This document shows, piece by piece, positions 1 to 55,683 of a stretch of DNA of 55,683 bases. This DNA comes from a virus, in the IMG/VR virus record IMGVR_UViG_3300023174_000203, positions 1 through 55,683 of that record. One strand, given 5' to 3'. A model generated the notes under the pieces. It had not been told where the DNA came from and did no database searches. It worked only from the letters and a program-made list of their open reading frames with translations. Both the position numbers and the translations under genes were made by a program. Position 1 is the stretch's first letter; the number at the start of each line of letters is the position of its first letter.

Positions 1-503
1 TTATTACCTTCAGGTAATACCACCCTCGCTTGTTCTTTTGCAATACCATTATTGATAGCCCATTCATATGCTTCTTTAGAAGACTCAATAACTAATTGCT
101 GCTTTTGATTCCATTGATCTTGCAATACTGTGTCATTAGTTTCAATACTATTCTGGCGATTCTTTGTGTCTTGAAGTCGTGCTTCACGTAATTTAAAATT
201 TAAGTCTTTAGTAGGGTCTGCATAACGCTGACTAAACTCTTGAAAACTAAAGCTACGATGACGAAGCATCTGTCTTGCAATATCACGTGTTGTTTCAATC
301 TCTAAACATGCACTCACCATTTCCAGAGGAGACCAATGCTTATGCTTAACAAGATATTTGATAAGCTTATCTGATGTCTCTGTATTTAATTGATTGCTTG
401 GGTTTGAAACTCTTGCACAAAATGCTATTAAATCTTGTATATTATCAACAGTTGCTGGCATAGATCCAGCAGGTTCAGAATAACTAATCAACTTCACCTT
501 CAT
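1..503 (-). CDS. thyX: flavin-dependent thymidylate synthase ThyX (3' end cut off by window edge)
   Basis: ThyX makes dTMP from dUMP using methylene-tetrahydrofolate and FAD/NADPH. I translated the minus strand from the ATG at 501-503. The 167 visible codons contain HWSPLE near residues 57-62 and the ThyX signature RHR-x7-S-x-R at residues 81-93 (RHRSFSFQEFSQR). The C-terminus lies beyond position 1. A Shine-Dalgarno AAAGG sits 8-9 nt before the ATG, inside the 3' end of the primase gene that stops three bases upstream, so the two are co-transcribed. ThyX replaces T4's ThyA-type Td protein here, which fits the separate hydroxymethylase gene at 35320-35967. Confidence 0.93.
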   Translation of the reverse strand, partial: MKVKLISYSEPAGSMPATVDNIQDLIAFCARVSNPSNQLNTETSDKLIKYLVKHKHWSPLEMVSACLEIETTRDIARQMLRHRSFSFQEFSQRYADPTKDLNFKLREARLQDTKNRQNSIETNDTVLQDQWNQKQQLVIESSKEAYEWAINNGIAKEQARVVLPEGN

Positions 504-506
504 AAT

Positions 507-1529
507 TTAAACCTTTTTCCAAAATGATAAACGTAGTTTTGCTTGTAGATCTTTGTGTGTGTTACTATTGATAAGATTCATGACGTCTGTTTGAGTAAGT
601 CCAGCAAGAATCATCTCATTAATATCTTTATATGGTAGATGATCGGGCCAGATACATACTGAATAACCATGTTCTATGGACTTCTCAATTCGCTTGATGG
701 TGTCCTTATTCCTTGGTTCATTATCATAAATAATAATTGCTTTATTTTTATCTAATTTCAAGCGATTTAAATCATTAACGAAATCACCGCCTGCCATTGC
801 AATACCATTCTTTATGAACATCGAATCAATAGGACCTTCAGTGATATATATTGGATTGCTCTTATCAAGATTATTTAGACCATATACCTTTGGTCTTTCT
901 TCCAGCATGATAGTTATATATCTAACGTTGTCGTTAGCTTTTAATGATCTGCCTTGAAAACCGAATAAATTTTTTTCTTCATCGATGAAAGGAATTACAA
1001 TCCTAGATTCATCTTTACTCTTACTTAAATCAAACTTATCAGGAATTAAAGTGTTAACCCATTCCCTAAATTTCGGAGCAAAGAATAGCTGCGAATGAAA
1101 GAAATTTGGGATTTGACGACTGACTATATACTTCTTCGCTGGATGATCATGATTAAGTTGAGAGATCTTTGGTATATCTTTTAGAGGTCCGTCTTTGACG
1201 AACTTCGGTTTTTTCATCTTCTCAACAAATGCAGTATGATCGTCTTTCCCTTCAACCTCAGATTGTATTCTTTCTCGGTTGAACTCATCATATAAGACAG
1301 GATCAACTGTCTTGATAAGCTTGGGTAAAGAGAGTGTTACATTACAGTTAAAGCAATGAAAAAGGAGTTTACCTTCTTTTGGATAAACCCATCCTCTTGC
1401 TTTATACTTATTCTTATTACTGTCACCACAGACTGGACATCTGAAGTTATAAGAGTCTTGCTTCTTACGTTTAAACTGCTGCAATCGGTTAGACAAAAGA
1501 CCGATGTACTTATTTTCAAGCCATAACAT
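507..1529 (-). CDS. 61: DNA primase gp61 (DnaG-type)
   Basis: Synthesises RNA primers for the lagging strand with helicase gp41. The 340-residue protein has an N-terminal zinc ribbon (CPVC at 31-34, HC..C at 58-62), and a TOPRIM domain with the EGPID motif near 231-235 and an acidic YDNEPRN loop near 268-274. The reading frame stays open to 1568, but the promoter -10 box lies at 1560-1565 and predicts a transcript start near 1553. I therefore use the ATG at 1527-1529, which has TAGGG upstream. The length matches T4 gp61. It is followed at once by thyX. Confidence 0.92.
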   Translation of the reverse strand: MLWLENKYIGLLSNRLQQFKRKKQDSYNFRCPVCGDSNKNKYKARGWVYPKEGKLLFHCFNCNVTLSLPKLIKTVDPVLYDEFNRERIQSEVEGKDDHTAFVEKMKKPKFVKDGPLKDIPKISQLNHDHPAKKYIVSRQIPNFFHSQLFFAPKFREWVNTLIPDKFDLSKSKDESRIVIPFIDEEKNLFGFQGRSLKANDNVRYITIMLEERPKVYGLNNLDKSNPIYITEGPIDSMFIKNGIAMAGGDFVNDLNRLKLDKNKAIIIYDNEPRNKDTIKRIEKSIEHGYSVCIWPDHLPYKDINEMILAGLTQTDVMNLINSNTHKDLQAKLRLSFWKKV

Positions 1530-1559
1530 GTTATATACCCTATGATGAGACCATAGAGT

Positions 1560-1589
1560 ATTATACAATAATTAGCTTAATAAGTACAC
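1560..1589 (-). promoter_or_regulatory. early/middle-type promoter of primase-thyX
   Basis: On the minus strand GTGTAC (1584-1589), 18 bp, TATAAT (1560-1565). It is one member of a nine-copy promoter family in the window with nearly constant spacing. It overlaps the stop codon of the small gene to its right. Confidence 0.85.
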
Positions 1590-1840
1590 TATTTTATGTA
1601 TCGTAAAACTTCTGCTACTACGTAACCGATTGACGCTGAACCACCTATTATCATCCAACGCCATTTTTCAATAACGTGCAAGCGCTCTTCAAGTGACTTG
1701 AATTCACCTAACATGGCTGCATGTTGTTCTTTTTGCTCTTTCCTGAATTCCTTCAGTTCTGAACTGATGTTTTTCATTTCGGTCTCTAGCACTGCTATCC
1801 TTGAATAGGTTTCTATTTGTTCCGATTCTGTCATCATCAT
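1589..1840 (-). CDS. small coiled-coil protein with C-terminal membrane segment
   Basis: 83 residues. Residues about 5-58 are charged and heptad-like. A single hydrophobic segment follows (about 62-78) and the end is basic. This layout resembles the XhlA-type accessory proteins that accompany phage holins, but no diagnostic motif is visible, so function is inferred from position after a holin-like gene. Three ATGs stand in a row at the start. GAGAAATAATC before the first supplies the ribosome site, and that site overlaps the end of the upstream gene. Confidence 0.7.
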   Translation of the reverse strand: MMMTESEQIETYSRIAVLETEMKNISSELKEFRKEQKEQHAAMLGEFKSLEERLHVIEKWRWMIIGGSASIGYVVAEVLRYIK

Positions 1841-1842
1841 GA

Positions 1843-2151
1843 TTATTTCTCTTCTGTTCCAGCATTAATTGCTGCAACTTTTTCTTGGCCTCTAGTCCAT
1901 GCAGAGATACCTAGAATTGCACCAAATGCCATATGAATTAAACCACCAAATTGTAATGTCATTGGCTGCCATTGACGGAATGCATCATTAGCTGCTTGTG
2001 TTTCCCAAAATTGAATAATCGAAAACAATACAGGGAATAAAATAAAATCACAGATGTTGATCGCCATATATGTTACTGCCATCATAGGACGCCATTTTGT
2101 GGTCATCCAATCTACTGCTGGCTTGTCTACTTGAGTAGCTTCTTCTGCCAT
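1843..2151 (-). CDS. putative holin (membrane protein)
   Basis: 102 residues with a hydrophilic N-terminus, hydrophobic stretches at about 23-47 and 66-84, and a charged C-terminus. The WRPMMAV start of the first membrane segment resembles the three-TM holin family of gene-transfer agents and marine phages. A holin would form inner-membrane lesions at lysis. The call rests on topology, that motif and the neighbouring spanin-like genes at 2419-3529. Shine-Dalgarno AAAGGAAG precedes the ATG. No endolysin is visible nearby, so the cassette may be split. Confidence 0.6.
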   Translation of the reverse strand: MAEEATQVDKPAVDWMTTKWRPMMAVTYMAINICDFILFPVLFSIIQFWETQAANDAFRQWQPMTLQFGGLIHMAFGAILGISAWTRGQEKVAAINAGTEEK

Positions 2152-2170
2152 GATACTTCCTTTATATGAA

Positions 2171-2422
2171 TTATGCTGCTAGTGATGCGACACTTATCAG
2201 TGCATTCAGCATAGAATTTAATTTTTCTTTAGTTTCTAATTCCATAGCAGCTTTAGAGATATTAACCTCTGCAACAATGTCATTCATGAATTCTTTATAT
2301 TCTTCTGCATCGATCTGTTTCTTATCAAATAGGTCTTTATATGTCTTTGCCTTTGAAGCGATTTGATTGGCATACTCATTGTCGCTTGACAACATCTCGA
2401 TTAGTAATAGATCTACATTCAT
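2171..2422 (-). CDS. conserved small acidic phage protein, function unknown
   Basis: 83 residues, predicted helical, with no recognised motif. The start overlaps the stop of the upstream lipoprotein gene by four bases (ATGA), and AAGGA precedes the ATG, so translation is coupled. It lies inside the putative lysis cassette. A plus-strand frame across the same bases is only its antisense shadow. Confidence 0.7.
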   Translation of the reverse strand: MNVDLLLIEMLSSDNEYANQIASKAKTYKDLFDKKQIDAEEYKEFMNDIVAEVNISKAAMELETKEKLNSMLNALISVASLAA

Positions 2423-2817
2423 CTTGGCTTCCTTGCAATTACCCGCTGAGCCTCAGCTGCAGCATTTTTAATAGAATCAATCTTTAGCTTGCAGTAAGTC
2501 TCGCTTACTTCAGAACTAGTCTGATATTTATTATTAACCCCTCTAATGATTGTTAACAAATTATCTGCAATATATGCTGAAGGTTCATTATTAGGAATAC
2601 TATTTGAATAGTTCTTAAACGCTGTTCCAACAGAATATAATCTATAAGCTGTATTCTTCATTGCTGGTAGATCTTTACAATCTGCGATTTCTGCTGTTGT
2701 ACGAATATCGTTAATCATAGCATGTTCAACAGTATCATACTTAGCCATGAAATACGATTGAACAACTGAACAACCGCTTAATAAGAATACAGATATAATT
2801 GCAAGTTTTTTCATCAT
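2419..2817 (-). CDS. phage lipoprotein in lysis cassette
   Basis: 132 residues with a short signal peptide and a lipobox (LLSGC, Cys at residue 16), so it is predicted to be lipid-anchored in an envelope membrane after cleavage. The mature part is helical with two further cysteines that could form a disulfide. No enzyme motif is seen. Two ATGs are adjacent. The second (ending at 2814) is better spaced from GAGG (7 nt), so the true start may be one codon later. It overlaps the neighbouring lipoprotein gene by four bases. Confidence 0.78.
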   Translation of the reverse strand: MMKKLAIISVFLLSGCSVVQSYFMAKYDTVEHAMINDIRTTAEIADCKDLPAMKNTAYRLYSVGTAFKNYSNSIPNNEPSAYIADNLLTIIRGVNNKYQTSSEVSETYCKLKIDSIKNAAAEAQRVIARKPR

Positions 2818-3089
2818 TTCACCTCATCGAATATTTGTTTCTGCGTATTGTACCATTCTATCCACATATCTGTTTTATTCTTACATAAATGATACTCAGA
2901 ATAGTTCTTTGTTACTGAAGTAAGTACTTCACTTAACTTCTGTGTTTCTACAGGAAGTTGATTAAGCTCAACACATTTTTCCTTAAGCTCTGATGGAGCA
3001 TCAGGAAAATTTCTTTTAACAGGGACTGTAGTACTACATGCTGTTAATAACATCGCCAATGTTATAGTGCAAATAGATGTCAATCTCAT
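2814..3089 (-). CDS. small lipoprotein, putative outer-membrane spanin (Rz1-like)
   Basis: 91 residues with a signal peptide and lipobox LLTAC (Cys at 18). The mature chain starts Pro-rich and has two cysteines (about 38 and 69) in a helical context. The small size, lipoprotein signal and overlap with a membrane-anchored coiled-coil protein match the o-spanin/i-spanin arrangement that joins inner and outer membranes at lysis. The assignment is by architecture, since o-spanins diverge too fast for motif recognition. The start overlaps the upstream stop as ATGA. Confidence 0.6.
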   Translation of the reverse strand: MRLTSICTITLAMLLTACSTTVPVKRNFPDAPSELKEKCVELNQLPVETQKLSEVLTSVTKNYSEYHLCKNKTDMWIEWYNTQKQIFDEVK

Positions 3090-3529
3090 GGTGTATATCC
3101 TTTAGCTGCATCATTCAATATACTAATTACAGCAGGATCTAAATCACACTTTGCATCAATTAACTTCTCTACTTCTTTAATCTTTTCTACTATCTTAAAT
3201 TCTACTTCTCTTATGTTATTTACTTTTTCAATTATCTTAGTCTTAATGATAGTATTAACTTTTTTAGACTTCTCTTCAGATAGCTTTACTTTTTCTTCCA
3301 TCTCAGCGACTCTTCTTCGCCATTCTTTTTCAGTCTGAATACTTCCTTCGAAGTAAACACCACCGATAAAAAGAATAAAGAATATCAGCTTAAGAGGTAT
3401 TGCATAAACACCAACAGCAGGAAGTTTACTAGCAAAATATGCTGCTATAAATCCTACTACACCTAATAGTAATGCGGCATGAATTGCTTGTGTTATTAGA
3501 TGATCAGGTACGAAGCTTAGCATCCACAT
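3086..3529 (-). CDS. membrane-anchored coiled-coil protein, putative inner-membrane spanin (Rz-like)
   Basis: 147 residues: two hydrophobic segments (about 15-34 and 40-60), then a long charged coiled coil (about 65-125) and a short C-terminal tail with one Cys. This fits an i-spanin, which spans the periplasm to pair with an outer-membrane lipoprotein, and the lipoprotein genes follow directly. Two membrane passes instead of one are atypical for lambda Rz, so another envelope role remains possible. GAGGAAAG precedes the ATG. It overlaps the upstream gene by 26 bases. Confidence 0.6.
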   Translation of the reverse strand: MWMLSFVPDHLITQAIHAALLLGVVGFIAAYFASKLPAVGVYAIPLKLIFFILFIGGVYFEGSIQTEKEWRRRVAEMEEKVKLSEEKSKKVNTIIKTKIIEKVNNIREVEFKIVEKIKEVEKLIDAKCDLDPAVISILNDAAKGYTP

Positions 3530-4019
3530 CGATTACTTTCCTCTTTAACATTTTATTTTTTGTTTTAATCTTACCTGCAGGTTCACCTTGTGCACCTGCA
3601 CCAAGACCTGCTACTTTACCACCACCGACATTATTTGCTGGAAGACCACCTTCGCCTTCTTCGTGCATTCTAGCTTCGGCTAAAGCATAACATTCTTTAA
3701 ACTTTTCTTCTAATAACTCTTGACTGTTTATAGTAGCATGTCTATGCTCTCTTAATAACAATAGAGCTGCAGCAAATGTTGCTATTCTCGATTGTCCGCC
3801 AGGAATTTTCATGATAAGTTTTTTCAAATTAGCGGTCAAGATATCAAAATAGCCCCATGCGCCTTTTTCTTCTAATGTCTGAAGGTCTTTTCTTTTCTTT
3901 AGTACTTTACCATCAGCATCGATTATTCCTAAAGTGTATGCTTCCCACTTATCAAATGGCGTAGTCAATCTCTTAAGAAATTGGTATGTTAAAAATATAT
4001 CTGTTAAGCGATTTGCCAT
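3504..4019 (-). CDS. conserved T4-like phage protein with Gly/Ala-rich linker and basic tail
   Basis: 171 residues. The N-terminal about 115 residues are compact and helical (start NRLTDIFLTYQFLKRL, later IPGGQSRIATFAAALLLL). Then come a Gly/Ala-rich flexible stretch (about 122-150) and a Lys/Arg-rich end. I recognise the general type as a conserved protein of aquatic T4-like phages but cannot assign a function. It is compactly coupled: the upstream gene's TAA directly precedes this ATG. Confidence 0.7.
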   Translation of the reverse strand: MANRLTDIFLTYQFLKRLTTPFDKWEAYTLGIIDADGKVLKKRKDLQTLEEKGAWGYFDILTANLKKLIMKIPGGQSRIATFAAALLLLREHRHATINSQELLEEKFKECYALAEARMHEEGEGGLPANNVGGGKVAGLGAGAQGEPAGKIKTKNKMLKRKVIDVDAKLRT

Positions 4020-4403
4020 TTAAATCTTTCTTAATTTTTCTACAATATATTGATCTAATGGTATATCACTAGTCAATAATTTATTTCCATTAAATTCTAC
4101 TCTATTAGGAAGTATATTTAATAAAACTAAAAACGGTGCAACCTGTGGAGAATAATCAAACAACTTCATCATCAACATATTAGAACATGCTGGTGTACCG
4201 AATATATTATTCAATACGATAATGTGATTCAAAATAAGACGCTCTTTCAATTCGCCATTTGTAACGTAGCGTTGAAAGAGCTTCTTAAGATATTTGAATC
4301 TTTTCAGATCATCATAAAACTCCATTACATCATGACAGTTTGGATTATCATAATGTTTTGCAGCATACAATAAAAATGTATCTTCAGTCAGTTCATCAAT
4401 CAT
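4020..4403 (-). CDS. conserved T4-like phage protein, function unknown
   Basis: 127 residues, helical, with the conserved-looking segment LKERLILNHIIVLNNIFG near 51-68. No catalytic pattern is visible. Proteins of this type are common in T4-like phages next to small structural genes. The Shine-Dalgarno is weak, so it probably relies on reading through from the gene upstream. Confidence 0.7.
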   Translation of the reverse strand: MIDELTEDTFLLYAAKHYDNPNCHDVMEFYDDLKRFKYLKKLFQRYVTNGELKERLILNHIIVLNNIFGTPACSNMLMMKLFDYSPQVAPFLVLLNILPNRVEFNGNKLLTSDIPLDQYIVEKLRKI

Positions 4404-4405
4404 TA

Positions 4406-4678
4406 TTATGTTAATCTAATTTTTACTGTTCCATCAGCAGTGTAATACAATTTACCAATTGCCACATTTGCTGTATTAGCAGCGGCATCGGTAGCATATG
4501 GACCGCGGATTCCAGTTATACTGGCGGCATTAATAAATCCTGAATTAAGAACATTTAGTACTGTGATCTTTTTAGTGGCAGGCGTACCCGACGGATCGGT
4601 CTCAATGATGAGAAGATCCGTCGAAGCAGGCGTTGTGCATGCAGTTAATTCAGTTATCTTTTTTGCACGATCAGTCAT
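4406..4678 (-). CDS. small fibre-like structural protein
   Basis: 90 residues, rich in Ala/Thr/Gly and poor in charge. The opening (KITELTACTTPASTDLLIIE) resembles the N-terminal attachment segment of many phage fibre and appendage proteins, so this may be a stand-alone fibre base or a virion accessory protein. Evidence is compositional only. It lies seven bases after a likely virion gene. Confidence 0.6.
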   Translation of the reverse strand: MTDRAKKITELTACTTPASTDLLIIETDPSGTPATKKITVLNVLNSGFINAASITGIRGPYATDAAANTANVAIGKLYYTADGTVKIRLT

Positions 4679-4684
4679 ATGATA

Positions 4685-5515
4685 TTAAGCGTCCGGTAAT
4701 GGATTATCGTCAGATGCATCGGTTGAGATTGATCCCATTGCAACTAGCGTTTCATAGTTTACACGACCAGCTCTTCCACCTGTACCAACTGTTCTTAGAA
4801 CCCATCCAGCGTGATCAACACCTTTGCTCTTAGCTCCACCAACTGTAATAACACCAGTAGCAGTTTCACCAGTTAGAGAGTGTGCAGTATCTGCTGAACC
4901 AGCACCTGTAATATCTACATTAGATCCACCTTTTGTAGTTGAAAGAGCGACTACAGTAGAATTAGAGAATGAAATGTAGTAGTTAGTATTATTTGAAAGA
5001 CCAGGAACTACTGCGCCTGTTGTGCTCTTATATAATACGTAATCATTAACTAAGAATTTACTGTTTGCTGTAGCGATAGTAATAGTATTATTTGTAGCAT
5101 CTGGTGCGGTTGAACCATTGAATGTTACAGCTGTTGGTGCTGCGATTGCTACGCTAGGATTTGATGTGTAACCAGATCCTCTAGTACTAATATTACCTGC
5201 AGTAATTCTGCCACCTGATGCTTGAGCATTTGCTACGCCAGAACTGCCACCGCCACCTGTTAGAGTGACTGCTGCATTTGCTGAATATCCAGATCCAGCA
5301 AAAGTGATAACAAAATCAACAAGCGGACCTGCTGATATACCCATCTCTGTTACATCAACACCAAATTGACCAACAATTTGATTAGTAACAAATGCACTTG
5401 CAGTGGTGTTACCAAACAAATTTGTCTGATTGCCAGTGTTTGCAAGTACGTTTAATTGGCTTGCTGCCCATAAGACTGAATTAGCAGCATCGTCGGTATT
5501 TCCCCATTGTGCCAT
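4685..5515 (-). CDS. putative virion structural protein (beta-rich, fibre or decoration type)
   Basis: 276 residues, Gly/Ser/Thr/Ala-rich and low in charge, typical of exposed virion proteins. The centre holds two similar segments with a GSGY-(S/T) core (about residues 74 and 113) followed by a beta-rich stretch. The C-terminus (GWVLRTVGTGGRAGRVNYE) looks conserved. Possible roles are head decoration or fibre. AAGGAG precedes the ATG, and a near-consensus late box TAATAAATA lies at 5549-5557. Confidence 0.68.
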   Translation of the reverse strand: MAQWGNTDDAANSVLWAASQLNVLANTGNQTNLFGNTTASAFVTNQIVGQFGVDVTEMGISAGPLVDFVITFAGSGYSANAAVTLTGGGGSSGVANAQASGGRITAGNISTRGSGYTSNPSVAIAAPTAVTFNGSTAPDATNNTITIATANSKFLVNDYVLYKSTTGAVVPGLSNNTNYYISFSNSTVVALSTTKGGSNVDITGAGSADTAHSLTGETATGVITVGGAKSKGVDHAGWVLRTVGTGGRAGRVNYETLVAMGSISTDASDDNPLPDA

Positions 5516-5547
5516 TTTTACTTCTCCTTGTTATTAATTAATTCTTT

Positions 5548-8394
5548 TTATTTATTAGACTTTTTTTTATCCTCTATTTCTTTTTCTTTTTTCTCGCGCT
5601 CTAGGCGTTCTTTCTTAGCGGCGTTACCCATTCTTTTCATGAAGGATGGTTTATTATAGTAGGGAGTTGCTTCGTCAATCTGCTCTTCTTCTTTTACAGG
5701 CTTCATTTTTTCGTTTTCTGGCTCTTCTTTATACTTCTTAGTATAGACAGTACCAGTTGAAATTTTCTTCTTATCAAATTTGCTCTTTAGAGCGTCTTTC
5801 ATTCTTTTCTTAGCATCATCCACTGTTGGAAATGCTTCGTTAACCTGAGTTTCTTCTTTTGCTAGACGGTCTGCAGCCTTTTCAATACCAGCCATTCTGT
5901 TCTTTAGCTTTACTTTTACTTCTGGTCTAGCATCTTTAACCATTCCTGAAGGTGACTCGCGTCCTACTAATTGCTTATCACGACCATATTCTTTAGATGC
6001 TTTCTTAACATAAGAACCTAATGTAGATTTCTTTAGTTCGTCAATCTGCTCTTCTTCTTCTTCTTTTACAGGCTTCATTTTTGTTTTTGCTGTATGAACA
6101 TTTGTAAGAGGATTCTTTTGGCGCTTACTTGCAGCAATAAAGTTCTTATTGTTCTTTTCAATCTTTCTTCGATAATCGTTCTTATCTTCATTAACTTCAC
6201 TTTGCATATAGTCAGCAACAGTACTAATATAATCAGCAGCCAGAGTAATCTTGCTCTGTACCCATTCAGCCATATTGGTATCATCTTTTAGCATATCATG
6301 TGCCTGCTTAGCGTTAGCCATAATACTACGCAGCTGACTCTTTGCCATGTCGCCTTCATAATCGTATTCTCTAGGATCCTTGGCTTCATTTGCTTTAGCA
6401 ATACCCTTCTCACGCTTCTTAATAAAGTTCTTAGCGATATCTCTGTACTCTTCACCCTTTTTAGTATAAGGTATAGATTGCTTTATTTGATCTTTAGCCT
6501 TAGCAACATATGATGCTTTAGTTGCAGGTGATAGTTCATCTAACTGTTCAATCTCTTCTTTCATTCTTACATCAGCACGCATAGATCCAGCTGTGCGTTT
6601 AGCTAATTTTTTTTGTACAGAAGGAGGATTATTTGAGTATTTGTATTTCTTAATATACTCACTAGCTTTTGCTTTATAATCGCTTACAGTCTTTTGTGAC
6701 ACTTCATCGATCTGAACATCTTCTGATGTAGGTTTTTTATTCATCAAACGTACTGTTGCGTTTGCCATACCTGATACGTCTTTCTGTGAAGGAACACCCG
6801 GCTTATTTGTCTTCTTTTGAAGATAAGATTTAAGTGTAGTCTTTTTCAATTCATAAATTTGATTGATCTCTTCTTTAACTGCAGCATTTTTAAATTTATT
6901 CCAATCTGATTTATCAGTGCTAACAACCTTATGAAGTGGTACTACGTGCTTTGATGCTGTATGAACTTTAGTTCCTGCACTACCGCCAGTTTTATGAGAT
7001 ACTTTGCTTATATGGTGTTTACCTTCGTGCTTATAGATAACCGTGCCGCCGTTAGCGATATCATCTTCGCTATAACCTTCTTTAAGTCCCTTTGCAGCAG
7101 TCTTATCAGTTTTAATGTTTCTAATAACTGCAGTATAATCAGTAGCAAGCTTTTTAGTTGGATTTTTATTCTGTGTCTGACCTTTAACCATATTATAATC
7201 AGTAGTTACAGATTCATTTTTAGACATCTTAGCCATCTTATTCTTGAGCATATTCATCTTTGACTGATGCACTTTAACTGCCATATCATCACCAGATTTA
7301 TTAGCAGCAATTGCTTTTTCGGAATGACGATCTAATGCAGCTTTTAGATTTGCAGCTTTATCTTTACCAAATGCAGCTTCATTCTTCATACTTAGACTAC
7401 GTAGAAAACCATCTTCTTTTGGGATTGGATTTTCTTTTTTACGTCGTTGTGTTTCGTAATCTGTAGTTTTATCTTGTGCTTTTAAAAGTTCCAAATATTT
7501 TTTTTGTCTTTGAACCGCATTTTGTGCATTGGCAACTGCTTGATCCGATGACATTGACGGTAAATTGGGTTGAGGACGATTTACAGATTCGTCTAGTTCA
7601 ACTTCTTCTTTAATTCCTGCGTGCTCAGAGCCATGAACTTTATAGCCCCTCTTCTTATAAAACTTTTCACCAAGTTTTTGAGCAGATTCTTTATTTGGTC
7701 CATGATTAACTATAACATGCTTTAAAGTCTGTTCTTTACGCTTAGTTACCATAGGATGATCTGGCTCAGAAACGGTAACAGCAATACGATGCTTAACTGG
7801 TGCTGGAGCAACAGGAGCTTGTTCTAGTTGAAGATCTTCTTTCATTCCTTTTTTAAAACCTTTGAAGTTCTTACGAGGATTAGTCATGTCCTTCTCATCA
7901 GCTTCTTCTTCTTCTTTCTCTGCCTTCTTAGATTCTTTCTCGTCTTCGTTTTCTTCTTCATCATCTTCTTCGTCTTTTTTAGACTTCTTAGCTTCAATCA
8001 TCTGTTCAGCTTTTTCTTCTTCTTCTTTCTTCATACGAAGTTTCTTGAAGTCTTCAGCATCAAGCTTGCCATTCTTATTAACGTCGATCTTTTTCTGGCC
8101 ACCAACAAGTTTCTCTTCAATCTCTTCGACTTCTTCTTTACGAAGAGCTGTCTTAGTCTTCGACATCATTGATTGATCATTAACAACCACATCTAGAAGA
8201 TCTTGCATAACCTTAAGAAGCATCTCACGCTTAGCTGGATTCTTCATCGATGCTTCTGGATTTTCTAAAGCCTTCATAACAGCCGATGCATTCTTATCAT
8301 GGCCTAGACCTGAACGTACTAGATCTTGTTTTGCTCTAACTGATGCAGGAGTTGCCTCTGCAAGAATCTTTCTGATTTCTTTTTCGACTGACAT
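5548..8394 (-). CDS. giant repetitive internal-head/prohead-core-type polyprotein
   Basis: 948 residues, extremely Lys/Glu-rich with few hydrophobic segments. The N-terminus ends in ILAE followed by ATP, like the T4 capsid-targeting leader FIAE followed by A. An EF-hand-type loop lies at 104-115. A module 'acidic run - QIDEL - KKSTLGSYVKKA' recurs in degenerate form at least five times. The same module occurs in the protein at 48036-48845, which occupies the gp68 prohead-core position. Repeated (I/L)xE tripeptides match the T4 gp21 protease rule, so processing into peptides during head maturation is inferred. The Pfam family is unknown to me. The start is the ATG 9 bases after the upstream stop. 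Confidence 0.8.
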   Translation of the reverse strand: MSVEKEIRKILAEATPASVRAKQDLVRSGLGHDKNASAVMKALENPEASMKNPAKREMLLKVMQDLLDVVVNDQSMMSKTKTALRKEEVEEIEEKLVGGQKKIDVNKNGKLDAEDFKKLRMKKEEEEKAEQMIEAKKSKKDEEDDEEENEDEKESKKAEKEEEEADEKDMTNPRKNFKGFKKGMKEDLQLEQAPVAPAPVKHRIAVTVSEPDHPMVTKRKEQTLKHVIVNHGPNKESAQKLGEKFYKKRGYKVHGSEHAGIKEEVELDESVNRPQPNLPSMSSDQAVANAQNAVQRQKKYLELLKAQDKTTDYETQRRKKENPIPKEDGFLRSLSMKNEAAFGKDKAANLKAALDRHSEKAIAANKSGDDMAVKVHQSKMNMLKNKMAKMSKNESVTTDYNMVKGQTQNKNPTKKLATDYTAVIRNIKTDKTAAKGLKEGYSEDDIANGGTVIYKHEGKHHISKVSHKTGGSAGTKVHTASKHVVPLHKVVSTDKSDWNKFKNAAVKEEINQIYELKKTTLKSYLQKKTNKPGVPSQKDVSGMANATVRLMNKKPTSEDVQIDEVSQKTVSDYKAKASEYIKKYKYSNNPPSVQKKLAKRTAGSMRADVRMKEEIEQLDELSPATKASYVAKAKDQIKQSIPYTKKGEEYRDIAKNFIKKREKGIAKANEAKDPREYDYEGDMAKSQLRSIMANAKQAHDMLKDDTNMAEWVQSKITLAADYISTVADYMQSEVNEDKNDYRRKIEKNNKNFIAASKRQKNPLTNVHTAKTKMKPVKEEEEEQIDELKKSTLGSYVKKASKEYGRDKQLVGRESPSGMVKDARPEVKVKLKNRMAGIEKAADRLAKEETQVNEAFPTVDDAKKRMKDALKSKFDKKKISTGTVYTKKYKEEPENEKMKPVKEEEQIDEATPYYNKPSFMKRMGNAAKKERLEREKKEKEIEDKKKSNK
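5549..5557 (-). promoter_or_regulatory. possible late promoter (TAATAAATA variant)
   Basis: TAATAAATA on the minus strand, one base from the TATAAATA late box, 33 bases before a structural gene start. The identical nonamer recurs at 8784-8792 before another gene of the same block. Weaker than the exact matches elsewhere. Confidence 0.45.
6001..6060 (-). repeat. IDEL-KKSTLGSYVKKA module copy 1
   Basis: Encodes EEEEQIDELKKSTLGSYVKK in the first polyprotein. It is close at DNA and protein level to the copies at 6811-6878, 48237-48300 and 48591-48650. Confidence 0.75.
6811..6878 (-). repeat. IDEL-KKSTLGSYVKKA module copy 2
   Basis: Encodes EEINQIYELKKTTLKSYLQK, a diverged copy of the module at 6001-6060. 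Confidence 0.7.
8050..8085 (-). other. EF-hand-like calcium-binding loop inside polyprotein
   Basis: Encodes DVNKNGKLDAED (residues 104-115). It has acidic or Asn side chains at loop positions 1, 3, 5, 9 and 12 and Gly at 6, the canonical 12-residue EF-hand pattern. Only one loop is visible. Confidence 0.6.
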
Positions 8395-8403
8395 AATACG
8401 TCC

Positions 8404-8772
8404 TTAATCTAATTTGTTAACTGGTGTTGATGACCAAAATCTGCAAGACCAATAACGTGCTTTCCATTTTGGTCCTGGATCTGTATCACAATGATGTCTT
8501 GCTCTAAAGCTTCTTCTAGCATCGGGATTATCTCTACGAATCTCCATATTCGGATCACCGAAACCGAGCTTAATGATATTGCCTTTATCGTTTTTTACGT
8601 AAACATAACGCTTATGCTTAGAATCACCTGAGAATGGCTTATCTAACTTGACTTTATGCCCATGATAGTCTGATTCTAGAAGTACTTCAACGAACTCTTG
8701 CTCAGTCCATTCTTGGACAACTTCGCCTTCGTCCCAGTACTTTTCTTCCATGTGGTTTTTTAATGTTTTCAT
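8404..8772 (-). CDS. small basic Cys/Trp-containing conserved phage protein
   Basis: 122 residues. The C-terminal half has a conserved-looking stretch: GFGDPNMEIRRDN, then RRSFRARHHCD, PGPK, and ARYWSCRFW near the end. This block recurs at the ends of many phage and giant-virus proteins but has no assigned activity that I know. The N-terminus includes LLES, a possible gp21-type cleavage site. It sits between the two large polyproteins, which suggests a head-associated role by context only. Confidence 0.7.
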   Translation of the reverse strand: MKTLKNHMEEKYWDEGEVVQEWTEQEFVEVLLESDYHGHKVKLDKPFSGDSKHKRYVYVKNDKGNIIKLGFGDPNMEIRRDNPDARRSFRARHHCDTDPGPKWKARYWSCRFWSSTPVNKLD

Positions 8773-8783
8773 ATATTATCCAA

Positions 8784-8792
8784 TATTTATTA
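8784..8792 (-). promoter_or_regulatory. possible late promoter (TAATAAATA variant)
   Basis: Minus-strand TAATAAATA, the same nonamer as at 5549-5557, lies 12 bases before the ATG of the 122-residue gene. The implied leader would be very short. Confidence 0.4.
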
Positions 8793-8793
8793 A

Positions 8794-11640
8794 TTAGTCA
8801 TTATCAATAATCTTCAATTTTCGCTGTGCTTTAATATTACGCGAGATCAAATAATTAGATAGGTTATCAACATCCTTATCATTACCTGGACCTGGTTCTT
8901 GATTCAGGTTTTTAGGTAATGTTTGGAAACGTGGGTCATCAGCAAGATGCGCTGATGGTGGACGTTCAGTATTTCCACTTTGAGCATCTACGATCTTTCT
9001 GTATATATCAACAACATAACCATGCTCTGAATTGAGGTTCATATCACCAGCAAACTTCATTACTTTCATTGCTGCTAGTTTTGCTGCTGCAACATCTTCT
9101 GGAGTTGCAAACTTAGATACTTGAACTTTCTTCCAGATTCCAAATAGGTTATCTTGTTCTTGTGCAGCCATCGATGCCATGTTTGGATCAGTTCCTTTTG
9201 GAAGATTCATGTAAAGCTTTTGTGCTTCAGGACTTGTTTCAAAATGCTTTGAACGATATGAACCAACAAAGATCTGATCTTCAGGATCATTCTCCATTTG
9301 CTTACTCGAGCGAACTGTAGTGCTTGTCATTTTAGGTGCAGCTTTCATCTCTTTAAATGACATAATCTTTCTAACTTCAGGATGATGTTCAAATCCACCT
9401 AAACTCTCATTTGTTGTTTTTGCTCTAGCGTTTTGAAGCTGTCTTTTAAACCCTTGTGCTGTAGTACTGTCACCACGCTGAAGAGCACCTGCTATCTTTT
9501 TATGTATCGCAGCAGCAACGTGTTTACCCGCTTTAGCCATGGCTGCAGCAGCTCTTAGATGTGAAGCTGCATCTTCATTGATCTCTACTTCTTCTTTTCT
9601 AAGTGCATCGATCTCTTTCTGCTTTTGAGCAATTCTCTTCTTATACTCTTCAGGATCAGGTAGACCAGATTTCTTACGAAGTTCTTGATGACGACGATAC
9701 GCTTTTTCTGCAGCAGTTTCTTTAGGCATCTTAAAAGCTTCTTGAGCGCTCTTTAATGCATCTTTAGTTGGTGCACCTTTTGAACCTGGCTTACGCATAC
9801 GCTCACCTGAACCATTCTTAATACGTTCACGCTTGGCATGAATATTGGCCCAAAGACCAGCTTCATTAAGACCTTCTTTTTTCACCTTTGCCCATAGATC
9901 TGCATCAGCAGTTGTTCTTGTCTTACCACCAGATAAGAATGAATTTACTCGTGCAAATGCCCATTGTTGTGGTGTTGTTCCAGGACGGTGACTCGATTTA
10001 TATGCACCCATTCCACGCTTAAATACTTGCTTTAGAATACCAAGAGACACACCTGATTTTTCTGCTTTTTTCTTTAGACCATCAACAGCTTCTTCACTGA
10101 TCTCGGTCATCTCGATACGATCCATTACATTTTCAATGATCGTCAATAACTCATCGGTGTCATCTTTCTCTTCACCGATCATCTTCTTGAAGTTAGTATA
10201 GTTAGCACTTGCATTTTTAATGAATGCTAGTTTATCAGCGGGCTTCTTAAGCCCGAAATAATGATCGAGCGCTTTACGAGCTTGATCTGGTTTAATCATT
10301 ACTGCAGGACCTTGATCAAACGTAACATCCTTTTTACCATGCATTGAGATGGATTTTTGAAGTTGAATAATCAGATTCTGATCTGCTTCACGACCATTAT
10401 CTGGACCGTAATCCTCTTCACCATCTTCTTTAGCTTTTACTTTTGCTGCAGCTGCACGTTTAGCAAGCGTCTCAGGTTTAGCTGGACGACCGCGGCGTTT
10501 TACTTGCTGTGACATCTCTTTAAATGAAACCATTTCCATAATATCGTTTTCCTCTTTCACAGGCTTAATAGGTTGTGCTTTCATAGCTTGACCTAAATTA
10601 AATGATCTCAGTCTTTGAACTTCTTTCTTACGAACAGTAGGTAATAAACGTGATGCGATTCGCTTAATCAATGCTCCCTTTTTATCAATAGTCCTATCAA
10701 CTGCAATTTTATCTGATGGCGATAACTCATGATACTTAACACCTCTTTGACCTGCAAATCTCTTACGAGCAACATCTCTTGCCATTCTTTGCGCTCTAGC
10801 TTTTAACTTAGGAGTACCTGCTAATCTACGTTGTGCAAGTTGTTTGGCACGTAAAATCTTTGTCTTATACTTGCGCATAAGGATCTTACGCTTAATTCTT
10901 TGCTGAAGATTTAATACTGCTTCATTCAACAGACCTTCAGCTTCTAATTCGTTTTCCATCTCTTCACGAATATGCATCTCAACTTTTAATACGTTGAATA
11001 TCTCTGTAGCTACTGATTTAAGCTTAGATGGAAGACCTGACTTAAATGCCTTAATATCGTTCTCTCGTACTGCTTGTCTCATCTTAGACGCTGACATACC
11101 TGCTACTCCTTCTGCATCGGGATCACGCTCACCAGCGGATTCAACAACGATGCTATCAAAATTATATTCTTTTCCGTTATACTTGTTTAATAGTGAACTA
11201 AATTCATTCACACGATCTGAACCTACTACAACTGTAATATTTTTATATGTGTTCTCTAATTCTTTTAATACCTCAATAATAGTCTTTGCCTTTGAAACAT
11301 GCATAAGATCGCCAAATGCTTCGCGAGCATATTTCATCTTGTCTTTGTATGACAATGGATTCTTTTTACTATCTTGGGAGTGTGAGAGATATACTAGTGG
11401 TTTTGCTCTTTTACTTGCTGCAATCTTTTTGACTGCTTCCACTAGCTTTTGATGTCCTACAGTAGGAGGATTAAACCTACCGAAAGTTAGCACCACGGCG
11501 TTACCTGCTTGTTCGGCCACCTCGGATGGCACCTTTGGGTTTATTTCTATCTTATCAAGTTGCTTCTTACTAGTCGAAAAACCAGCTGAGGAGGCTTTTG
11601 GGGGAGTCTTTGACTTGTTTATTTCAATCTTCTTTTCCAT
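8794..11640 (-). CDS. nucleotidyltransferase-internal-head-type fusion polyprotein
   Basis: 948 residues. Residues about 48-215 form a HIGH-superfamily nucleotidyltransferase: LTFGRFNPPTVGH at 51-63 is motif I, SDRV near 141 is consistent with the family, and SASKMR at 183-188 is the C-terminal (S/T)xxxR-type motif. Such enzymes attach NMP groups to small molecules such as NMN or phospho-sugars. The substrate here is unknown. The remaining about 700 residues are basic and repetitive, with LNEA (twice), INED and ISEE sites and two internal MVSFKEM/MSFKEM starts. A late promoter at 11700-11707 drives it, so it is probably a virion component. AAGG lies before the ATG. Confidence 0.82.
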   Translation of the reverse strand: MEKKIEINKSKTPPKASSAGFSTSKKQLDKIEINPKVPSEVAEQAGNAVVLTFGRFNPPTVGHQKLVEAVKKIAASKRAKPLVYLSHSQDSKKNPLSYKDKMKYAREAFGDLMHVSKAKTIIEVLKELENTYKNITVVVGSDRVNEFSSLLNKYNGKEYNFDSIVVESAGERDPDAEGVAGMSASKMRQAVRENDIKAFKSGLPSKLKSVATEIFNVLKVEMHIREEMENELEAEGLLNEAVLNLQQRIKRKILMRKYKTKILRAKQLAQRRLAGTPKLKARAQRMARDVARKRFAGQRGVKYHELSPSDKIAVDRTIDKKGALIKRIASRLLPTVRKKEVQRLRSFNLGQAMKAQPIKPVKEENDIMEMVSFKEMSQQVKRRGRPAKPETLAKRAAAAKVKAKEDGEEDYGPDNGREADQNLIIQLQKSISMHGKKDVTFDQGPAVMIKPDQARKALDHYFGLKKPADKLAFIKNASANYTNFKKMIGEEKDDTDELLTIIENVMDRIEMTEISEEAVDGLKKKAEKSGVSLGILKQVFKRGMGAYKSSHRPGTTPQQWAFARVNSFLSGGKTRTTADADLWAKVKKEGLNEAGLWANIHAKRERIKNGSGERMRKPGSKGAPTKDALKSAQEAFKMPKETAAEKAYRRHQELRKKSGLPDPEEYKKRIAQKQKEIDALRKEEVEINEDAASHLRAAAAMAKAGKHVAAAIHKKIAGALQRGDSTTAQGFKRQLQNARAKTTNESLGGFEHHPEVRKIMSFKEMKAAPKMTSTTVRSSKQMENDPEDQIFVGSYRSKHFETSPEAQKLYMNLPKGTDPNMASMAAQEQDNLFGIWKKVQVSKFATPEDVAAAKLAAMKVMKFAGDMNLNSEHGYVVDIYRKIVDAQSGNTERPPSAHLADDPRFQTLPKNLNQEPGPGNDKDVDNLSNYLISRNIKAQRKLKIIDND

Positions 11641-11699
11641 TGGAGTTTACCTTAGTCTTATCCGAACAATACAGGGTTGCCGTGGCCTAACTGTAATTC

Positions 11700-11707
11700 T
11701 ATTTATA
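11700..11707 (-). promoter_or_regulatory. late promoter (TATAAATA)
   Basis: Exact T4 late-promoter box on the minus strand in the 73-base gap before the nucleotidyltransferase-polyprotein gene. gp55, the sigma factor for such boxes, is encoded at 41223-41789. Confidence 0.8.
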
Positions 11708-11713
11708 ATATTT

Positions 11714-12948
11714 CTATCTCTGCCAACCTTTAATTATATCAGGTGAAAAGTTGGCACGACTGAATTCTAAACGATCTACGATCTTAACTGCACCACCTGT
11801 TAGATGATCAATAGCAACAAAACCTTCGACTCCAGTAGTCTTGAATCCTGATGCAGTTTTTAAGAACGTCTTAATATGTCCTGCTGAGTTCATCTTATTG
11901 ATAATCATATTTTTTGCATCGATGATCAGATTTGCTAGATCGAATATTTGAGCAATGTCGGTCTTATCATGGTCAATAAAGAACTTTAATACTTTCTTTC
12001 TAGCTGCTTCTTGTGTTGCTTTTCCAGCCTCTGTCTTCTTCTTATCCATCTCTTTTTGATAGCGATCATGGATAAAATTATAGAGATCATTTACATGCTT
12101 ATTTGTGTTAGTGATCTTCTCTGAATTCCTGATCTTAGAGTTATTAAACATCTTTACCATGTTTAACAGATCGTTATCCTGATGGATTGCGTTAATTGTA
12201 CCTGATGTAGTTGCATTAAACAACTTACCGATCTTTGATAAGATTGCAGTTAATTCGGCAGTCTCTGTTGCAGTAAATGTTGCAGTGCCAGAATAATCTT
12301 TATAGTTAGCATCATCCATCCATACAGACTTCACATGCTTTAAGTTTGCAATAATACTTTTACCAAATGATGCTTTCATTGTCTCGAGAGTATCACCTTC
12401 ATACGTAGTATGCCATACGACACCCACATTTGCAGCATTAATCATTTTAGCAAGTGCACTATTAGCTGGAACGGCATAGACGATCGTATTAGGATGAAAA
12501 GTAATATAGTCTTCTTCACCTATAGTAGCAGTCTTAACATCACCTTTAGTGAACATCATATCGCCTTGATATACTCCGCTCTTGATTCCAAGTTTAGAGA
12601 ATTCTTTTAACGCGACTTTAAACTTTGTATTCAGATCTCCACTTAGATTGGCATCGATGTCTTTATCGGTCTTATAGACTTCAGGATTCTTATTGAAGAT
12701 TCCTTTTTTTGCAACGAAGAACTTACCATCTGCAGGATCGACACCAGCAAATATAGCAGGAGCACCATCCCATTTTACAGTAGCAGCAACTTTAGTCTTT
12801 GTTTGACCAGCAAGCATGTCACGAAGATCACGTAGGAAGTTAATCGCTTTACGAGTTCCATCAACACCCTCATTGAAGATGAGATCTTCTAAAGATGCTC
12901 CATATGAACGTTCTTTTGTTCAACAATATGATCTTTAAACTTTAGCAT
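11714..12948 (-). pseudogene. ligase-fold (KxDG nucleotidyltransferase-like) protein with out-of-frame start
   Basis: The long frame (ATG at 12815-12817, 367 codons) carries covalent nucleotidyltransferase-like motifs: KWDG at residues 15-18 (motif I), YQGDMMF near 83-89 (like motif III), EGFVAID near 330 (motif IV) and a K-x3-R pair just after (motif V). The natural beginning is probably further upstream. A strong AGGAGGG ribosome site precedes ATG 12946-12948, which encodes MLKFKDHIVEQKNVHMEHL and then meets TAG (12889-12891). The other frame continues with EDLIFNEGVDGTR and leads into the main frame. It may be a real frameshift, a sequencing error in the CTTTAG run, or recoding. The N-terminus resembles a capsid-targeting leader (IVE followed by Q). 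Confidence 0.7.
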
Positions 12949-13589
12949 ACAGAGCCCTCCTTTCTTTCTTTTCTAGGTTTCATTTTCCCGCGTCCTTTTA
13001 CATATCCTTCTGGTTGAGTTCCTTCAGTAACATATATTGAAGTTTCACCATTATTATACCACTTTAGATTCTTTTCCTTAACTGCGCTTCTTCCATACAT
13101 TGGGTTATTATTTCCAGACACATCATGACCATGCATGTTTTTTACTCTATCTCTTCTTTGTTCTTCTGTTAAACTGTCCCAATGTTTCTTAACTTGTTTA
13201 GAAGTTGACTTCCCATACATTGGATTATTTTTTCCAGTCTTATCTACAGTTTTCATATATGAATTTCTAGATTTTCTTTCGTCCTCAGTTAAAAATGACC
13301 AATACTTTTTAACAGTTTCCGGGTTGCCTCCATAACCGCCTTCAGACAAATTATAAAATTCTTCTGAATTTACTGCATCATATAATTCTATCCATTTTCT
13401 TTCGGCTCTAGATACTTCTTCTATACTTAAACATTCTTCTAAAATAATCTTTTCAAAATTTTGTTTTCCATATTTTTTAATTGCTGCTAGTATTAATGGT
13501 CCTGATCCAAGATAAGAATCATCATTTCGTGTTGAATACCCAATATACTTTTTACCGTTTATTTTATTTGTCGTCAAATATACATGCAT
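12942..13589 (-). CDS. GIY-YIG homing endonuclease with NUMOD3 repeats
   Basis: 215 residues. The GIY-YIG domain is at the N-terminus (VYLTTNKINGKKYIG, residues 3-17; conserved Glu near 88-92). It is followed by two NUMOD3-type DNA-binding repeats with the core NNPMYG (about 118 and 158) and a basic end. Such free-standing genes copy themselves into cognate sites by double-strand-break repair. It ends inside the ribosome site and first codons of the ligase-fold gene, which is the gene with the broken frame. AGGAGG precedes its ATG and a late promoter lies at 13608-13615. Confidence 0.9.
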   Translation of the reverse strand: MHVYLTTNKINGKKYIGYSTRNDDSYLGSGPLILAAIKKYGKQNFEKIILEECLSIEEVSRAERKWIELYDAVNSEEFYNLSEGGYGGNPETVKKYWSFLTEDERKSRNSYMKTVDKTGKNNPMYGKSTSKQVKKHWDSLTEEQRRDRVKNMHGHDVSGNNNPMYGRSAVKEKNLKWYNNGETSIYVTEGTQPEGYVKGRGKMKPRKERKEGSVC

Positions 13590-13607
13590 AGTTTCCTCCT
13601 ATACAAG

Positions 13608-13615
13608 TATTTATA
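13608..13615 (-). promoter_or_regulatory. late promoter (TATAAATA)
   Basis: Exact late box on the minus strand, 18 bases before the homing endonuclease ATG. It would also serve the ligase-fold gene behind it. Confidence 0.72.
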
Positions 13616-13634
13616 ATTATGAACATCTTGAAGA

Positions 13635-14240
13635 TTATTTTATTGTCTTTATACTTCCATCAGGTTTTGCAAAGTAAGCTTCAAACTTAATCTTTGGGAA
13701 TGAATTCTTTAACTTTAAGAACTCTTTTAGATTACTCATCGCATCATCGAACAATCTTACTTTACTAAATTGACCTGTACTTAAATAATTATGAATGATG
13801 ATAGCTTTTTTGTGTGCAGGCATCATATCACCACTAATATTACCTGCACGTTCTACTCGAACTTTACCGATATCAAATTTGTGTTTACTAAATGTTTCTA
13901 AGAATCGATCTTTGTTATCGAAGTTTGCTCGTGCAGTAACTATCACTACACGACTCTTTGCATTTCTTGTTGATCGATCTAAGATGATCTTTGCTTTAGT
14001 CAACATCCTATTAATTGGCTCAGATTCTTTGTAGAACTTTTCTGCATCTCTAAATTCTGAGAAGTCGAATGACTCTCCATTTTCAAGTTTATATACATTG
14101 AACTCATTGTTCGTTAAACTCTTGATCTTCTTACCATCTTTAACAACTGCGATCTTTGCAGTCGTGTGGAACAACGTATCATCAATATCGAATATTGATA
14201 ATGTACCTAATTTACTGTTGTATTCTTTGAAACTTAACAT
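13635..14240 (-). CDS. HAD-superfamily phosphatase
   Basis: 201 residues. FDIDDT at 17-22 is the HAD nucleophile motif DxDxT. VTAR near 100 is motif II, a Lys in the PAHKKAI segment can serve as motif III, and LFDDAMSN near 165 is the acidic motif IV. The lineage resembles polynucleotide kinase 3'-phosphatases and other phage HAD enzymes. The start MLSFKEY resembles the leaders of neighbouring late proteins, but no (I/L)xE site follows. It is transcribed from its own GTGTAC/TATAAT promoter, so expression is early or middle. AAAAGGAAAT precedes the ATG. Confidence 0.85.
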   Translation of the reverse strand: MLSFKEYNSKLGTLSIFDIDDTLFHTTAKIAVVKDGKKIKSLTNNEFNVYKLENGESFDFSEFRDAEKFYKESEPINRMLTKAKIILDRSTRNAKSRVVIVTARANFDNKDRFLETFSKHKFDIGKVRVERAGNISGDMMPAHKKAIIIHNYLSTGQFSKVRLFDDAMSNLKEFLKLKNSFPKIKFEAYFAKPDGSIKTIK

Positions 14241-14265
14241 ATTTCCTTTTTTATTCTATAAGGAT

Positions 14266-14295
14266 ATTATACCATATTTCTAGTCATTTGTACAC
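14266..14295 (-). promoter_or_regulatory. early/middle-type promoter of HAD phosphatase gene
   Basis: GTGTAC (14290-14295), 18 bp, TATAAT (14266-14271), then ATCCTTATA. An upstream element TGTATCATTCC (14319-14329) lies 23 bp before the GTGTAC box, exactly as at the promoter at 37639-37667. Confidence 0.85.
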
Positions 14296-14318
14296 TGTTT
14301 ATTTTTGACAATGTGTAC

Positions 14319-14329
14319 GGAATGATACA
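14319..14329 (-). promoter_or_regulatory. upstream promoter element TGTATCATTCC, copy 1
   Basis: Minus-strand TGTATCATTCC, identical to 37691-37701 and at the same distance (23 bp) from the GTGTAC box. It is probably a binding site for an activator or repressor. The protein is unknown. Confidence 0.55.
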
Positions 14330-14351
14330 GTTTCATTTTGATAACTAGTTA

Positions 14352-15074
14352 TCATTTAAGAAATGGATTCTTTTTAGTAGTTCCAGGCTTAACAGAATAA
14401 TCGCTCTTTGGCATATCCATAATTTTAATCTCAGCTTGTACTTCATAGAACTCTGAACGAGTAGAAATACGAACCTTAAAGTCTCCAGTACCTTTTAATA
14501 AAGGAATAGTTACACCCAATTTAAATGGATCAACATTTGAGATTCTATAGAAGTCATCTCCTGCCTGCATATAATATGCAGGTTGTGCTTTACCTTTAAT
14601 ATAATGATCTGTTACCACTTTACCTAGATCCATCTTTTCTTTATTAGCAATGTAGCGATTAATGCCAGGCTGATCAAAATACTTCTTCATTACCATAAGT
14701 GGTACAGCTCCTGGTTCTTTTAACCCGCTTTTAGTTGTTGGAATCTTTAAGCTCTTAAAAGGAATTCCTGAATACTTCGCAATAGCTTTTAGGAATGCTT
14801 CAGTCTGTGTAGAACTATTAAGAATATCGACTGCCGCTTTTGCAGATGGAGTTTTATATGTAGTTTGCCATTTGCCATTTTCATAAAATACACGAGGATT
14901 AGATAGATTGTCAGTATGGTTCATCTTGACTTCCATCCAGTGTTCAAGTTTCTTATATTTAATCAATACGTCTGCGTATGCAGTATCTCCTGGAGGACGT
15001 GTAGCTTTCACTCCTGGGATTTTATTGACATTATCTGCTACATCTTTTTCATATTTGTCTGATGCTGCACTCAT
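14352..15074 (-). CDS. PD-(D/E)XK nuclease-like protein
   Basis: 240 residues. The segment DTAYADVLIKYKKLEHWMEV followed by K (residues about 30-50) places D35, E48 and K50 in the D-x(n)-E-x-K arrangement of PD-(D/E)XK endonucleases. An upstream Glu (about 9) could complete the site. The C-terminal half is beta-rich with no recognised motif. It is a putative DNA or RNA nuclease whose target is unknown. A late promoter and GGAG sit directly upstream, which is unusual for a metabolic nuclease and suggests action in maturation or packaging inside the virion. Confidence 0.65.
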   Translation of the reverse strand: MSAASDKYEKDVADNVNKIPGVKATRPPGDTAYADVLIKYKKLEHWMEVKMNHTDNLSNPRVFYENGKWQTTYKTPSAKAAVDILNSSTQTEAFLKAIAKYSGIPFKSLKIPTTKSGLKEPGAVPLMVMKKYFDQPGINRYIANKEKMDLGKVVTDHYIKGKAQPAYYMQAGDDFYRISNVDPFKLGVTIPLLKGTGDFKVRISTRSEFYEVQAEIKIMDMPKSDYSVKPGTTKKNPFLK

Positions 15075-15099
15075 GGTATCTCCATAAACGTTAACTAAG

Positions 15100-15107
15100 T
15101 ATTTATA
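15100..15107 (-). promoter_or_regulatory. late promoter (TATAAATA)
   Basis: Exact late box on the minus strand, 26 bases before the PD-(D/E)XK gene and directly after a terminator. Confidence 0.8.
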
Positions 15108-15111
15108 GAAA

Positions 15112-15137
15112 ATAAAAAAGGGAGCCGAAGCTCCCTT
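15112..15137 (-). terminator. Rho-independent terminator with UUCG loop
   Basis: On the minus strand an 8-bp stem AAGGGAGC/GCTCCCTT closes a TTCG tetraloop and is followed by a T run. It ends the operon that contains the LpxH-like gene and the 56-residue protein. Confidence 0.88.
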
Positions 15138-15146
15138 AATGATATA

Positions 15147-15317
15147 TTACATTTTCTGGCATTTACCTTCAACCTTAAATTTTTCAAACTTTAACCAGTA
15201 CGTCATAGATTGTAGAGCCTGCTCACACTGTTGCTGTGTTTGGAATTGTAAATTAATTTTTCCTGGTATATCATTTGGATTGGTCACGTGGACCGCTATC
15301 AATATCATCAACCACAT
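15147..15317 (-). CDS. small hypothetical protein with hydrophobic N-terminus
   Basis: 56 residues, read directly from the minus strand. It starts MWLMILIAVHV, a hydrophobic stretch that may be a short signal or anchor. A hydrophilic part with two cysteines (about 31 and 53) follows and ends GKCQKM. CTCCT on the plus strand gives AGGAG about 10 bases before the ATG. It overlaps the end of the LpxH-like gene by 47 bases in another frame and stops just before a terminator. Function unknown. Confidence 0.6.
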   Translation of the reverse strand: MWLMILIAVHVTNPNDIPGKINLQFQTQQQCEQALQSMTYWLKFEKFKVEGKCQKM

Positions 15318-16068
15318 TGTCGTTCTCCTGTGTCCATGTTACTATTTCCCATGATCCATCATGATGCTCAACTAATGCTGTCATTGATTCTACCCAATCT
15401 CCATCATTCATATAAGTCACACCATCAATCTCTTTAATCTCTGCATGGTGTATGTGACCACATATTACTCCATCATAACCTTTCTTTTTACAATGTGCAG
15501 CTAGATTTTTCTCAAATTGAAACATAAAATCTACTGCCTTTTTTACTTTGTGCTTAAGAAAGCGGCTAAGACTAAAGTAGCCAAAACCCATTCTATGTGA
15601 GATCCAATTAAATTTGCTATTAACTGATAAGATAAAGTCATATGCTTTATCTCCTAAAAAAGATAACCATGGTGCTAATCTTGTGATACCATCAAATAGA
15701 TCGCCGTGCGTAACAAGATAATGCTTACCATCAACACCAATATGTTCAATTTGGTTTGTAATCTCTATCATACCAAAATTTAAATTATATTGTAAGTATG
15801 GTCGTAAAAATTCATCATGATTACCAACTACGTAAATTACTTTAGTACCACATTTAGCATGACTTAATATTTTACGAACTACATTAGTATGACTTTGTTT
15901 CCAACGCCATTTGTTTTGTTTGATTTTCCATGCATCAATTATATCACCAACAAGATATAATGTCTCACACGTATTATGTTTAAGGAAATTATTAAGTTGT
16001 CCAGCTTTGCAGTCTTTAGTGCCAAGGTGAACGTCTGAGATGAAAATGCTACGGTAGGTTTTATCCAT
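15271..16068 (-). CDS. LpxH-like calcineurin-family metallophosphoesterase
   Basis: 265 residues with all five metal-binding blocks: SDVH (11-14), GDIID (41-45), GNHD (82-85), a THGD block near 115 and GHIHH near 195. The order and internal WRWKQ region resemble UDP-2,3-diacylglucosamine hydrolases and their relatives, which act in lipid A synthesis. It is clearly different from gp47, which is also present. It could alter host envelope lipid or cleave another pyrophosphate. Substrate is inferred only. No clear Shine-Dalgarno is visible. A degenerate promoter match lies at 16143-16172. Confidence 0.8.
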   Translation of the reverse strand: MDKTYRSIFISDVHLGTKDCKAGQLNNFLKHNTCETLYLVGDIIDAWKIKQNKWRWKQSHTNVVRKILSHAKCGTKVIYVVGNHDEFLRPYLQYNLNFGMIEITNQIEHIGVDGKHYLVTHGDLFDGITRLAPWLSFLGDKAYDFILSVNSKFNWISHRMGFGYFSLSRFLKHKVKKAVDFMFQFEKNLAAHCKKKGYDGVICGHIHHAEIKEIDGVTYMNDGDWVESMTALVEHHDGSWEIVTWTQENDNVVDDIDSGPRDQSK

Positions 16069-16142
16069 TAGAGGTCTGGTTACGGATCCAGAGTCACCAT
16101 ATGTGCGTGACCGATTTTATTTTTGCAGGTTTAATATCTATA

Positions 16143-16172
16143 ATTTTACAGCTTTGAAACAGAAATGTAACA
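16143..16172 (-). promoter_or_regulatory. possible degenerate early/middle-type promoter
   Basis: TGTTAC, 18 bp, TAAAAT on the minus strand. The spacing equals the GTGTAC-N18-TATAAT family but both boxes have mismatches. It occupies the 118-base gap before the LpxH-like gene. Confidence 0.4.
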
Positions 16173-16186
16173 AACTGCAGAAAATA

Positions 16187-16738
16187 TTATGCTTGAGTAT
16201 TTGCCGTATACCATTCAGGTACAGAGCGGTTTTTCCATTCTGCAAGATGTGATTTATTATTTACATAATAATTACGGTAAGAAGCAACTGAATTACCAGC
16301 AACCTTTACATCGTCTGGCATTGCTGGTGTCGGTTCAGTGAATGGCTTCTGTGGAATATTATTTGGAACTCTAGCTAGTGCCATTTCTAGTCTAGAACAT
16401 GCATGCACTTTACCATAACGATACGTATATTCATCTAAGCATGCTTGATACAAACTAAATAGCCAATCATAATTTTTATCAGACTGTCTTACCCAAATAG
16501 CTGAAGGGTGGTTGATATGAGTGGCACTATAAAGCACATCATCACGATTATCAGCCAGTATATATGCAGTTCGTTTTCTGGCATTTGTAGCTCCGCGTAC
16601 AACAGTGGGAGTACCATCAAGAACCCGATGAGCAGTAGAAAGAAGTTGAGCATATTCAAGAATCATCTTTACGCAGTGTTTATCAACGTGCATTTCTGCA
16701 CATACCTTTGGATCATTATGTAAGTAGAAAATATTAAT
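16187..16738 (-). CDS. conserved phage protein with apparent ATT start codon
   Basis: 183 residues if it starts at ATT (16736-16738), 168 if at the first ATG (16693). The ATT is 6 bases after a perfect AGGAG, and the 15 extra residues (xNIFYLHNDPKVCAE) extend the conserved DKHCVKMILEYAQLLSTAHR block in frame. From memory, phage relatives begin with an MNIFYL-type sequence. The C-terminal half has RYGK, MPDDVKV and SYRNYYVNNKS segments. Such proteins are widespread in phages but I know no proven function. A DNA-glycosylase role is sometimes suggested. Internal initiation at 16693 would lack a Shine-Dalgarno. Confidence 0.75.
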   Translation of the reverse strand: MNIFYLHNDPKVCAEMHVDKHCVKMILEYAQLLSTAHRVLDGTPTVVRGATNARKRTAYILADNRDDVLYSATHINHPSAIWVRQSDKNYDWLFSLYQACLDEYTYRYGKVHACSRLEMALARVPNNIPQKPFTEPTPAMPDDVKVAGNSVASYRNYYVNNKSHLAEWKNRSVPEWYTANTQA

Positions 16739-16755
16739 TTTTAACTCCTGATTAC

Positions 16756-17046
16756 TTATGTCAATAACATACGGGTTAAACCAATAAAATCAATAGTTAC
16801 AAGCAAACAGTAATTAGCGAGCATGCCAAATGATTTCCTACTAAAAGCAGCCCAAGCATACAAACCACACCCAGTAATCCACACAGGATAAAGAAAGAGT
16901 AACGGAGGATTTGGTACCGTAAGTGCCATTGTAATACTACAGCCAATACTAATCCCCCAAGCCAACAACTCAACAATAAAACGGTTACGATTAGAGCGCC
17001 AATCATTTTTTATCCAATCAAAAATGCCATAAAATAAATCGTTCAT
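16756..17046 (-). CDS. small multi-pass membrane protein
   Basis: 96 residues with three hydrophobic segments (about 24-44, 48-66 and 75-94) and short charged ends. The arrangement NRNRFIVELLAWGISIGCSI and SRKSFGMLANY suggests a conserved family of phage inner-membrane proteins, function unknown to me. The ATG overlaps the TAA of the 58-residue gene upstream (TAATG), so the two are translationally coupled. Confidence 0.75.
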   Translation of the reverse strand: MNDLFYGIFDWIKNDWRSNRNRFIVELLAWGISIGCSITMALTVPNPPLLFLYPVWITGCGLYAWAAFSRKSFGMLANYCLLVTIDFIGLTRMLLT

Positions 17047-17222
17047 TAAAAATCCGTATTCAATACTAGTTTAACTTCTAAAAATAAAAATCTAACAGTC
17101 CAATTTTGCTCTTGCACACAACAATCAAAACCATGAAGAACATTCGGCATAATATGCCACTGAAAAGGATTCACTATCAAAGTGAACCATAATCCACTAT
17201 AATGAGCCCATGCAGTTTTCAT
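17046..17222 (-). CDS. 58-residue hypothetical protein
   Basis: Read directly from the minus strand: it starts MKTAWAHYSGLWFTLIV and ends VLNTDF, rich in aromatic residues with a Cys pair at 34-35. Its ATG overlaps the TGA of the SH3-like gene (ATGA) and its TAA overlaps the next ATG (TAATG). This bracketing strongly supports real translation. Function unknown. Confidence 0.68.
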   Translation of the reverse strand: MKTAWAHYSGLWFTLIVNPFQWHIMPNVLHGFDCCVQEQNWTVRFLFLEVKLVLNTDF

Positions 17223-17548
17223 GATAGATCAAACCCAAATGATTTAACAGAATCCCAACGGAATGACCGCCAATCCTGTTTCTCTAAATCAAAAACTCTG
17301 ATTGCTTCGTCAGAAGATACGCTAGTTGTTTTTTCTTTAGGTCTTTTGTTTTCCGGGATTCTTGACTCGACAAGCGTACACTTAATGACCCTTTCTGAGC
17401 CATCTTTTTTGGTGAAAGTAATGCACACTGCTGGAACGTTTTCATCTATTAGTAATCCCTTAATGTAATTTTTAATATCATTAATTTCTTTCTCAACACT
17501 AGCAACTAGTGCTTGATCGATAGTATCAAAATCAGTATCTGTAGTCAT
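17219..17548 (-). CDS. small SH3-like (WYL_2/DUF2693-type) phage protein
   Basis: 109 residues. A helical start is followed by a beta-barrel-like region: DGSERVIKCTLVES, then IRVFDLEKQDWRSFRWDSV. That pattern (CTL, then VxD..K..WRSFR.DS) is typical of small Sm/SH3-like phage proteins found in many T4-like genomes. A role in nucleic-acid or protein binding is likely but unproven. It follows the SprT-like gene by three bases. Confidence 0.72.
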   Translation of the reverse strand: MTTDTDFDTIDQALVASVEKEINDIKNYIKGLLIDENVPAVCITFTKKDGSERVIKCTLVESRIPENKRPKEKTTSVSSDEAIRVFDLEKQDWRSFRWDSVKSFGFDLS

Positions 17549-17551
17549 AAT

Positions 17552-18040
17552 TTATCCAAAAAAATAATCAAATGAATCACTGTTAGCAATATAATACAGT
17601 AACAACTTTTCTTCTCTTCTAAATGCTTCCTTTTCCCATGGAAGCTTTTCATACTTTATCTTATCTTGATTAATATATCTTCCTTTCCATTTATTTTTTT
17701 CTACACTCCTTGTCATATACTTCAATTGCTTATACGCAAACTGCTTTACATGTACCATCTCATGCGCTAATGTACGAAATACGTCTATTCGATTAGCTCT
17801 AGTATTTGATAGTGGAGTGATAGTAATTTTAAAACGACGAGGAGTTAATGATTCAGATAATACTTCACATTCGCCTTGTGTATCACCTTCAAGTTCATGT
17901 TTATATCTTAAATGAATATTTAAATTTACTACTAATTGTGGAGCCATTAAATGATTTGCATAATATTCTATTGCATCACGGAAATGGTTTTTCATTTCAA
18001 TAGGCATCACACCAGATATTCTAATCTGTGGTTTACTCAT
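17552..18040 (-). CDS. SprT-like zinc metalloprotease
   Basis: 162 residues. HEMVH at 93-97 is the HExxH zinc site and E in the WEKEAFRREEK segment (about 134-140) is a plausible third ligand, as in the SprT/Spartan family that cleaves DNA-bound proteins. The frame is open to 18052, but a promoter -10 box at 18062-18067 would place the transcript start near 18055. The ATG at 18038-18040 with GGAGAAAGG is therefore the better start. It heads an operon of small genes. Confidence 0.82.
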   Translation of the reverse strand: MSKPQIRISGVMPIEMKNHFRDAIEYYANHLMAPQLVVNLNIHLRYKHELEGDTQGECEVLSESLTPRRFKITITPLSNTRANRIDVFRTLAHEMVHVKQFAYKQLKYMTRSVEKNKWKGRYINQDKIKYEKLPWEKEAFRREEKLLLYYIANSDSFDYFFG

Positions 18041-18061
18041 ACCTTTCTCCATTTGTGGTTA

Positions 18062-18091
18062 ATTATATACCAAAATCACAAAGAAGTACAC
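18062..18091 (-). promoter_or_regulatory. early/middle-type promoter of sprT-like operon
   Basis: GTGTAC (18086-18091), 18 bp, TATAAT (18062-18067) on the minus strand. The predicted leader is about 15 nt. Confidence 0.85.
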
Positions 18092-18124
18092 AGTTATTTT
18101 TTAATATCTAGATGACAATATTGC

Positions 18125-19507
18125 TTATTTGAAACCATCAAAGGATGGCTTACGTTCTGCTTTCATACCTTGGCCAAAAGGTGATTGATCCATAAGCGGA
18201 GTATCATCGATTAGAAGATCTTCTTGTGCAGATTGTTCTACATCATAGAGTTTCATTCTAGCTCGATCAACACCAATAACAAATCGTTTATTAATAGAAG
18301 GATCAGCATAACGATTCTTTAATTGTTTAACCATCATCTGATTTAAAGCATGAAGCTCATCAGTCGAGATAAGTGCAAACATAAAATCTGCAGTTGCAGG
18401 AAGACCAAAAGATTCTGAAGTATCCTCAAGACCTACATCCGAATTAGAAAAACCAGAACGAGTTGTTTGAGTAGCAGAGAAGATAGGAACATTATACTCT
18501 ACAGCCAAACCACGAAGTTCTTCTGCAATAGCTTTAACGTACGTATAGCTATTTACATTCGCTCCATACTTAAGTCTAGAAGAAGAACAGATGTTTAGAT
18601 AATCGATATAGATGACATCAGGAATAAAATCTTTCTTCATCTTCAATTCATTTAGAAGATGACGAAAGTTGCCAGATCCTGCAGAAGCAGTAGGATATTC
18701 CTTTATGATTAGTTTACCTTTAGTCTTATCTTTTAACCGATTCATCTTTTTATCATAAGACTCTTTAGTTAGAAGACTTAACTCGTCGATTGTGACGTCG
18801 AGCAAGTTTGCGTCGATTCTTTCTGCAATTTTTTCTTCGGCCATTTCGAGGGTGATGTACAAGACGTTGTTTCCTTTGGTAAGGTTGGCGGCAGCACAAT
18901 GACACATGAACAAAGACTTACCGACACCAGTACCAGCAAGGGCAATATTAAGCGTCTTTTTAGGGACACCGCCTTTGGTGATTTTATTAAAATATTCGAG
19001 GTCAAATGGAATCCTTACTTCAGTTCGATGATAAAATTCAAAACGACTATCTGCATCATCAATAAAATCATGACCAATATGTGTATCAAAAGATACTGAT
19101 AACGCTTTAGTTAAAACATCGGGGATCATTCCCTTACTTGTTTTACCAGACTTATCATCAAGGATACGAATAGAATCCATGATGGCATTGTAGATAGCTT
19201 TGTCTTGACAGAATTTTTCAGTATTATCAAGAAGCCACTCATCATTTACTTCAGATACTTGTAGCTCATTAATCTTACTTTGAATAGAAGCAAATTGAGA
19301 ATCAGTTAAACCTTCTAAACCATGAAGATCAACAGATAATGCTTCTTTATTTGGGAATTTATTATACGTCTTTACATACTCTTCGATAAGACCAAAAACA
19401 ATTCTTTGATCGTTATCTGTAAAATACTCAGACCTCAAATAAGGAATGGTCTTGCGACCATAATCCTCATTCGAGATAAGGTTACTCAGAATTGTATTTT
19501 CTATCAT
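18125..19507 (-). CDS. 41: replicative DNA helicase gp41 (DnaB/RecA fold)
   Basis: Hexameric 5'-3' helicase that partners with primase gp61. 460 residues: a helical N-terminal domain and a RecA-fold core with Walker A GTGVGKS (192-198), LEMAEE segment, the Walker B region [10 protein letters not shown] and the TQTTR motif. The length matches T4 gp41 (475). The ATG overlaps the uvsX stop (ATGA), so the two are coupled. Confidence 0.95.
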
Positions 19508-20574
19508 TCAACACTTTCGAGCTCATTTTCTTCTACATCTTCTAGATCTGCTGGTGAAGCACCACCATAACTAAACTCAAGTTTAGCAGCATCATCAAGT
19601 AGTTGTAAAATCTCAGGTGTAAAATACTTTTCTGGATTTTCATTGATGTTCTTACCAAAGACCTTAGTTCCATCAGGTAGTTCATAACGAGTAGAAACTT
19701 TCTTGATGATTTCATACTTCTCAGCAAGATCTAGAAGGCCATAATACTTATCAAGACCTCTAGAATAAGACAACCTAACTTCAACTTGTCCATTCTCTTT
19801 TGACATGCGCGATTTATACATCTTTACACGAATAATGTTACCAATAATATCAGTACCATCTTTATCTTTCTTCTTTGAAAGCATTGCGATAGTAGATGCT
19901 GCATACTTAAGACCTGAACCACCAGCGATCTCATTCATTGGAACGTAAGAGCCAACTGCTGCATAAACGTGATTAGTAACTAACATAGGGATCTTAGCAC
20001 GTGCAAGTTTCAATGTAAGAACACGGAAAGTTGCTTTGATGATCTGAGCCTTTGTCATATCACGTGTTTCTTTACCTTCAGCAGTATCTTCCATCTCTTT
20101 AGTAGTTGACATCATACCCAAAGAATCAAGGATGAACATCATAGGTGGACGTTTATCTTTATGAGTCTTTTCGTATGCTTCAATTGTCTTAAGAGCGTGA
20201 TAACGAAAACCTTGAATCGTAGATGGCTCAGAGATAATAACACGTGTAGTATCAATACCTCTTTCTTCCATCATTTCTTTTGTCACTGCGGCTTCTGTAT
20301 CGTAGTAGACAACTCCTCCTGTTGGGTTCTTGTCAAGGAAGGCTCTAAGGACACCAAGTACGAAGAAAGTTTTACCAGTAGCAGACTCTCCTGCAAAAGC
20401 AGTAATCTTGTTATTAGGTATGCCACCATAGATGCTACCAGAGAAAACAGCGTTGAGAATATAGCTACCAGTATCAACAAAACCAGTAAACTCAGCACTA
20501 CCAGCGCCGTCACTGGCCAAAGTAGTATCTTCATCTTTGATATCATTTATCAAATCCTTAAAAAAATTGCTCAT
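19504..20574 (-). CDS. uvsX: UvsX recombinase (RecA family)
   Basis: Forms filaments on single-stranded DNA for recombination-dependent replication. 356 residues with Walker A GESATGKT (62-69), Walker B FILDSLG (147-153) and the L1/L2 region ending in [14 protein letters not shown]. The C-terminus is acidic, as in T4 UvsX. GGAGATAAG gives a strong ribosome site, and a promoter lies 30 bases upstream. UvsY and UvsW are encoded at 42193-44084. Confidence 0.96.
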
Positions 20575-20603
20575 CTTATCTCCATGTTTAGACCGACTAT
20601 AGC

Positions 20604-20633
20604 ATTATAACTCATAACAAAAATTAAGTACAT
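20604..20633 (-). promoter_or_regulatory. early/middle-type promoter of uvsX-gp41
   Basis: ATGTAC (20628-20633), 18 bp, TATAAT (20604-20609). The -35 box touches the stop codon of the upstream small gene. Confidence 0.82.
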
Positions 20634-20872
20634 TATTTTTTCTTCGGCTTTACTGGAACTTTCTTAGTAGTAGTTTTTGCTGGAGTAGCTTTAACTTTAG
20701 GAGCAGCAGCTTTCTTTGTCTTAGGAGCAGGTTTCGGAGCTGGTGGAGTTTGTGCTGGTGGTTGATTAATAACTGGCTGAATCGGTGTAGTAGGTTGCAC
20801 TTTAGCTTCAGTTTCTTTTTTAATTTCTTCAGCACTTGGAATTGCAAAAATGGATTTTAAAAATTTTAACAT
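20633..20872 (-). CDS. Lys/Pro/Ala-rich histone-H1-tail-like small protein
   Basis: 79 residues. An amphipathic start (MLKFLKSIFAIPS) is followed by a disordered run of Pro, Ala, Thr and Lys ending in KPKKK. The composition resembles H1-type DNA-condensing tails, so DNA binding is plausible, but membrane binding by the first 12 residues is equally possible. The strong AGGAG and its place in the polymerase operon support expression. Other frames over this low-complexity DNA are shadows. Confidence 0.7.
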   Translation of the reverse strand: MLKFLKSIFAIPSAEEIKKETEAKVQPTTPIQPVINQPPAQTPPAPKPAPKTKKAAAPKVKATPAKTTTKKVPVKPKKK

Positions 20873-20882
20873 GATATTCTCC

Positions 20883-21743
20883 TTAATCTATTTTCATGAT
20901 TGACTTGCGGTTTATACGAATTACATCATTCTTCTTTTTATCCAGAAAGTCTCTAGTTGCATCTATCCAAGAGGACTTATCTTTCTTTTCTCTTGGCTTT
21001 CTTTCAACTACAGGTTTTTCTGGTTTTTTATTTAACCCAATGTTTGCAGCTATTAGTAAGATAACTGCTAATGGATCAAACACCATAACAATAATTATAA
21101 TCACCCACCGAATCGCATTATCTAAATACTTATTTGAATCTTCACCATAGACTAGATCTGCTATGTATTTTATAGGACCAACTTCTGCTGTAAATGATGC
21201 ATTCTCTTTTAAGAGCGGAGTTAACTCAGTATTGAGGTCCTTAATTTTATTATTCGAAGTACGTATATTAGTACTAATGGCCTCTCGTTCTTTTTTCTGT
21301 CGTACGCGAATAACATTAGCATCTTTTGGATCAGCAGAAGACACGAGTCGATCGAGAGTATCGAGACTAGTTTGATTATTTCCAATATTTTTTTCTTCAC
21401 TTTCAATCTCTCTTTGAAGGTTCTTAATAACAATAGTATTTGTATTTGCGCCTAATGTTTGATCCATATGCGCTTTAGATAAGAATCCAAAGATACCCAT
21501 ACTTGTGATGAACATCAACAATATAACTGCACCTACTAGATAATATCTAACAGCACGAGGAGCTATATCCCAATTATCATATACCCATGATGCAGCTACA
21601 AGTTTACTAAACTCTAATGCACTTCCCATGATTATAATAGGAATAGCCGAAGCAGAGAAAATAGCAACAAGGCCTACTATAGAATAGTAAGCAGCAACTG
21701 CAGATATAAAGATTGCACTTAATAAAGCAAGATAATTAATCAT
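20883..21743 (-). CDS. membrane protein with central coiled coil
   Basis: 286 residues with four or five hydrophobic segments: about 5-30, 34-52 and 68-90 at the N-terminus and 213-235 near the C-terminus. A long charged coiled coil (about 105-185) and a Lys-rich tail complete it. The overall form resembles DUF4407-type membrane proteins. Role unknown. Its start overlaps the end of the preceding gene by eight bases, in the same operon as gp43. Confidence 0.75.
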   Translation of the reverse strand: MINYLALLSAIFISAVAAYYSIVGLVAIFSASAIPIIIMGSALEFSKLVAASWVYDNWDIAPRAVRYYLVGAVILLMFITSMGIFGFLSKAHMDQTLGANTNTIVIKNLQREIESEEKNIGNNQTSLDTLDRLVSSADPKDANVIRVRQKKEREAISTNIRTSNNKIKDLNTELTPLLKENASFTAEVGPIKYIADLVYGEDSNKYLDNAIRWVIIIIVMVFDPLAVILLIAANIGLNKKPEKPVVERKPREKKDKSSWIDATRDFLDKKKNDVIRINRKSIMKID

Positions 21744-22017
21744 TGACGTATTTGTCCAATTTAGCTATAAAGGTTTTTATCTTCTCCGTCCTATTTGGCC
21801 AATAGATATATTCTTTATCAGGATTTGCCATTAGATTCTTAAGAAGAGGTAAAATCATATTCCTCATACCTTCTAATTTATTTTTAGTTTCATGCACAAC
21901 CACTGTTGACTGTTGAAGTTCAGTCTGCAATTGTTTTTCCATCGTCCTTAGTTCATCTTCACTTACTACAGAAAAACCAAAATCAAAATCATCATCTAAA
22001 TCCGTTGTTGTTTTCAT
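21736..22017 (-). CDS. conserved small T4-like protein downstream of gp43
   Basis: 93 residues starting MKTTTDLDDDFDFGF. An acidic, Phe-rich head is followed by a helical segment and a C-terminal PDKEYIYWPNR motif. The ATG at 22015-22017 overlaps the polymerase stop (ATGA), so I prefer it to the upstream frame extension. This pattern is seen in several aquatic T4-like phages. Function unknown. Confidence 0.78.
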   Translation of the reverse strand: MKTTTDLDDDFDFGFSVVSEDELRTMEKQLQTELQQSTVVVHETKNKLEGMRNMILPLLKNLMANPDKEYIYWPNRTEKIKTFIAKLDKYVND

Positions 22018-24533
22018 GAGAAAAAGTCCTGTAAAGTTGCTTTCTTTTCTGATTTCCAATTGATGGCATCAAGAATAATCTGCAGTGGATCAAGAAATGA
22101 TTTCTCAAACTGAAGATCATAATCAATATACTCATCTAAATTAAATTCTTTTGGAAGAGTATTTATGAATGAGATTACATTCTCGTTGATCTTATTAGGT
22201 TTACGAAGATAAAGGAATTTAATCTTATCACCTTCATTGATCAATTGATGTTTCTTATCAAGTTTATTCTTAACAAGAAGATCATTGAATAACAAAGCAC
22301 CACGAACATGGATAGGGGTTCCTTTACCATAGATTGTTGACTTATCCATATACTTCTTTAAGTCATTAATACCACGTGGAAATGCTGCTTCAGCAGGAGA
22401 TAGTGATCTAAACTCTTCACGATAATCTTTTACTGCCTGTTGAAGAGCACTTTCATCTCGATGAAGAATTATCTGTAGAAAATCTGAAAATTTATTTCTA
22501 ACTACCATTGGTGTTGAAGACTTAACCATCTCAAGACCCATCACCTTAACTTTTGGCTTTGCGTATTGAACACCTTCTGAGTTATGCACATTCAGAATAT
22601 ATCTTTTCTTTGCAACCCAAATACCCTTATCAGCAAGTACTTCTCGCTTCATAATCATCTTCTGAGAGAAGGCATTCATCATACTCGCAAGTTCTTGATA
22701 CGACTCATCGATATATGGTTGTATTTGTAGTTCACAAACTCTATCCATGAAATCAATAACTTTAGATCCTGATATCGCTACTGAACCATCAACACCGTAT
22801 ATTTTTTCAACCAGCTTTTGAAGTGATAGATAAACAGAATCGGTATCGATAGCGATAACATAATCACTCTCAGTCTTTAATAGTTCATTCATATGTTCAT
22901 TAAGTTTATTCGCGATCCAACGAATACTCAATTGACCAGATAATGTAATACCTTCAGCGATACGAATATCATAATAACGGAAGTATTGATTACCAATCGC
23001 GCCATAAGCACAATTCATTGCGATCTTCAAACCCATTTGAAGATTATTTAGACGTGATATTTCTTTTTGTAGAGATTCATCTTTAGTCTTTTCATACTCT
23101 TGCTGAATCTTTAACATCTGCTTCTTAAACTTAGATCGATCAGTATACATCTTTTCCATTAACTCAGGCAGGAAACCTTTTATATCTTTACGATAACACC
23201 AACCGTTTGCAGTCATCGTATAATTTTGATTCTTAATATTATCAATATTAACTTCTTTATTCAACAACTTTTCAACATTTGTATTAACCATATAATTATG
23301 CACCAATGTTTCAGGTGATATATTATACTGCATGATAAGATGTGGATACAGAGAATTTAAATCGAATGATGCAACCCACTTATGCATACCACATATTGGA
23401 TCTTTAACATAAGCACCTTCAAATGCTTCTGATTTACTTGTACGTTTCTTCTGTGGAATAACAACATTCTTATCACGTAAATGATTGTAGATTATTGTAT
23501 CCCACATTCGAACTTGACCAAATGCTTCTTGATAGTTGATCTTAGCATTATATGCCATAGTAAGAAGCAGTTGAATAAGCTTCATCTTATCTTCAAGGCG
23601 GTCAACAAGATCTACATCTCGAATATTATAGATGACAAACTTATTCCAATCTTTTGTATAGAACTCTTTAAAGTTCTCATACTCACTGTGATCAATTTTA
23701 TTTTCACCAAGTTCTACAAAAGCGATGTGGTCAAGTCGATATGATTCTTGTGCTGTGTATGTGTATTTTTTATAAAGGTTTAGATAATCAACGATCGCAA
23801 CACCAGGGATCTCATACGTGATCTCTTCATTGCCACGCATATCAACAGTGCGTTCATTAATCAACATCCATGGTGATAGACGACGTGATGCACCTTCAGG
23901 CATGATGCGCTCGATACGACGAACGAGATATGGAATATCAAAGAAGTCGATGTTCCAACCAGTTACAACATCAGGATTAATTCTTTCCCAACGATCAAGG
24001 AACTTAGCGATCAAATCAAATTCATTCTTACATTCAATATATTCAGTGAATGGTTTCTTTGTTCCAGTAAATGGACGTGAACCAAACGTTGTAATATGTT
24101 TTGATTTGTTGTCTTGAATAGTGATAAGCAATAGTTCTTCATTCGCAGCTTTGATATTTGGGAAACCTTCTTCAGTTGCAGTTTCTATATCTAAAGAATA
24201 AATGCGAATTAAATCAGGATCATACTTAACTTCACCCGAATAAACATCACTAATGAACTGCGCAGTGTAACTTGAGTTACCAAAGATTTCGAAGTTATTT
24301 ACTTCTTCATATCGAGAGATGAAGTCGCGACAATCACGAATAGAATCAAATTTGATGGGATATGCTGTGCGTCCATCAAGAGTCTTAAACTCAGATTTCT
24401 CTTTTGTTGCAGATGATAGAACATACATCGTTGGTTTATAACCAACTTTCAATTTAAATTGAGAACCGTTATCGTAACCACGGACGAGGATGTTGTTACC
24501 TTGTTGGTAAACATTTGTATAAAATTTATTCAT
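22014..24533 (-). CDS. 43: DNA polymerase gp43 (family B)
   Basis: Replicative polymerase with proofreading. 839 residues: exonuclease motifs DIE (115-117), GWNIDFFD (192-199) and YNIRD (302-306). Polymerase motif A is DLNSLYP (391-397), motif B KIAMNCAYGAIGN (503-515) and motif C DTDS (563-566). The C-terminal tail is short and basic, ending DFFS, which probably binds the clamp. The start MNKFY aligns with T4 MKEFY. There is no Shine-Dalgarno, and the nearest promoter predicts transcription starting at about the ATG itself. Confidence 0.97.
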   Translation of the reverse strand: MNKFYTNVYQQGNNILVRGYDNGSQFKLKVGYKPTMYVLSSATKEKSEFKTLDGRTAYPIKFDSIRDCRDFISRYEEVNNFEIFGNSSYTAQFISDVYSGEVKYDPDLIRIYSLDIETATEEGFPNIKAANEELLLITIQDNKSKHITTFGSRPFTGTKKPFTEYIECKNEFDLIAKFLDRWERINPDVVTGWNIDFFDIPYLVRRIERIMPEGASRRLSPWMLINERTVDMRGNEEITYEIPGVAIVDYLNLYKKYTYTAQESYRLDHIAFVELGENKIDHSEYENFKEFYTKDWNKFVIYNIRDVDLVDRLEDKMKLIQLLLTMAYNAKINYQEAFGQVRMWDTIIYNHLRDKNVVIPQKKRTSKSEAFEGAYVKDPICGMHKWVASFDLNSLYPHLIMQYNISPETLVHNYMVNTNVEKLLNKEVNIDNIKNQNYTMTANGWCYRKDIKGFLPELMEKMYTDRSKFKKQMLKIQQEYEKTKDESLQKEISRLNNLQMGLKIAMNCAYGAIGNQYFRYYDIRIAEGITLSGQLSIRWIANKLNEHMNELLKTESDYVIAIDTDSVYLSLQKLVEKIYGVDGSVAISGSKVIDFMDRVCELQIQPYIDESYQELASMMNAFSQKMIMKREVLADKGIWVAKKRYILNVHNSEGVQYAKPKVKVMGLEMVKSSTPMVVRNKFSDFLQIILHRDESALQQAVKDYREEFRSLSPAEAAFPRGINDLKKYMDKSTIYGKGTPIHVRGALLFNDLLVKNKLDKKHQLINEGDKIKFLYLRKPNKINENVISFINTLPKEFNLDEYIDYDLQFEKSFLDPLQIILDAINWKSEKKATLQDFFS

Positions 24534-24539
24534 TCAGTC

Positions 24540-24569
24540 ATTATATACTAGATTCAATAATAAGTACAC
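24540..24569 (-). promoter_or_regulatory. early/middle-type promoter of gp43
   Basis: GTGTAC (24564-24569), 18 bp, TATAAT (24540-24545). The +1 position would fall at about 24533, the first base of the gp43 ATG. Confidence 0.82.
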
Positions 24570-24585
24570 AGGGGCTTTCGCCCCT
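24568..24585. terminator. GC-rich hairpin between hsp20 and gp43 (terminator of uncertain orientation)
   Basis: CAGGGGC/GCCCCTG stem of 7 bp. On the minus strand the loop is GAAA and the downstream bases are only moderately T-rich. On the plus strand it is followed by GGTTTTCTTTT. It overlaps the -35 box of the gp43 promoter. It may end hsp20 transcripts weakly or block antisense transcription. Confidence 0.6.
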
Positions 24586-24613
24586 GGTTTTCTTTTACTT
24601 AGAAAGACGATGA

Positions 24614-25087
24614 TTACTCATCAGATTTTTCTTTGATAGAAATTTTCTTTGCTTTCTTAGCTTCTGGAATTAGTCTTTCTAACCAGATTTTCAATAGACC
24701 ATTAATATATTCTGCGTTCTTAATCTCTACAGAATCTGCAATAGTGAATGAACGAGTGAAAGCGCGATCGGAGATACCTTTCCACAGATAGTTGACATTG
24801 TCACTTTCTTCTGTTTCCGATCCAAGTATTGAACTGCCCTTTACTGTAAGAATGCCTTCATTGATCTCAACGTCTAGTTCTTGTTTAGAAAAACCAGCAA
24901 CGGCAAGTTCAATGACGTATCTGTTTTCATCAACTTTTTTGATGTTGTATGGAGGATAGTTCGGAATGTTTTTGGTTAGGTCATTATGAAGCTTAGTTAG
25001 TCTGTTGAGTTGTTCATCAAAACCAACAAAATGTTTATCAAAGTCCTTAAAACCGGGGCCAAACATTGCTAGATGATTCACGGTCAT
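24614..25087 (-). CDS. Hsp20 small heat-shock protein
   Basis: 157 residues with an alpha-crystallin domain at about 45-140: YPPYNIKKVDENRYVIELAVAGF is its first part and NGLLKIWLERLIP its closing G-x-L-x-I/V motif. The C-terminal ISIKEK tail supplies the IxI-type anchor. It is an ATP-independent holdase, common in aquatic T4-like phages. The frame stays open through the tRNA to 25216, but ATG 25085-25087 with AGGAG is the evident start. A TATAAATA late box at 25147 makes it a late gene, perhaps assisting capsid assembly. Confidence 0.92.
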   Translation of the reverse strand: MTVNHLAMFGPGFKDFDKHFVGFDEQLNRLTKLHNDLTKNIPNYPPYNIKKVDENRYVIELAVAGFSKQELDVEINEGILTVKGSSILGSETEESDNVNYLWKGISDRAFTRSFTIADSVEIKNAEYINGLLKIWLERLIPEAKKAKKISIKEKSDE

Positions 25088-25146
25088 GCTTTTTTCTCCT
25101 ATTAAGCGAGTAATTAAAATGTAGATCCCTAAGGCATCTACAGGTT

Positions 25147-25154
25147 TATTTATA
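25147..25154 (-). promoter_or_regulatory. late promoter (TATAAATA) of hsp20
   Basis: Exact late box on the minus strand, one base beyond the encoded CCA end of tRNA-Gly and 60 bases before the hsp20 ATG. Confidence 0.78.
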
Positions 25155-25155
25155 T

Positions 25156-25231
25156 TGGAGCGGATGATCAGGTTCGAACTGACGACATTCTGCTTGGAAG
25201 GCAGACGCTCTACCAACTGAGCTACATCCGC
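25156..25231 (-). tRNA. tRNA-Gly (anticodon TCC)
   Basis: 76 nt. Acceptor stem GCGGATG/CATCCGC, D arm with AGCTCAGTTGGTAGAGC, and anticodon stem TCTGC/GCAGA around CTTCCAA. The T loop is TTCGAAC and CCA is encoded at the 3' end. All four arms pair. It reads GGA/GGG codons. It lies directly after the RNase H-like gene and before the late hsp20 promoter. Confidence 0.95.
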
Positions 25232-25232
25232 A

Positions 25233-25703
25233 TTATGCTGCTAATACAAACTTCAATCTATCTGCTGCATATGAAGCAGCAAATGCGTTTGGTTTTACCA
25301 TTGGTTCCACGTTGCATGTACCTTTAATATAACCAATTGCTTGTTGTACTACACAAGAAGATCCATAACGTTGATCTAGATTAATATCAAGATGAACTTC
25401 AACATGACGATCTTCTATTACATCTGCTAGTTTATGGAACATCTCTGATACTTTATAAACTTCTTGCATTAACCGTAAAGTTGGTTTATCTTTACGTTGA
25501 TCATAATCTCTTTCACGTTTAAAGTCACCAAATATTTTACATCCATGACAACCATCAATATGAATTACTACAGCAACAGTATAATCTGCATACCAAACTC
25601 CATTGATCCTTGAACGCTCTGAATCAGCGCCCAAATATATCTTTGTTTCCGGAGATTGTGCTAAAATGAAAGCTTTAACTTCTTCTATGTTTATATTTTT
25701 CAT
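25233..25703 (-). CDS. RNase H-fold protein (YkuK/DUF458-like)
   Basis: 156 residues. IYLGADSE (22-29) provides the first acidic residue of an RNase H-like fold. EVHLDINLDQ (about 102-111) and a late Asp (KPNAFAASYAADRL) give further acidic positions. This matches the DUF458/YkuK family of predicted nucleases, not the T4 RNase H (FEN) family. It is flanked by tRNA-Trp and tRNA-Gly and co-transcribed with both, so a tRNA or RNA processing role is tempting but unproven. Confidence 0.72.
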   Translation of the reverse strand: MKNINIEEVKAFILAQSPETKIYLGADSERSRINGVWYADYTVAVVIHIDGCHGCKIFGDFKRERDYDQRKDKPTLRLMQEVYKVSEMFHKLADVIEDRHVEVHLDINLDQRYGSSCVVQQAIGYIKGTCNVEPMVKPNAFAASYAADRLKFVLAA

Positions 25704-25719
25704 GATAAAGCTTTATGGG

Positions 25720-25790
25720 CTACGATGCACGGACTCGAACCGCGACAGGCAGTTTTGGAGACTGCAGTGCTACCATTACACCACACCGTA
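25720..25790 (-). tRNA. tRNA-Trp (anticodon CCA)
   Basis: 71 nt without encoded CCA (CCC follows). Acceptor stem TACGGTG/CATCGTA with an unusual T1-A72 pair and discriminator G. D stem GTGT/GCAC, anticodon stem GCAGT/ACTGC around CTCCAAA, and T stem CGCGG/CCGTG with loop TTCGAGT. Promoter +1 falls about four bases upstream of its 5' end. Confidence 0.9.
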
Positions 25791-25800
25791 ATTCTCTTTT

Positions 25801-25830
25801 ATTATATCAAGACTTCATTATAAAGTACAC
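25801..25830 (-). promoter_or_regulatory. early/middle-type promoter of tRNA-Trp operon
   Basis: GTGTAC (25825-25830), 18 bp, TATAAT (25801-25806). It starts transcription almost at the tRNA-Trp 5' end and would continue through the RNase H-like gene and tRNA-Gly. Confidence 0.85.
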
Positions 25831-25838
25831 AAAAATTA

Positions 25839-26459
25839 TCAAAGTTTCTTATAAGAAGCTTTTCGTTGCCCTTTTTTCACTAATTGCCAATTATCATTTA
25901 GTAAATACTCTTCAACTTTATCATGATTATATTCTAATATGTCATCAAATACGAACATTGCTCCAGGAGACACTCTTGTTTTAAAGAAGTCAATCTCAGG
26001 ATATAGAATATGAGAAGCATGAGGACCATCAAAATGAACTAATGCATATTGATTGATAATCTGCTTATACTCATTATAGATGGGAACACCATCACCAAAA
26101 CGTTTAAAGAACTCTGTATCTTCCATTACAAAGAATAGAACATTAACAGGATGTTCTTGATACATGGCGTAGATATTCTTCAAACAATCATTGCGCATTT
26201 GGTTATGATAGTCTTGATGAATAATCTCACCTTCATCTCCACGAGGATAATCAATATTACCATATGGATCTACACAAATGTGTGTTCTATTTAGATCATC
26301 GTTACTAAAACAACCTTCGATAATCATCTTAGAGCCACCACCACGCCGAACTCCCAATTCACATGTCATTCCAGGAACACCTTTAATTGCACTAGCTGCT
26401 TCAAAAAGTGTTTCATACTCCAAGCTATCACCTGGAAGATCTACAATATTCAAATACAT
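25839..26459 (-). CDS. class I SAM methyltransferase (TylF/macrocin-type)
   Basis: 206 residues. CELGVRRGGGSKMI (about 33-46) is the SAM-binding glycine loop, CVDPYGN (about 62-68) the acidic motif II region, and LVHFDGPHAS plus FVFDDILEYN supply the metal/base residues typical of TylF-like sugar O-methyltransferases. It probably methylates a hydroxyl on a sugar or small molecule. It is the last gene of the long operon that contains the sugar locus, which fits tailoring of a glycosyl group. GGAG precedes the ATG. Confidence 0.78.
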   Translation of the reverse strand: MYLNIVDLPGDSLEYETLFEAASAIKGVPGMTCELGVRRGGGSKMIIEGCFSNDDLNRTHICVDPYGNIDYPRGDEGEIIHQDYHNQMRNDCLKNIYAMYQEHPVNVLFFVMEDTEFFKRFGDGVPIYNEYKQIINQYALVHFDGPHASHILYPEIDFFKTRVSPGAMFVFDDILEYNHDKVEEYLLNDNWQLVKKGQRKASYKKL

Positions 26460-26474
26460 AACAAACTCCTATAT

Positions 26475-26867
26475 TTACTTACGTCCAATATTGTACTTAG
26501 TGCACAATTCCCATTCATCTTTTTGCCCATAAGGCAAGATCTTAATATTATTCAATGTTGCTTTTGGTGATTCAATAGCAGATATATTTACTATCTTCAC
26601 CAGTCCCCATTCCTCTAATAATGCAATGATCGTATTACGACGGCCTTTATCTTCATCAGAGAAGTTAGTAGGCTTTCCATCTAATGCGAATAATTCTTTG
26701 AAATGCACGATGTAGTATTTACCTTGCTTATGAAGAATATGGCATGACTGATACAGTCTACGTTCCTTCTTGGCTGCTATACCAATACGAGAAAGAGTTT
26801 CTCTAATTTTAAGAAAGTCATCTTGTTCGTTCAATTTCACTTCAATGAGTGTTTCAACTATGTTCAT
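26475..26867 (-). CDS. regA: RegA translational repressor
   Basis: Binds start regions of early mRNAs and blocks translation. 130 residues. The segments FLKIRETLSRIGIA, LYQSCHILHKQGKYYIVHFK and LLEEWGLVKIV align closely with remembered T4 RegA (122 residues). It is located after gp62 as in T4. GGAG-TTAAAAA-ATG marks the start, which overlaps the gp62 stop by four bases. Confidence 0.95.
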   Translation of the reverse strand: MNIVETLIEVKLNEQDDFLKIRETLSRIGIAAKKERRLYQSCHILHKQGKYYIVHFKELFALDGKPTNFSDEDKGRRNTIIALLEEWGLVKIVNISAIESPKATLNNIKILPYGQKDEWELCTKYNIGRK

Positions 26868-27247
26868 TTTTTAACTCCACCATTTTCCAGTCTTTCTCTT
26901 ATTATTTTTAACTGTTCGGCGGAAAGCAATGACAAAGCAACATCGGCGTTACGGTCATTATAACCATAATAAGTCTTAACTAAATCTCGATCATTGTTTT
27001 CAACCTTCTTAGCCCATTTAGAGAATCTCTTACCGGGCCTAATGATATTTATTAAATAATCAAATTGAAGTTTATTGTCTATCCCATGATGCATATTCAT
27101 CTGGTTTGCATCCATGATTGTATCAGTGAAATAAGATAGAGCTTTATTAGTCAAAAATGGGTTATATTCTTTCTCTAAGGCAGGATCTTCGTTAATAAGA
27201 TTCTTTTTAGTAGAATTAATAGCAGTAACGAAGTCAAATGGACTCAT
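26864..27247 (-). CDS. 62: clamp loader small subunit gp62
   Basis: With gp44 it loads clamp gp45. 127 residues, shorter than T4 gp62 (187), as in other aquatic T4-like phages. The sequence SPFDFVTAIN and the helical DIMDANQMNM region agree with the family. Identity is reinforced by the order gp44-...-gp62-regA. The frame opens at TTG 27256, but ATG 27245-27247 is the normal start with GAGGA upstream. Confidence 0.85.
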   Translation of the reverse strand: MSPFDFVTAINSTKKNLINEDPALEKEYNPFLTNKALSYFTDTIMDANQMNMHHGIDNKLQFDYLINIIRPGKRFSKWAKKVENNDRDLVKTYYGYNDRNADVALSLLSAEQLKIIRERLENGGVKK

Positions 27248-27423
27248 AGACACCAATCCTCAGCAGCATCTTCAGCTAACTGCCGATGGGAATATGTGTG
27301 CTCTCGGTGTAGATTTTTTTCATAGTCTATCATAAGAACTTTATATGATTCTGTTGTAGTATCATATGATACTCTGCATTCTCTTTGGTCTCCAAAGAAA
27401 ACACTTATTTCTGTTCTTGTCAT
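27244..27423 (-). CDS. 59-residue hypothetical protein between gp44 and gp62
   Basis: Starts MTRTEISVFFGDQRECRVS. Short and beta-rich at first, with a helical acidic end. ATG 27421-27423 is preferred over upstream codons because GGTGAG lies before it and the small membrane gene ends eight bases upstream. Its stop overlaps the gp62 ATG. Function unknown. Confidence 0.68.
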   Translation of the reverse strand: MTRTEISVFFGDQRECRVSYDTTTESYKVLMIDYEKNLHREHTYSHRQLAEDAAEDWCL

Positions 27424-27430
27424 AATGATC

Positions 27431-27583
27431 TCACCAATGTCTAATGATTCCTGCAATAATAAAAATATTTGTAACTATATATGTCATTACAATGATTGTC
27501 CTTATTATTGCTATTTGATCTGCTTCACTATCAGTGACGCCATGTTTTTCACCTATTGCTTTTGCCCATAGTCGCCACATCAT
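27431..27583 (-). CDS. 50-residue single-pass membrane protein
   Basis: Read from the minus strand: MMWRLWAKAIGEKHG start, a hydrophilic acidic middle, a hydrophobic segment at about 27-46 and the end IRHW. The ATG overlaps the gp44 TGA (ATGA), so it is coupled to the clamp loader gene. Function unknown. Its position inside the clamp-loader operon is unusual for a membrane peptide. Confidence 0.65.
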   Translation of the reverse strand: MMWRLWAKAIGEKHGVTDSEADQIAIIRTIIVMTYIVTNIFIIAGIIRHW

Positions 27584-28524
27584 TTGAATGCACACTCTAC
27601 CATTATTTCAGTCAAGCATGCTGCGATATTAATTTCTTGGTCTGCAACAAATGCTGCCTTATACTGATAATCTGCTAGGATAAGAACTAACTGAGGAATG
27701 CTTTTAGTCTCTAAAAATTCTGACGAATTATCGTAAAGATCTCTAAAGAATGATGAAGTGTCTACATCAGAATTTTCTCCTACCCATTTACGAACAGAAG
27801 TAAAGTTCTTATCTTTCATATATTTAACAAGAGATTTAATACTTACTTGTTTAATATCAGTAAGGATACCAGAATCAATTTTACCTGTTGCTGAATACCG
27901 TTGAAGTTCATTTAACACCCGACGCCAATCGGGAAAATGTTTCTTAACTACTTCTGCTACAGCTTTAGGATCAAATTTAACACTTTCAGTCTCAAGAATA
28001 TTACATACTAACTTAAAGAAACCACCTGCCATAGCAGTACGTTCTTCTTTAGGAATAGTAAAGTCTACAACAGAACACCGAGATTGCAGTGGATCAATGA
28101 TCTTATTCTTGAAGTTACAAGTTAAAATAAATCCACAGTTTTTACTAAACTCTTCCATGAAATTACGAAGAGCTGGTTGAGTTGAATTAGGATTTAAATA
28201 ATCTGCTTCATCAAGTATAACATATTTACGCCCTCCCACAAATGACACAGTGGACGCAAAGTTCTTGATCTCTACACGAAGAGTATCGATATTACCATTC
28301 ATCGAACCATTGATGATGATATAGTCGCAACCAAGCTCCTCAAGCATGGCACGAGCAACTGTAGTTTTACCTACACCCGCTTTACCACACAAGAGAAGAT
28401 TAGGAACATTTTTTTGATCGACGAATTGCTGAAATACTGATTTAAGATTTGCTGGAAGAATCGTCTTATCAATAGTCTTAGGACGATACTTCTCTACCCA
28501 CAAAAAGTGGTCACGTACATTCAT
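27580..28524 (-). CDS. 44: clamp loader large subunit gp44 (AAA+)
   Basis: 314 residues. Walker A GKAGVGKTT (47-55), Walker B ILDEAD (103-108), sensor-1 LTCN (about 134-137) and the SRC arginine-finger motif (148-150). The C-terminal collar is helical. The length matches T4 gp44 (319). It forms the ATPase ring of the loader with gp62. Confidence 0.96.
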   Translation of the reverse strand: MNVRDHFLWVEKYRPKTIDKTILPANLKSVFQQFVDQKNVPNLLLCGKAGVGKTTVARAMLEELGCDYIIINGSMNGNIDTLRVEIKNFASTVSFVGGRKYVILDEADYLNPNSTQPALRNFMEEFSKNCGFILTCNFKNKIIDPLQSRCSVVDFTIPKEERTAMAGGFFKLVCNILETESVKFDPKAVAEVVKKHFPDWRRVLNELQRYSATGKIDSGILTDIKQVSIKSLVKYMKDKNFTSVRKWVGENSDVDTSSFFRDLYDNSSEFLETKSIPQLVLILADYQYKAAFVADQEINIAACLTEIMVECAFK

Positions 28525-28547
28525 AATATAAAATCCTCAAAGAGTTA

Positions 28548-28841
28548 CTACAAAGAACCTGCGCCTGCAATCTGGATACCTGAACCAAACATATGATTAT
28601 ACTTATTTAGCAGGTCAGTATTGGGTTCATACTGCATTATAACATGTTCTTGCTTTAAAGTAAACTGATCTTTTTCCGCGTAAGGCGCATAAGGAATTAA
28701 GTAAAGTTGCATTTTACTATCCTGTGTAGGAGCCATATGAATATTAGCAGGATTGTCGATTATAATTCCAGCAAAATCATTAGCTACAATTTTACCGATA
28801 AGTTCTTCACCTGTAATTAATTTTAAAATTTGAACTGTCAT
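28548..28841 (-). CDS. small Sm-like phage protein, copy A
   Basis: 97 residues. The opening ILKLITGEELIGKIV and IIIDNPANI matches FTLNTGDDIIAEML and IILKNPLTI of the protein at 41786-42196, so the two are paralogues of an Sm-like beta-barrel type. RNA or protein binding is possible. GGAG-TTTTG-ATG makes 28841 the start, overlapping the gp45 stop as TGATG. Confidence 0.7.
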   Translation of the reverse strand: MTVQILKLITGEELIGKIVANDFAGIIIDNPANIHMAPTQDSKMQLYLIPYAPYAEKDQFTLKQEHVIMQYEPNTDLLNKYNHMFGSGIQIAGAGSL

Positions 28842-29494
28842 CAAAACTCCGATTCCGCCTCAACGGCAATATAGTATTCAATATCCTTGCTAATAAATTT
28901 AGCAAGACCTTGTGTGAGTGTTACATGATATGAATCAGGAATCATCTTTAGATTTTCTGCGTGAATGATTCCTCTAAAGGCAGTTTCACAATCACCAACA
29001 AATTCACTAAATGCATTACCAGTAGGATTCTTATGATTAATCGCTTGCACTTGAACTTCACCGTCTTTGCTTGTGACTGCAAGTTCAGGAAGTTTAAAAG
29101 TTCCCATTGCTTTCATTACTCGAGAAAGAACATCAGATGGAAGATCAAACTCGTATACAGTTTCAGGCAGTTTAAGTTTATCGAGTGAAGGTGGTTTTAC
29201 AATGTTATCTTCATTTCCATAGATATAAACTACTTTACTACGACCTGATTGAATAGTAACAGAGCGTGTACCAAAATCAAGTTCAGGTTCATTGAACAAT
29301 GATAGAGCGCCTAAAAATTCAGAAAGATCGTAGATTGCAAAGTCTTGAGGAAAGGAAATATCTAATTTAGCAGTGGCGATCACCGCTTTTCCAGGAGAGA
29401 TGGTGGATAGAATATTTCCTTTTTTAAAGACTAAAGACGGGTTGATCGTCGAAAAATTACGAAGGACCTGCACAGTTCGAGTATCAAGTTTCAT
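28841..29494 (-). CDS. 45: sliding clamp gp45
   Basis: Trimeric processivity clamp and, in T4, the activator of late transcription with gp55 and gp33. 217 residues, close to T4 gp45 (228). It has repeated beta-alpha clamp topology, with AIYDLSEFLGALSLF and SRVMKAMGTFKLPEL segments typical of the family. It is placed directly before gp44 in transcription order, as in T4. Confidence 0.93.
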   Translation of the reverse strand: MKLDTRTVQVLRNFSTINPSLVFKKGNILSTISPGKAVIATAKLDISFPQDFAIYDLSEFLGALSLFNEPELDFGTRSVTIQSGRSKVVYIYGNEDNIVKPPSLDKLKLPETVYEFDLPSDVLSRVMKAMGTFKLPELAVTSKDGEVQVQAINHKNPTGNAFSEFVGDCETAFRGIIHAENLKMIPDSYHVTLTQGLAKFISKDIEYYIAVEAESEF

Positions 29495-29510
29495 AATATA
29501 TTACTTCCTT

Positions 29511-30416
29511 TCATTTGGGTTCTGCAAACACATATAGATTACCACCTTGATATGTATGCCACGGGACACAATACATGGTGATATTTGTTTTCGTTAATTC
29601 AGGGAATGTGTTGATAAACCAATTTAGATTATCAATACTACCATTAAATTCACATTGAAATAAAATTAGCCAATCGCAAGCACCAACTTTCTTGATGATT
29701 CTTTCACGATACTCAATCTGAGTTTCACTAAATGAATGTGTTCCTATTAGAAGAACTTTCTTTCCAGTAAAATCAGGAAGTTGATCGATATCACTTGCTG
29801 TTTTAATATCAGCAAGATCTTCATTGTAGTACTTAACGATCTTAGTCATAGGATCAAAGTCTACATCCCAATACTCACCTTTGAATCCATGTAGATGAAT
29901 GAGTCTTGCTAACTCACCCATACCACCGCCAATTTCAATGATCACATCATAATCACTGATCTTTTTACCAGTTTCTTTTTCATACTTAACTATATTATGA
30001 AGTTTGATTGGCTGAAGATAGTTAGTAGTTACTGAATTATCTTTATCACCAACTTTAATAGAAAAGTTATAGGTAGTTCTTTCATTGAAACCATTCCTAT
30101 ATCCTCTATCAGTTTCTTCTAGCATCTTAATATATGTAAGTTTACTTTCATCTGAATTAGTTGAAAGCATTTCCCATGTATCTCTTAGATAAGCAGTTGA
30201 TAAACGATGCATTTCCTCTGATGCTTGTACAAAGATAGGAACACGATAGATGATTGCTTCATCTTTAAATCCATACAACCGTTTCTCATCAGCAAATACC
30301 TGCTCAAAAAGAGCAGGTACCTTTTCCCAATATTGAGGATCATCTTGAGCAGGATATTGTGCAAGAATTGGATCAATGATCTCCAAATCTTGATTTGTGT
30401 TATATACAAAATCCAT
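29511..30416 (-). CDS. putative sugar O-methyltransferase
   Basis: 301 residues. An N-terminal helical part is followed by a Rossmann domain with DVIIEIGGGMGELARL (about 165-180), WDVDFDPM and LIGTHSFSE, the arrangement of phage-encoded putative sugar O-methyltransferases using SAM. It sits directly after a glycosyltransferase gene and in the same operon as GalE and Glf, so a sugar acceptor is a reasonable inference. The DNA modification or a surface glycan could be the substrate. Confidence 0.72.
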   Translation of the reverse strand: MDFVYNTNQDLEIIDPILAQYPAQDDPQYWEKVPALFEQVFADEKRLYGFKDEAIIYRVPIFVQASEEMHRLSTAYLRDTWEMLSTNSDESKLTYIKMLEETDRGYRNGFNERTTYNFSIKVGDKDNSVTTNYLQPIKLHNIVKYEKETGKKISDYDVIIEIGGGMGELARLIHLHGFKGEYWDVDFDPMTKIVKYYNEDLADIKTASDIDQLPDFTGKKVLLIGTHSFSETQIEYRERIIKKVGACDWLILFQCEFNGSIDNLNWFINTFPELTKTNITMYCVPWHTYQGGNLYVFAEPK

Positions 30417-30417
30417 A

Positions 30418-31368
30418 TTATTTCTTCTTTATCTTTTCAATGTCTGCAGTTGCAGATGCACCAATAGAAGCAAGATCAGCAAGCGATCCACCAAATACAT
30501 AACTACCAACGTGCTGCAGTTTCATCCAAGGATTCAACCATACTTTTAGACCAGCGTTTTGTGCGTAGTAACAGAACATATAATCTTCTGATAGATAACG
30601 CTTAGAAGATGTTTTTTCTGCTTCAAGCATTGTCTGTGCACGCTTTACTAATGCTTCAGGTTTTTCACCATTAGCAAGATCTTCCATCAAACGATGCACA
30701 TCATCAAAAGTATAACCACGATCGATAACACAATCAAAGTAAGCATGAATTTCACGTGAACCATCAAATGCTTCTGTACGTACATGATCAGGTTTATACG
30801 AAAGAGAAGGATATGCTTTTTCTATAGTTTCAAACGTAGAACGACGGATCATCATGAATCCAGTTCCACCTTCACGCACTTCAACTGGTTGATTGATAGG
30901 GATTTCGTTCTGACCACTCTTAGGATTAAATACATAATCACCAACGTAGCGCTCTAAAACATTAGCATCATTATCAGCAACACCCTTATCTACTGCTTGC
31001 TTGATCTTTTCCCATGAGATACACTTCTTAGGATATGGTCCACACATAACATCATATTCAGTTTCATCTCCCATCAAAGCAAGCATCGCAACTACGTCTT
31101 GAGCAGAGAATCCAATATCACTATCAATGAACATCATGTGAGTTGCATTTGAACGCAAGAACTCATCAGCACAATAGTTACGTGCACGAGTAATCAACGA
31201 TTCATTGAATAAGAAATAGAATTGAAGTTGAATACCATAGTTAGTACATAGCGCAGAAAGATCTGCGATTGAACGAGTGAACATACCTGCACATTGTCCA
31301 CCATACATAGGTGCTGATACAAACAATTTACGTTTGCGCAGCTCATCAGTTGAGATTTTAATCTCCAT
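30418..31368 (-). CDS. GT-A-type glycosyltransferase
   Basis: 316 residues. LFVSAPMYGGQCAGMF (15-30) and THMMFIDSDIGF (76-87) give the nucleotide-sugar and DxD metal motifs of GT-A enzymes. A later conserved region (REGGTGFMMIRRSTFE) resembles other phage GT-A proteins. It transfers a sugar from an NDP donor. The acceptor is unknown, but the neighbours are a UDP-Galf pathway and a hydroxymethylcytosine gene. GGAG lies before the ATG. Confidence 0.8.
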   Translation of the reverse strand: MEIKISTDELRKRKLFVSAPMYGGQCAGMFTRSIADLSALCTNYGIQLQFYFLFNESLITRARNYCADEFLRSNATHMMFIDSDIGFSAQDVVAMLALMGDETEYDVMCGPYPKKCISWEKIKQAVDKGVADNDANVLERYVGDYVFNPKSGQNEIPINQPVEVREGGTGFMMIRRSTFETIEKAYPSLSYKPDHVRTEAFDGSREIHAYFDCVIDRGYTFDDVHRLMEDLANGEKPEALVKRAQTMLEAEKTSSKRYLSEDYMFCYYAQNAGLKVWLNPWMKLQHVGSYVFGGSLADLASIGASATADIEKIKKK

Positions 31369-31649
31369 TATTTACTCTCCTTTTTATTTTCACTTTGATC
31401 GTGAACATGTAATTGCAAAATTGCGTAATGAATTATCTTCATCAGGTCTTTACGCGCTTCACCTGATTTTTTTCCATACCTACCTGAATATTTTTGAATG
31501 CAGCCGATGTTGAATCCTGTGCCATGACCTGTTGCGATGATTAAATCCATTGGTTGAACTTCATCGCCGTAGTGTGCACCATAGCAGGCATTGACGTAGT
31601 CGGTTATTTCTTTTATATACTTGTCTTCATTAAACCGATACTTGCTCAT
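31368..31649 (-). CDS. DUF3310-like small protein
   Basis: 93 residues. The pattern GFNIGCIQKYSGRYGKKSGE followed by DLMKIIHY corresponds to the DUF3310 type (Y..G...KY..R...K.G...DL.K...Y) that occurs widely in phages and is sometimes called nucleotide kinase-like without proof. It lies between two sugar genes and overlaps the glf end by 20 bases. Confidence 0.75.
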   Translation of the reverse strand: MSKYRFNEDKYIKEITDYVNACYGAHYGDEVQPMDLIIATGHGTGFNIGCIQKYSGRYGKKSGEARKDLMKIIHYAILQLHVHDQSENKKESK

Positions 31650-32664
31650 GATCTATAACTTTCTTCAAATAATTATGTGCTACACTTAAAGCAGAAGAAA
31701 CTGCTTGGTGCATATCAATGTAAACATACATTCCACATCGCCCGATAAATGTCATCTTAGGATGTTTAATCGCGGCATATAGTTTATATATCTCCCTGTT
31801 CGTGCCCGATAGATCTTTTACAGGATAATATCTTTCCATATTATTTGTACGATAGTCACAAGGTTCTTCATACGTGAGAGTTGTCATTTCAGGATTATGC
31901 CCATGATTAGGAATATTCTTCCATTCTGTCATTCGAGTATAAGGGCCATGATGCGTAAAATTTACTGTTGTCGTAGGAAGAATTCTTGGAGCAGGAATAT
32001 CGACATGATGGAACTTGATTGAACGGTAAGGTAATTCTCCATGACAGTAGTCATGATAGACATCAATTGGCATCGAATTAAAAATGTGGTCATAATCTTT
32101 CTCCATTGATTTATCAAAAGATGTTCCTAATGATACAGTGATACCTTCCCAATCAAGCATATTAGAGATAAGAGCAGTATACCCATCTCTTGGTATCGCT
32201 TGATATTCATCATCAGGAAAATAGTATTCATTAAAGTCATTTCTAATTGGTACACGATTTATAATTGATGGATCTAATTCTTCAATATCCATTCCCCACA
32301 TCTTTTTAGTGTATGGGCGAATAAAGATATCAACGATATTATCTTCACCAACAATATCTTTTGTAGCACGATTAACTGGCAATGTAACATAATCACCATT
32401 GCTTAATAGAGCTTTTACTTTATGCTTATATGGAATCCACTCAGTGAATCGTCCTAGATAATCATAAACCTTTTTATTGTTTGTATGAAATAGATGAGGG
32501 CCATACGCATGCATTCTAATTTTATGGTCATTTACAAAATCATATGCATTACCTGCAATGTGATAACGCTTATCAATGATAGTTACATTATGACCAGCTT
32601 CAGCAAGTTCTCTAGCAATTACAGCACCAGAGAATCCTGCTCCAACTACTAAGATTTTAGACAT
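31630..32664 (-). CDS. glf: UDP-galactopyranose mutase
   Basis: Converts UDP-Galp to UDP-Galf with reduced FAD. 344 residues: dinucleotide-binding GAGFSGAVIA (8-17), YGPHLFHT (54-61), the TRMTEWK segment near 240 and the C-terminal IGRCGMYVYIDMHQAV near 310, all characteristic of Glf. The length is close to bacterial enzymes (about 370). It is the only known route to galactofuranose donors, so a galactofuranosyltransferase is expected nearby. Confidence 0.93.
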   Translation of the reverse strand: MSKILVVGAGFSGAVIARELAEAGHNVTIIDKRYHIAGNAYDFVNDHKIRMHAYGPHLFHTNNKKVYDYLGRFTEWIPYKHKVKALLSNGDYVTLPVNRATKDIVGEDNIVDIFIRPYTKKMWGMDIEELDPSIINRVPIRNDFNEYYFPDDEYQAIPRDGYTALISNMLDWEGITVSLGTSFDKSMEKDYDHIFNSMPIDVYHDYCHGELPYRSIKFHHVDIPAPRILPTTTVNFTHHGPYTRMTEWKNIPNHGHNPEMTTLTYEEPCDYRTNNMERYYPVKDLSGTNREIYKLYAAIKHPKMTFIGRCGMYVYIDMHQAVSSALSVAHNYLKKVIDHEQVSV

Positions 32665-33674
32665 AGATTAAGCTCCGCCTTTTGTGTTTCTTTATTGAGA
32701 GGGTGTATTCTATATAGCGCTTCTCTCTGTGCTGCTGCCAAATCTTCGAGTTCTTTATCACACATATCAACAAGATCTTTTGCTTTTATATCTGCAAGCG
32801 TTTCATCTTCATAGTAAATAAACATCTCATCTGGATCACCAATAAGAATAGATCCCGCATCTGCAACTTGAAGAGGTCTTGCTCTCCACCAACCAGATCC
32901 TGCATGAAAATATCCAGGCATTAAGATACCCCAATGTTCTGCATAGATATTTACCATCACGTCTTCAGTTACACGATCTTGACCATCTTTTCGTGAACCA
33001 TATTTCATCAAAGGCCAATCATTATCATTAATACCTTGTGCTTTAAGCCACTTCTTTGTTTTATCTTGAATTAATCCTGCAAAATTAAATATACGTTGTT
33101 TAGGTTCAACAACAAGATTATTTGGTTTACGATTGAGATGATAAGGATTTGGGTTATACGTAAATATTTTATCGCGTGGATAATCTAATAGAAGAGTAGG
33201 ATCACCACCACGAAATGCAGAGATTAATAGATTATTAGTTTTAGATTGAATAAGATCCAATGCTTCAACAAAATCTTTTTCCCATTCAGTTACATTTTCT
33301 GGGATATTGGTATGACTTTCAAGAACGTATTTTCGAAATAGTTTTTCGGGGTCTCTAAGCGCGAGCAATCCTGAGTAGATACTATCAGTTTGCCAGTCAT
33401 CAAATGCAAGAGTACAGTCTCTTCTTCTAGCAATCGTATAGAGCGCGTTATATACATAAGCAGCGAAACCTGAAGGATTGTGAATATACACAATAACTTT
33501 GTCGTATTTGTCAAGATTTTCTCCAATATCTACAACTCGCTGCTCTACTTCATGTCCCATATCACGGAGACAACGAATTAAACTATAATGTGATGGAACA
33601 ACTTTAAGCTGTTGACTTGCATAGAAGTCTTCAGTGCACTGCAGCTTATTCATTCCTGTGATTAGTATTTTCAT
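32649..33674 (-). CDS. GT-B-like glycosyltransferase (candidate DNA glycosyltransferase)
   Basis: 341 residues. The N-terminal half has KILITGMNKLQCT and VVPSHYSLIRCLRDMGHEVE. The C-terminal half has GWWRARPLQVADAGSILIGD, the donor-binding Glu/Asp-Gly region of a two-domain GT-B fold. Its start overlaps the galE stop (ATGA) and its end overlaps glf by 16 bases, so it is tightly coupled with both UDP-Galf enzymes. Action on 5-hydroxymethylcytosine is inferred from the adjacent gp42. Confidence 0.75.
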   Translation of the reverse strand: MKILITGMNKLQCTEDFYASQQLKVVPSHYSLIRCLRDMGHEVEQRVVDIGENLDKYDKVIVYIHNPSGFAAYVYNALYTIARRRDCTLAFDDWQTDSIYSGLLALRDPEKLFRKYVLESHTNIPENVTEWEKDFVEALDLIQSKTNNLLISAFRGGDPTLLLDYPRDKIFTYNPNPYHLNRKPNNLVVEPKQRIFNFAGLIQDKTKKWLKAQGINDNDWPLMKYGSRKDGQDRVTEDVMVNIYAEHWGILMPGYFHAGSGWWRARPLQVADAGSILIGDPDEMFIYYEDETLADIKAKDLVDMCDKELEDLAAAQREALYRIHPLNKETQKAELNLCLKS

Positions 33675-34546
33675 TTTAACTCCATCTCATATGCTGATCT
33701 ACACATATCAGCCAACGATCTTTCAACTGTTAGATACTCAGAAGTTCCATCGATTTCAAGAATATCAGGATCTCCTTCACGACGTGGACCAAATTCTTCA
33801 AGCCAACTTTTGCCTGTAACATCTTTCATTATATCAAGAACCTCTAAATTTGTAAACCCTTTATTTGAACCAAGGCATTCATATTCAGCATTCTTAGGAT
33901 TAGAAAAAGCAGCATTCACTATCGCTTTAGCAAGATCAACAACATGAATATAATCCCTAATACAAGTACCATCTCGTGTAGGATAGTCACCTCCATTTAT
34001 GATTACCTTTTCTCTTTTACCTGCAGCAGCTTCTGCAGCAACTCTAATTAAATGTGTTGAGGGACCAAACTGACGATGTTCACCATTAGAACCAGCAACA
34101 TTGAAGAATCTAAAGATTGTATAACCAGGTGCTAACTGTCGAATAACATCTTCAGCTGCTACTTTAGATTTTGCATATGGAGAAACAGGATCAAATGCTC
34201 CTGCTGTTGATGCGAATATAAAATGTTTACACTTTACATTCTTAAGAATATTAATTGTTCCATTTAAATTAGTATCGTAGTATTCATATGGCTTTTCCAT
34301 ACTCTCACCAACTCGTACTAATCCAGCAAGATGAATTACTACGTCATACATAAGACCATGTTGAATATCACGCACATCTTTTTGTATAAGCGTATGACAA
34401 TATGGATTAATATAATTTCTATATGCTGTGTCTATATCAAGAGCTGTAATATAAACTTCACGTGCATTTACTTGCTTATATAATTCTTTCAATACATGAG
34501 CACCAATATAACCCGTAGCTCCTGTTACTAATATGCTTGTAGCCAT
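33671..34546 (-). CDS. galE: UDP-glucose 4-epimerase-like enzyme (GalE, SDR family)
   Basis: 291 residues. NAD-binding GATGYIG (9-15), the catalytic S/Y-x3-K (Y124, K128 in SPYAKSK) and the GalE signature RDGTCIRDYIHVVDLA (191-206). It interconverts UDP-Glc and UDP-Gal, supplying UDP-Galp to Glf encoded downstream. It is shorter than E. coli GalE (338) but contains all motifs. AAGGA lies before the ATG. Confidence 0.9.
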   Translation of the reverse strand: MATSILVTGATGYIGAHVLKELYKQVNAREVYITALDIDTAYRNYINPYCHTLIQKDVRDIQHGLMYDVVIHLAGLVRVGESMEKPYEYYDTNLNGTINILKNVKCKHFIFASTAGAFDPVSPYAKSKVAAEDVIRQLAPGYTIFRFFNVAGSNGEHRQFGPSTHLIRVAAEAAAGKREKVIINGGDYPTRDGTCIRDYIHVVDLAKAIVNAAFSNPKNAEYECLGSNKGFTNLEVLDIMKDVTGKSWLEEFGPRREGDPDILEIDGTSEYLTVERSLADMCRSAYEMELK

Positions 34547-34890
34547 TCTTTACAATCCTTTAATATCTCATTTACTTTATCATGATCGTTCATCATTCTA
34601 TTTCTAGGTGATGGATGTGGCAAGGTGTAATGCTCGATGCCTAGTGTATTTAGCGTCTTCGAAACATGACCACCTAATGCAATCACACGATAATAGTCTA
34701 TAATTTGAACTAATAGACTATCATAATCTATTTCTTTAAAGTCCCATTCAGGATCATCAGAGAGATTTGTAAACGAGACGACGCCTGTGCCGAGATAATC
34801 AATCCACGAACACAGGCGATTCCAAGCTCCGTTCTTATGTACTTTGTTTGCTAATCGGGATGGGTTCAAACCCACTATTATAGTCTGCAC
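34528..34890 (-). CDS. mini uracil-DNA-glycosylase-superfamily protein (SMUG-like motifs)
   Basis: 120 residues with GTG start (34888-34890). GLNPSR (7-12) corresponds to UDG motif 1 (GxNPG-like), LGGHVSKTL (72-80) to the conserved middle strand and HPSPRNR (92-98) to motif 2. HPSPRN is the SMUG1 form of that motif. SMUG1 removes uracil and 5-hydroxymethyluracil, which would arise by deamination of hydroxymethylcytosine. The protein is half the usual length. It overlaps the dCMP deaminase gene by 56 bases. Confidence 0.68.
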   Translation of the reverse strand: MQTIIVGLNPSRLANKVHKNGAWNRLCSWIDYLGTGVVSFTNLSDDPEWDFKEIDYDSLLVQIIDYYRVIALGGHVSKTLNTLGIEHYTLPHPSPRNRMMNDHDKVNEILKDCKEWLQAY

Positions 34891-35323
34891 AATATTCAGA
34901 ATATTTTACGCCTGCTTCATCAAACATATCTCGTGTGTCTTCCCACGATTTTAGCCAACGAAGATCAACGTATTGGTCAGTAAAAATATGAACTTCTTTA
35001 ATGCCTACTTGAATAATACCTTTAGCACATTCACTGCATATAGGAAGTCCATACACGTATAATGCTGCACCATCAAGAGATACACCAGAGAATGTCGCGT
35101 TATAGATAACGTTCATCTCAGCATGCACTACATATTTGTATTTAGTAGGCCTATCATCTAATCTTTCAATTGAATCATCAATGCCTCGAGGAAAACCATT
35201 ATAACCTTGAGAAAGAATTTGGCCTTTGCTTCCTACTGCAACAGCACCAATTTTTCTAGATGGATCTTTACTCCAATCAGAAACTTCTTTTGCAAGATTT
35301 AAATATCTTTTATTCCATCTCAT
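34835..35323 (-). CDS. cd: dCMP deaminase
   Basis: Makes dUMP from dCMP. 162 residues: GYNGFPRG (40-47), zinc/catalytic HAE (67-69) and PICSEC (94-99), as in T4 Cd and bacterial ComEB. It feeds dUMP to ThyX, while gp42 takes dCMP to the hydroxymethyl form. The ATG overlaps the gp42 stop (ATGA). The C-terminal 18 codons overlap the glycosylase-like gene in another frame. Confidence 0.94.
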   Translation of the reverse strand: MRWNKRYLNLAKEVSDWSKDPSRKIGAVAVGSKGQILSQGYNGFPRGIDDSIERLDDRPTKYKYVVHAEMNVIYNATFSGVSLDGAALYVYGLPICSECAKGIIQVGIKEVHIFTDQYVDLRWLKSWEDTRDMFDEAGVKYSEYCADYNSGFEPIPISKQST

Positions 35324-35967
35324 TTTACTAATCCAAAATGTCTTTCATATACATGAAGACTTCCTACACTCCAGATAATATCTCCAAGTTCAACACCAAG
35401 TTCATCGCATAATGCAAGAGCAACATATTCTTGCCATGCATAATCATTCTTATAACCGAAGACAACATCATTACTTCGCATTTGAACAACTACTTGTAGC
35501 TTATTATCACGAATCATGTATTGAACAGCATTTGTGCAGATGAAGTCACTCATACCATCAATATTATAATCATTCCAAATCATTGGACGAGTATAGATCA
35601 TGCATGCACGGCGAGAGAATGGATTACGACGAAGTTCTTCTAGAACATTTTGATATTGATTCCAGTTCTCATCATGCCAAATAAGATAACCATAGTTAGA
35701 ATTAATCCAACCTTGAGTAGATGCAACTTGTTTCCATATATCAGGAGGACCACCGGGAATATCACCAACATTCAATGACATTGATTTATACCAATCAAGT
35801 TCACGTTGAATATACTCTTGATTAGGAGTACCAAAGATTGCAGGTTTATCAGCCAAGAAAGTTGCACCGATAATCTCGATCATGTTGACGCCAGTTTTAT
35901 CCTGGACAAATTTCTTCTGTTCAAGATTGCGTACAAATATATCTCGAATGTTATCAATACTCATCAT
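35320..35967 (-). CDS. 42: dCMP hydroxymethylase gp42
   Basis: Converts dCMP to 5-hydroxymethyl-dCMP. 215 residues of thymidylate-synthase fold that align strongly with remembered T4 gp42: DKTGVNMIEIIGATF, YIQRELDWYK, TNAVQYMIRD, MRSNDVVFG and SLHVYERHF. Catalytic Cys is C144 (DFICTN). The specificity position has Asp (D175 in KNDYAWQ), where dUMP-using synthases have Asn. This supports dCMP as substrate. It is about 30 residues shorter than T4 gp42 at the C-terminus, but the ATGA overlap with the next gene shows this is the natural end. Confidence 0.93.
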   Translation of the reverse strand: MMSIDNIRDIFVRNLEQKKFVQDKTGVNMIEIIGATFLADKPAIFGTPNQEYIQRELDWYKSMSLNVGDIPGGPPDIWKQVASTQGWINSNYGYLIWHDENWNQYQNVLEELRRNPFSRRACMIYTRPMIWNDYNIDGMSDFICTNAVQYMIRDNKLQVVVQMRSNDVVFGYKNDYAWQEYVALALCDELGVELGDIIWSVGSLHVYERHFGLVK

Positions 35968-36299
35968 GGTATCATCTTCCTATTCAAGAAGTCACGAGTA
36001 GTTGATTGACCTTCGATACCACCACGCATGTAAGCAACAAAGAACGATGCATAGTTAATTAGATCGACTGCTGAATCTTCCATTGATTCAAAGTTTGGAA
36101 CATAATTAGGATCATTTTCCATCGCTTCCATAACAGATTGAATGCGAAGAATTTTACCATTCATTACATCTAGAATTGATGCGCAACCACGTGGATAGTA
36201 GTCTGCTTGTTTGATACGACTATTAGGATTCTGATAATCGTTTGATTTGCGGGTTTGAATTTCAGCAGCTTGTTGTAGGACTTTTAAAGATTCTTTCAT
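35964..36299 (-). CDS. Nmad1/DUF1599-like nucleotide-modification-associated protein
   Basis: 111 residues. KSNDYQNPNSR (18-28), GKILRIQSV and the ESMEDSAVDLINYASFFV helix resemble DUF1599, a domain that has been linked to phage nucleotide modification. No catalytic role is known to me. It is the first gene behind the promoter at 36320 and is coupled to gp42 by ATGA. ATG 36297-36299 with GGAG five bases upstream is chosen over the GTG two codons earlier. Confidence 0.75.
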   Translation of the reverse strand: MKESLKVLQQAAEIQTRKSNDYQNPNSRIKQADYYPRGCASILDVMNGKILRIQSVMEAMENDPNYVPNFESMEDSAVDLINYASFFVAYMRGGIEGQSTTRDFLNRKMIP

Positions 36300-36319
36300 G
36301 TACACTCCATAAAAAATAA

Positions 36320-36349
36320 ATTATATCACACATAAAAAAATAAGTACAC
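36320..36349 (-). promoter_or_regulatory. early/middle-type promoter of the hydroxymethylase-sugar operon
   Basis: GTGTAC (36344-36349), 18 bp, TATAAT (36320-36325). No other promoter of this type is visible until the one at 25801, so this may drive an approximately 10-kb operon including gp42, glf, gp45, gp44, gp62 and regA. Confidence 0.85.
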
Positions 36350-36867
36350 TATATATTTCTCACGTTATAATAATATCCATCCCCATAATTAGAAGGAGAT
36401 AACGCATTCATAACACGTTCAACCTTTTGAACTTCACATAATTTAAATTGAACAACATCACCTGCTCTCAATGGAGATTCAGGTGGTTTAGGATAATATT
36501 TGTAGAATGCAAAATGCGTTACATTTCCACTTCGTAGATTTTCCATGTAATAGATAGTCTTATCCTCTGGAACATTGAAGTATTTTGAAGTGATTATCTT
36601 ACAATCTACCTTTGTATCTTCAACAATAAAATCATGGTAGATATTTACTGGTTTTTCTACTAATTTTTTCTTTAGTAGTTGATATTCAATTGCAAGACAA
36701 TCAGCGTGCATTATGCGACGCCAATCTTCACGACCATTTGCACGAAACTTATTTTTCATCTTATCGCGAAAAGCGATAAATTCTTCAGTCACTTCAAATG
36801 TTTCAACTTCCTCATGAATATTAGAGAGGTAGTTGTACAGAGTTGAGGAGTCCGTGATTGTGTTCAT
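36349..36867 (-). CDS. conserved phage protein, possible nuclease-like fold
   Basis: 172 residues from ATG 36865-36867. An N-terminal helical half has REDWRRIMHADCLAIEYQLL. The second half reads HDFIVEDTKVDCK, which loosely fits a D-x(n)-(D/E)-x-K nuclease core, then a beta-rich region with LRAGDVVQFKL. The nuclease idea is weak. It overlaps the MazG gene end by 47 bases in another frame. Confidence 0.6.
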   Translation of the reverse strand: MNTITDSSTLYNYLSNIHEEVETFEVTEEFIAFRDKMKNKFRANGREDWRRIMHADCLAIEYQLLKKKLVEKPVNIYHDFIVEDTKVDCKIITSKYFNVPEDKTIYYMENLRSGNVTHFAFYKYYPKPPESPLRAGDVVQFKLCEVQKVERVMNALSPSNYGDGYYYNVRNI

Positions 36868-37228
36868 GTGAGGGTGCTTTCCATCCTTCAGGTTTAATAA
36901 GGTCAGGCAGACCAAGTGGATTAGGACGTGATTCTTTTATACCAATTTGTTTACTCATATTGGCTTTATGTACTTCGTCCCATGCCTTTTGTGCATCTAC
37001 ATTAAAAAGATCTAGAGTGCCAATTGCAACAACACAAAGATCGATCAATGCATCTACAACATCTTCTGCAGATTCTGCAGTTCTAAGTTCAGTCATTTCT
37101 TCTTCAAGAAATTTTACACGAAACTCTAGAAACTTTTTTAGTTTTTCAGAATCAAACTCTTGAATTTTTGGTTTTACACCATAGTGTTCATGCATATTGG
37201 CAATATCGCCAACCCAATCTGTTAACAT
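36821..37228 (-). CDS. MazG-like nucleotide pyrophosphohydrolase
   Basis: 135 residues from ATG 37226-37228, which has GGAG six bases upstream (a second ATG four codons earlier overlaps the preceding stop). EEEM (42-45) and EDVVDALIDL (55-64) supply the E-x2-E and E-x2-D metal sites of all-alpha NTP pyrophosphatases. T4 gp56, which removes dCTP in hydroxymethylcytosine phages, belongs to the same broad fold, so dCTP clearance is an attractive but untested role here. Confidence 0.82.
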   Translation of the reverse strand: MLTDWVGDIANMHEHYGVKPKIQEFDSEKLKKFLEFRVKFLEEEMTELRTAESAEDVVDALIDLCVVAIGTLDLFNVDAQKAWDEVHKANMSKQIGIKESRPNPLGLPDLIKPEGWKAPSHEHNHGLLNSVQLPL

Positions 37229-37239
37229 GCTGTTCTCCA

Positions 37240-37392
37240 TTACTTGTCTTTTACGCCACATTGCTCTTCCTTTTTCTCAATACATATTGCTTGAACGGGT
37301 TTTGGATATTCAACATAGTTATCAATCACTTTTCCTGCTCCCCACCACCCAAAGTATGTAAAGAATCCTGCAACTATCCATTCAACAATCAT
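37240..37392 (-). CDS. 50-residue membrane protein
   Basis: MIVEWIVAGFFTYFGWWGAGK start gives one hydrophobic segment, then a soluble tail with two Cys ending CGVKDK. The ATG overlaps the stop of the preceding small gene (ATGA) and its TAA overlaps the first ATG of the MazG frame. I choose this start over a longer frame because of that coupling. Confidence 0.68.
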   Translation of the reverse strand: MIVEWIVAGFFTYFGWWGAGKVIDNYVEYPKPVQAICIEKKEEQCGVKDK

Positions 37393-37511
37393 AGTAATAT
37401 TCCAATCAAAATTAATAGTCCAAGCCATTCCATAAACGTAAGCCTTTGATAAAACGCTAAGACGCTTGGAGCATACCTGCACATCCAAGCCTCAATGAAG
37501 TAAGTATCCAT
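37389..37511 (-). CDS. 40-residue membrane peptide
   Basis: Starts MDTYFIEAWMCRYAP and ends with hydrophobic EWLGLLILIGILL, a tail-anchor-like layout. It starts one base after the preceding small gene's stop and its stop overlaps the next ATG. It is part of a three-gene string of membrane peptides, function unknown. Confidence 0.6.
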   Translation of the reverse strand: MDTYFIEAWMCRYAPSVLAFYQRLTFMEWLGLLILIGILL

Positions 37512-37512
37512 T

Positions 37513-37605
37513 TTATGGTTGCTCACGATCTATCATTGCATCAATAACAAGATAGATTGCAGCAAAAAAAGCTGCTATACAACAAACAATTTCAAATGTA
37601 TCCAT
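37513..37605 (-). CDS. 30-residue single-TM peptide
   Basis: Starts MDTFEIVCCIAAFFAAIYLV, with an acidic end. A perfect AGGAG lies eight bases before the ATG, and the promoter at 37639 is just upstream, so it is the leader gene of its operon. Two Cys in the membrane segment are notable. Confidence 0.62.
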   Translation of the reverse strand: MDTFEIVCCIAAFFAAIYLVIDAMIDREQP

Positions 37606-37638
37606 AATTAAGCTCCTAATTAATCAGTTTATAAGGAT

Positions 37639-37667
37639 ATTATACACTAACTGCCAGAAATGTACAC
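37639..37667 (-). promoter_or_regulatory. early/middle-type promoter of small-membrane/MazG operon
   Basis: GTGTAC (37662-37667), 17 bp, TATAAT (37639-37644), then ATCCTTATA as at 14266. The upstream element lies at 37691-37701. Confidence 0.83.
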
Positions 37668-37690
37668 AAGTTTGTTAGAAAAGTGTATCT

Positions 37691-37701
37691 GGAATGATAC
37701 A
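37691..37701 (-). promoter_or_regulatory. upstream promoter element TGTATCATTCC, copy 2
   Basis: Identical to 14319-14329 and 23 bp before the GTGTAC box in both cases. Confidence 0.55.
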
Positions 37702-37722
37702 AATTTGTTTCCAGTAGGAAAT

Positions 37723-38259
37723 TTACACATAAGAAATTTTCTTTTCTGACAATAAGTCATTTTTCTTAGCCCGGATGAACTGTTGCTTCTTTTTTAATGC
37801 TTTATCAAGATGATAACGATGTACTTTAGTTGTAAAATTTATACCTTCCATATGATCTAGCTCATGGAGGAAAACTCTAGCAGTAAGACCATCAAATTTC
37901 TCAGTAACCGTCTCACCATTTGGCATTGTGTAACGCACTTTGATTATTCTAGGACGTTTTATCTTAAGATATACATATTGATATGTTAAACATCCTTCTT
38001 CTAGAGCAATTTCTGTTTCGTATGATGCATCAATTATCCTAGGATTAAAACATGCCATTACAGGGTTGTTTGCGATCACAAATACGCGATAAGGAAGTCC
38101 ACATTGGTTAGCAGAAAGACCAAGACCGTTGTTTTTTAACATAGTCTCTGTTAGATTTTTTGCTAACTCAATAGGATCTATTGGAGGATCATCAAAATCA
38201 AAATGTTCTAGTTTAGTAGAAAGTAAAGGGTGATCAGGTTTAACTAATTCATATATCAT
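37723..38259 (-). CDS. def: peptide deformylase
   Basis: Removes the formyl group from nascent N-termini. 178 residues with all three motifs: GLGLSANQ (45-52; motif 1 with Ser replacing Ala), EEGCL (87-91; zinc Cys) and HELDH (132-136; HExxH zinc/catalytic). It is longer than the trimmed deformylases of marine cyanophages and includes a C-terminal helix with Lys-rich end. Common in aquatic phages. Confidence 0.94.
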   Translation of the reverse strand: MIYELVKPDHPLLSTKLEHFDFDDPPIDPIELAKNLTETMLKNNGLGLSANQCGLPYRVFVIANNPVMACFNPRIIDASYETEIALEEGCLTYQYVYLKIKRPRIIKVRYTMPNGETVTEKFDGLTARVFLHELDHMEGINFTTKVHRYHLDKALKKKQQFIRAKKNDLLSEKKISYV

Positions 38260-38465
38260 ATTGTTTCACTCCATTTCTTTCCGCATGATAGACAGCTAAT
38301 ATCATTTACGTGTTTGTTTTTATCAGGATTTATGTTATTACCCTGAGCGTCGTATGTTGGTTGATAGTACGCCAACGTTGAAGTAGATTTAACTATAGAT
38401 CGTAGGCAATCATCTCGACTACAACCTGGACCACCGTCTACAAATTCTGCTAAAAAGCTTGTCAT
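38256..38465 (-). CDS. small zinc-ribbon-like protein
   Basis: 69 residues. Cys pairs CSRDDC (15-20) and CLSCGKKW (58-65) could bind zinc. Conserved-looking small protein between gp46 and deformylase. Function unknown. Overlaps both neighbours by four bases. Confidence 0.72.
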   Translation of the reverse strand: MTSFLAEFVDGGPGCSRDDCLRSIVKSTSTLAYYQPTYDAQGNNINPDKNKHVNDISCLSCGKKWSETI

Positions 38466-40180
38466 GTTGCGATCCTACTAAAATTTTTATGCTTTTCAAA
38501 TTTAATCACACTATGGAACTTGTCGTATAGCTGATCACCCTTATGGCTTATGATGAATACATTTGTATCTTGTGCAAGTCCATTTAAGATCTTAATAAAT
38601 TCATCTGTGCCACCACTATCTAAAGAACTATCAAATACTTCATCCATAATTAATAAATTAGTTGTCGATGAGTTTCTTAGTTTAGCAACAGCTCTCCATG
38701 CAAATAACAATGCAAGATCGATTCTCATCTTCTCACCTTCAGAGAAACTTGCATAACTAAATTCATCTCTAAATCGTGACTTAATTGTTTCTTCGAAGTT
38801 CTCATTCAATTCAAAGTTAACAAAGAAGTCCATTGCAGATAGATACTTATTAATCAATTGATTGATAATTGGAATATACTGACGAATGATTCGTGTTTTA
38901 ATTCCACCATCTTTCAATAAACTAGATGCTACATCTAATATCTGTTTTTCCTTTGATAGATCTTCTTTCTTTATAATAGATTGTTTAAGCTCTGTCTTGA
39001 GAGCTTGAAGATCTATATTACTGTCATCATTATTTGCAACAGTCTGTTGAAGCTTTATAATTTCTTTTCTAAGATCGTTTTCAAAGTTATTCCACATTGT
39101 TATCTTAGTATTTAGCTCAGAGATCTTTTTATTATTCTCAGTGATAGATTTATTGATAACCTGAATTGCTGCAATACGATCCATTGCTGAATTAAATTCT
39201 TGTTGAAGAAGATCAGTGCCATCTTCTATATCTTTAATCTGCTTACTGTTTTTATCTATGATCTCATGCTTATGACCATCTTGAATTCCTTGCTTACAAG
39301 TAGGGCAATCATTATTGTCTTCAAAGAATTTAACATCCTTTTTCAGCTTAACTAATTTAACTCCTACTTTACGACGAAGATCTTCAAGCTGCTCATACTT
39401 CTTTTGAATTTTTTCTTTATCAGAAATAGAAATCTCTGCAGTTGTATTTAGTATTTCGTATTTTTGAATTTCAATCGCTGCTTGATTCTTAGATTCAACA
39501 ATACCATTTAACTGAATTTCTTTCTGTTTAACTACTTCATCATTGCTAGTACGAATAGTCTCTAGATGTTTCTTATGCATCTCAATCTTATCTGAGATTG
39601 ATTTCATCTCAAAGCTAATTGATACTAGATCTTCTTTGTTTGATTGAACTTTCTCTTTAAGAATGGTATTCATCATAGAAAAGATTTGAATATCCAAAAG
39701 ATCTTCAATAACTTGACGACGAGTGCCAGCAGGTAACTGCATGAAAGGAATAAAGTTTGCAGAACCAAGAACAACGATCTGATTAAACGACTTATGATTA
39801 AGCTTTAGAATATTCTTTTCTAGATACTCTTGATAATCACGAGTAGCAGAATCTTGATTCATCAGAGTTCCATTCTGATAGATCTCAAATATTCCTGGTT
39901 TTAATCCACGTCTAATTAGATATTCACTTCTACCTACATTAAATTCAACTTCAACTAATAGATTCTTTTGTGTAATAGAGTTTACTAGTTGAGGCTTATT
40001 AATGTTTCGAAATGGTTTGCCATACAACGAAAACAACAAAGCGTCGAGGATGGTAGATTTACCTGCACCATTTTCCCCGACGATTAGAGTAGATTTATTT
40101 CTTGTTAAATCAATCTCAGTAAATAGATTTCCTGTAGAGATGAAGTTCTTCCATCTCAACTTCTTGAAGTATATTGCCAT
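38462..40180 (-). CDS. 46: recombination endonuclease subunit gp46 (Rad50/SbcC family)
   Basis: ATPase of the end-resection complex with gp47. 572 residues: Walker A GENGAGKS (35-42), coiled coil with zinc hook CPTC (292-295), ABC signature FSEGEKMRIDLALLF near 490 and Walker B LLIMDEVFD near 515. The size matches T4 gp46 (560). Confidence 0.96.
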   Translation of the reverse strand: MAIYFKKLRWKNFISTGNLFTEIDLTRNKSTLIVGENGAGKSTILDALLFSLYGKPFRNINKPQLVNSITQKNLLVEVEFNVGRSEYLIRRGLKPGIFEIYQNGTLMNQDSATRDYQEYLEKNILKLNHKSFNQIVVLGSANFIPFMQLPAGTRRQVIEDLLDIQIFSMMNTILKEKVQSNKEDLVSISFEMKSISDKIEMHKKHLETIRTSNDEVVKQKEIQLNGIVESKNQAAIEIQKYEILNTTAEISISDKEKIQKKYEQLEDLRRKVGVKLVKLKKDVKFFEDNNDCPTCKQGIQDGHKHEIIDKNSKQIKDIEDGTDLLQQEFNSAMDRIAAIQVINKSITENNKKISELNTKITMWNNFENDLRKEIIKLQQTVANNDDSNIDLQALKTELKQSIIKKEDLSKEKQILDVASSLLKDGGIKTRIIRQYIPIINQLINKYLSAMDFFVNFELNENFEETIKSRFRDEFSYASFSEGEKMRIDLALLFAWRAVAKLRNSSTTNLLIMDEVFDSSLDSGGTDEFIKILNGLAQDTNVFIISHKGDQLYDKFHSVIKFEKHKNFSRIAT

Positions 40181-40183
40181 AGT

Positions 40184-41245
40184 TTATTCCACAGCCAAAG
40201 CTTCATTATATAATGTATTCATTAATTTGTACACATCTTTTTTATCAGCATTCATCTCAATAGAATCTACATACTTATTGAGCATCGTAATCATATCTTC
40301 TGCTTGATTGATAATCTCTTCATCATCTTCTAAATTCAAATTAAGATTATCATCAACTACCTGAATACCAGAGATTCCTAGTTTTTCAAGTTTTTCAATT
40401 ACAAGATCAAACCAATATGGATTTGTTTTGTTGTGAACGATTACTTTGATAAACCCATCTTTATACGCATCAATAGGAATATTGACAACTTCATCATATG
40501 TTTTATCTGCATCATTATAATGTAGTTTATGAAACATACGATATGGGTTTTCAATAAACTCTAATTGCCTTTGATGTAGATCGAATAGATGAAAGCCTCG
40601 TGGGTCATTATAGTCAGACCATGTAAGCTCATATGGGTTGCCCAAATAAGTAACATGACCATCAGTAGACCTGTGATGATAGTGACCACTGAATACAGAT
40701 TCAAACTTTTTAAACATGTCTTTAGATAGGCCTTCATGAGATTCCATTCCTTTGTACATCGCAAAACCAGCGATCTCAAAATGACCCATGCAAAGTGTCG
40801 ATGGAGTATCGTTTATTTCTTTCATGCATTCATGATAATTATCTGCGCATATCCATGGCACCATACATATCTCTGTACCTTCAATATGGATAGTTGCAGC
40901 AGAATTTATAACATGAATATTATCGTATTCTGCTAATAACAATTCAGGACTATTAACATCATTTGTATTTTTAAAATACGTGTCATGATTTCCAGTTAAC
41001 ATCCAAACTTTAATATTTCTCTCTGCTAATTTATCAAAGAACATCTTCTTAGCACGATCTAGAGAATAGAAGTTTACATACTTTCTTCTATCAAAAGTAT
41101 CCCCAAGAATAAGCACATGATTAATATCAGTTTTATCAAGAACAGGGAAGAAAACATTTTCGTAGAATCTTTCATAGAAGTCAAGGAATGAAGTAGAATC
41201 ATTTCTTGCACCAAAATGCTGATCAGTTATTAACGCTACTTTCAT
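40184..41245 (-). CDS. 47: recombination endonuclease subunit gp47 (Mre11/SbcD family)
   Basis: Nuclease partner of gp46. 353 residues with phosphoesterase motifs DQH (8-10), GDTFDR (48-53), GNHD (85-88), MGHFE near 155 and SGHYHH near 185. The start overlaps the end of gene 55 by 23 bases and the gene ends three bases before gene 46, as in T4 order. Confidence 0.96.
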   Translation of the reverse strand: MKVALITDQHFGARNDSTSFLDFYERFYENVFFPVLDKTDINHVLILGDTFDRRKYVNFYSLDRAKKMFFDKLAERNIKVWMLTGNHDTYFKNTNDVNSPELLLAEYDNIHVINSAATIHIEGTEICMVPWICADNYHECMKEINDTPSTLCMGHFEIAGFAMYKGMESHEGLSKDMFKKFESVFSGHYHHRSTDGHVTYLGNPYELTWSDYNDPRGFHLFDLHQRQLEFIENPYRMFHKLHYNDADKTYDEVVNIPIDAYKDGFIKVIVHNKTNPYWFDLVIEKLEKLGISGIQVVDDNLNLNLEDDEEIINQAEDMITMLNKYVDSIEMNADKKDVYKLMNTLYNEALAVE

Positions 41246-41789
41246 CTATTTCCTCATTAGCAAAGAATTTCTCAAGTGCTTCAGGTTTCTTTTCTTTTTT
41301 CTTCATCTTAGATTCAAATGAATTAACAAACTCATTCATCTTTTCTGTATCGATGACGTAGTTACTATTACCATAAGAATCTCCATCATCAAACTTATCG
41401 TACATCTCTTCATGAATCATTGCTGATTCAAATGATTTATGTTTAATATAGAGTTGTTTACGTTCGCGATGAATTCTACGAAGGAATGCAAAGTAGATGA
41501 TCTGTGTAAAATAGGCAAATGGGTTATTTGACTTCTCTGGATCGAAGTTATTAATGTAGAGAATACAATTCTCTATGCCATCCGAGATCATCTCATCTTT
41601 GTAAGAGTAATTAGCAAAGTTAGGACGTCTAGCAAGATTCTTAGCAATCATAAGAAAGCATTCACCAAGATATTCTGTAATACGTGGTAGTTCTGCTTCT
41701 TCAGCCTTAGCAGCTAGTACCTTTTTCCTAAACTCACTGATGTGTTCAAAGAATTCTTTATTATTTACATAATGTACTGGTTTTTTCAT
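41223..41789 (-). CDS. 55: late-transcription sigma factor gp55
   Basis: Recognises TATAAATA late promoters with clamp gp45. 188 residues, like T4 gp55 (185). YVNNKEFF, DEMISDGIENCILYINNFD, NNPFAYFTQIIYFAFLRRI and RERKQL align with the T4 protein from memory. Nine exact late boxes in the window show the system is in use. Confidence 0.94.
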   Translation of the reverse strand: MKKPVHYVNNKEFFEHISEFRKKVLAAKAEEAELPRITEYLGECFLMIAKNLARRPNFANYSYKDEMISDGIENCILYINNFDPEKSNNPFAYFTQIIYFAFLRRIHRERKQLYIKHKSFESAMIHEEMYDKFDDGDSYGNSNYVIDTEKMNEFVNSFESKMKKKEKKPEALEKFFANEEIDESSVNN

Positions 41790-42196
41790 TGTAAAGTTTT
41801 AATTGTCACCTTCTGTAAAAAATCATTAAATGCGGCGTCCGTCTTTTCATTTAGTTGCTTATCCATTTGATAGTTCTTAATCATCATAATGTGTTGATCA
41901 ATCATCGAATCTACTTCTGGAACAAACTCTTCTTTAGCAGTTTCAACTGATAACATATAATACTCTGTCATATTCTGCTTAGGATGAGAGGTACTGATTA
42001 TTGAATTCTTTTTAAATGCAAAAATATCATCATGTGTGAATAGACCATAATATCTTAATTGAACGAAGATTCCACCCTTCATACTAACTGAATATTTAAT
42101 TGTCAGAGGATTCTTAAGAATGATATTCTCTTCATCTTCATCCAGCATTTCAGCTATTATATCATCTCCAGTATTTAAAGTAAATATTTTTATCAT
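41786..42196 (-). CDS. small Sm-like phage protein, copy B
   Basis: 136 residues. The N-terminal barrel-like segment (TLNTGDDIIAEML, ENIILKNPLTI) is similar to the protein at 28548-28841, with an added helical C-terminus. It lies between uvsW and gene 55. RNA-binding or adaptor role possible. Function unknown. AGGA before the ATG. Confidence 0.7.
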   Translation of the reverse strand: MIKIFTLNTGDDIIAEMLDEDEENIILKNPLTIKYSVSMKGGIFVQLRYYGLFTHDDIFAFKKNSIISTSHPKQNMTEYYMLSVETAKEEFVPEVDSMIDQHIMMIKNYQMDKQLNEKTDAAFNDFLQKVTIKTLQ

Positions 42197-43650
42197 TGTT
42201 TTATCCTAACATTGTAGATGCTATAGTTAAACTTCTCTTCATCATAAATTTTAATTCTTTCAACAAAATGTTTCAGTGTGAAGTTTTGATGCGACTTAAC
42301 TGAAAGATCGTCTACTATGTCATAAAGTACAGCCTCATCTTTCTCATTATGTAAACGTAGCATACGACCTATAGACTGAAGAACCTTGATCTTCGATTTA
42401 GATGGGTGTGCTGCTATCATGTGGTGTAATTTATTTATTGATACTCCAGTGCTAGTTGTTCCTAGTGATGCTATTATAGTTGAGTTTTCTTCTTCTTCGA
42501 TAGCCTTTCGTATAGTTTCTCTATCATTACCTACAACCCCTCCATCGATATAGAATACATTCTGCCCTTCTCCATTGATCATACCATATAGTTCTTTACC
42601 ATGATCAATGATTCTAAAGAATACTAACTTATTACCTTTTAATGATAAGACTAAGTTCTTGATAAACTTATTTCTTTCAGTATTAGCAGTAAGAAAATCA
42701 ATTTCTTCTTGATATGATTTACCTTTTAAAGTCTTTGCAGTATCTTCAGGATATCTTAATACTATACACTTAATCTTTAACTTAGCAACATGACCTGCTT
42801 CCATTAATTCTGCTGTTGTCGTTGCTTTATATTTAGGACCAAATAATCCTTCAATAGTATGCTCATTTAGTTGTTGACCATCTAATGTACCAGTTGTACC
42901 GAATCTATACTTACACTTATCTAACTTAGATAGAATATTAATAAGAGTTGTTGCTTTACAACCATGTGCTTCATCACCAAACACTACATTAAATTGCTCG
43001 TACCATTGTTTAGGTACTCGTGTCTTACCATTATCTAATGACTGCCATGTAGTGATAACAACATCAGCAGGAATGTCTGTACTTTTATCTAGTCCCTCTG
43101 TACTCTTATGAATAACACCATTATAACCATAGGATTCAAAATCACTTGACATCTGTTCAACAAGACCAGTCGTAGGAACTATGACGAGTGTTTTCTTTTT
43201 ATACCATTGAGTGATCATGTAGATCATCAACGATTTACCAGAAGAGGTGGGAGATAGAAGTGTTCTACGATTAGAACGAAGACATTTTAATACAGAATCA
43301 AATTGATAGTCTCTGACCTGCAATTTCTCAGGCAATCCTAATCCATCGATAAACTGTTTTAGTTCATTGACAGAAATATTTTCATATGTAAGTTCATCAT
43401 CAAACGATACAGTATAATCACGAGCATCACAGAACTTTTTGATCTTCTTTGCTAGACCTGCATATATAATACACGTTACGTTGTTTAGTAGACGTATCTT
43501 ACCATCCCACATACGTGAACGATACTTAGGATGGAATTTATAATTATCTGCAAAGAATGTAAAGTTATCAGAGATCTCACGAATGATCCCTGCATCTGCT
43601 TCTACTCTAATATAGACTGAATTAATATGTTTGAGATGAACATCTGCCAT
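42193..43650 (-). CDS. uvsW: DNA/RNA helicase UvsW
   Basis: SF2 helicase that unwinds R-loops and remodels forks, shifting T4 from origin- to recombination-dependent replication. 485 residues: N-terminal substrate-binding domain, Walker A PTSSGKS (134-140), DEAH (226-229), GTTGTL (motif III) and the QSIGRMLR motif VI near 438. Confidence 0.94.
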   Translation of the reverse strand: MADVHLKHINSVYIRVEADAGIIREISDNFTFFADNYKFHPKYRSRMWDGKIRLLNNVTCIIYAGLAKKIKKFCDARDYTVSFDDELTYENISVNELKQFIDGLGLPEKLQVRDYQFDSVLKCLRSNRRTLLSPTSSGKSLMIYMITQWYKKKTLVIVPTTGLVEQMSSDFESYGYNGVIHKSTEGLDKSTDIPADVVITTWQSLDNGKTRVPKQWYEQFNVVFGDEAHGCKATTLINILSKLDKCKYRFGTTGTLDGQQLNEHTIEGLFGPKYKATTTAELMEAGHVAKLKIKCIVLRYPEDTAKTLKGKSYQEEIDFLTANTERNKFIKNLVLSLKGNKLVFFRIIDHGKELYGMINGEGQNVFYIDGGVVGNDRETIRKAIEEEENSTIIASLGTTSTGVSINKLHHMIAAHPSKSKIKVLQSIGRMLRLHNEKDEAVLYDIVDDLSVKSHQNFTLKHFVERIKIYDEEKFNYSIYNVRIKQ

Positions 43651-44084
43651 TATATACCAGTTTTAAATTTCTCCCAGTCGATCGCGCTCTTAATCTGAAA
43701 GCCACGATTAACTAAGGATTTAATAATATCTTCAAGGAATTGTATTTTTTCCTGCTGAAGTCCAATTTTTAGAGTTGCTTTAATAATATCAGGATCAGCA
43801 TCGATATAGTTATTTACTTCAGCCTTCAGGATAGCACCACGAGGAGGAAGCTTCCAACCCTTTTCTTCTGTATCTTCAGTAGGACCCATAGTATAGAATT
43901 CATACTTCTCTAACTTAAGAACTTTAAATTCTGATTCCCATTTACGAAGTTGTAAACGAGAAGTACTATAGATCTTATAGTATTTACTATGTAATTGTGG
44001 TATCTTAATAGCTTCCTGACCTAACTCAGTACGATCTATCTGAGTGTCTTTATCCCATTCTGCCTGAAGTTCTTCTATAGTCAT
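43650..44084 (-). CDS. uvsY: UvsY recombination mediator
   Basis: Loads UvsX on gp32-coated DNA. 144 residues. The C-terminal EDIIKSLVNRGFQIKSAIDW aligns with the T4 UvsY end, and the N-terminus is helical and charged. It precedes uvsW as in T4. ATG 44082-44084 (spacing 8 from AAAGG) is preferred to the GTG three codons earlier. Confidence 0.9.
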   Translation of the reverse strand: MTIEELQAEWDKDTQIDRTELGQEAIKIPQLHSKYYKIYSTSRLQLRKWESEFKVLKLEKYEFYTMGPTEDTEEKGWKLPPRGAILKAEVNNYIDADPDIIKATLKIGLQQEKIQFLEDIIKSLVNRGFQIKSAIDWEKFKTGI

Positions 44085-44135
44085 TGTTAACACCTTTCAT
44101 AATAAATCTATAGTATATGATGATTGCTTAATAGA

Positions 44136-44165
44136 ATTATACTATAAATGACAAATGATGTACAA
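44136..44165 (-). promoter_or_regulatory. early/middle-type promoter of uvsY-uvsW-55-47-46
   Basis: TTGTAC (44160-44165), 18 bp, TATAAT (44136-44141). One mismatch in the -35-like box. Lies in the gap between virion and recombination genes. Confidence 0.78.
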
Positions 44166-44172
44166 TGTTATT

Positions 44173-44706
44173 TTATAATCTTTTAACTTCAAATCGTTTG
44201 TAAGCAAATGACACAGAAGCTTCTAGATGGTCGACACTTGTTAATTTAGAATCAAATGTCATTCCTGCTAATGATATGGGAAATATATCATAAAATACGA
44301 CTTCTACAATCGGATTATAAGCACTAGATAGTATTGTCAAAGTAGCATCAGAATAATTTCCCTTAGAAGTAGTGTCTGCTGCTGGAGCATTTATCGGCGC
44401 AACAGTTCTATATTGATTAAAATTATCTGGATATCCTAAACCAATCATCCAATCGTAGATGTCTGTATAAGCTTTCATGTCTTCATCAACTTTAAATGTT
44501 GCAGACAATTCACTAAATTGAATTTGATCACCAGGAATAGGTAATTTAACAAATGGCGTAACTACACCAATATTTCCAAGTGCTAGATCTGGAATGTTTA
44601 TAGTTTGTACGAAATGTGTGAATATAGCAATTCTATTCACAGAGAATCTAAATCCTAATGGTGATAGGTAATTTAAATTTGTTGGCTGATTGGCTAATGC
44701 TGACAT
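44173..44706 (-). CDS. second tail-tube-like structural protein
   Basis: 177 residues. FRFSVNRIAIFTHFVQTINIPDL at the start and PGDQIQFSELSATFKVDEDM resemble the tail-tube fold arrangement (beta strands around an extended hairpin), but the sequence is distinct from gp19 at 50868. Candidates are a tube-initiation, baseplate-tube junction or neck protein. It has its own late promoter and follows a strong terminator after gp23. Confidence 0.65.
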   Translation of the reverse strand: MSALANQPTNLNYLSPLGFRFSVNRIAIFTHFVQTINIPDLALGNIGVVTPFVKLPIPGDQIQFSELSATFKVDEDMKAYTDIYDWMIGLGYPDNFNQYRTVAPINAPAADTTSKGNYSDATLTILSSAYNPIVEVVFYDIFPISLAGMTFDSKLTSVDHLEASVSFAYKRFEVKRL

Positions 44707-44731
44707 GAATACTCCATAGGATATTATTCAA

Positions 44732-44739
44732 TATTTATA
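44732..44739 (-). promoter_or_regulatory. late promoter (TATAAATA)
   Basis: Exact late box, 26 bases before the tube-like gene. Confidence 0.82.
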
Positions 44740-44743
44740 GACC

Positions 44744-44769
44744 AAAAAAGAGGAGCCGAAGCTCCTCTT
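44744..44769 (-). terminator. Rho-independent terminator after gene 23
   Basis: 9-bp stem AAGAGGAGC/GCTCCTCTT on a TTCG loop, followed by a T run on the minus strand. Confidence 0.92.
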
Positions 44770-44797
44770 TAATTACCGATCTTATCGTCGGTTCAGA

Positions 44798-46168
44798 TCA
44801 CATGATGTTGTTAACTACAACACGACGATAGTATACGTTCGTGTTGATTGTTAGTGCACCTTGTGTAGCAGCCGAAGAACCGTCAGCAAATGGATTTGAT
44901 ACCATTCCGTAACGAGTCTTAAAGCCGATCTTAGGTTGGAATGAACCTTGATCAACTGCACGAACCATTTGTAGAGGAACGTATGGGCAGTAGAAAATAC
45001 CAGCATCAAATGCGCTAGAACCTTTATAACCAACAGTCATGTATTGACCGCCTGTTACATATGGATCGATATAAACACGGATACGACCATTTAGAACACC
45101 TGCAAAGGTATTACCAGTGTCATCCACATTTAGTGCATTGCTGTTTAGAGCTGGAGCGTAGTCTAGAACACCCGCCATCTGTAGAGCTGATGCAACATCA
45201 GAAGAACAGATTAGGATGTTACCTTTACCACGACGTGTTTGCTTAGCAATTTGGTTAGCTTCACGTTCAACTTGGAACATTAGACCTTTGAACTTCTCAA
45301 CTGACCAACGGCCGTTTGAGTCTGTGTCAAGATCGAAAATACCAGAAGTTGTAGTACCTTCAGTAGCACCTGCAACAGCAGTGATATTAATCGTACGAAC
45401 AACTTCACGGTTGATCTCAGCAAGGATCTCAGCCGATAGGATGTTTGACAATTCTGTTTCAGCGTCAAGACCATGAACTGCCTTAAGATCTTGTGCTAAT
45501 TCCATTGTGTACTCAGCTTTTAGAGCACGGGATTTAGCAGTTACAGTCACTTTCTCGATTGAGAAAGCCATTTCAGGCATTGCTACGTTAGCTGAATTAC
45601 CTAGTGCTTCAGCCTGGGATGTTGACATACCAGCGCCGTAGTTATATGTATTAACAGCTGAAAGACCAGTTGTGTTGCTGTCGCCTGGGAATGTACCAAC
45701 ATTCTTGTTACCAATTGTGTTAGCACCTGAAGCAACTGTCGAGAACGCAGTGTTAACTTCGTTGTAGAAAGTTTCAGTTCCAGTATTGTTGTTGCTGTAA
45801 CGTGCACGCATTGCGAAGATAAGTCCTGTAGGACCAGTCATTGGCTGAACGCCGCAGATATCGTATGCGATTAGGTTAGGCATTGAACGACGAACTAAGC
45901 TAATTAAGACTGGGTCGAAAATATCGACTGCGCCGTCACCAGCTACTGAAGATGATGCGCCCATTGAGTTGCCTGGACGGCCATCAGCAAAAGCTTCGCC
46001 TAGTAGATTTTGTGATGCGCCATGTGAAGCTGCTTCACGTAGAGCGCGCTCTGTGTTCTCGAGAACCATTGCGGTTACGGAACGCTTGTGAGCATCCTTA
46101 ATAGAACCTAGATCTTCATGATCTAGGACTGGTGCCCATTTTTTTTGAATTTCCTCAGCTAAATACAT
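44798..46168 (-). CDS. 23: major capsid protein gp23
   Basis: Forms the head hexamers. 456 residues (T4: 521, shorter as in aquatic T4-likes). An N-terminal helical delta segment ends at LLGE followed by A (E58), a plausible gp21 cleavage site. The following region (DIFDPVLISLVRRSMPNLIAYD) and MTGPTGLIFAMRARY are typical of gp23. AAGGGGG ribosome site and a late promoter upstream. Confidence 0.96.
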   Translation of the reverse strand: MYLAEEIQKKWAPVLDHEDLGSIKDAHKRSVTAMVLENTERALREAASHGASQNLLGEAFADGRPGNSMGASSSVAGDGAVDIFDPVLISLVRRSMPNLIAYDICGVQPMTGPTGLIFAMRARYSNNNTGTETFYNEVNTAFSTVASGANTIGNKNVGTFPGDSNTTGLSAVNTYNYGAGMSTSQAEALGNSANVAMPEMAFSIEKVTVTAKSRALKAEYTMELAQDLKAVHGLDAETELSNILSAEILAEINREVVRTINITAVAGATEGTTTSGIFDLDTDSNGRWSVEKFKGLMFQVEREANQIAKQTRRGKGNILICSSDVASALQMAGVLDYAPALNSNALNVDDTGNTFAGVLNGRIRVYIDPYVTGGQYMTVGYKGSSAFDAGIFYCPYVPLQMVRAVDQGSFQPKIGFKTRYGMVSNPFADGSSAATQGALTINTNVYYRRVVVNNIM

Positions 46169-46199
46169 CTTTTACCCCCTTAGGTGATTGAGTTAATAC

Positions 46200-46207
46200 T
46201 ATTTATA
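46200..46207 (-). promoter_or_regulatory. late promoter (TATAAATA) of gene 23
   Basis: Exact late box, 32 bases before the gene 23 ATG. Confidence 0.9.
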
Positions 46208-46210
46208 CAA

Positions 46211-47017
46211 TTATTTCTTTATAGATTTAGAAATTGCTTCTACGTATTTGTTGACAACCGGATCATTAGACTTTAGAACTGTTCTGCCAGATTCTGAATC
46301 AGGATCAATTGCTGCCTGCTCATCTTCTACAATGTTAGTTCCAGTTGTTTTCTTGCCGGAGAAATAATTCTCTTTAATGATCTCTACTTTTTTACGATAG
46401 CTATCAACGTCGTCAAACGCAATTCCTTCGATAAGAACTTTTAGCTTTTCAGCTTGTGTATCTGCAAGACCTTCTGCTATATCGTCAAATACAGCTTCCA
46501 TCTGAGCTTCATTGATCATCTGTTTCATTTCAATGTTTTCAGCGATAGCTTCATTTAACTTATCTTCTAGTTCAACAACATGATCTGCCATGTCATCTAC
46601 TAGATCGATCTTATCGTCAGGTACTTCGATATAGTTCTCAACAAATAGGTTTCTTAAGCCGTTAATGAAGTTCTCAGAGATATCTGCACGTAGCTGATTA
46701 TCAATAGCTACTTCATTCTCTTTCATCCACTGCTCAACAACATATGTCATATATGTGTCTACTTGTTCTGTTAGCTCTGCTTTTAATTGTTCAATCTCAG
46801 CATCCTTTTCTTCTTGTAGACGCTGAACTTCAGATGCAACACGGTCATTCATTGCAGCTTCGAACAATGTAGTAACTTTCTCTTTGAATTCTTCAGAAAG
46901 CTCGTCACCAAACATTGATAGCAGGCCTTCGCTTACAGTCTTATCGCCGTCTTCAGACGCGTTTTCAGCATCATTCTCGACGTCGTCGTTTTCTAAAATC
47001 TCTGGTTTAGTTGCCAT
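46211..47017 (-). CDS. 22: prohead core scaffold gp22
   Basis: 268 residues, acidic, largely coiled coil, as expected of the T4 major scaffold protein, which gp21 digests to peptides during maturation. It lies directly upstream of gene 23 with its own late promoter, the conserved T4 order. Confidence 0.92.
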   Translation of the reverse strand: MATKPEILENDDVENDAENASEDGDKTVSEGLLSMFGDELSEEFKEKVTTLFEAAMNDRVASEVQRLQEEKDAEIEQLKAELTEQVDTYMTYVVEQWMKENEVAIDNQLRADISENFINGLRNLFVENYIEVPDDKIDLVDDMADHVVELEDKLNEAIAENIEMKQMINEAQMEAVFDDIAEGLADTQAEKLKVLIEGIAFDDVDSYRKKVEIIKENYFSGKKTTGTNIVEDEQAAIDPDSESGRTVLKSNDPVVNKYVEAISKSIKK

Positions 47018-47047
47018 TTGTTACGCTCCTTAGGCTATAATTTAAGT

Positions 47048-47055
47048 TATTTATA
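47048..47055 (-). promoter_or_regulatory. late promoter (TATAAATA) of gene 22
   Basis: Exact late box, 31 bases before the gene 22 ATG. Confidence 0.88.
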
Positions 47056-47059
47056 AATG

Positions 47060-47725
47060 TTACGATTTTGATAATTTCTTCAGGAACGTCTCGAATATCT
47101 GCATCTTTTTGTCTAGATTCAATGTTCTAGATCTTACAGCAGTATCTACATCTTCTTTGACGCCTTCTAAATGTTTTTGCACTAACATGCCGTTATTCCA
47201 AATCCATTCAACTCCTTCCATGACGCCTTGAACAAATGCATCAGGTGCAGAAGGATCTGCAACGATATCAGCAGCAGTGGCTAATGTAAAGTCTTTTTGA
47301 ACTTCCATTACACCATCTTTGCGTTTCACCATTGAACCTAGTCCACGAGTAGAAACTCCAAACTTTGCTCCAGCATTAATCAAGTTTTTTGCAATATTGC
47401 CGTATGGTGTATCAACTAATTTGGCGCGACCAATAAAGTTATCACCATCTTGTTTTAATTCGGTAATAAGATGTGATACACGCTCTAAATTAATAGAAGG
47501 ACCAGATGGATGACCTAATTCGCCGAATGCACGATTTGTTTCAATCTTTTCTTTTACGTAACGAGCAGCTTCTCTTGCAAGAACATCTGTAGAATAAAAA
47601 CGATTATTTTGGTTTTGTTTATTACCTTGCATAAAGATGCCTTCAATGTACATGTCTTTTCCGCCATTTTCTTTGGCTTCAGTGACATATTTAACATCTT
47701 CGATGACTTCGCATATAAGTTTCAT
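47060..47725 (-). CDS. 21: prohead maturation protease gp21
   Basis: Serine protease that cleaves head proteins after (I/L)xE. 221 residues: GELGHP (His72) and FGVSTRG (Ser125) form the catalytic motifs. The length is like T4 gp21 (212). Its likely substrates in this window are gp22, gp23, the gp67-like protein and the repeat polyproteins. Confidence 0.95.
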   Translation of the reverse strand: MKLICEVIEDVKYVTEAKENGGKDMYIEGIFMQGNKQNQNNRFYSTDVLAREAARYVKEKIETNRAFGELGHPSGPSINLERVSHLITELKQDGDNFIGRAKLVDTPYGNIAKNLINAGAKFGVSTRGLGSMVKRKDGVMEVQKDFTLATAADIVADPSAPDAFVQGVMEGVEWIWNNGMLVQKHLEGVKEDVDTAVRSRTLNLDKKMQIFETFLKKLSKS

Positions 47726-47736
47726 GTTTCTATTCC

Positions 47737-48033
47737 TTATCTGTATGCAATTGAAACAGCTTTAATACCTACACCAGTAAATGCAGCATCACCTGCGGCA
47801 TTGTTTGCTTTTAATGTATCTGTTGGATTCTTTACAACATTTTCAGTACCAAAATCAGTACCATGATGTCCAAGAGTAAATGTTGCCAGCACTGTACCAG
47901 TGTTTGACTGTAATGTTATTAATGAGCTGTTCGCTGCATCAAGATTTACTAGTCGCACAAGAGAAGCTAAACTAATGTTATTAGCAGTAGTTAGTGCAAC
48001 CTCTGGTGCTATTGGTTTAAATGGATCAGACAT
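47737..48033 (-). CDS. small beta-rich structural protein
   Basis: 98 residues, low charge and Ala/Thr/Asn-rich, with VVKNPTDTLKAN and a C-terminal VSIAYR. The style matches short virion proteins of aquatic T4-like phages, possibly head decoration. It lies inside the head operon between core proteins and gp21. AAGGA precedes the ATG. Confidence 0.65.
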   Translation of the reverse strand: MSDPFKPIAPEVALTTANNISLASLVRLVNLDAANSSLITLQSNTGTVLATFTLGHHGTDFGTENVVKNPTDTLKANNAAGDAAFTGVGIKAVSIAYR

Positions 48034-48035
48034 TA

Positions 48036-48845
48036 TTATTCCTTACCAGCTCGTTTAGCTGAATAGTATGCTGCGAGAGCTTGTTGCTTACGCTGTTCTT
48101 TTGATTTACCAGCAAATTTAGGATTCTTTGAAGATTCAAAATCTTTAATCCATTCTCCAGCTCCACTAGAAACTTTTAGAACTTCATTCATTTCAACTTC
48201 TTCTTTTTGAGTTGCTTGTTCAGCATCTTGTGCTGCTTTCTTAACATAAGAACCCAATGTAGACTTTTTAAGTTCATCCATCTGTTCAATATCTTCTTTT
48301 AAATGTCCTGCTTTTTTAGCAGCATTTAAAACATCAGTACGATCTCTGTATGAACCATTAAATACATCAGACGTCAAATGTGGTTTATATTTGTTATGGT
48401 GTTCTGGTTTAATATGCTTTAGTAAAGCAGCACCTGCTGGATGCAGAGTGTCGTTGAATACTGCTTCTTTTTGAGTTGCTTTAACACCACTCATACGCAA
48501 ACCAGCATTTCTTATACCTTTTGCATCTTTTTTGGCATATCCATATTGATTTTTTGAAACAGGCTCATCACTCATCTTTCCAAATTTCTTTTGAATATAA
48601 GAAGCTACTGTAGACTTTTTCAATTCATCCAACTGTTCTTCTTCATATACTGCTTCTGAATCTGGAGTACTATAACCCTTACGTGTTGCTTTACGATCGA
48701 TTGTTTTAACTTTTGCACCAGAATAAACATCATCACCGTTACCTGCTACATCAGCAGTCTTAACAGTAATATGCTTCTTAACGAAGCGCTTCTCATCAGC
48801 CGACTTTGGAGAATATACTTCTAAAATTTGTTTTAAGGTTTTCAT
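48036..48845 (-). CDS. prohead-core/internal-head protein with IDEL-type repeats (gp68 position)
   Basis: 269 residues, Lys/Glu-rich. The start MKTLKQILE followed by V resembles the T4 capsid-targeting leader MKTYQEFIAE followed by A. Two copies of the E-Q-(L/M)-D-E-L-KKST module (about 71 and 190) match those of the 948-residue polyprotein, and MNEVLKVSSG is another potential gp21 site. Location between gp67-like and gp21 equals gene 68 in T4, which is the best evidence that the repeat family is head-internal. Confidence 0.75.
   Translation of the reverse strand: MKTLKQILEVYSPKSADEKRFVKKHITVKTADVAGNGDDVYSGAKVKTIDRKATRKGYSTPDSEAVYEEEQLDELKKSTVASYIQKKFGKMSDEPVSKNQYGYAKKDAKGIRNAGLRMSGVKATQKEAVFNDTLHPAGAALLKHIKPEHHNKYKPHLTSDVFNGSYRDRTDVLNAAKKAGHLKEDIEQMDELKKSTLGSYVKKAAQDAEQATQKEEVEMNEVLKVSSGAGEWIKDFESSKNPKFAGKSKEQRKQQALAAYYSAKRAGKE
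48237..48300 (-). repeat. IDEL-KKSTLGSYVKKA module copy 3
   Basis: Encodes IEQMDELKKSTLGSYVKKA in the gp68-position protein. It is nearly identical in the last 14 residues to 6001-6060. Confidence 0.75.
48591..48650 (-). repeat. IDEL-KKSTLGSYVKKA module copy 4
   Basis: Encodes EEEQLDELKKSTVASYIQKK in the same protein. Confidence 0.72.
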
Positions 48846-49214
48846 TTATTCCTCTTCTGTGTTTTCTGAATCCTCTTCGAAGTCCCAGTCATCAATTCCT
48901 AATTCTGCCCATTCTTCATCTGAAAGACTCAGAAGATCTTCATCACTCCAATCGACGTCCTCTTCATCTGTATCTTCTTCTTCGGGCTCATCATCTGTGA
49001 CTTCATCGTCTGCTTGGTTATCCATAGCAGCTGCTTTAATTCTTTCTAATGTTTCATCATCCATATCTGGATTGAACATCTTAGCACCAACTTCAATATG
49101 TCTATCGCTAAGAGCGGCAGCAACACGCTCTTTCATTATGTCACTAAATGACTGCATAATTTCAACAGGTCTTTGTTGTTGGGCAAAATCAATAATATCT
49201 CTAATCTCAGGCAT
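48846..49214 (-). CDS. 67: prohead core protein gp67-like
   Basis: 122 residues. A short helical part (MQSFSDIMKERVAAALSDRH, about 20-39) is followed by a very acidic tail, the same build as T4 gp67 (PIP). Directly after gene 20, as in T4. GGAG before the ATG and a late box at 49230 within the end of gene 20. Confidence 0.8.
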   Translation of the reverse strand: MPEIRDIIDFAQQQRPVEIMQSFSDIMKERVAAALSDRHIEVGAKMFNPDMDDETLERIKAAAMDNQADDEVTDDEPEEEDTDEEDVDWSDEDLLSLSDEEWAELGIDDWDFEEDSENTEEE

Positions 49215-50811
49215 ATCTTTTCTCCAAATTATTTATAATGTTATAATTGCTTAAGATGTCAATTTCTTCTGTAGCAGGCGCAGCTGCCGGCTCAGGAGGA
49301 TTATACATTGGATTCTTCTGTTCATCAAGGATTTCTTGATCGATCTCTTTGATTTCATCTTCATCTTGATGAAGAACATTCTTACGAATCCATAAATGAG
49401 AATAATACTTACCGACATATGGATCTAACTGCTGCATAGTCGATAATCTATCTCTCATTATCTCTGCGTTCTTAAGCTCGTCAAAATAGTTATCACGCGC
49501 ATAATCAAATTTAATATTTTGATTTATCTTCTTCCAATCTTCAGATGTCAGAATATTCTTTAAAATCAACTGACGTTCTAAAGTTTTAAGAAACACTGCC
49601 GAGAAACGATTACGTAGTCTAGTAATAAACTTTGCAAATTTAATCTCATCTCTCGATATCTCTGTTGCTCTTCCAAAATTAAATTGAGTAGAAGGATCTA
49701 ATCTAGAAACAGGAACATTTAATGAATTAAATAATTTCTTTTGGAAGTAGAGAACATCATCCATCTCCCCCAAATTCTGTCCAGCTGGTAGGGTAGTGAT
49801 CTCAGTACCCTTTCCACCCTCACGACGTGGAAGCCAAAAGTCTTCCAACATCGACATAAATTTACGATCATCTCTGATCTCGCCAGTCTGAGCGTCATAC
49901 ACAACTTTATTCTTAAAACGTGTCATAACATCGCGTAGATATTGTTCTGCCTTTATCTTGGGAAGATTACCAACATCAATATAAAATATACGACGTTCTG
50001 GAGCACGTGAAATTCTGTAGATAACAGTAGCATCTTCTAACGCACGAAGCTGATTTAATGGCTTAATAGCTTTATGCAGATATGAAAGAACTAGATCACC
50101 ATTTAAATTAGTGATACCACTTGTTGTATGAAGAATAGAGTCTTTAGCGATCTTCAATGCACCCATTCCGATGCCTTGCTGCGCTGACCATGTATTCTTC
50201 TGCTTATCAAAACCTTTTTCATTGTAGATATAATATTCATTCGTCATTACAGGAACTGTAAGGTTAACATTCTTATCTACGCTTGCTGGCTTCTTACGCT
50301 TAGTTTCTCTGATCTTACGAATCTTACGTGGATCAATATAGCGAATCTCTTGAATACCAGCTCTTGGATTTTTATCGTCGATGATCAGGTGAAAGTATAA
50401 TCTACCATCGACATACCAACGTCTGAATAACTCATAACCTTGGCTCTTAAATTCGAATAATGAGACGATCTCGTCAAACTCATCTCTAATTTTTTTCTTT
50501 ACTGCTTCAGATAATTCTGGAACATCATCTAATACAATACTAATTATCTTTTCATCATGATCTGTAACTATAGCTTCATTAACAATATCATCGATAGCTA
50601 ATTCTAATTCAGGATGCATCGACATATCACGATATCGTGTTACGAGTTCACTCTCTGTTTTAATCGATCCATCAAGGTCAACATATGTTCCATATGCACC
50701 ACCTTGAGAAATTTCTACTGCACCATCATCATGTTTTTGAGGCGTAAAAGAGACTGGCAAAGCTGCCATCTCATCTGTCTTACGTTTAATTTCAAAACCA
50801 AACAAATTCAT
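49207..50811 (-). CDS. 20: portal vertex protein gp20
   Basis: Dodecameric portal for DNA packaging. 534 residues (T4: 524). GTYVDLDGSIKTESELVTRYRDM at the start, DIVNEAIV, and LYFQKKLFNSLNVPVSRLD in the C-terminal half are typical of gp20. AAGGAAAA precedes the ATG. No late box is visible between the upstream terminator and the start. Confidence 0.95.
   Translation of the reverse strand: MNLFGFEIKRKTDEMAALPVSFTPQKHDDGAVEISQGGAYGTYVDLDGSIKTESELVTRYRDMSMHPELELAIDDIVNEAIVTDHDEKIISIVLDDVPELSEAVKKKIRDEFDEIVSLFEFKSQGYELFRRWYVDGRLYFHLIIDDKNPRAGIQEIRYIDPRKIRKIRETKRKKPASVDKNVNLTVPVMTNEYYIYNEKGFDKQKNTWSAQQGIGMGALKIAKDSILHTTSGITNLNGDLVLSYLHKAIKPLNQLRALEDATVIYRISRAPERRIFYIDVGNLPKIKAEQYLRDVMTRFKNKVVYDAQTGEIRDDRKFMSMLEDFWLPRREGGKGTEITTLPAGQNLGEMDDVLYFQKKLFNSLNVPVSRLDPSTQFNFGRATEISRDEIKFAKFITRLRNRFSAVFLKTLERQLILKNILTSEDWKKINQNIKFDYARDNYFDELKNAEIMRDRLSTMQQLDPYVGKYYSHLWIRKNVLHQDEDEIKEIDQEILDEQKNPMYNPPEPAAAPATEEIDILSNYNIINNLEKRYA
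49230..49237 (-). promoter_or_regulatory. late promoter (TATAAATA) of gp67-like gene
   Basis: Exact late box inside the 3' end of gene 20, 16 bases before the gp67-like ATG. Confidence 0.8.
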
Positions 50812-50837
50812 ATTATATTTTCCTTAGAATACGGATG

Positions 50838-50860
50838 AAAAAGGGGTCACTAGGACCCCT
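50838..50860 (-). terminator. Rho-independent terminator after gene 19
   Basis: Stem AGGGGTC/GACCCCT with a 5-base loop followed by TTTTTC on the minus strand, between genes 19 and 20. Confidence 0.88.
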
Positions 50861-50867
50861 CTTCCTA

Positions 50868-51419
50868 TTAAGTACCGCCAGCGTTTCCAGTAATACCGCC
50901 AGAAACTTCCCAATAGTCATATGCAAATGTGACCTGAAAAGTTTCAATCTGGTCTGTTGTATTCCAATCTAGATCAATCGCTGAGATATCTGTTGGGTAG
51001 ATACCATTAAATTGATATGTTCTGATTGGCAAACCAGTTTTTGAATACTGAATTACTTGTGCTTGTGCTTTATAAAGAAGCGGTGAAGCTGCTCCAAAAC
51101 CACGGACGTTTCCTTGCAATGAATTAATAGTGTTTGACCACTGCTCCATTGCGTTTCTAATTAAGAAGTCTTCATCATTAATTATAGTTACAGTCCAATC
51201 AGCAAATGATCTATCTCCAGCTAATTTGATCTTACGACCAAAGTATGGAACTTCGATAGTTCCCAGCGATGAAGCTGGGATCTGAGCTGTCTGCACCATA
51301 AACGGTACTTTAATATCTGCTACACTGTTTGCAGGATTCTGAATCGTTACCTGGAACAGCGAGTTACGAGCACCGCCTAATGTTAATTGACTTCTAATCT
51401 CGTTTACGTTAAATGCCAT
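50868..51419 (-). CDS. 19: tail tube protein gp19
   Basis: 183 residues. KIKLAGDRSFADWTVTIINDE, GIYPTDISAIDLDWN and IETFQVTFAYDYWE correspond closely to T4 gp19 (GDRTFDDWTVTVMNDE and so on). Forms the inner tail tube. Late gene transcribed behind gp18. Confidence 0.95.
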   Translation of the reverse strand: MAFNVNEIRSQLTLGGARNSLFQVTIQNPANSVADIKVPFMVQTAQIPASSLGTIEVPYFGRKIKLAGDRSFADWTVTIINDEDFLIRNAMEQWSNTINSLQGNVRGFGAASPLLYKAQAQVIQYSKTGLPIRTYQFNGIYPTDISAIDLDWNTTDQIETFQVTFAYDYWEVSGGITGNAGGT

Positions 51420-51437
51420 TTTGTTCTCCCTGTTCTA

Positions 51438-53531
51438 TTAGAATTGACCAACAACTTCGGAGAACTCAACGCCAGTTCGAACAGCAACAAAGTTCAACTG
51501 GATAAAGTTAATAGAACGAGCTGGCTTGATGTAGATATCACCAACAAACTCATTTCTATCTATAACTTCCCCGGTATTATTTGTTTCATCGCACACAACC
51601 TTGAAGTCGTAAATGCCTCTACGTCCTTGTACATCTCTTAAGAACGGTTCAACAAGGTTTTTAAACTGCGCTCTTGTAAACTCATCGTTGAATTCAAACA
51701 GAGTAAATTGAGAAGCTGTCGCAATAGCTTTTTCAAGTACAATAAACAATCTACGTACGTTAATACGATCGAATGCACTTGGTTTTGCTAATAGAGTTTT
51801 ATCTCCATACAGGATAGTTCCTTGACCTGGGAATGTAACGACTGGATTAATTCCTGACTTATACAGAATATCACGGTCTGCTTTATCTGGATTATATGCC
51901 AATTTAATTACATTCTTGATCTGACCTCTATTGAAACCTGCTGGTGAGAACCATGGGTCTCTTGTAGTATCAGTACGTACGCATAATCCCGCTGTATCAC
52001 CATTTAATGGAATATAACGATAGACGTCGTTGTACTTGTCATACATATACTTATAGCCGGAATCTAGGACAGCATATGATGTTGAACGAAGACTATTTCT
52101 AAATGTAACAATATCTGCTTCTTCGTCTTTACCAGCATTTGTAACTACGTCATCCTTATCTGGAGATACGAATACAACGCAATCTCTACGAACTTCTGCG
52201 ATATTATCGATTAGATAGTTAGCTAGTTGTTCACCGTTAGTACCACCTTTTGACTTACCTGTCAAAACTAACGATACATCAACATCTGAAGCACTTATAA
52301 ACTTATCGTATGCAGAAACTAGACGACCGACTGGAATATCTGTCTCACTATCACCATCTGAACCATAGATAAACGACATCGATAATGGTTTAGTTGCACT
52401 TGAATTAGCAACTAATAGCGCAGTGTTTACAGCACCAGTTGTTGTAACAGAGCCAACCCAAACCCATGAAGAAGTTTGATTAATTACTTCTTTATAGTAA
52501 TTTGAAGCACCTTGTTCTGTCTTAGCATCTGTAGCGCGTGAAACGTTTTCAAATACTTCAAGAATTGTTCCAGGAACACCAGAAACTTTACCATCTTCGT
52601 CTACAACTACAACGTGCACAGCATCACTTGCAGAAGTATTACCAAAGTTAGTAACAAAGTCTGTTTGACCAGGAGCTCTACCAACACTATTATAGAATTC
52701 CCAATAGCGTAGTACATTATTTGAAGTAAAATTAGAAGTTAAATTGAATGTTTCTTCAAATGTGATTGTAAATGCAGAATCACCATTTGGTACAGCCGAT
52801 TCAAGCACATATGCTGGTGTAGTCATCGACTTAATCTTTAACAATTGCTTACCGAATGTTGCATTACCTGCTTCGATAATATCACCAACTGATAATAATG
52901 CTTTGATTGACGTTGCTGCAGTATTTGTAGTTGTTTCTGTAATACCAGTACCATTAGCAATATTAACTACAGCATTTGCCGAACCAGCGGTAAACGTTAT
53001 TGCTGTGAGTGCAACTGTGAGATTTGCTGCATACACTGATGATTGTAGATTGATTGTAGAACCATACGCAGTATTAGTTTCACACACAGAAACTTTTAAC
53101 GAGTTTCCTAATGCGCCTGGATAACGTGCAACATAATGTACATCTGAATCAAAGCTTGTAATCTTTGTATTGTAATCATCTTCGTTCAAAACTATATGCG
53201 CTAGGTTAGAACCGATTGCTCCAGTATTTGCCATAGCGGTTAATACACCATTAGCGCCAGTTGTGTCTGCTGTGTTTGCCGCACGACTTACGTATAATTT
53301 GTTTCCATACGAGAGGAAACTTGCTGCTGTGAAAAATGTCTCAGGATTTAGACTTGTCGGCTTACCGAAACGTTTGACTAAGTTATCCTCGCTGCTAATA
53401 AGAACCAATTTGTCAATTGGACCCCAACGGAAAACGCCGGCAATGGCACCTTCAGTAGTAGAAACAGCGGGAACAACCGTGGTCAGATCGATTTCCGATA
53501 CATTGACTCCTGGGCTGACTTGAAAAGGCAT
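51438..53531 (-). CDS. 18: tail sheath protein gp18
   Basis: Contractile sheath subunit, 697 residues (T4: 659). VSPGVNVSEIDLT, AGVFRWGP and the C-terminal RPARSINFIQLNFVAVRTG-type segment (KPARSINFIQLNFVAVRTG here) are sheath hallmarks. AGGGGG precedes the ATG and a late promoter lies upstream. Confidence 0.96.
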   Translation of the reverse strand: MPFQVSPGVNVSEIDLTTVVPAVSTTEGAIAGVFRWGPIDKLVLISSEDNLVKRFGKPTSLNPETFFTAASFLSYGNKLYVSRAANTADTTGANGVLTAMANTGAIGSNLAHIVLNEDDYNTKITSFDSDVHYVARYPGALGNSLKVSVCETNTAYGSTINLQSSVYAANLTVALTAITFTAGSANAVVNIANGTGITETTTNTAATSIKALLSVGDIIEAGNATFGKQLLKIKSMTTPAYVLESAVPNGDSAFTITFEETFNLTSNFTSNNVLRYWEFYNSVGRAPGQTDFVTNFGNTSASDAVHVVVVDEDGKVSGVPGTILEVFENVSRATDAKTEQGASNYYKEVINQTSSWVWVGSVTTTGAVNTALLVANSSATKPLSMSFIYGSDGDSETDIPVGRLVSAYDKFISASDVDVSLVLTGKSKGGTNGEQLANYLIDNIAEVRRDCVVFVSPDKDDVVTNAGKDEEADIVTFRNSLRSTSYAVLDSGYKYMYDKYNDVYRYIPLNGDTAGLCVRTDTTRDPWFSPAGFNRGQIKNVIKLAYNPDKADRDILYKSGINPVVTFPGQGTILYGDKTLLAKPSAFDRINVRRLFIVLEKAIATASQFTLFEFNDEFTRAQFKNLVEPFLRDVQGRRGIYDFKVVCDETNNTGEVIDRNEFVGDIYIKPARSINFIQLNFVAVRTGVEFSEVVGQF

Positions 53532-53582
53532 GTTATCCCCCTTAGATTAATAATGTTTATGTAAATAGGCTCAAGTTATCTT

Positions 53583-53590
53583 TATTTATA
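53583..53590 (-). promoter_or_regulatory. late promoter (TATAAATA) of gene 18
   Basis: Exact late box in the 72-base gap between genes 17 and 18. Confidence 0.88.
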
Positions 53591-53603
53591 CAATTCAATT
53601 CTC

Positions 53604-55211
53604 TCATTGCATTCGCTCAAATTCTTCATTACTTACTGTCCGGCCATCTTCTATTGGCATACCATCATCAAATATCCCTGTTGGCATCATATTTTCTTCA
53701 ATCTGCTGAATTTGTTTCTTATACATTAATTCTCTCAAATTAATATCAGTTAACTCTTTGAAATATGGATTTGTGGTCAGCCATGCAAATAGAACAAGCG
53801 TCATAACTAAATCGTCATGATAACCATCATCTGCTCTATATGTTCCTCGTTTTTCAATAAATGTAGAAATTTCAGATATGGTGTCTGCATCAGTAATTAG
53901 AAGCTTCTTCTCTTCAATCAATGACTTTAGAGTAAGACACCCAACTCGTTTGACCTTTTTATCGGTCTGAACTCCGTAAGCAGTAGATCCAGATCCACCA
54001 AATCCACCAGAAATAATTTGTCCTTTAGTGCTTCTATTAACAAAAAGAATATTTTCGTATTCAAGATCTTGATAAAGGATATGTGCAACCTGTTCGCTAG
54101 AGTTAATCTCCATTAGAACATATGCTTGATTATACGTGTTTCCGATCTTATAGATAACATTTGGATATAACATCGGACTAATAGTATTGTTTCTATATTT
54201 TGCTACGATCGTATAAGGAACCTTTGTTATATCGATTACTGTAAATGCAGAATAGTCTCCACCGACTCCTTTTGCTGTATCAGCGACCATTACATAGTTG
54301 TGTCCTTTTTGTGGGGTCTCATATACATCTAGACCATCAATACTATAAGCAATATGTTTAGCTGACATCCGACCAATATGATCAGCACCAATAAGTGTAA
54401 GCGATGAACCAAGGAACTTACATAGAACTTCCTGATTAAACTTAAGTTCTCCAAGTTGACGTTTTTGTTCTTCTGCCCACTTCTCATCTCTACCAGGAAT
54501 CTTCCAATATGGAATAAACATCGGAATAAAGTCATTACGACCATTTTCTGCATCATTCCAGAATTTCCAGAAGTGATTAAATCCTAATGGAGTAGATGAT
54601 AATAAGATCTTTGTTGTAGAACCTGCAGAGATTGTAGGATAAACAGAAGTAAAGAACTGTTCAGCTATAGTTCCAGGAATAATAGCAGTTTCATCAACGT
54701 ACAATAAGTTAACTGACTTACCACGAATACCAGATGCAGATGTTGCGGCCGTAAATACGATTGATCCATTCTCCAGTTCAATATCACCTTTATTCCATGT
54801 TGTTACACCTTGCTGCATCCACTTAGGAAGATATTCATACATCAACTGATAACGATGTAGAACCTCTCGAGCAGCAGAAGATTTATTAGCAAGAATAGCT
54901 ACAGTCTTACTTCCTTGAAATATTGTGTACCATAGAATATAAGCAGCAGATGTTGTCGTCTTACCTTGCTGACGACCTTCCATTAAAATAACCTTTCGAT
55001 TATTATGAATGGTTTTAACTTTTTCTATCTGACAATCATATAATTTAAACGGTTGAATGCCATGATCGAGTGTAACGATATAACAATAGGTATTTATAAA
55101 ATAAACTGGATCAGCTGCACATTTCATATACTCTTGTACTTGCTCTGCAGTCCAAGCAATAGGAACACCTGCTCCCTTCAAATTAGCATTTGAATTATAA
55201 AACTGCGCCAC
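53604..55211 (-). CDS. 17: terminase large subunit gp17
   Basis: Packaging ATPase and headful nuclease. 535 residues from GTG 55209-55211, which has AAGGA five bases upstream and begins one base after the gp16 stop (a TTG seven codons earlier is less likely). Walker A GRQQGKTT (79-86), Walker B YVDE (171-174), LSSTPLGFNHF coupling motif, and nuclease acids in VMVADTAKG, LMEIN and HDDLVMTL. Confidence 0.96.
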   Translation of the reverse strand: MAQFYNSNANLKGAGVPIAWTAEQVQEYMKCAADPVYFINTYCYIVTLDHGIQPFKLYDCQIEKVKTIHNNRKVILMEGRQQGKTTTSAAYILWYTIFQGSKTVAILANKSSAAREVLHRYQLMYEYLPKWMQQGVTTWNKGDIELENGSIVFTAATSASGIRGKSVNLLYVDETAIIPGTIAEQFFTSVYPTISAGSTTKILLSSTPLGFNHFWKFWNDAENGRNDFIPMFIPYWKIPGRDEKWAEEQKRQLGELKFNQEVLCKFLGSSLTLIGADHIGRMSAKHIAYSIDGLDVYETPQKGHNYVMVADTAKGVGGDYSAFTVIDITKVPYTIVAKYRNNTISPMLYPNVIYKIGNTYNQAYVLMEINSSEQVAHILYQDLEYENILFVNRSTKGQIISGGFGGSGSTAYGVQTDKKVKRVGCLTLKSLIEEKKLLITDADTISEISTFIEKRGTYRADDGYHDDLVMTLVLFAWLTTNPYFKELTDINLRELMYKKQIQQIEENMMPTGIFDDGMPIEDGRTVSNEEFERMQ

Positions 55212-55212
55212 T

Positions 55213-55614
55213 TTATTCCTTATTTGCAGCAAGCATCTTCTGCAGATCTGCTGTAGTCAATATTAAATTATTATTAATAGTTTGTGGGCCTTCTTTTTTA
55301 TCAGAGGCCGCAATTTCTTTTTTCTTTTTTGATAGATCTAGAAGATCTTTATTTGCACTTACGATCGTATTAATCAGCGTAGAGATAACTTCATACGCTC
55401 TTGGGTGCTGTGATTGATCTGCAATATCAATTAATTGTTCTAGTGCTTCTGTTCCATTATCAATAGCACCTTTGATATTATCTCTTGCGTAATCAAAGTC
55501 TTCCTCAGCTGTTGTTTGAGGTACATATGGTGCAACTTTATTACTTGGAGCCATCTCAATTACATTAACATCAGTAATTGATCTCAATCCCAGTGATTGA
55601 TCGATATCATTCAT
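55213..55614 (-). CDS. 16: terminase small subunit gp16
   Basis: 133 residues (T4: 164), with a central helical coiled coil (about 35-100), expected for the ring-forming small terminase. Directly upstream of gene 17, as in T4. The start ATG overlaps the region just after the upstream partial gene. Confidence 0.82.
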   Translation of the reverse strand: MNDIDQSLGLRSITDVNVIEMAPSNKVAPYVPQTTAEEDFDYARDNIKGAIDNGTEALEQLIDIADQSQHPRAYEVISTLINTIVSANKDLLDLSKKKKEIAASDKKEGPQTINNNLILTTADLQKMLAANKE

Positions 55615-55683
55615 TCAGGGACTCCTAAAAAGTCTTTGATAAATCCATAATTGTCTGAAGCTTTAATATTTGCTATTGGAATA
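55615..55683 (-). CDS. C-terminus of an upstream gene (partial, neck/tail completion by synteny)
   Basis: Minus-strand frame ending IKASDNYGFIKDFLGVPE and TGA at 55615-55617. Only about 22 codons are visible. In T4 the gene before 16 is 15 (tail completion), with neck genes 13 and 14 before that, so one of these is likely. Sequence alone does not decide. Confidence 0.6.

Follow-up and report, generated by a model that had tools for sequence, protein, structure and literature searches.

A candidate head-packaged nucleotidyltransferase precursor with a basic modular tail in a marine T4-like phage

In phage T4, the internal proteins IPI–IPIII are late, head-targeted products that carry the leader MKTYQEFIAE/A (the slash marks the cut) and are cut by gp21, and these proteins are small and have no enzymatic function. 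A second T4 protein, the head-carried ADP-ribosyltransferase Alt, has an ART fold with an R-S-E active site and follows the route of late synthesis, carriage in the head and injection. The phage polyvalent proteins are large, virion-type multidomain proteins with several catalytic domains, which are predicted to be injected (Iyer et al. 2017, PMC5512222). The closest described proteins are those of the cyanophage groups T4-GC190 / PHROG 3041 and 395, which have the same domain, family and place between gp41 and gp61 as the gene analysed here, with a DUF6267 gene adjoining in most. T4-GC190 was found by mass spectrometry in purified S-SM1 cyanophage virions (PMC3037559), and S-CREM2 ORF154 (3 peptides; PMC10665884), S-SZBM1_140 (2 peptides; PMC9146016) and S-SCSM1 ORF91 (PMC9602691) are virion proteins as well. 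The family's virion detections consist of few peptides. Packaging and injection of the family enzyme have already been proposed in print, and the idea is therefore not wholly new, since both the virion presence and the published proposal precede our analysis. Cyanophages have this "cytidyltransferase" of the virion among their core genes, and it is abundant in marine virus sequence. The names "cytitidyltransferase", DUF6267 and DUF5824 gave no results in literature searches.

The window, the whole stretch of 55,683 nucleotides that was analysed, belongs to a marine T4-like virus that is known here from its metagenomic record alone. It encodes a 948-aa fusion protein whose features are listed in Table 1. 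Our preferred reading, with a probability of roughly 0.62, is that this protein is the precursor of a head-packaged adenylyltransferase that the prohead protease would release for injection. The precursor would be made late and packaged into the head, with its first 240 residues forming a HIGH nucleotidyltransferase of the adenylyltransferase type and the remainder forming a string of modules, basic or small, of the kind seen in internal head proteins of the T4 type. As the head matures, a gp21-type protease would cut LLNE240/A, and probably E593/A too; the first cut would free the intact enzyme within the DNA-filled head, and the enzyme would then be injected with the genome. In most relatives the same parts appear to be rearranged, with a leader (for instance MKTFGKFLTE/A) abutting the enzyme and the basic domain encoded by its own adjoining gene. 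This idea fits the virion presence of the family, the leaders, the junction site and the late promoters, and is partly supported by them.

Table 1. Features of the fusion gene and its surroundings in the window (a slash marks a predicted cut)
Feature	Position	Strand	Remarks
Repeat-rich 948-aa protein, leader-like MSVEKEIRKILAE/A	5548..8394	-	Related to gene between gp20 and gp21
Fusion protein, HIGH-superfamily nucleotidyltransferase at N-terminus and long basic modular tail	8794..11640	-	948 aa, ATG start
GLWANIHAKR module (phrog_16028), aa 594-634	9739..9861	-
LNE593/A, second predicted site, directly ahead of GLWANIHAKR module	9859..9870	-
DUF5824 module, aa 523-581	9898..10074	-	PF19141 E=1.6e-12
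Basic domain, aa 243-344, net charge about +28	10609..10914	-	Separate small gene in many relatives
LLNE240/A, predicted gp21-type prohead-protease site, enzyme/basic-domain boundary	10918..10932	-
HIGH nucleotidyltransferase domain, about aa 51-215	10996..11490	-	PF01467, PHROG 3041, AlphaFold model
SASKMR, second active-site motif (SxSxxR/K), aa 183-188	11077..11094	-
GRFNPPTVGH, TxGH form of HIGH motif, aa 54-63	11452..11481	-
TATAAATA, T4-type late promoter motif	11700..11707	-	67 nt upstream of ATG; same spacing in a relative (L005)
DUF6267 partner gene, KWDG motif	11714..12817	-	PF19782 E=5.6e-92; predicted RNA/DNA-ligase-like fold
HAD phosphatase-like neighbour, degenerate leader MLSFKEYNSK	13635..14240	-
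gp21-type head maturation protease, predicted cutter	47060..47725	-	phrog_207 E=1.8e-75
269-aa gene between portal (gp20) and protease (gp21)	48036..48845	-	Prohead-core position, MKTLKQILE start

The initial annotation had recognised a complete nucleotidyltransferase domain from its two motifs, and profile searches confirmed this: the 948-aa ORF matched PF01467 (E=1.4e-7, 32.2 bits against a cut-off of 21) and the 'cytidyltransferase' families PHROG 3041 (E=1.5e-79, spanning aa 19-371) and PHROG 395 (E=8.4e-50). Pfam, NCBIfam and PHROG found this one catalytic domain in the ORF, which lies in a T4-type protease and leader context and thereby differs from the polyvalent proteins. Across 66 diverse sequences, nearly all of them 44-59% identical to the window protein, the G, R, N, first P, T, G and H of GRFNPPTVGH and the first S of SASKMR are invariant, while the A, second S, K and R of the latter are at least 90% conserved. 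A family-specific SAGxRDPD loop is also invariant in these sequences. Judged by the kept motifs, the active site is intact. We also considered the domain as an inactive remnant with a purely structural role in the prohead core. Phages commonly re-use enzyme folds for structural purposes, and the tail resembles core proteins; nevertheless, the TxGH and S.SK.R motifs and the basic/acidic active-site set are kept across the same 66 sequences, and we regard this explanation as highly improbable.

Searches of the PDB with the whole 948-aa protein or the family profile gave no significant match, and a structure comparison was therefore needed. The AlphaFold model of aa 30-250 (mean pLDDT 91.6) resembled most closely the adenylyltransferases PPAT, NadD and NMNAT (VIA Z 13-14.5), with sequence identities of only 10-19% in the alignments listed. 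The domain is annotated as a (glycerol-3-phosphate) cytidylyltransferase; its fold matches listed were adenylyltransferases, with no cytidylyltransferase among them, and a cytidylyl specificity may still apply. The comparison suggested in the initial annotation thus returned adenylyltransferase folds with the active site in place, and we infer, as a predicted activity, a HIGH-superfamily enzyme of the adenylyltransferase type. The cyanophage authors use the term NMNAT-like (PMC9602691), and the cyanophage papers suggest a virion-carried NMN/NaMN adenylyltransferase that would restore or raise NAD+ on entry. The nearest folds, the NMNAT-like TxGH and SxSxxR motifs and weak matches to the NMNAT equivalog TIGR00482 agree with such an enzyme. 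However, the TIGR00482 score of 18.4 bits is far under the cut-off of 112.45 (nadR: 13.1 against 341), PPAT was matched as well as NMNAT, and the family shares the HIGH fold of phage NMNAT/NadD/NadM and PPAT but falls below their cut-offs and has the invariant loop of its own. Moreover, a NadV-like nicotinamide phosphoribosyltransferase (PF04095) is present in only 2 of 12 records, and the constant partner is instead a ligase-fold protein. We give an NAD-restoring role limited credence. The initial annotation had drawn an analogy to T4 Alt, which holds for the proposed route; in enzyme fold and chemistry the two proteins are unrelated.

The family comprises 598 phage records and at least 596 IMG/VR loci, and the window protein is 40-52% identical to the best T4-GC190 / PHROG 3041 members among the matches listed. 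Searching IMG/VR with the full protein yielded a single relative, and a narrower alignment yielded 80 loci. A cellular origin was considered and rejected: 35 matches were obtained in 84,980 genomes, with titles that were nearly all metagenome bins, and we read them as phage contigs. The virion presence that the initial annotation had proposed to check is documented for relatives in four cyanophages; for the window virus or its near clade, our search found no virion proteome.

The fusion gene sits among replication genes (uvsX-gp41 ... gp61), outside the head cluster. The TATAAATA motif occurs at 8 of 59 gene starts, against 0.83 expected, which agrees with the initial annotation of the protein as late; late expression of the fusion gene is supported by this promoter motif, which is itself a new observation. 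The enzyme might instead act in the producing cell, for instance in NAD or cofactor supply during replication, with the tail as a scaffold or oligomerisation part and the virion detections as carry-over. The position between gp41 and gp61 and several stand-alone members that have no leader (CBB, Callisto, Cr30 and S-RSM4) agree with this, as does the low coverage of the detections, for which the authors of the cyanophage virion proteomes themselves raise carry-over through CsCl purification as a caveat. On the other hand, a late promoter comes late for metabolic aid, at least four independent virion proteomes contain a family member, T4-type targeting leaders occur within the family, and the modular tail has protease-type sites at module boundaries. 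We therefore consider action in the producing cell unlikely.

T4-type leaders on many relatives and on their neighbour genes are, as predicted from N-terminal sequences, a new observation; titles and abstracts of the best-matching papers on capsid targeting in cyanophages and related topics contained no description of them. A leader starts 25 of 66 nucleotidyltransferase ORFs and 21 of 54 DUF6267 ORFs, compared to 36 of 454 other flanking ORFs (Fisher 1.5e-9 and 1.1e-8, respectively; the tests ignore shared descent, and the pattern was picked partly after viewing these sequences). In shuffled sequences the pattern has a frequency of 0.6%. The leader MKTFGKFLTE/A directly abuts the catalytic domain, another relative has MKTYQRFMTE/R, and two virion-detected relatives begin with MKNFSSFLTEA and MRFRQFIIEA, comparable to the MKTYQEFIAEA of T4 IPII and IPIII. 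The FLTEA at the end of such leaders is identical to T4 gp23 aa 62-66, the known cleavage site of gp23.

The window protein begins with MEKKIEINKSK and has no capsid-targeting leader. The cyanophage forms compared are mostly about 290-390 aa long with an N-terminal leader, whereas the window form has a 700-aa modular tail that opens with the basic domain behind LLNE/A. Where the T4 internal proteins are tagged by a CTS, the window clade lacks the leader and, as a further new observation, has its enzyme fused to a basic protein instead, with a putative gp21-type site at the junction. The sequence LNEA, which fits the prohead-protease form [LIV]xE/A, is present twice, at aa 238-241 and at aa 591-594. 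The site near residue 240 proposed in the initial annotation does lie at a module boundary, but the bare count of gp21-like sites in the protein (4, against 4.5 in shuffled sequences) is not above chance. Given this count, we therefore used a test of boundary position in its place: the basic domain has a gp21-like site at its N boundary in 34 of 50 unique instances, against a background of 7.8%. The position of LLNE240/A points to cutting by the gp21-type protease, and the same phage's gp23 contains a comparable site, LLGE58/A. The E-A/V-L pattern ahead of the basic domain could also be part of the domain's own first helix.

Of the 50 basic domains, 20 stand alone, 25 are fused shortly after the enzyme or lie within a different long protein, and 5 form the C-end; the stand-alone gene is often leader-tagged elsewhere. 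DLP6, of the fused class, has the junction LTE/ALNAQQR. Close fusion and a leader rarely occur together (2/15 against 30/57, p=0.008). The GLWANIHAKR module is likewise stand-alone elsewhere, and once follows a leader (MLTFKKYLEEGER-GLWDNIHAKR, locus L055).

Another new element is the DUF6267 partner, which is predicted from its model to have an RNA/DNA-ligase fold. The listed ORF lacks its N-terminal part because the frame is broken near 12891 (the original ATG is at about 12948), and the fold was read from the intact relative in L005. The best matches in a second look were RNA ligases (Rnl5 Z 8.9, REL1 8.0, T4 Rnl2/Rnl1 7.6); by Foldseek alone the model gave E=0.06, and a profile search of the PDB returned chance matches only. 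DUF6267 has the fold and the KxDG, EGxV and K motifs in common with these ATP-dependent ligases, KxDG, EGxV and K..R being invariant, but differs from them in a large helical insert and has no significant sequence match; it is a predicted ligase. It is present in 12/12 T4-like relatives and lies within 1.5 kb of the nucleotidyltransferase in 47/62 loci. The HAD and kinase neighbours match PHROG polynucleotide-kinase families, the P-loop kinase being present only in some relatives, and full HAD leaders in relatives are MLGFKEYIAE and MKSFKQYLQE.

These partners suggest an RNA/DNA end-repair kit of DUF6267, nucleotidyltransferase, HAD phosphatase and at times the kinase, which would be delivered with the genome and immediately undo host cleavage of tRNA or DNA ends. 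Known phage RNA repair combines an RNA ligase with phosphatase, kinase and nucleotidyltransferase, but the nucleotidyltransferases are of the pol-beta or Thg1 type and not HIGH (PMC7824862). The ligase matches with their invariant motifs, the constant DUF6267 linkage and the leaders on DUF6267 and HAD genes argue for such a kit; the Foldseek value argues against it, as does the absence of DUF6267 from the S-CREM2 and S-SZBM1 virion proteins, although it is leaderless there (PMC10665884, PMC9146016). We give an end-repair function limited credence as well. In the preferred reading of a head-packaged precursor, the released enzyme may belong to a virion-borne set for nucleic-acid repair or counter-defence. 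That marine T4-like phages deliver DUF6267, the HIGH adenylyltransferase, the HAD phosphatase and in some cases the kinase from the capsid is a doubtful extension. The members of this set would bear T4-type leaders or be joined to head proteins of the leader type; the prohead protease would release them, they would enter the host along with the genome, and end repair or counter-defence would start ahead of any phage gene expression. If enzymes are widely loaded in this way, marine T4-like phages would supply the cell with a set of nucleotide-transfer enzymes from the very start of infection.

For the GIY-YIG gene, a group I intron was considered; the window had no Rfam match, and we read this gene as a free-standing homing gene. 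The fusion protein had also been described as repeat-rich, which did not hold: its tail contains a single weak pair of 28-nt repeats. Repeats are found instead in the other 948-aa protein and in the 269-aa gene between portal and protease, and these two have repeats in common.

The 948-aa fusion protein begins with a nucleotidyltransferase domain. A Pfam search placed CTP_transf_like at residues 51-152, above the cut-off, and DUF5824 at residues 523-581, while PHROG 3041 ("cytidyltransferase") matched the N-terminal 370 residues at 1.5e-79. The initial annotation had claimed a complete domain and proposed a structural comparison. An AlphaFold model of residues 30-250, made with an alignment of 66 virus sequences (mean pLDDT 91.6), had NadD, PPAT and NMNAT adenylyltransferases as its top Foldseek matches (E about 2e-6), and a VIA comparison gave Z 14.5 against PPAT and 13.5 against archaeal NMNAT. 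Across the 66 sequences, no variation was seen in GRxNP.T.GH, in the first S of S.SK.R or in the family-specific SAGxRDPD loop, and very little at the other positions of the two motifs. Profiles, fold and motifs thus agree with the claim, and because of its adenylyltransferase-like fold and conserved active-site motifs the modelled enzyme looks catalytically competent. "Cytidyltransferase" is a label with no specificity behind the name. NAD-type adenylyltransfer is an unlikely, though not remote, function; NadD and NMNAT are among the nearest folds, but the enzyme scored below the cut-offs of the curated NMNAT models in an NCBIfam-type profile search.

In relatives, many of these enzymes carry an N-terminal leader resembling that of T4 IPII and IPIII (MKTYQEFIAEA). 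In L082, a relative's locus, the leader MKTFGKFLTEA is followed directly by the catalytic domain (KDKGVVFTFGRFNPPT); a second relative reads MKTYQRFMTERKG (L063), and the S-SSM4 enzyme has MKKFSDFLTEA and a longer spacer. The leader pentapeptide FLTEA is identical to residues 62-66 of T4 gp23, the known cleavage site of that protein. With a pattern that was fixed only after part of these sequences had been seen, and in tests that ignore kinship, leaders were found on 25/66 nucleotidyltransferase and 21/54 DUF6267 ORFs; the remaining ORFs in these flanks had them in 36/454 cases, and N-termini with shuffled sequence in 0.6%. Further leader-tagged genes include HAD phosphatases of the gp41-gp61 stretch. 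As far as the literature found shows, these leaders are undescribed. The 948-aa protein has no N-terminal leader; kinship again ignored, leaders are rare on close-fused enzymes (2/15 versus 30/57, p=0.008), which is also visible on the tree.

Directly behind the enzyme lies a basic domain (residues 243-344, 100 residues, net charge about +28). Across the loci, 20 unique instances are genes of their own, and many of these have a leader immediately before the domain (MMSFSQFLIE-TP-LTSTQRMQR in L079, MLSFVEWEELDEV-LTAQQR in L094); in 25 it is fused close behind the enzyme or within another long protein, and in 5 at the C-end. A gp21-like site occurs at its N boundary in 34/50 cases, compared to 7.8% at random places in the same proteins. 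The gp21 site proposed near residue 240 therefore stands as to its position at a module boundary, and its form is close to LLGE58/A in the virus's own gp23, but the bare number of such sites in the 948-aa protein is not above chance. The E-A/V-L pattern before the basic domain could also belong to the domain's own fold. The simplest reading of these sequences is that gene fusion retained the protease site, so that a single cut would still give a free enzyme and a free basic protein. This fusion architecture is undescribed, whereas the enzyme family in virions and the T4 targeting logic are already known. The module directly behind the second site, LNE593/A, also exists on its own: a cyanopodovirus encodes it as a 58-aa gene, and in L055 its gene carries a leader. 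Its 35 residues (GLWANIHAKR...RKPGSKGAPT) are shared between this myovirus protein and P-SCSP1q (L012:2971-3147), where the gene lies between the major capsid and tail tubular genes.

Features of the fusion gene and other genes in the window
Feature	Position	Strand	Basis
948-aa fusion ORF	8794..11640	-	ORF call
T4-type late promoter TATAAATA	67 nt upstream of its ATG	-	motif search
LLNE240/A, predicted gp21-type site	enzyme/basic domain junction		
LNE593/A, second gp21-like site	directly before GLWANIHAKR module		
GLWANIHAKR module	9739-9861		
948-aa repeat protein	5548-8394	-	
DUF6267	11714-12948	-	
GIY-YIG homing-type gene	12942-13589	-	
240-aa gene	14352-15074	-	
269-aa gene between portal and protease	48036-48845	-	

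As a fragment of a T4-like virus record, the window shows the order gp17, gp18, gp19, gp20, core region, gp21, gp22, gp23, uvsW, gp47, gp46, gp45, gp44, gp43, uvsX and gp41, followed by a phosphoesterase, a HAD protein, the GIY-YIG gene, DUF6267, the fusion gene, the repeat protein and gp61. Cyanophage relatives of the enzyme also lie between gp41 and gp61. Late-promoter motifs stand close upstream of eight gene starts in the window (0.83 expected from shuffles), including gp18, gp22, gp23 and the 240-aa gene, and at 12/67 nucleotidyltransferase genes of environmental relatives (1.2 expected). Because of this enrichment and the motif before its own ATG, the motif data support the claimed late expression of the fusion gene, despite its position outside the head cluster. 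All 10 motifs in the window are on the coding (minus) strand and map likely late promoters. In blastp with composition correction switched off, the repeat protein and the 269-aa product align over a long stretch (E 6e-15), and both contain the unit EEQ(I/L)DELKKST(L/V)xSY(V/I)xKK, which suggests a pair of proteins of the prohead-core type, one of them encoded well away from the head genes. The 240-aa product and that of L023:1526-2326, which carries a full leader (MTVRFKSFITES), had no Pfam or NCBIfam match; D...ExK-like stretches, seen by eye only, mean that they could be PD-(D/E)XK nucleases. Thirty-five relatives (L101-L135) come from contigs deposited under bacteria or archaea; since the titles of nearly all name metagenome bins, these are probably phage sequences that were placed in the bins of their hosts.

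The domain and its fold are established here, the position of the site, the leaders and the promoter are computational results, and presence in virions has been established for relatives by others. Mass spectrometry of S-SM1 virions identified T4-GC190, a putative cytidylyltransferase and cyanophage core gene (Sullivan et al. 2010, PMC3037559), and the P-SSM4 homologue among our matches is annotated T4-GC 190. Family members were also detected in virions of S-CREM2 (PMC10665884), S-SZBM1 (PMC9146016) and S-SCSM1 (PMC9602691). Absence from virions, which would count against a head-packaged, injected enzyme, thus does not hold for relatives. The idea is not new for the family, because authors of these studies already propose host entry with the virion; they also caution about carry-over. 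Both virion-detected enzymes whose sequences were compared have leaders (S-CREM2 MKNFSSFLTEA, S-SZBM1 MRFRQFIIEA), whereas the DUF6267 proteins of these phages have none and are absent from the virion lists (PMC10665884, PMC9146016). This agrees with head targeting by the leader, although two cases are few. We put the probability that the 948-aa protein is packaged and released by gp21 at roughly 60%. After late synthesis, its head-protein tail would bring it into the prohead core, as the leader would in relatives; gp21 would then cut at E240, and the freed enzyme would be trapped with the DNA in the head and injected into the host. In S-CREM2, virion-detected ORF156 (L014:16013-16726), two genes after the cytidylyltransferase, is a nucleotidyltransferase of pol-beta type (PF01909, E 3e-4), so nucleotidyltransferases of two different kinds may be present in this virion.

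In 47/62 loci the enzyme gene has DUF6267, which Pfam lists as a family of unknown function, at a distance of no more than 1.5 kb, and DUF6267 was present in 12/12 T4-like relatives tested; it was not found in the genomes of T4, Cr30, CBB and Callisto. PHROG 455 covers both families. The predicted fold (mean pLDDT 91.8) is RNA/DNA-ligase-like: Foldseek alone was weak, but the 50 matches listed in a second structure comparison were RNA/DNA ligases only, led by Naegleria Rnl5 (Z 8.9), then REL1, T4 Rnl2 and Rnl1. KxDG, EGxV and the following K..R, the motif set of covalent ligase-type nucleotidyltransferases, are invariant. Such a partner is undescribed in the literature found. HAD and kinase neighbours match polynucleotide-kinase PHROGs, and the combined make-up recalls phage RNA repair (PMC7824862). 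Nucleic-acid end repair by this set is about as unlikely a function as NAD-type adenylyltransfer. It would be without precedent, because the nucleotidyltransferases known from such repair belong to types other than HIGH. Both functions are compatible with packaging and release by gp21. In pelagiphage HTVC008M, DUF6267 and the cytidyltransferase flank a P-loop kinase, gp129 (L002:11291-11953), which is zeta-toxin/PSTK-like and matches a PHROG polynucleotide kinase. In the window the GIY-YIG gene directly precedes DUF6267, whose frame is broken near 12889-12891, about 20 codons past the ATG; the L005 relative has neither insert nor break.

Follow-up and report, generated by a model that had tools for sequence, protein, structure and literature searches.

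A tightly packed operon in a T4-like environmental phage probably makes DNA carrying galactofuranosyl-5-hydroxymethylcytosine. The window, i.e., the whole stretch of 55,683 nucleotides analyzed here, comes from a virus (IMG/VR record IMGVR_UViG_3300023174_000203, positions 1 to 55,683), and the operon occupies 29511-36299. The initial annotation had proposed that hydroxymethylcytosine (hmC) made by a gp42-type enzyme receives a galactofuranose-type sugar, supplied through GalE and Glf, from the protein encoded at 32649-33674 (hereafter GT). This proposal is supported by the resemblance of GT to T4 DNA beta-glucosyltransferase (BGT), the coupling of the GT and Glf genes, the tracking of gp42 by GT, and the absence of T4-type glycosyltransferases from the GT-bearing genomes searched. 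Considering fold, homology, and gene coupling, transfer of a sugar to hmC by GT is well supported, while the transferred sugar is likely galactofuranose, a donor suggested by gene coupling. All ORFs named previously were recovered at the same coordinates on the minus strand, packed closely and partly overlapping, and the region contains the following features:

36821..37261, minus strand: MazG/PRA-PH-type nucleotide pyrophosphohydrolase (PF01503 1.4e-9, phrog_671 1e-22), possibly a dCTP remover
35964..36305, minus strand: DUF1599-like small protein with a GTG start, conserved beside gp42 (phrog_18404/1485)
35320..35967, minus strand: T4-type dCMP hydroxymethylase, gp42 (60.5% identity to T4 gp42)
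34835..35323, minus strand: dCMP deaminase (PF00383 1.5e-18, phrog_174 1e-40)
34528..34890, minus strand: small SMUG1-like protein of the uracil-DNA-glycosylase superfamily with a GTG start (motifs GLNPS and HPSPRN, and fold)
33671..34546, minus strand: UDP-glucose 4-epimerase (GalE) homologue (PF01370 1.5e-32; TIGR01179 2e-59, below the equivalog cut-off)
32649..33674, minus strand: GT, candidate DNA galactofuranosyltransferase of 341 aa with a GT-B fold (remote T4 BGT homologue)
31630..32664, minus strand: UDP-galactopyranose mutase, Glf/UGM (PF03275 3e-52, PDB UGMs to 2.5e-74)
31368..31649, minus strand: DUF3310 protein (PF11753 1.9e-7, phrog_480 4e-26)
30418..31368, minus strand: GT-A-like protein, doubtful pathway member (phrog_1574 4e-63, also phrog_34859)
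29511..30416, minus strand: SAM methyltransferase-like protein, doubtful pathway member (sub-threshold TIGR04371)

The SMUG1-like, DUF3310, and DUF1599-like ORFs were absent from the initial annotation. The last of these, for which we take DUF1599 to be the appropriate name, had no match in a Pfam search and, in the majority of homologous loci, lies next to gp42 or GT. Both GT and Glf are under purifying selection (dN/dS 0.05-0.17) and the arrangement is repeated in dozens of contigs; thus, it is not due to chance.

The first enzyme of the proposed pathway could be assigned with some precision. The window gp42 matched phrog_160 (4e-57) and PF00303 (3e-21), and 16 of 17 checked active-site residues were identical to those of T4 gp42; in the alignment, C144, D175, E56, D141, Y207, and R209 correspond to T4 C148, D179, E60, D145, Y218, and R220, respectively, including the catalytic Cys148, Glu60, and dCH-specific Asp145 (PMC6400193). 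The pyrimidine-specificity position (T4 D179) is Asp (D175), versus the Asn of thymidylate synthase, which bears out the earlier call of a T4-type dCMP hydroxymethylase with a diagnostic D175; the dCMP deaminase called beside it was likewise recovered. Asp also occupies this position in the gp42-family proteins that GT-bearing genomes yielded, with Asn in the Aes012 td control. Furthermore, the window protein is only ∼28% identical to the Mosigvirus (RB69-type) enzyme, and its motif, RSND..FGYKND, is that of T4 rather than that of RB69; it is thus placed by sequence in the hmC branch, outside the RB69 5-hydroxy-dCMP synthase branch. No gp1-type hmdCMP kinase was found in the window, which is a partial genome, and such a kinase is present in Aes012 and FBB1.

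The presence of GalE and Glf in the operon was confirmed, with their best PDB matches being all UDP-glucose 4-epimerases (top 7k3p, 6.6e-42) and all UGMs, respectively. GalE scored 200.9 bits against TIGR01179, below the equivalog cut-off of 262.3 bits, and contains the motifs GATGYIG, STAG, and YAKSK (GxxGxxG, Ser, and YxxxK). Glf has a GLF domain, an FAD-binding N terminus, and conserved Arg, Tyr, and Trp residues, which we take to have their usual active-site roles; alignment to 3hdq and 3gf4 showed that Arg is kept in PIRND, TRMTEWK, and GRCG, Trp in KMWGM, and Tyr in RYYPV. Its score against the NCBIfam equivalog TIGR00031 (284.6 bits) did not reach the cut-off of 303.75, in line with a divergent phage clade. 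Glf is thus a UDP-galactopyranose mutase homologue with intact key residues and predicted mutase activity.

GT itself is annotated as "hypothetical protein" in nearly all records. Searches of Pfam, NCBIfam, and PDB with its sequence gave no match, and phrog_14998 was the sole profile match. The AF2 model (pLDDT 89), predicted with window and IMG/VR sequences only, has a GT-B fold, and its gene overlaps those of GalE (ATGA at 33671-33674) and Glf (32649-32664), as described in the initial annotation, which had also suggested comparing the protein with known hmC glycosyltransferases. The top three Foldseek matches among 350,542 PDB chains were T4 BGT (1qkj and 1nzd) and then 9iqz, an orthologue of the proposed DNA arabinosyltransferase RB69ORF003c; the TM-scores to BGT were moderate (0.56-0.62), a level at which GT-B folds resemble one another. 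Profile-profile alignment (hhalign) of the GT and BGT families scored 56-57 (E 4e-7, 286 columns), versus 23 for the best of 100 column shuffles and 19, 20, and 24 for GT-A, RB69-type GT, and UDG controls. The catalytic D100 and UDP-binding R269 of BGT were paired with D92 and R266 of GT, in which D92/D93, R264, R266, and E283 are conserved; no clear counterpart was found for BGT E22. Direct homology to RB69ORF003c was rejected (hhalign probability ∼1%), only the GT-B fold being common to both. Because PF09198 (T4-Gluco-transf) had no match in the window record, GT, too diverged for that family, was not classed as a BGT. By predicted fold and profile, it is a remote homologue of BGT, and transfer of a sugar to hmC DNA is its predicted activity.

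Genomic context linked GT to both Glf and gp42. Glf lay immediately downstream of GT in 55 of 74 IMG/VR loci, mostly within 13 bases, and the two were neighbors in Aeromonas, Erwinia, actinobacterial, Kyanoviridae, and jumbo phages. gp42 was near GT in 53 of 58 IMG/VR loci, and a gp42-family gene occurred in 27 of 30 GT-bearing records versus 2 of 13 Glf-bearing records without GT (Fisher 4e-6, the homologous contigs not being phylogenetically independent); for contigs of at least 40 kb, which are likewise not phylogenetically independent, the numbers were 18 of 21 versus 2 of 9 (P 0.0017). All three genes were present in cultured phages of Aeromonas and Erwinia (e.g., Aeromonas phage Aes012 and Erwinia phage FBB1), and neither T4 AGT nor BGT was detected in ten GT-bearing genomes searched, these cultured phages included. 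In phage C48C1, GT and Glf are kept and a Tet_JBP oxygenase gene overlaps the pair in place of gp42; no C5-methyltransferase was found in this phage, and its target may therefore be thymine-derived. Among 84,980 bacterial and archaeal genomes, only four GT relatives were detected, all in phage-like contexts.

Two accessory roles in the initial annotation fared less well. The GT-A glycosyltransferase gene is present, and its role in the pathway is doubtful: phrog_1574 adjoins the sliding-clamp gene and was found in 62 phage records, including Synechococcus, Caulobacter, and Sinorhizobium phages, many without a window-type GT, and it was rejected as a general pathway member. The ORF at 29511..30416 is methyltransferase-like, while its designation as "sugar-type" derives from a sub-threshold TIGR04371 score (23.7 bits, cut-off 44). 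A search of 50,697 phage records gave no match for it and, among homologous loci, L009 and L010, the two closest relatives, alone had a counterpart; thus, it was also rejected as a general member. The second methyltransferase, at 25839, is a Methyltransf_24 protein and lies outside the operon. A second or methylated sugar is therefore unsupported as a general feature.

The SMUG1-like gene overlaps the dCMP deaminase gene. Its product scored 17.5 bits against PF03167, below the cut-off, and carries motif 1 (GxNP) as GLNPS and motif 2 as HPSPRN, the His and Pro of motif 2 being invariant in 19 proteins. The top four PDB folds of its AF2 model (pLDDT 83) were UDG/SMUG1 proteins (including human SMUG1, Methanosarcina acetivorans UDG, and Geobacter SMUG1), with E values of only ∼0.01, and tblastn of phage records returned none at E 0.01. 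A probable role for this protein is to remove uracil, or the hydroxymethyluracil that arises when hmC is deaminated, from phage DNA. Brig1 and Brig3, bacterial defenses of the same superfamily as SMUG, excise glucosyl-hmC and hmC (PMC11078745, PMC13160076). A long-shot extension is that the operon combines protective galactofuranose on hmC with a SMUG/Brig-like glycosylase that attacks hydroxymethylated pyrimidines lacking such protection; this enzyme would then damage the DNA of competitors that carry hmC and spare the phage's own galactofuranosylated DNA.

In the proposed pathway, gp42, whose active-site residues are conserved, would hydroxymethylate dCMP, and the product would be phosphorylated to hmdCTP and polymerized into phage DNA. 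GalE would convert host UDP-glucose to UDP-galactopyranose and Glf would convert this to UDP-galactofuranose, as their families and residues suggest. GT would then attach galactofuranose to DNA through the hydroxymethyl group of hmC. As with glucose in T4, this galactofuranosyl-hmC may protect the phage genome against restriction, CRISPR, and other nucleases directed at hmC.

It is unlikely that GT instead glycosylates hmC DNA using a sugar other than galactofuranose (glucose, galactopyranose, or some further one), with GalE and Glf serving elsewhere or adjusting donor pools. BGT, which GT resembles, does use UDP-glucose; Glf was not adjacent in 19 of 74 GT loci, and the 82.7-kb contig G002 has no Glf at all, so that GT in such loci may use other donors. 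Related GTs (∼62% identity) occur in loci without Glf, and the Morganella, Gordonia, and Manatee Spring phages searched (22-27% identity) yielded no Glf, with the distant GT member of Morganella phage Rgz1 (23%) lying beside an arabinose-5-phosphate isomerase gene. Against this reading stand the position of Glf as the next gene downstream in most loci and the persistence of that adjacency across diverse phage groups. The same Rgz1 gene lies in an arabinose cluster with an RB69-type gp42 homologue, which favors 5-hydroxycytosine, as in RB69-type phages, as the modified base; considering the closeness of the window gp42 to the T4 enzyme and its T4 motif, this is very improbable.

A glycan on virion proteins or the host surface, with gp42 adjacency incidental and hmC bare or absent, is also quite improbable. 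Glf does occur in such surroundings: elsewhere in IMG/VR phage contigs it is surrounded by methyltransferases and several GT8/GT25-like proteins, it follows an amidase gene in two Rhizobiaceae phages, and 34 of 65 Glf-seeded loci lacked such a GT, some ending at a contig edge and most of those inspected lying in large glycan islands. Because unrelated phage glycan islands also carry Glf, Glf alone proves nothing, and these islands and the Rhizobiaceae-type phages having Glf without adjacent GT ruled out using it on its own to identify DNA modification. In the window, too, two methyltransferases and a GT-A protein are encoded close by. However, the GT of the window resembles BGT, its distribution across genomes follows that of gp42, and it is nearly absent from cellular genomes; moreover, it is missing from five Glf contigs of glycan-island context, and GT-bearing genomes searched have no T4-type hmC glycosyltransferase. 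Galactofuranosyl-hmC is accordingly the reading that we prefer.

Compared with known systems, the locus is closest to the T4 hmC pathway, in which b-gt also adjoins gene 42, with an orthologous gp42 and a GT sharing the BGT fold, profile homology, and matched D100 and R269. The window phage differs in having its own genes for GalE and Glf, neither of which is used by T4, and therefore the donor is probably UDP-galactofuranose instead of UDP-glucose. Tet/5mYOX-dependent glycosylation of hmC in phages, reportedly described by Pyle et al. in 2024 with hexose, HexNAc, and heptose products and no identified galactofuranose, is similar in that phage GTs decorate hmC with diverse sugars, and C48C1 joins a Tet_JBP oxygenase to the GT-Glf pair, whereas the window would make hmC at the nucleotide level through gp42. 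PMC13216743 cites the Pyle et al. study. Arabinosyl-hmC in RB69-like phages, cited in the initial annotation as a precedent, needs revision, since later work places the arabinose on 5-hydroxycytosine (PMC13390438) and the gp42 branch differs (∼28% versus 60% identity). RB69/NP arabinosylation still resembles the proposed pathway in combining a phage-made unusual sugar donor with a GT-B DNA transferase, with 9iqz the third-best fold and a distant relative of GT in the Rgz1 cluster, but it differs in its gp42 branch, its sugar genes, and the lack of detectable GT sequence homology to RB69ORF003c. In the 5cmdC system, predicted by MetaGPA from gene co-occurrence of gp42 with a carbamoyltransferase and then validated (PMC8670742), gp42 is also coupled to a different decorating enzyme, which adds a carbamoyl group, not a sugar. 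Shewanella phage Thanatos carries a deoxypentose on cytosine (PMC12838424), likewise a non-glucose sugar with a phage-made donor, although a pentose, with another transferase and other donor genes.

The idea is testable at once, since the same genes are found in cultured phages of Aeromonas and Erwinia. Our literature search, incomplete in coverage, found no paper joining UGM, phage, and hmC, and earlier priority is possible. Galactofuranose, a ring form of galactose, is known from cell-surface glycans, and to our knowledge it is not known on any DNA. If the proposal is true, galactofuranose would also be a DNA decoration, in phages of many viromes as well as cultured Aeromonas and Erwinia phages, and would give type IV restriction and glycosylase defenses a specific target. 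GT would add a new donor specificity to the DNA transferases and could be used to label hmC, and the modification would be predictable from sequence through a gene signature of Glf, a BGT-like GT, and either gp42 or Tet.

The window, a 55,683-base IMG/VR virus record, comes from a T4-like phage, with ORFs for polymerase, clamp, clamp-loader, helicase, RecA/UvsX- and UvsY-like proteins, and a late sigma factor; it also carries genes for a GIY-YIG/NUMOD3 homing endonuclease (12942-13589) and a peptide deformylase (phrog_2890; 37723-38259). The operon recognized in the initial annotation was confirmed, with overlaps between several of its genes. In transcription order, and with the clamp gene next, it comprises the following:

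(-), DUF1599-like gene
35320-35967 (-), gp42, T4-type dCMP hydroxymethylase
(-), dCMP deaminase
34528-34890 (-), small uracil-DNA glycosylase (UDG)-like protein
33671-34546 (-), GalE, UDP-glucose 4-epimerase homologue
32649-33674 (-), 341-aa glycosyltransferase (GT)
31630-32664 (-), Glf, UDP-galactopyranose mutase
(-), DUF3310 gene
30418-31368 (-), GT-A-like glycosyltransferase
29511-30416 (-), SAM methyltransferase

Most differences between GT or Glf and their closest relatives are silent (dN/dS, 0.05 to 0.17), which marks both as maintained genes.

The reading of gp42 as a T4-type hydroxymethylase with the diagnostic Asp held, given 60.5% identity to T4 gp42 and 16 of 17 checked active-site or cofactor residues being identical (the exception is R177, replaced by K). 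The shared residues include the nucleophile Cys148, Glu60, dCH-specific Asp145, and cytosine-specific Asp179 (T4 numbering; roles according to PMC6400193), and the short C terminus is not alarming, because T4 gp42 likewise lacks the thymidylate synthase tail (PMC6400193). In contrast, the gp42 branch of RB69-type phages that makes 5-hydroxy-dCMP (PMC13390438) is only ∼28% identical. Considering these comparisons, 5-hydroxymethylcytosine (hmC) would be the base expected in the DNA of this phage.

The GT had no sequence match in Pfam, NCBIfam, or PDB. An AlphaFold2 model built from 34 homologues (pLDDT 89, pTM 0.88) was compared with 350,542 PDB chains, and T4 DNA beta-glucosyltransferase (BGT) took ranks 1 and 2 (E, 1.4e-6; TM, 0.56 to 0.62), followed at rank 3 by 9iqz, an orthologue of RB69ORF003c, a proposed DNA arabinosyltransferase (PMC6024577). 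Without recourse to structure, a profile of the GT family and one of six BGT members could be aligned across 286 columns (score, 57; E, 4e-7). By comparison, 100 column-shuffled BGT alignments scored 23 at best, and the reversed alignment scored 16.5; alignments of GT-A, RB69-type GT, and UDG gave 19 to 24. BGT Asp100, which we take to be the catalytic base, aligns with D92 of a conserved DD pair in the GT, and BGT Arg269 aligns with the invariant R266; Asp100 is mutated to Ala in PDB entry 1nzd. The initially suggested comparison with known hmC glycosyltransferases thus pointed to BGT by both fold and profile. Because the protein is not a member of PF09198, the T4 BGT family, it is termed BGT-like rather than BGT. 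It would put a sugar on hydroxymethylated cytosine, an activity that we consider very likely.

GalE and Glf together form an established pathway from UDP-glucose to UDP-galactofuranose. The window proteins carry the family motifs, with neither reaching its NCBIfam equivalog cutoff, and together they would convert host UDP-glucose to UDP-galactofuranose.

Among 2.9 million viral contigs scanned, 79 relatives of the GT turned up. In 55 of the 74 loci whose flanking sequence was long enough to show it, Glf came immediately after the GT. Around the GT, gp42 was found in 53/58 loci, dCMP deaminase in 42/58, a GalE-like gene in 21/58, and a UDG-like gene in 17/58. Among annotated phages, 38 records carried the GT; Glf was also present in all such Aeromonas (19/19) and Stenotrophomonas (2/2) records, as well as in Erwinia FBB1, C48C1, and Actinomycetia phage DSL-LC01. 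A gp42-family gene occurred in 27 of 30 GT-bearing records tested versus 2 of 13 with Glf but without such a GT (Fisher test, 4e-6; 0.0017 for contigs of at least 40 kb; contigs are non-independent), and the gp42-family proteins recovered from GT-bearing records had the dCMP-type Asp. Neither T4 AGT (alpha-glucosyltransferase) nor BGT was detected in ten GT-bearing genomes by a search that finds T4 itself. In cellular genomes, all four GT relatives among the matches listed lay in phage-like contexts. The 186-kb contig NVXB01000001.1 in a Hyphomicrobiales MAG, with two equally scoring GT-Glf loci (L092/L093) ∼150 kb apart, is probably the genome of a phage that was binned with a bacterium and has one end duplicated or redundant. 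In several phages with gp42, cytosine-C5-methyltransferase-like proteins are also encoded close to the GT, as supported by PF00145 in L073 (3045-4262), G010, G011, and DSL-LC01 and by motif only in L079 (5938-7170).

The complete 156-kb genome of phage C48C1 lacks gp42; here a Tet_JBP oxygenase (PF12851, 3e-17) overlaps the GT, followed by Glf (OQ984149.1, 5586-9033), so that the phage appears to have switched its hydroxymethyl source while retaining the sugar part. Since C48C1 has no PF00145 methyltransferase, we infer that the target could be thymine (hydroxymethyluracil, hmU), as with JBP enzymes, with the sugar possibly on thymine-derived hmU, like base J.

The GT-A protein and the methyltransferase, initially counted among the decoration enzymes, were left out of the mechanism: the former (phrog_1574) is linked to the clamp gene and occurs in 62 phage records, most without the BGT-like GT, and the latter is present only in the two nearest relatives. 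The UDG-like protein, whose gene separates dCMP deaminase from GalE/GT, carries motifs resembling those of SMUG1, and its best-matching folds are SMUG1/UDG; no relative was found among annotated phage records. Judging from motifs and fold, its obvious job in an hmC phage would be to remove hmU or uracil; it could also act in competition between phages, because the same superfamily yielded the anti-phage glycosylases Brig1 and Brig3 (PMC11078745, PMC13160076).

Donors other than UDP-galactofuranose have to be weighed. Glf was missing from 18 GT loci, none was present anywhere on an 82.7-kb contig, the sole Glf of a 174-kb genome is a distant one located elsewhere, and distant GTs (22 to 27% identity) occur in phages without Glf; thus, the GT family probably has several donor specificities. 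In Morganella phage Rgz1 (OK499989.1, 6372-8068), a distant GT overlaps arabinose-5-phosphate isomerase within an RB69-like arabinosylation cluster and may be an unrecognized DNA arabinosyltransferase. Glf also has a second use, such a GT being absent from 34 of 65 Glf-seeded loci. Five of seven inspected loci with Glf and no GT (L130, L136, L145, L149, and L150) are large phage islands of methyltransferases and GT8/GT25-like enzymes, families judged by eye, around Glf; a surface or virion glycan, a different phage use of galactofuranose, is likely there. No GT8/GT25-type glycan island is present in the window.

For this phage, given that the GT glycosylates hydroxymethylated cytosine, galactofuranose is the likely sugar, and both statements taken together are fairly probable. 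A literature search, with two key papers outside its reach, found no report of galactofuranose hypermodification of phage cytosine. On balance, then, the locus would belong to a known kind of phage DNA modification, cytosine hypermodification, in which both the sugar and the BGT-like subfamily are new.
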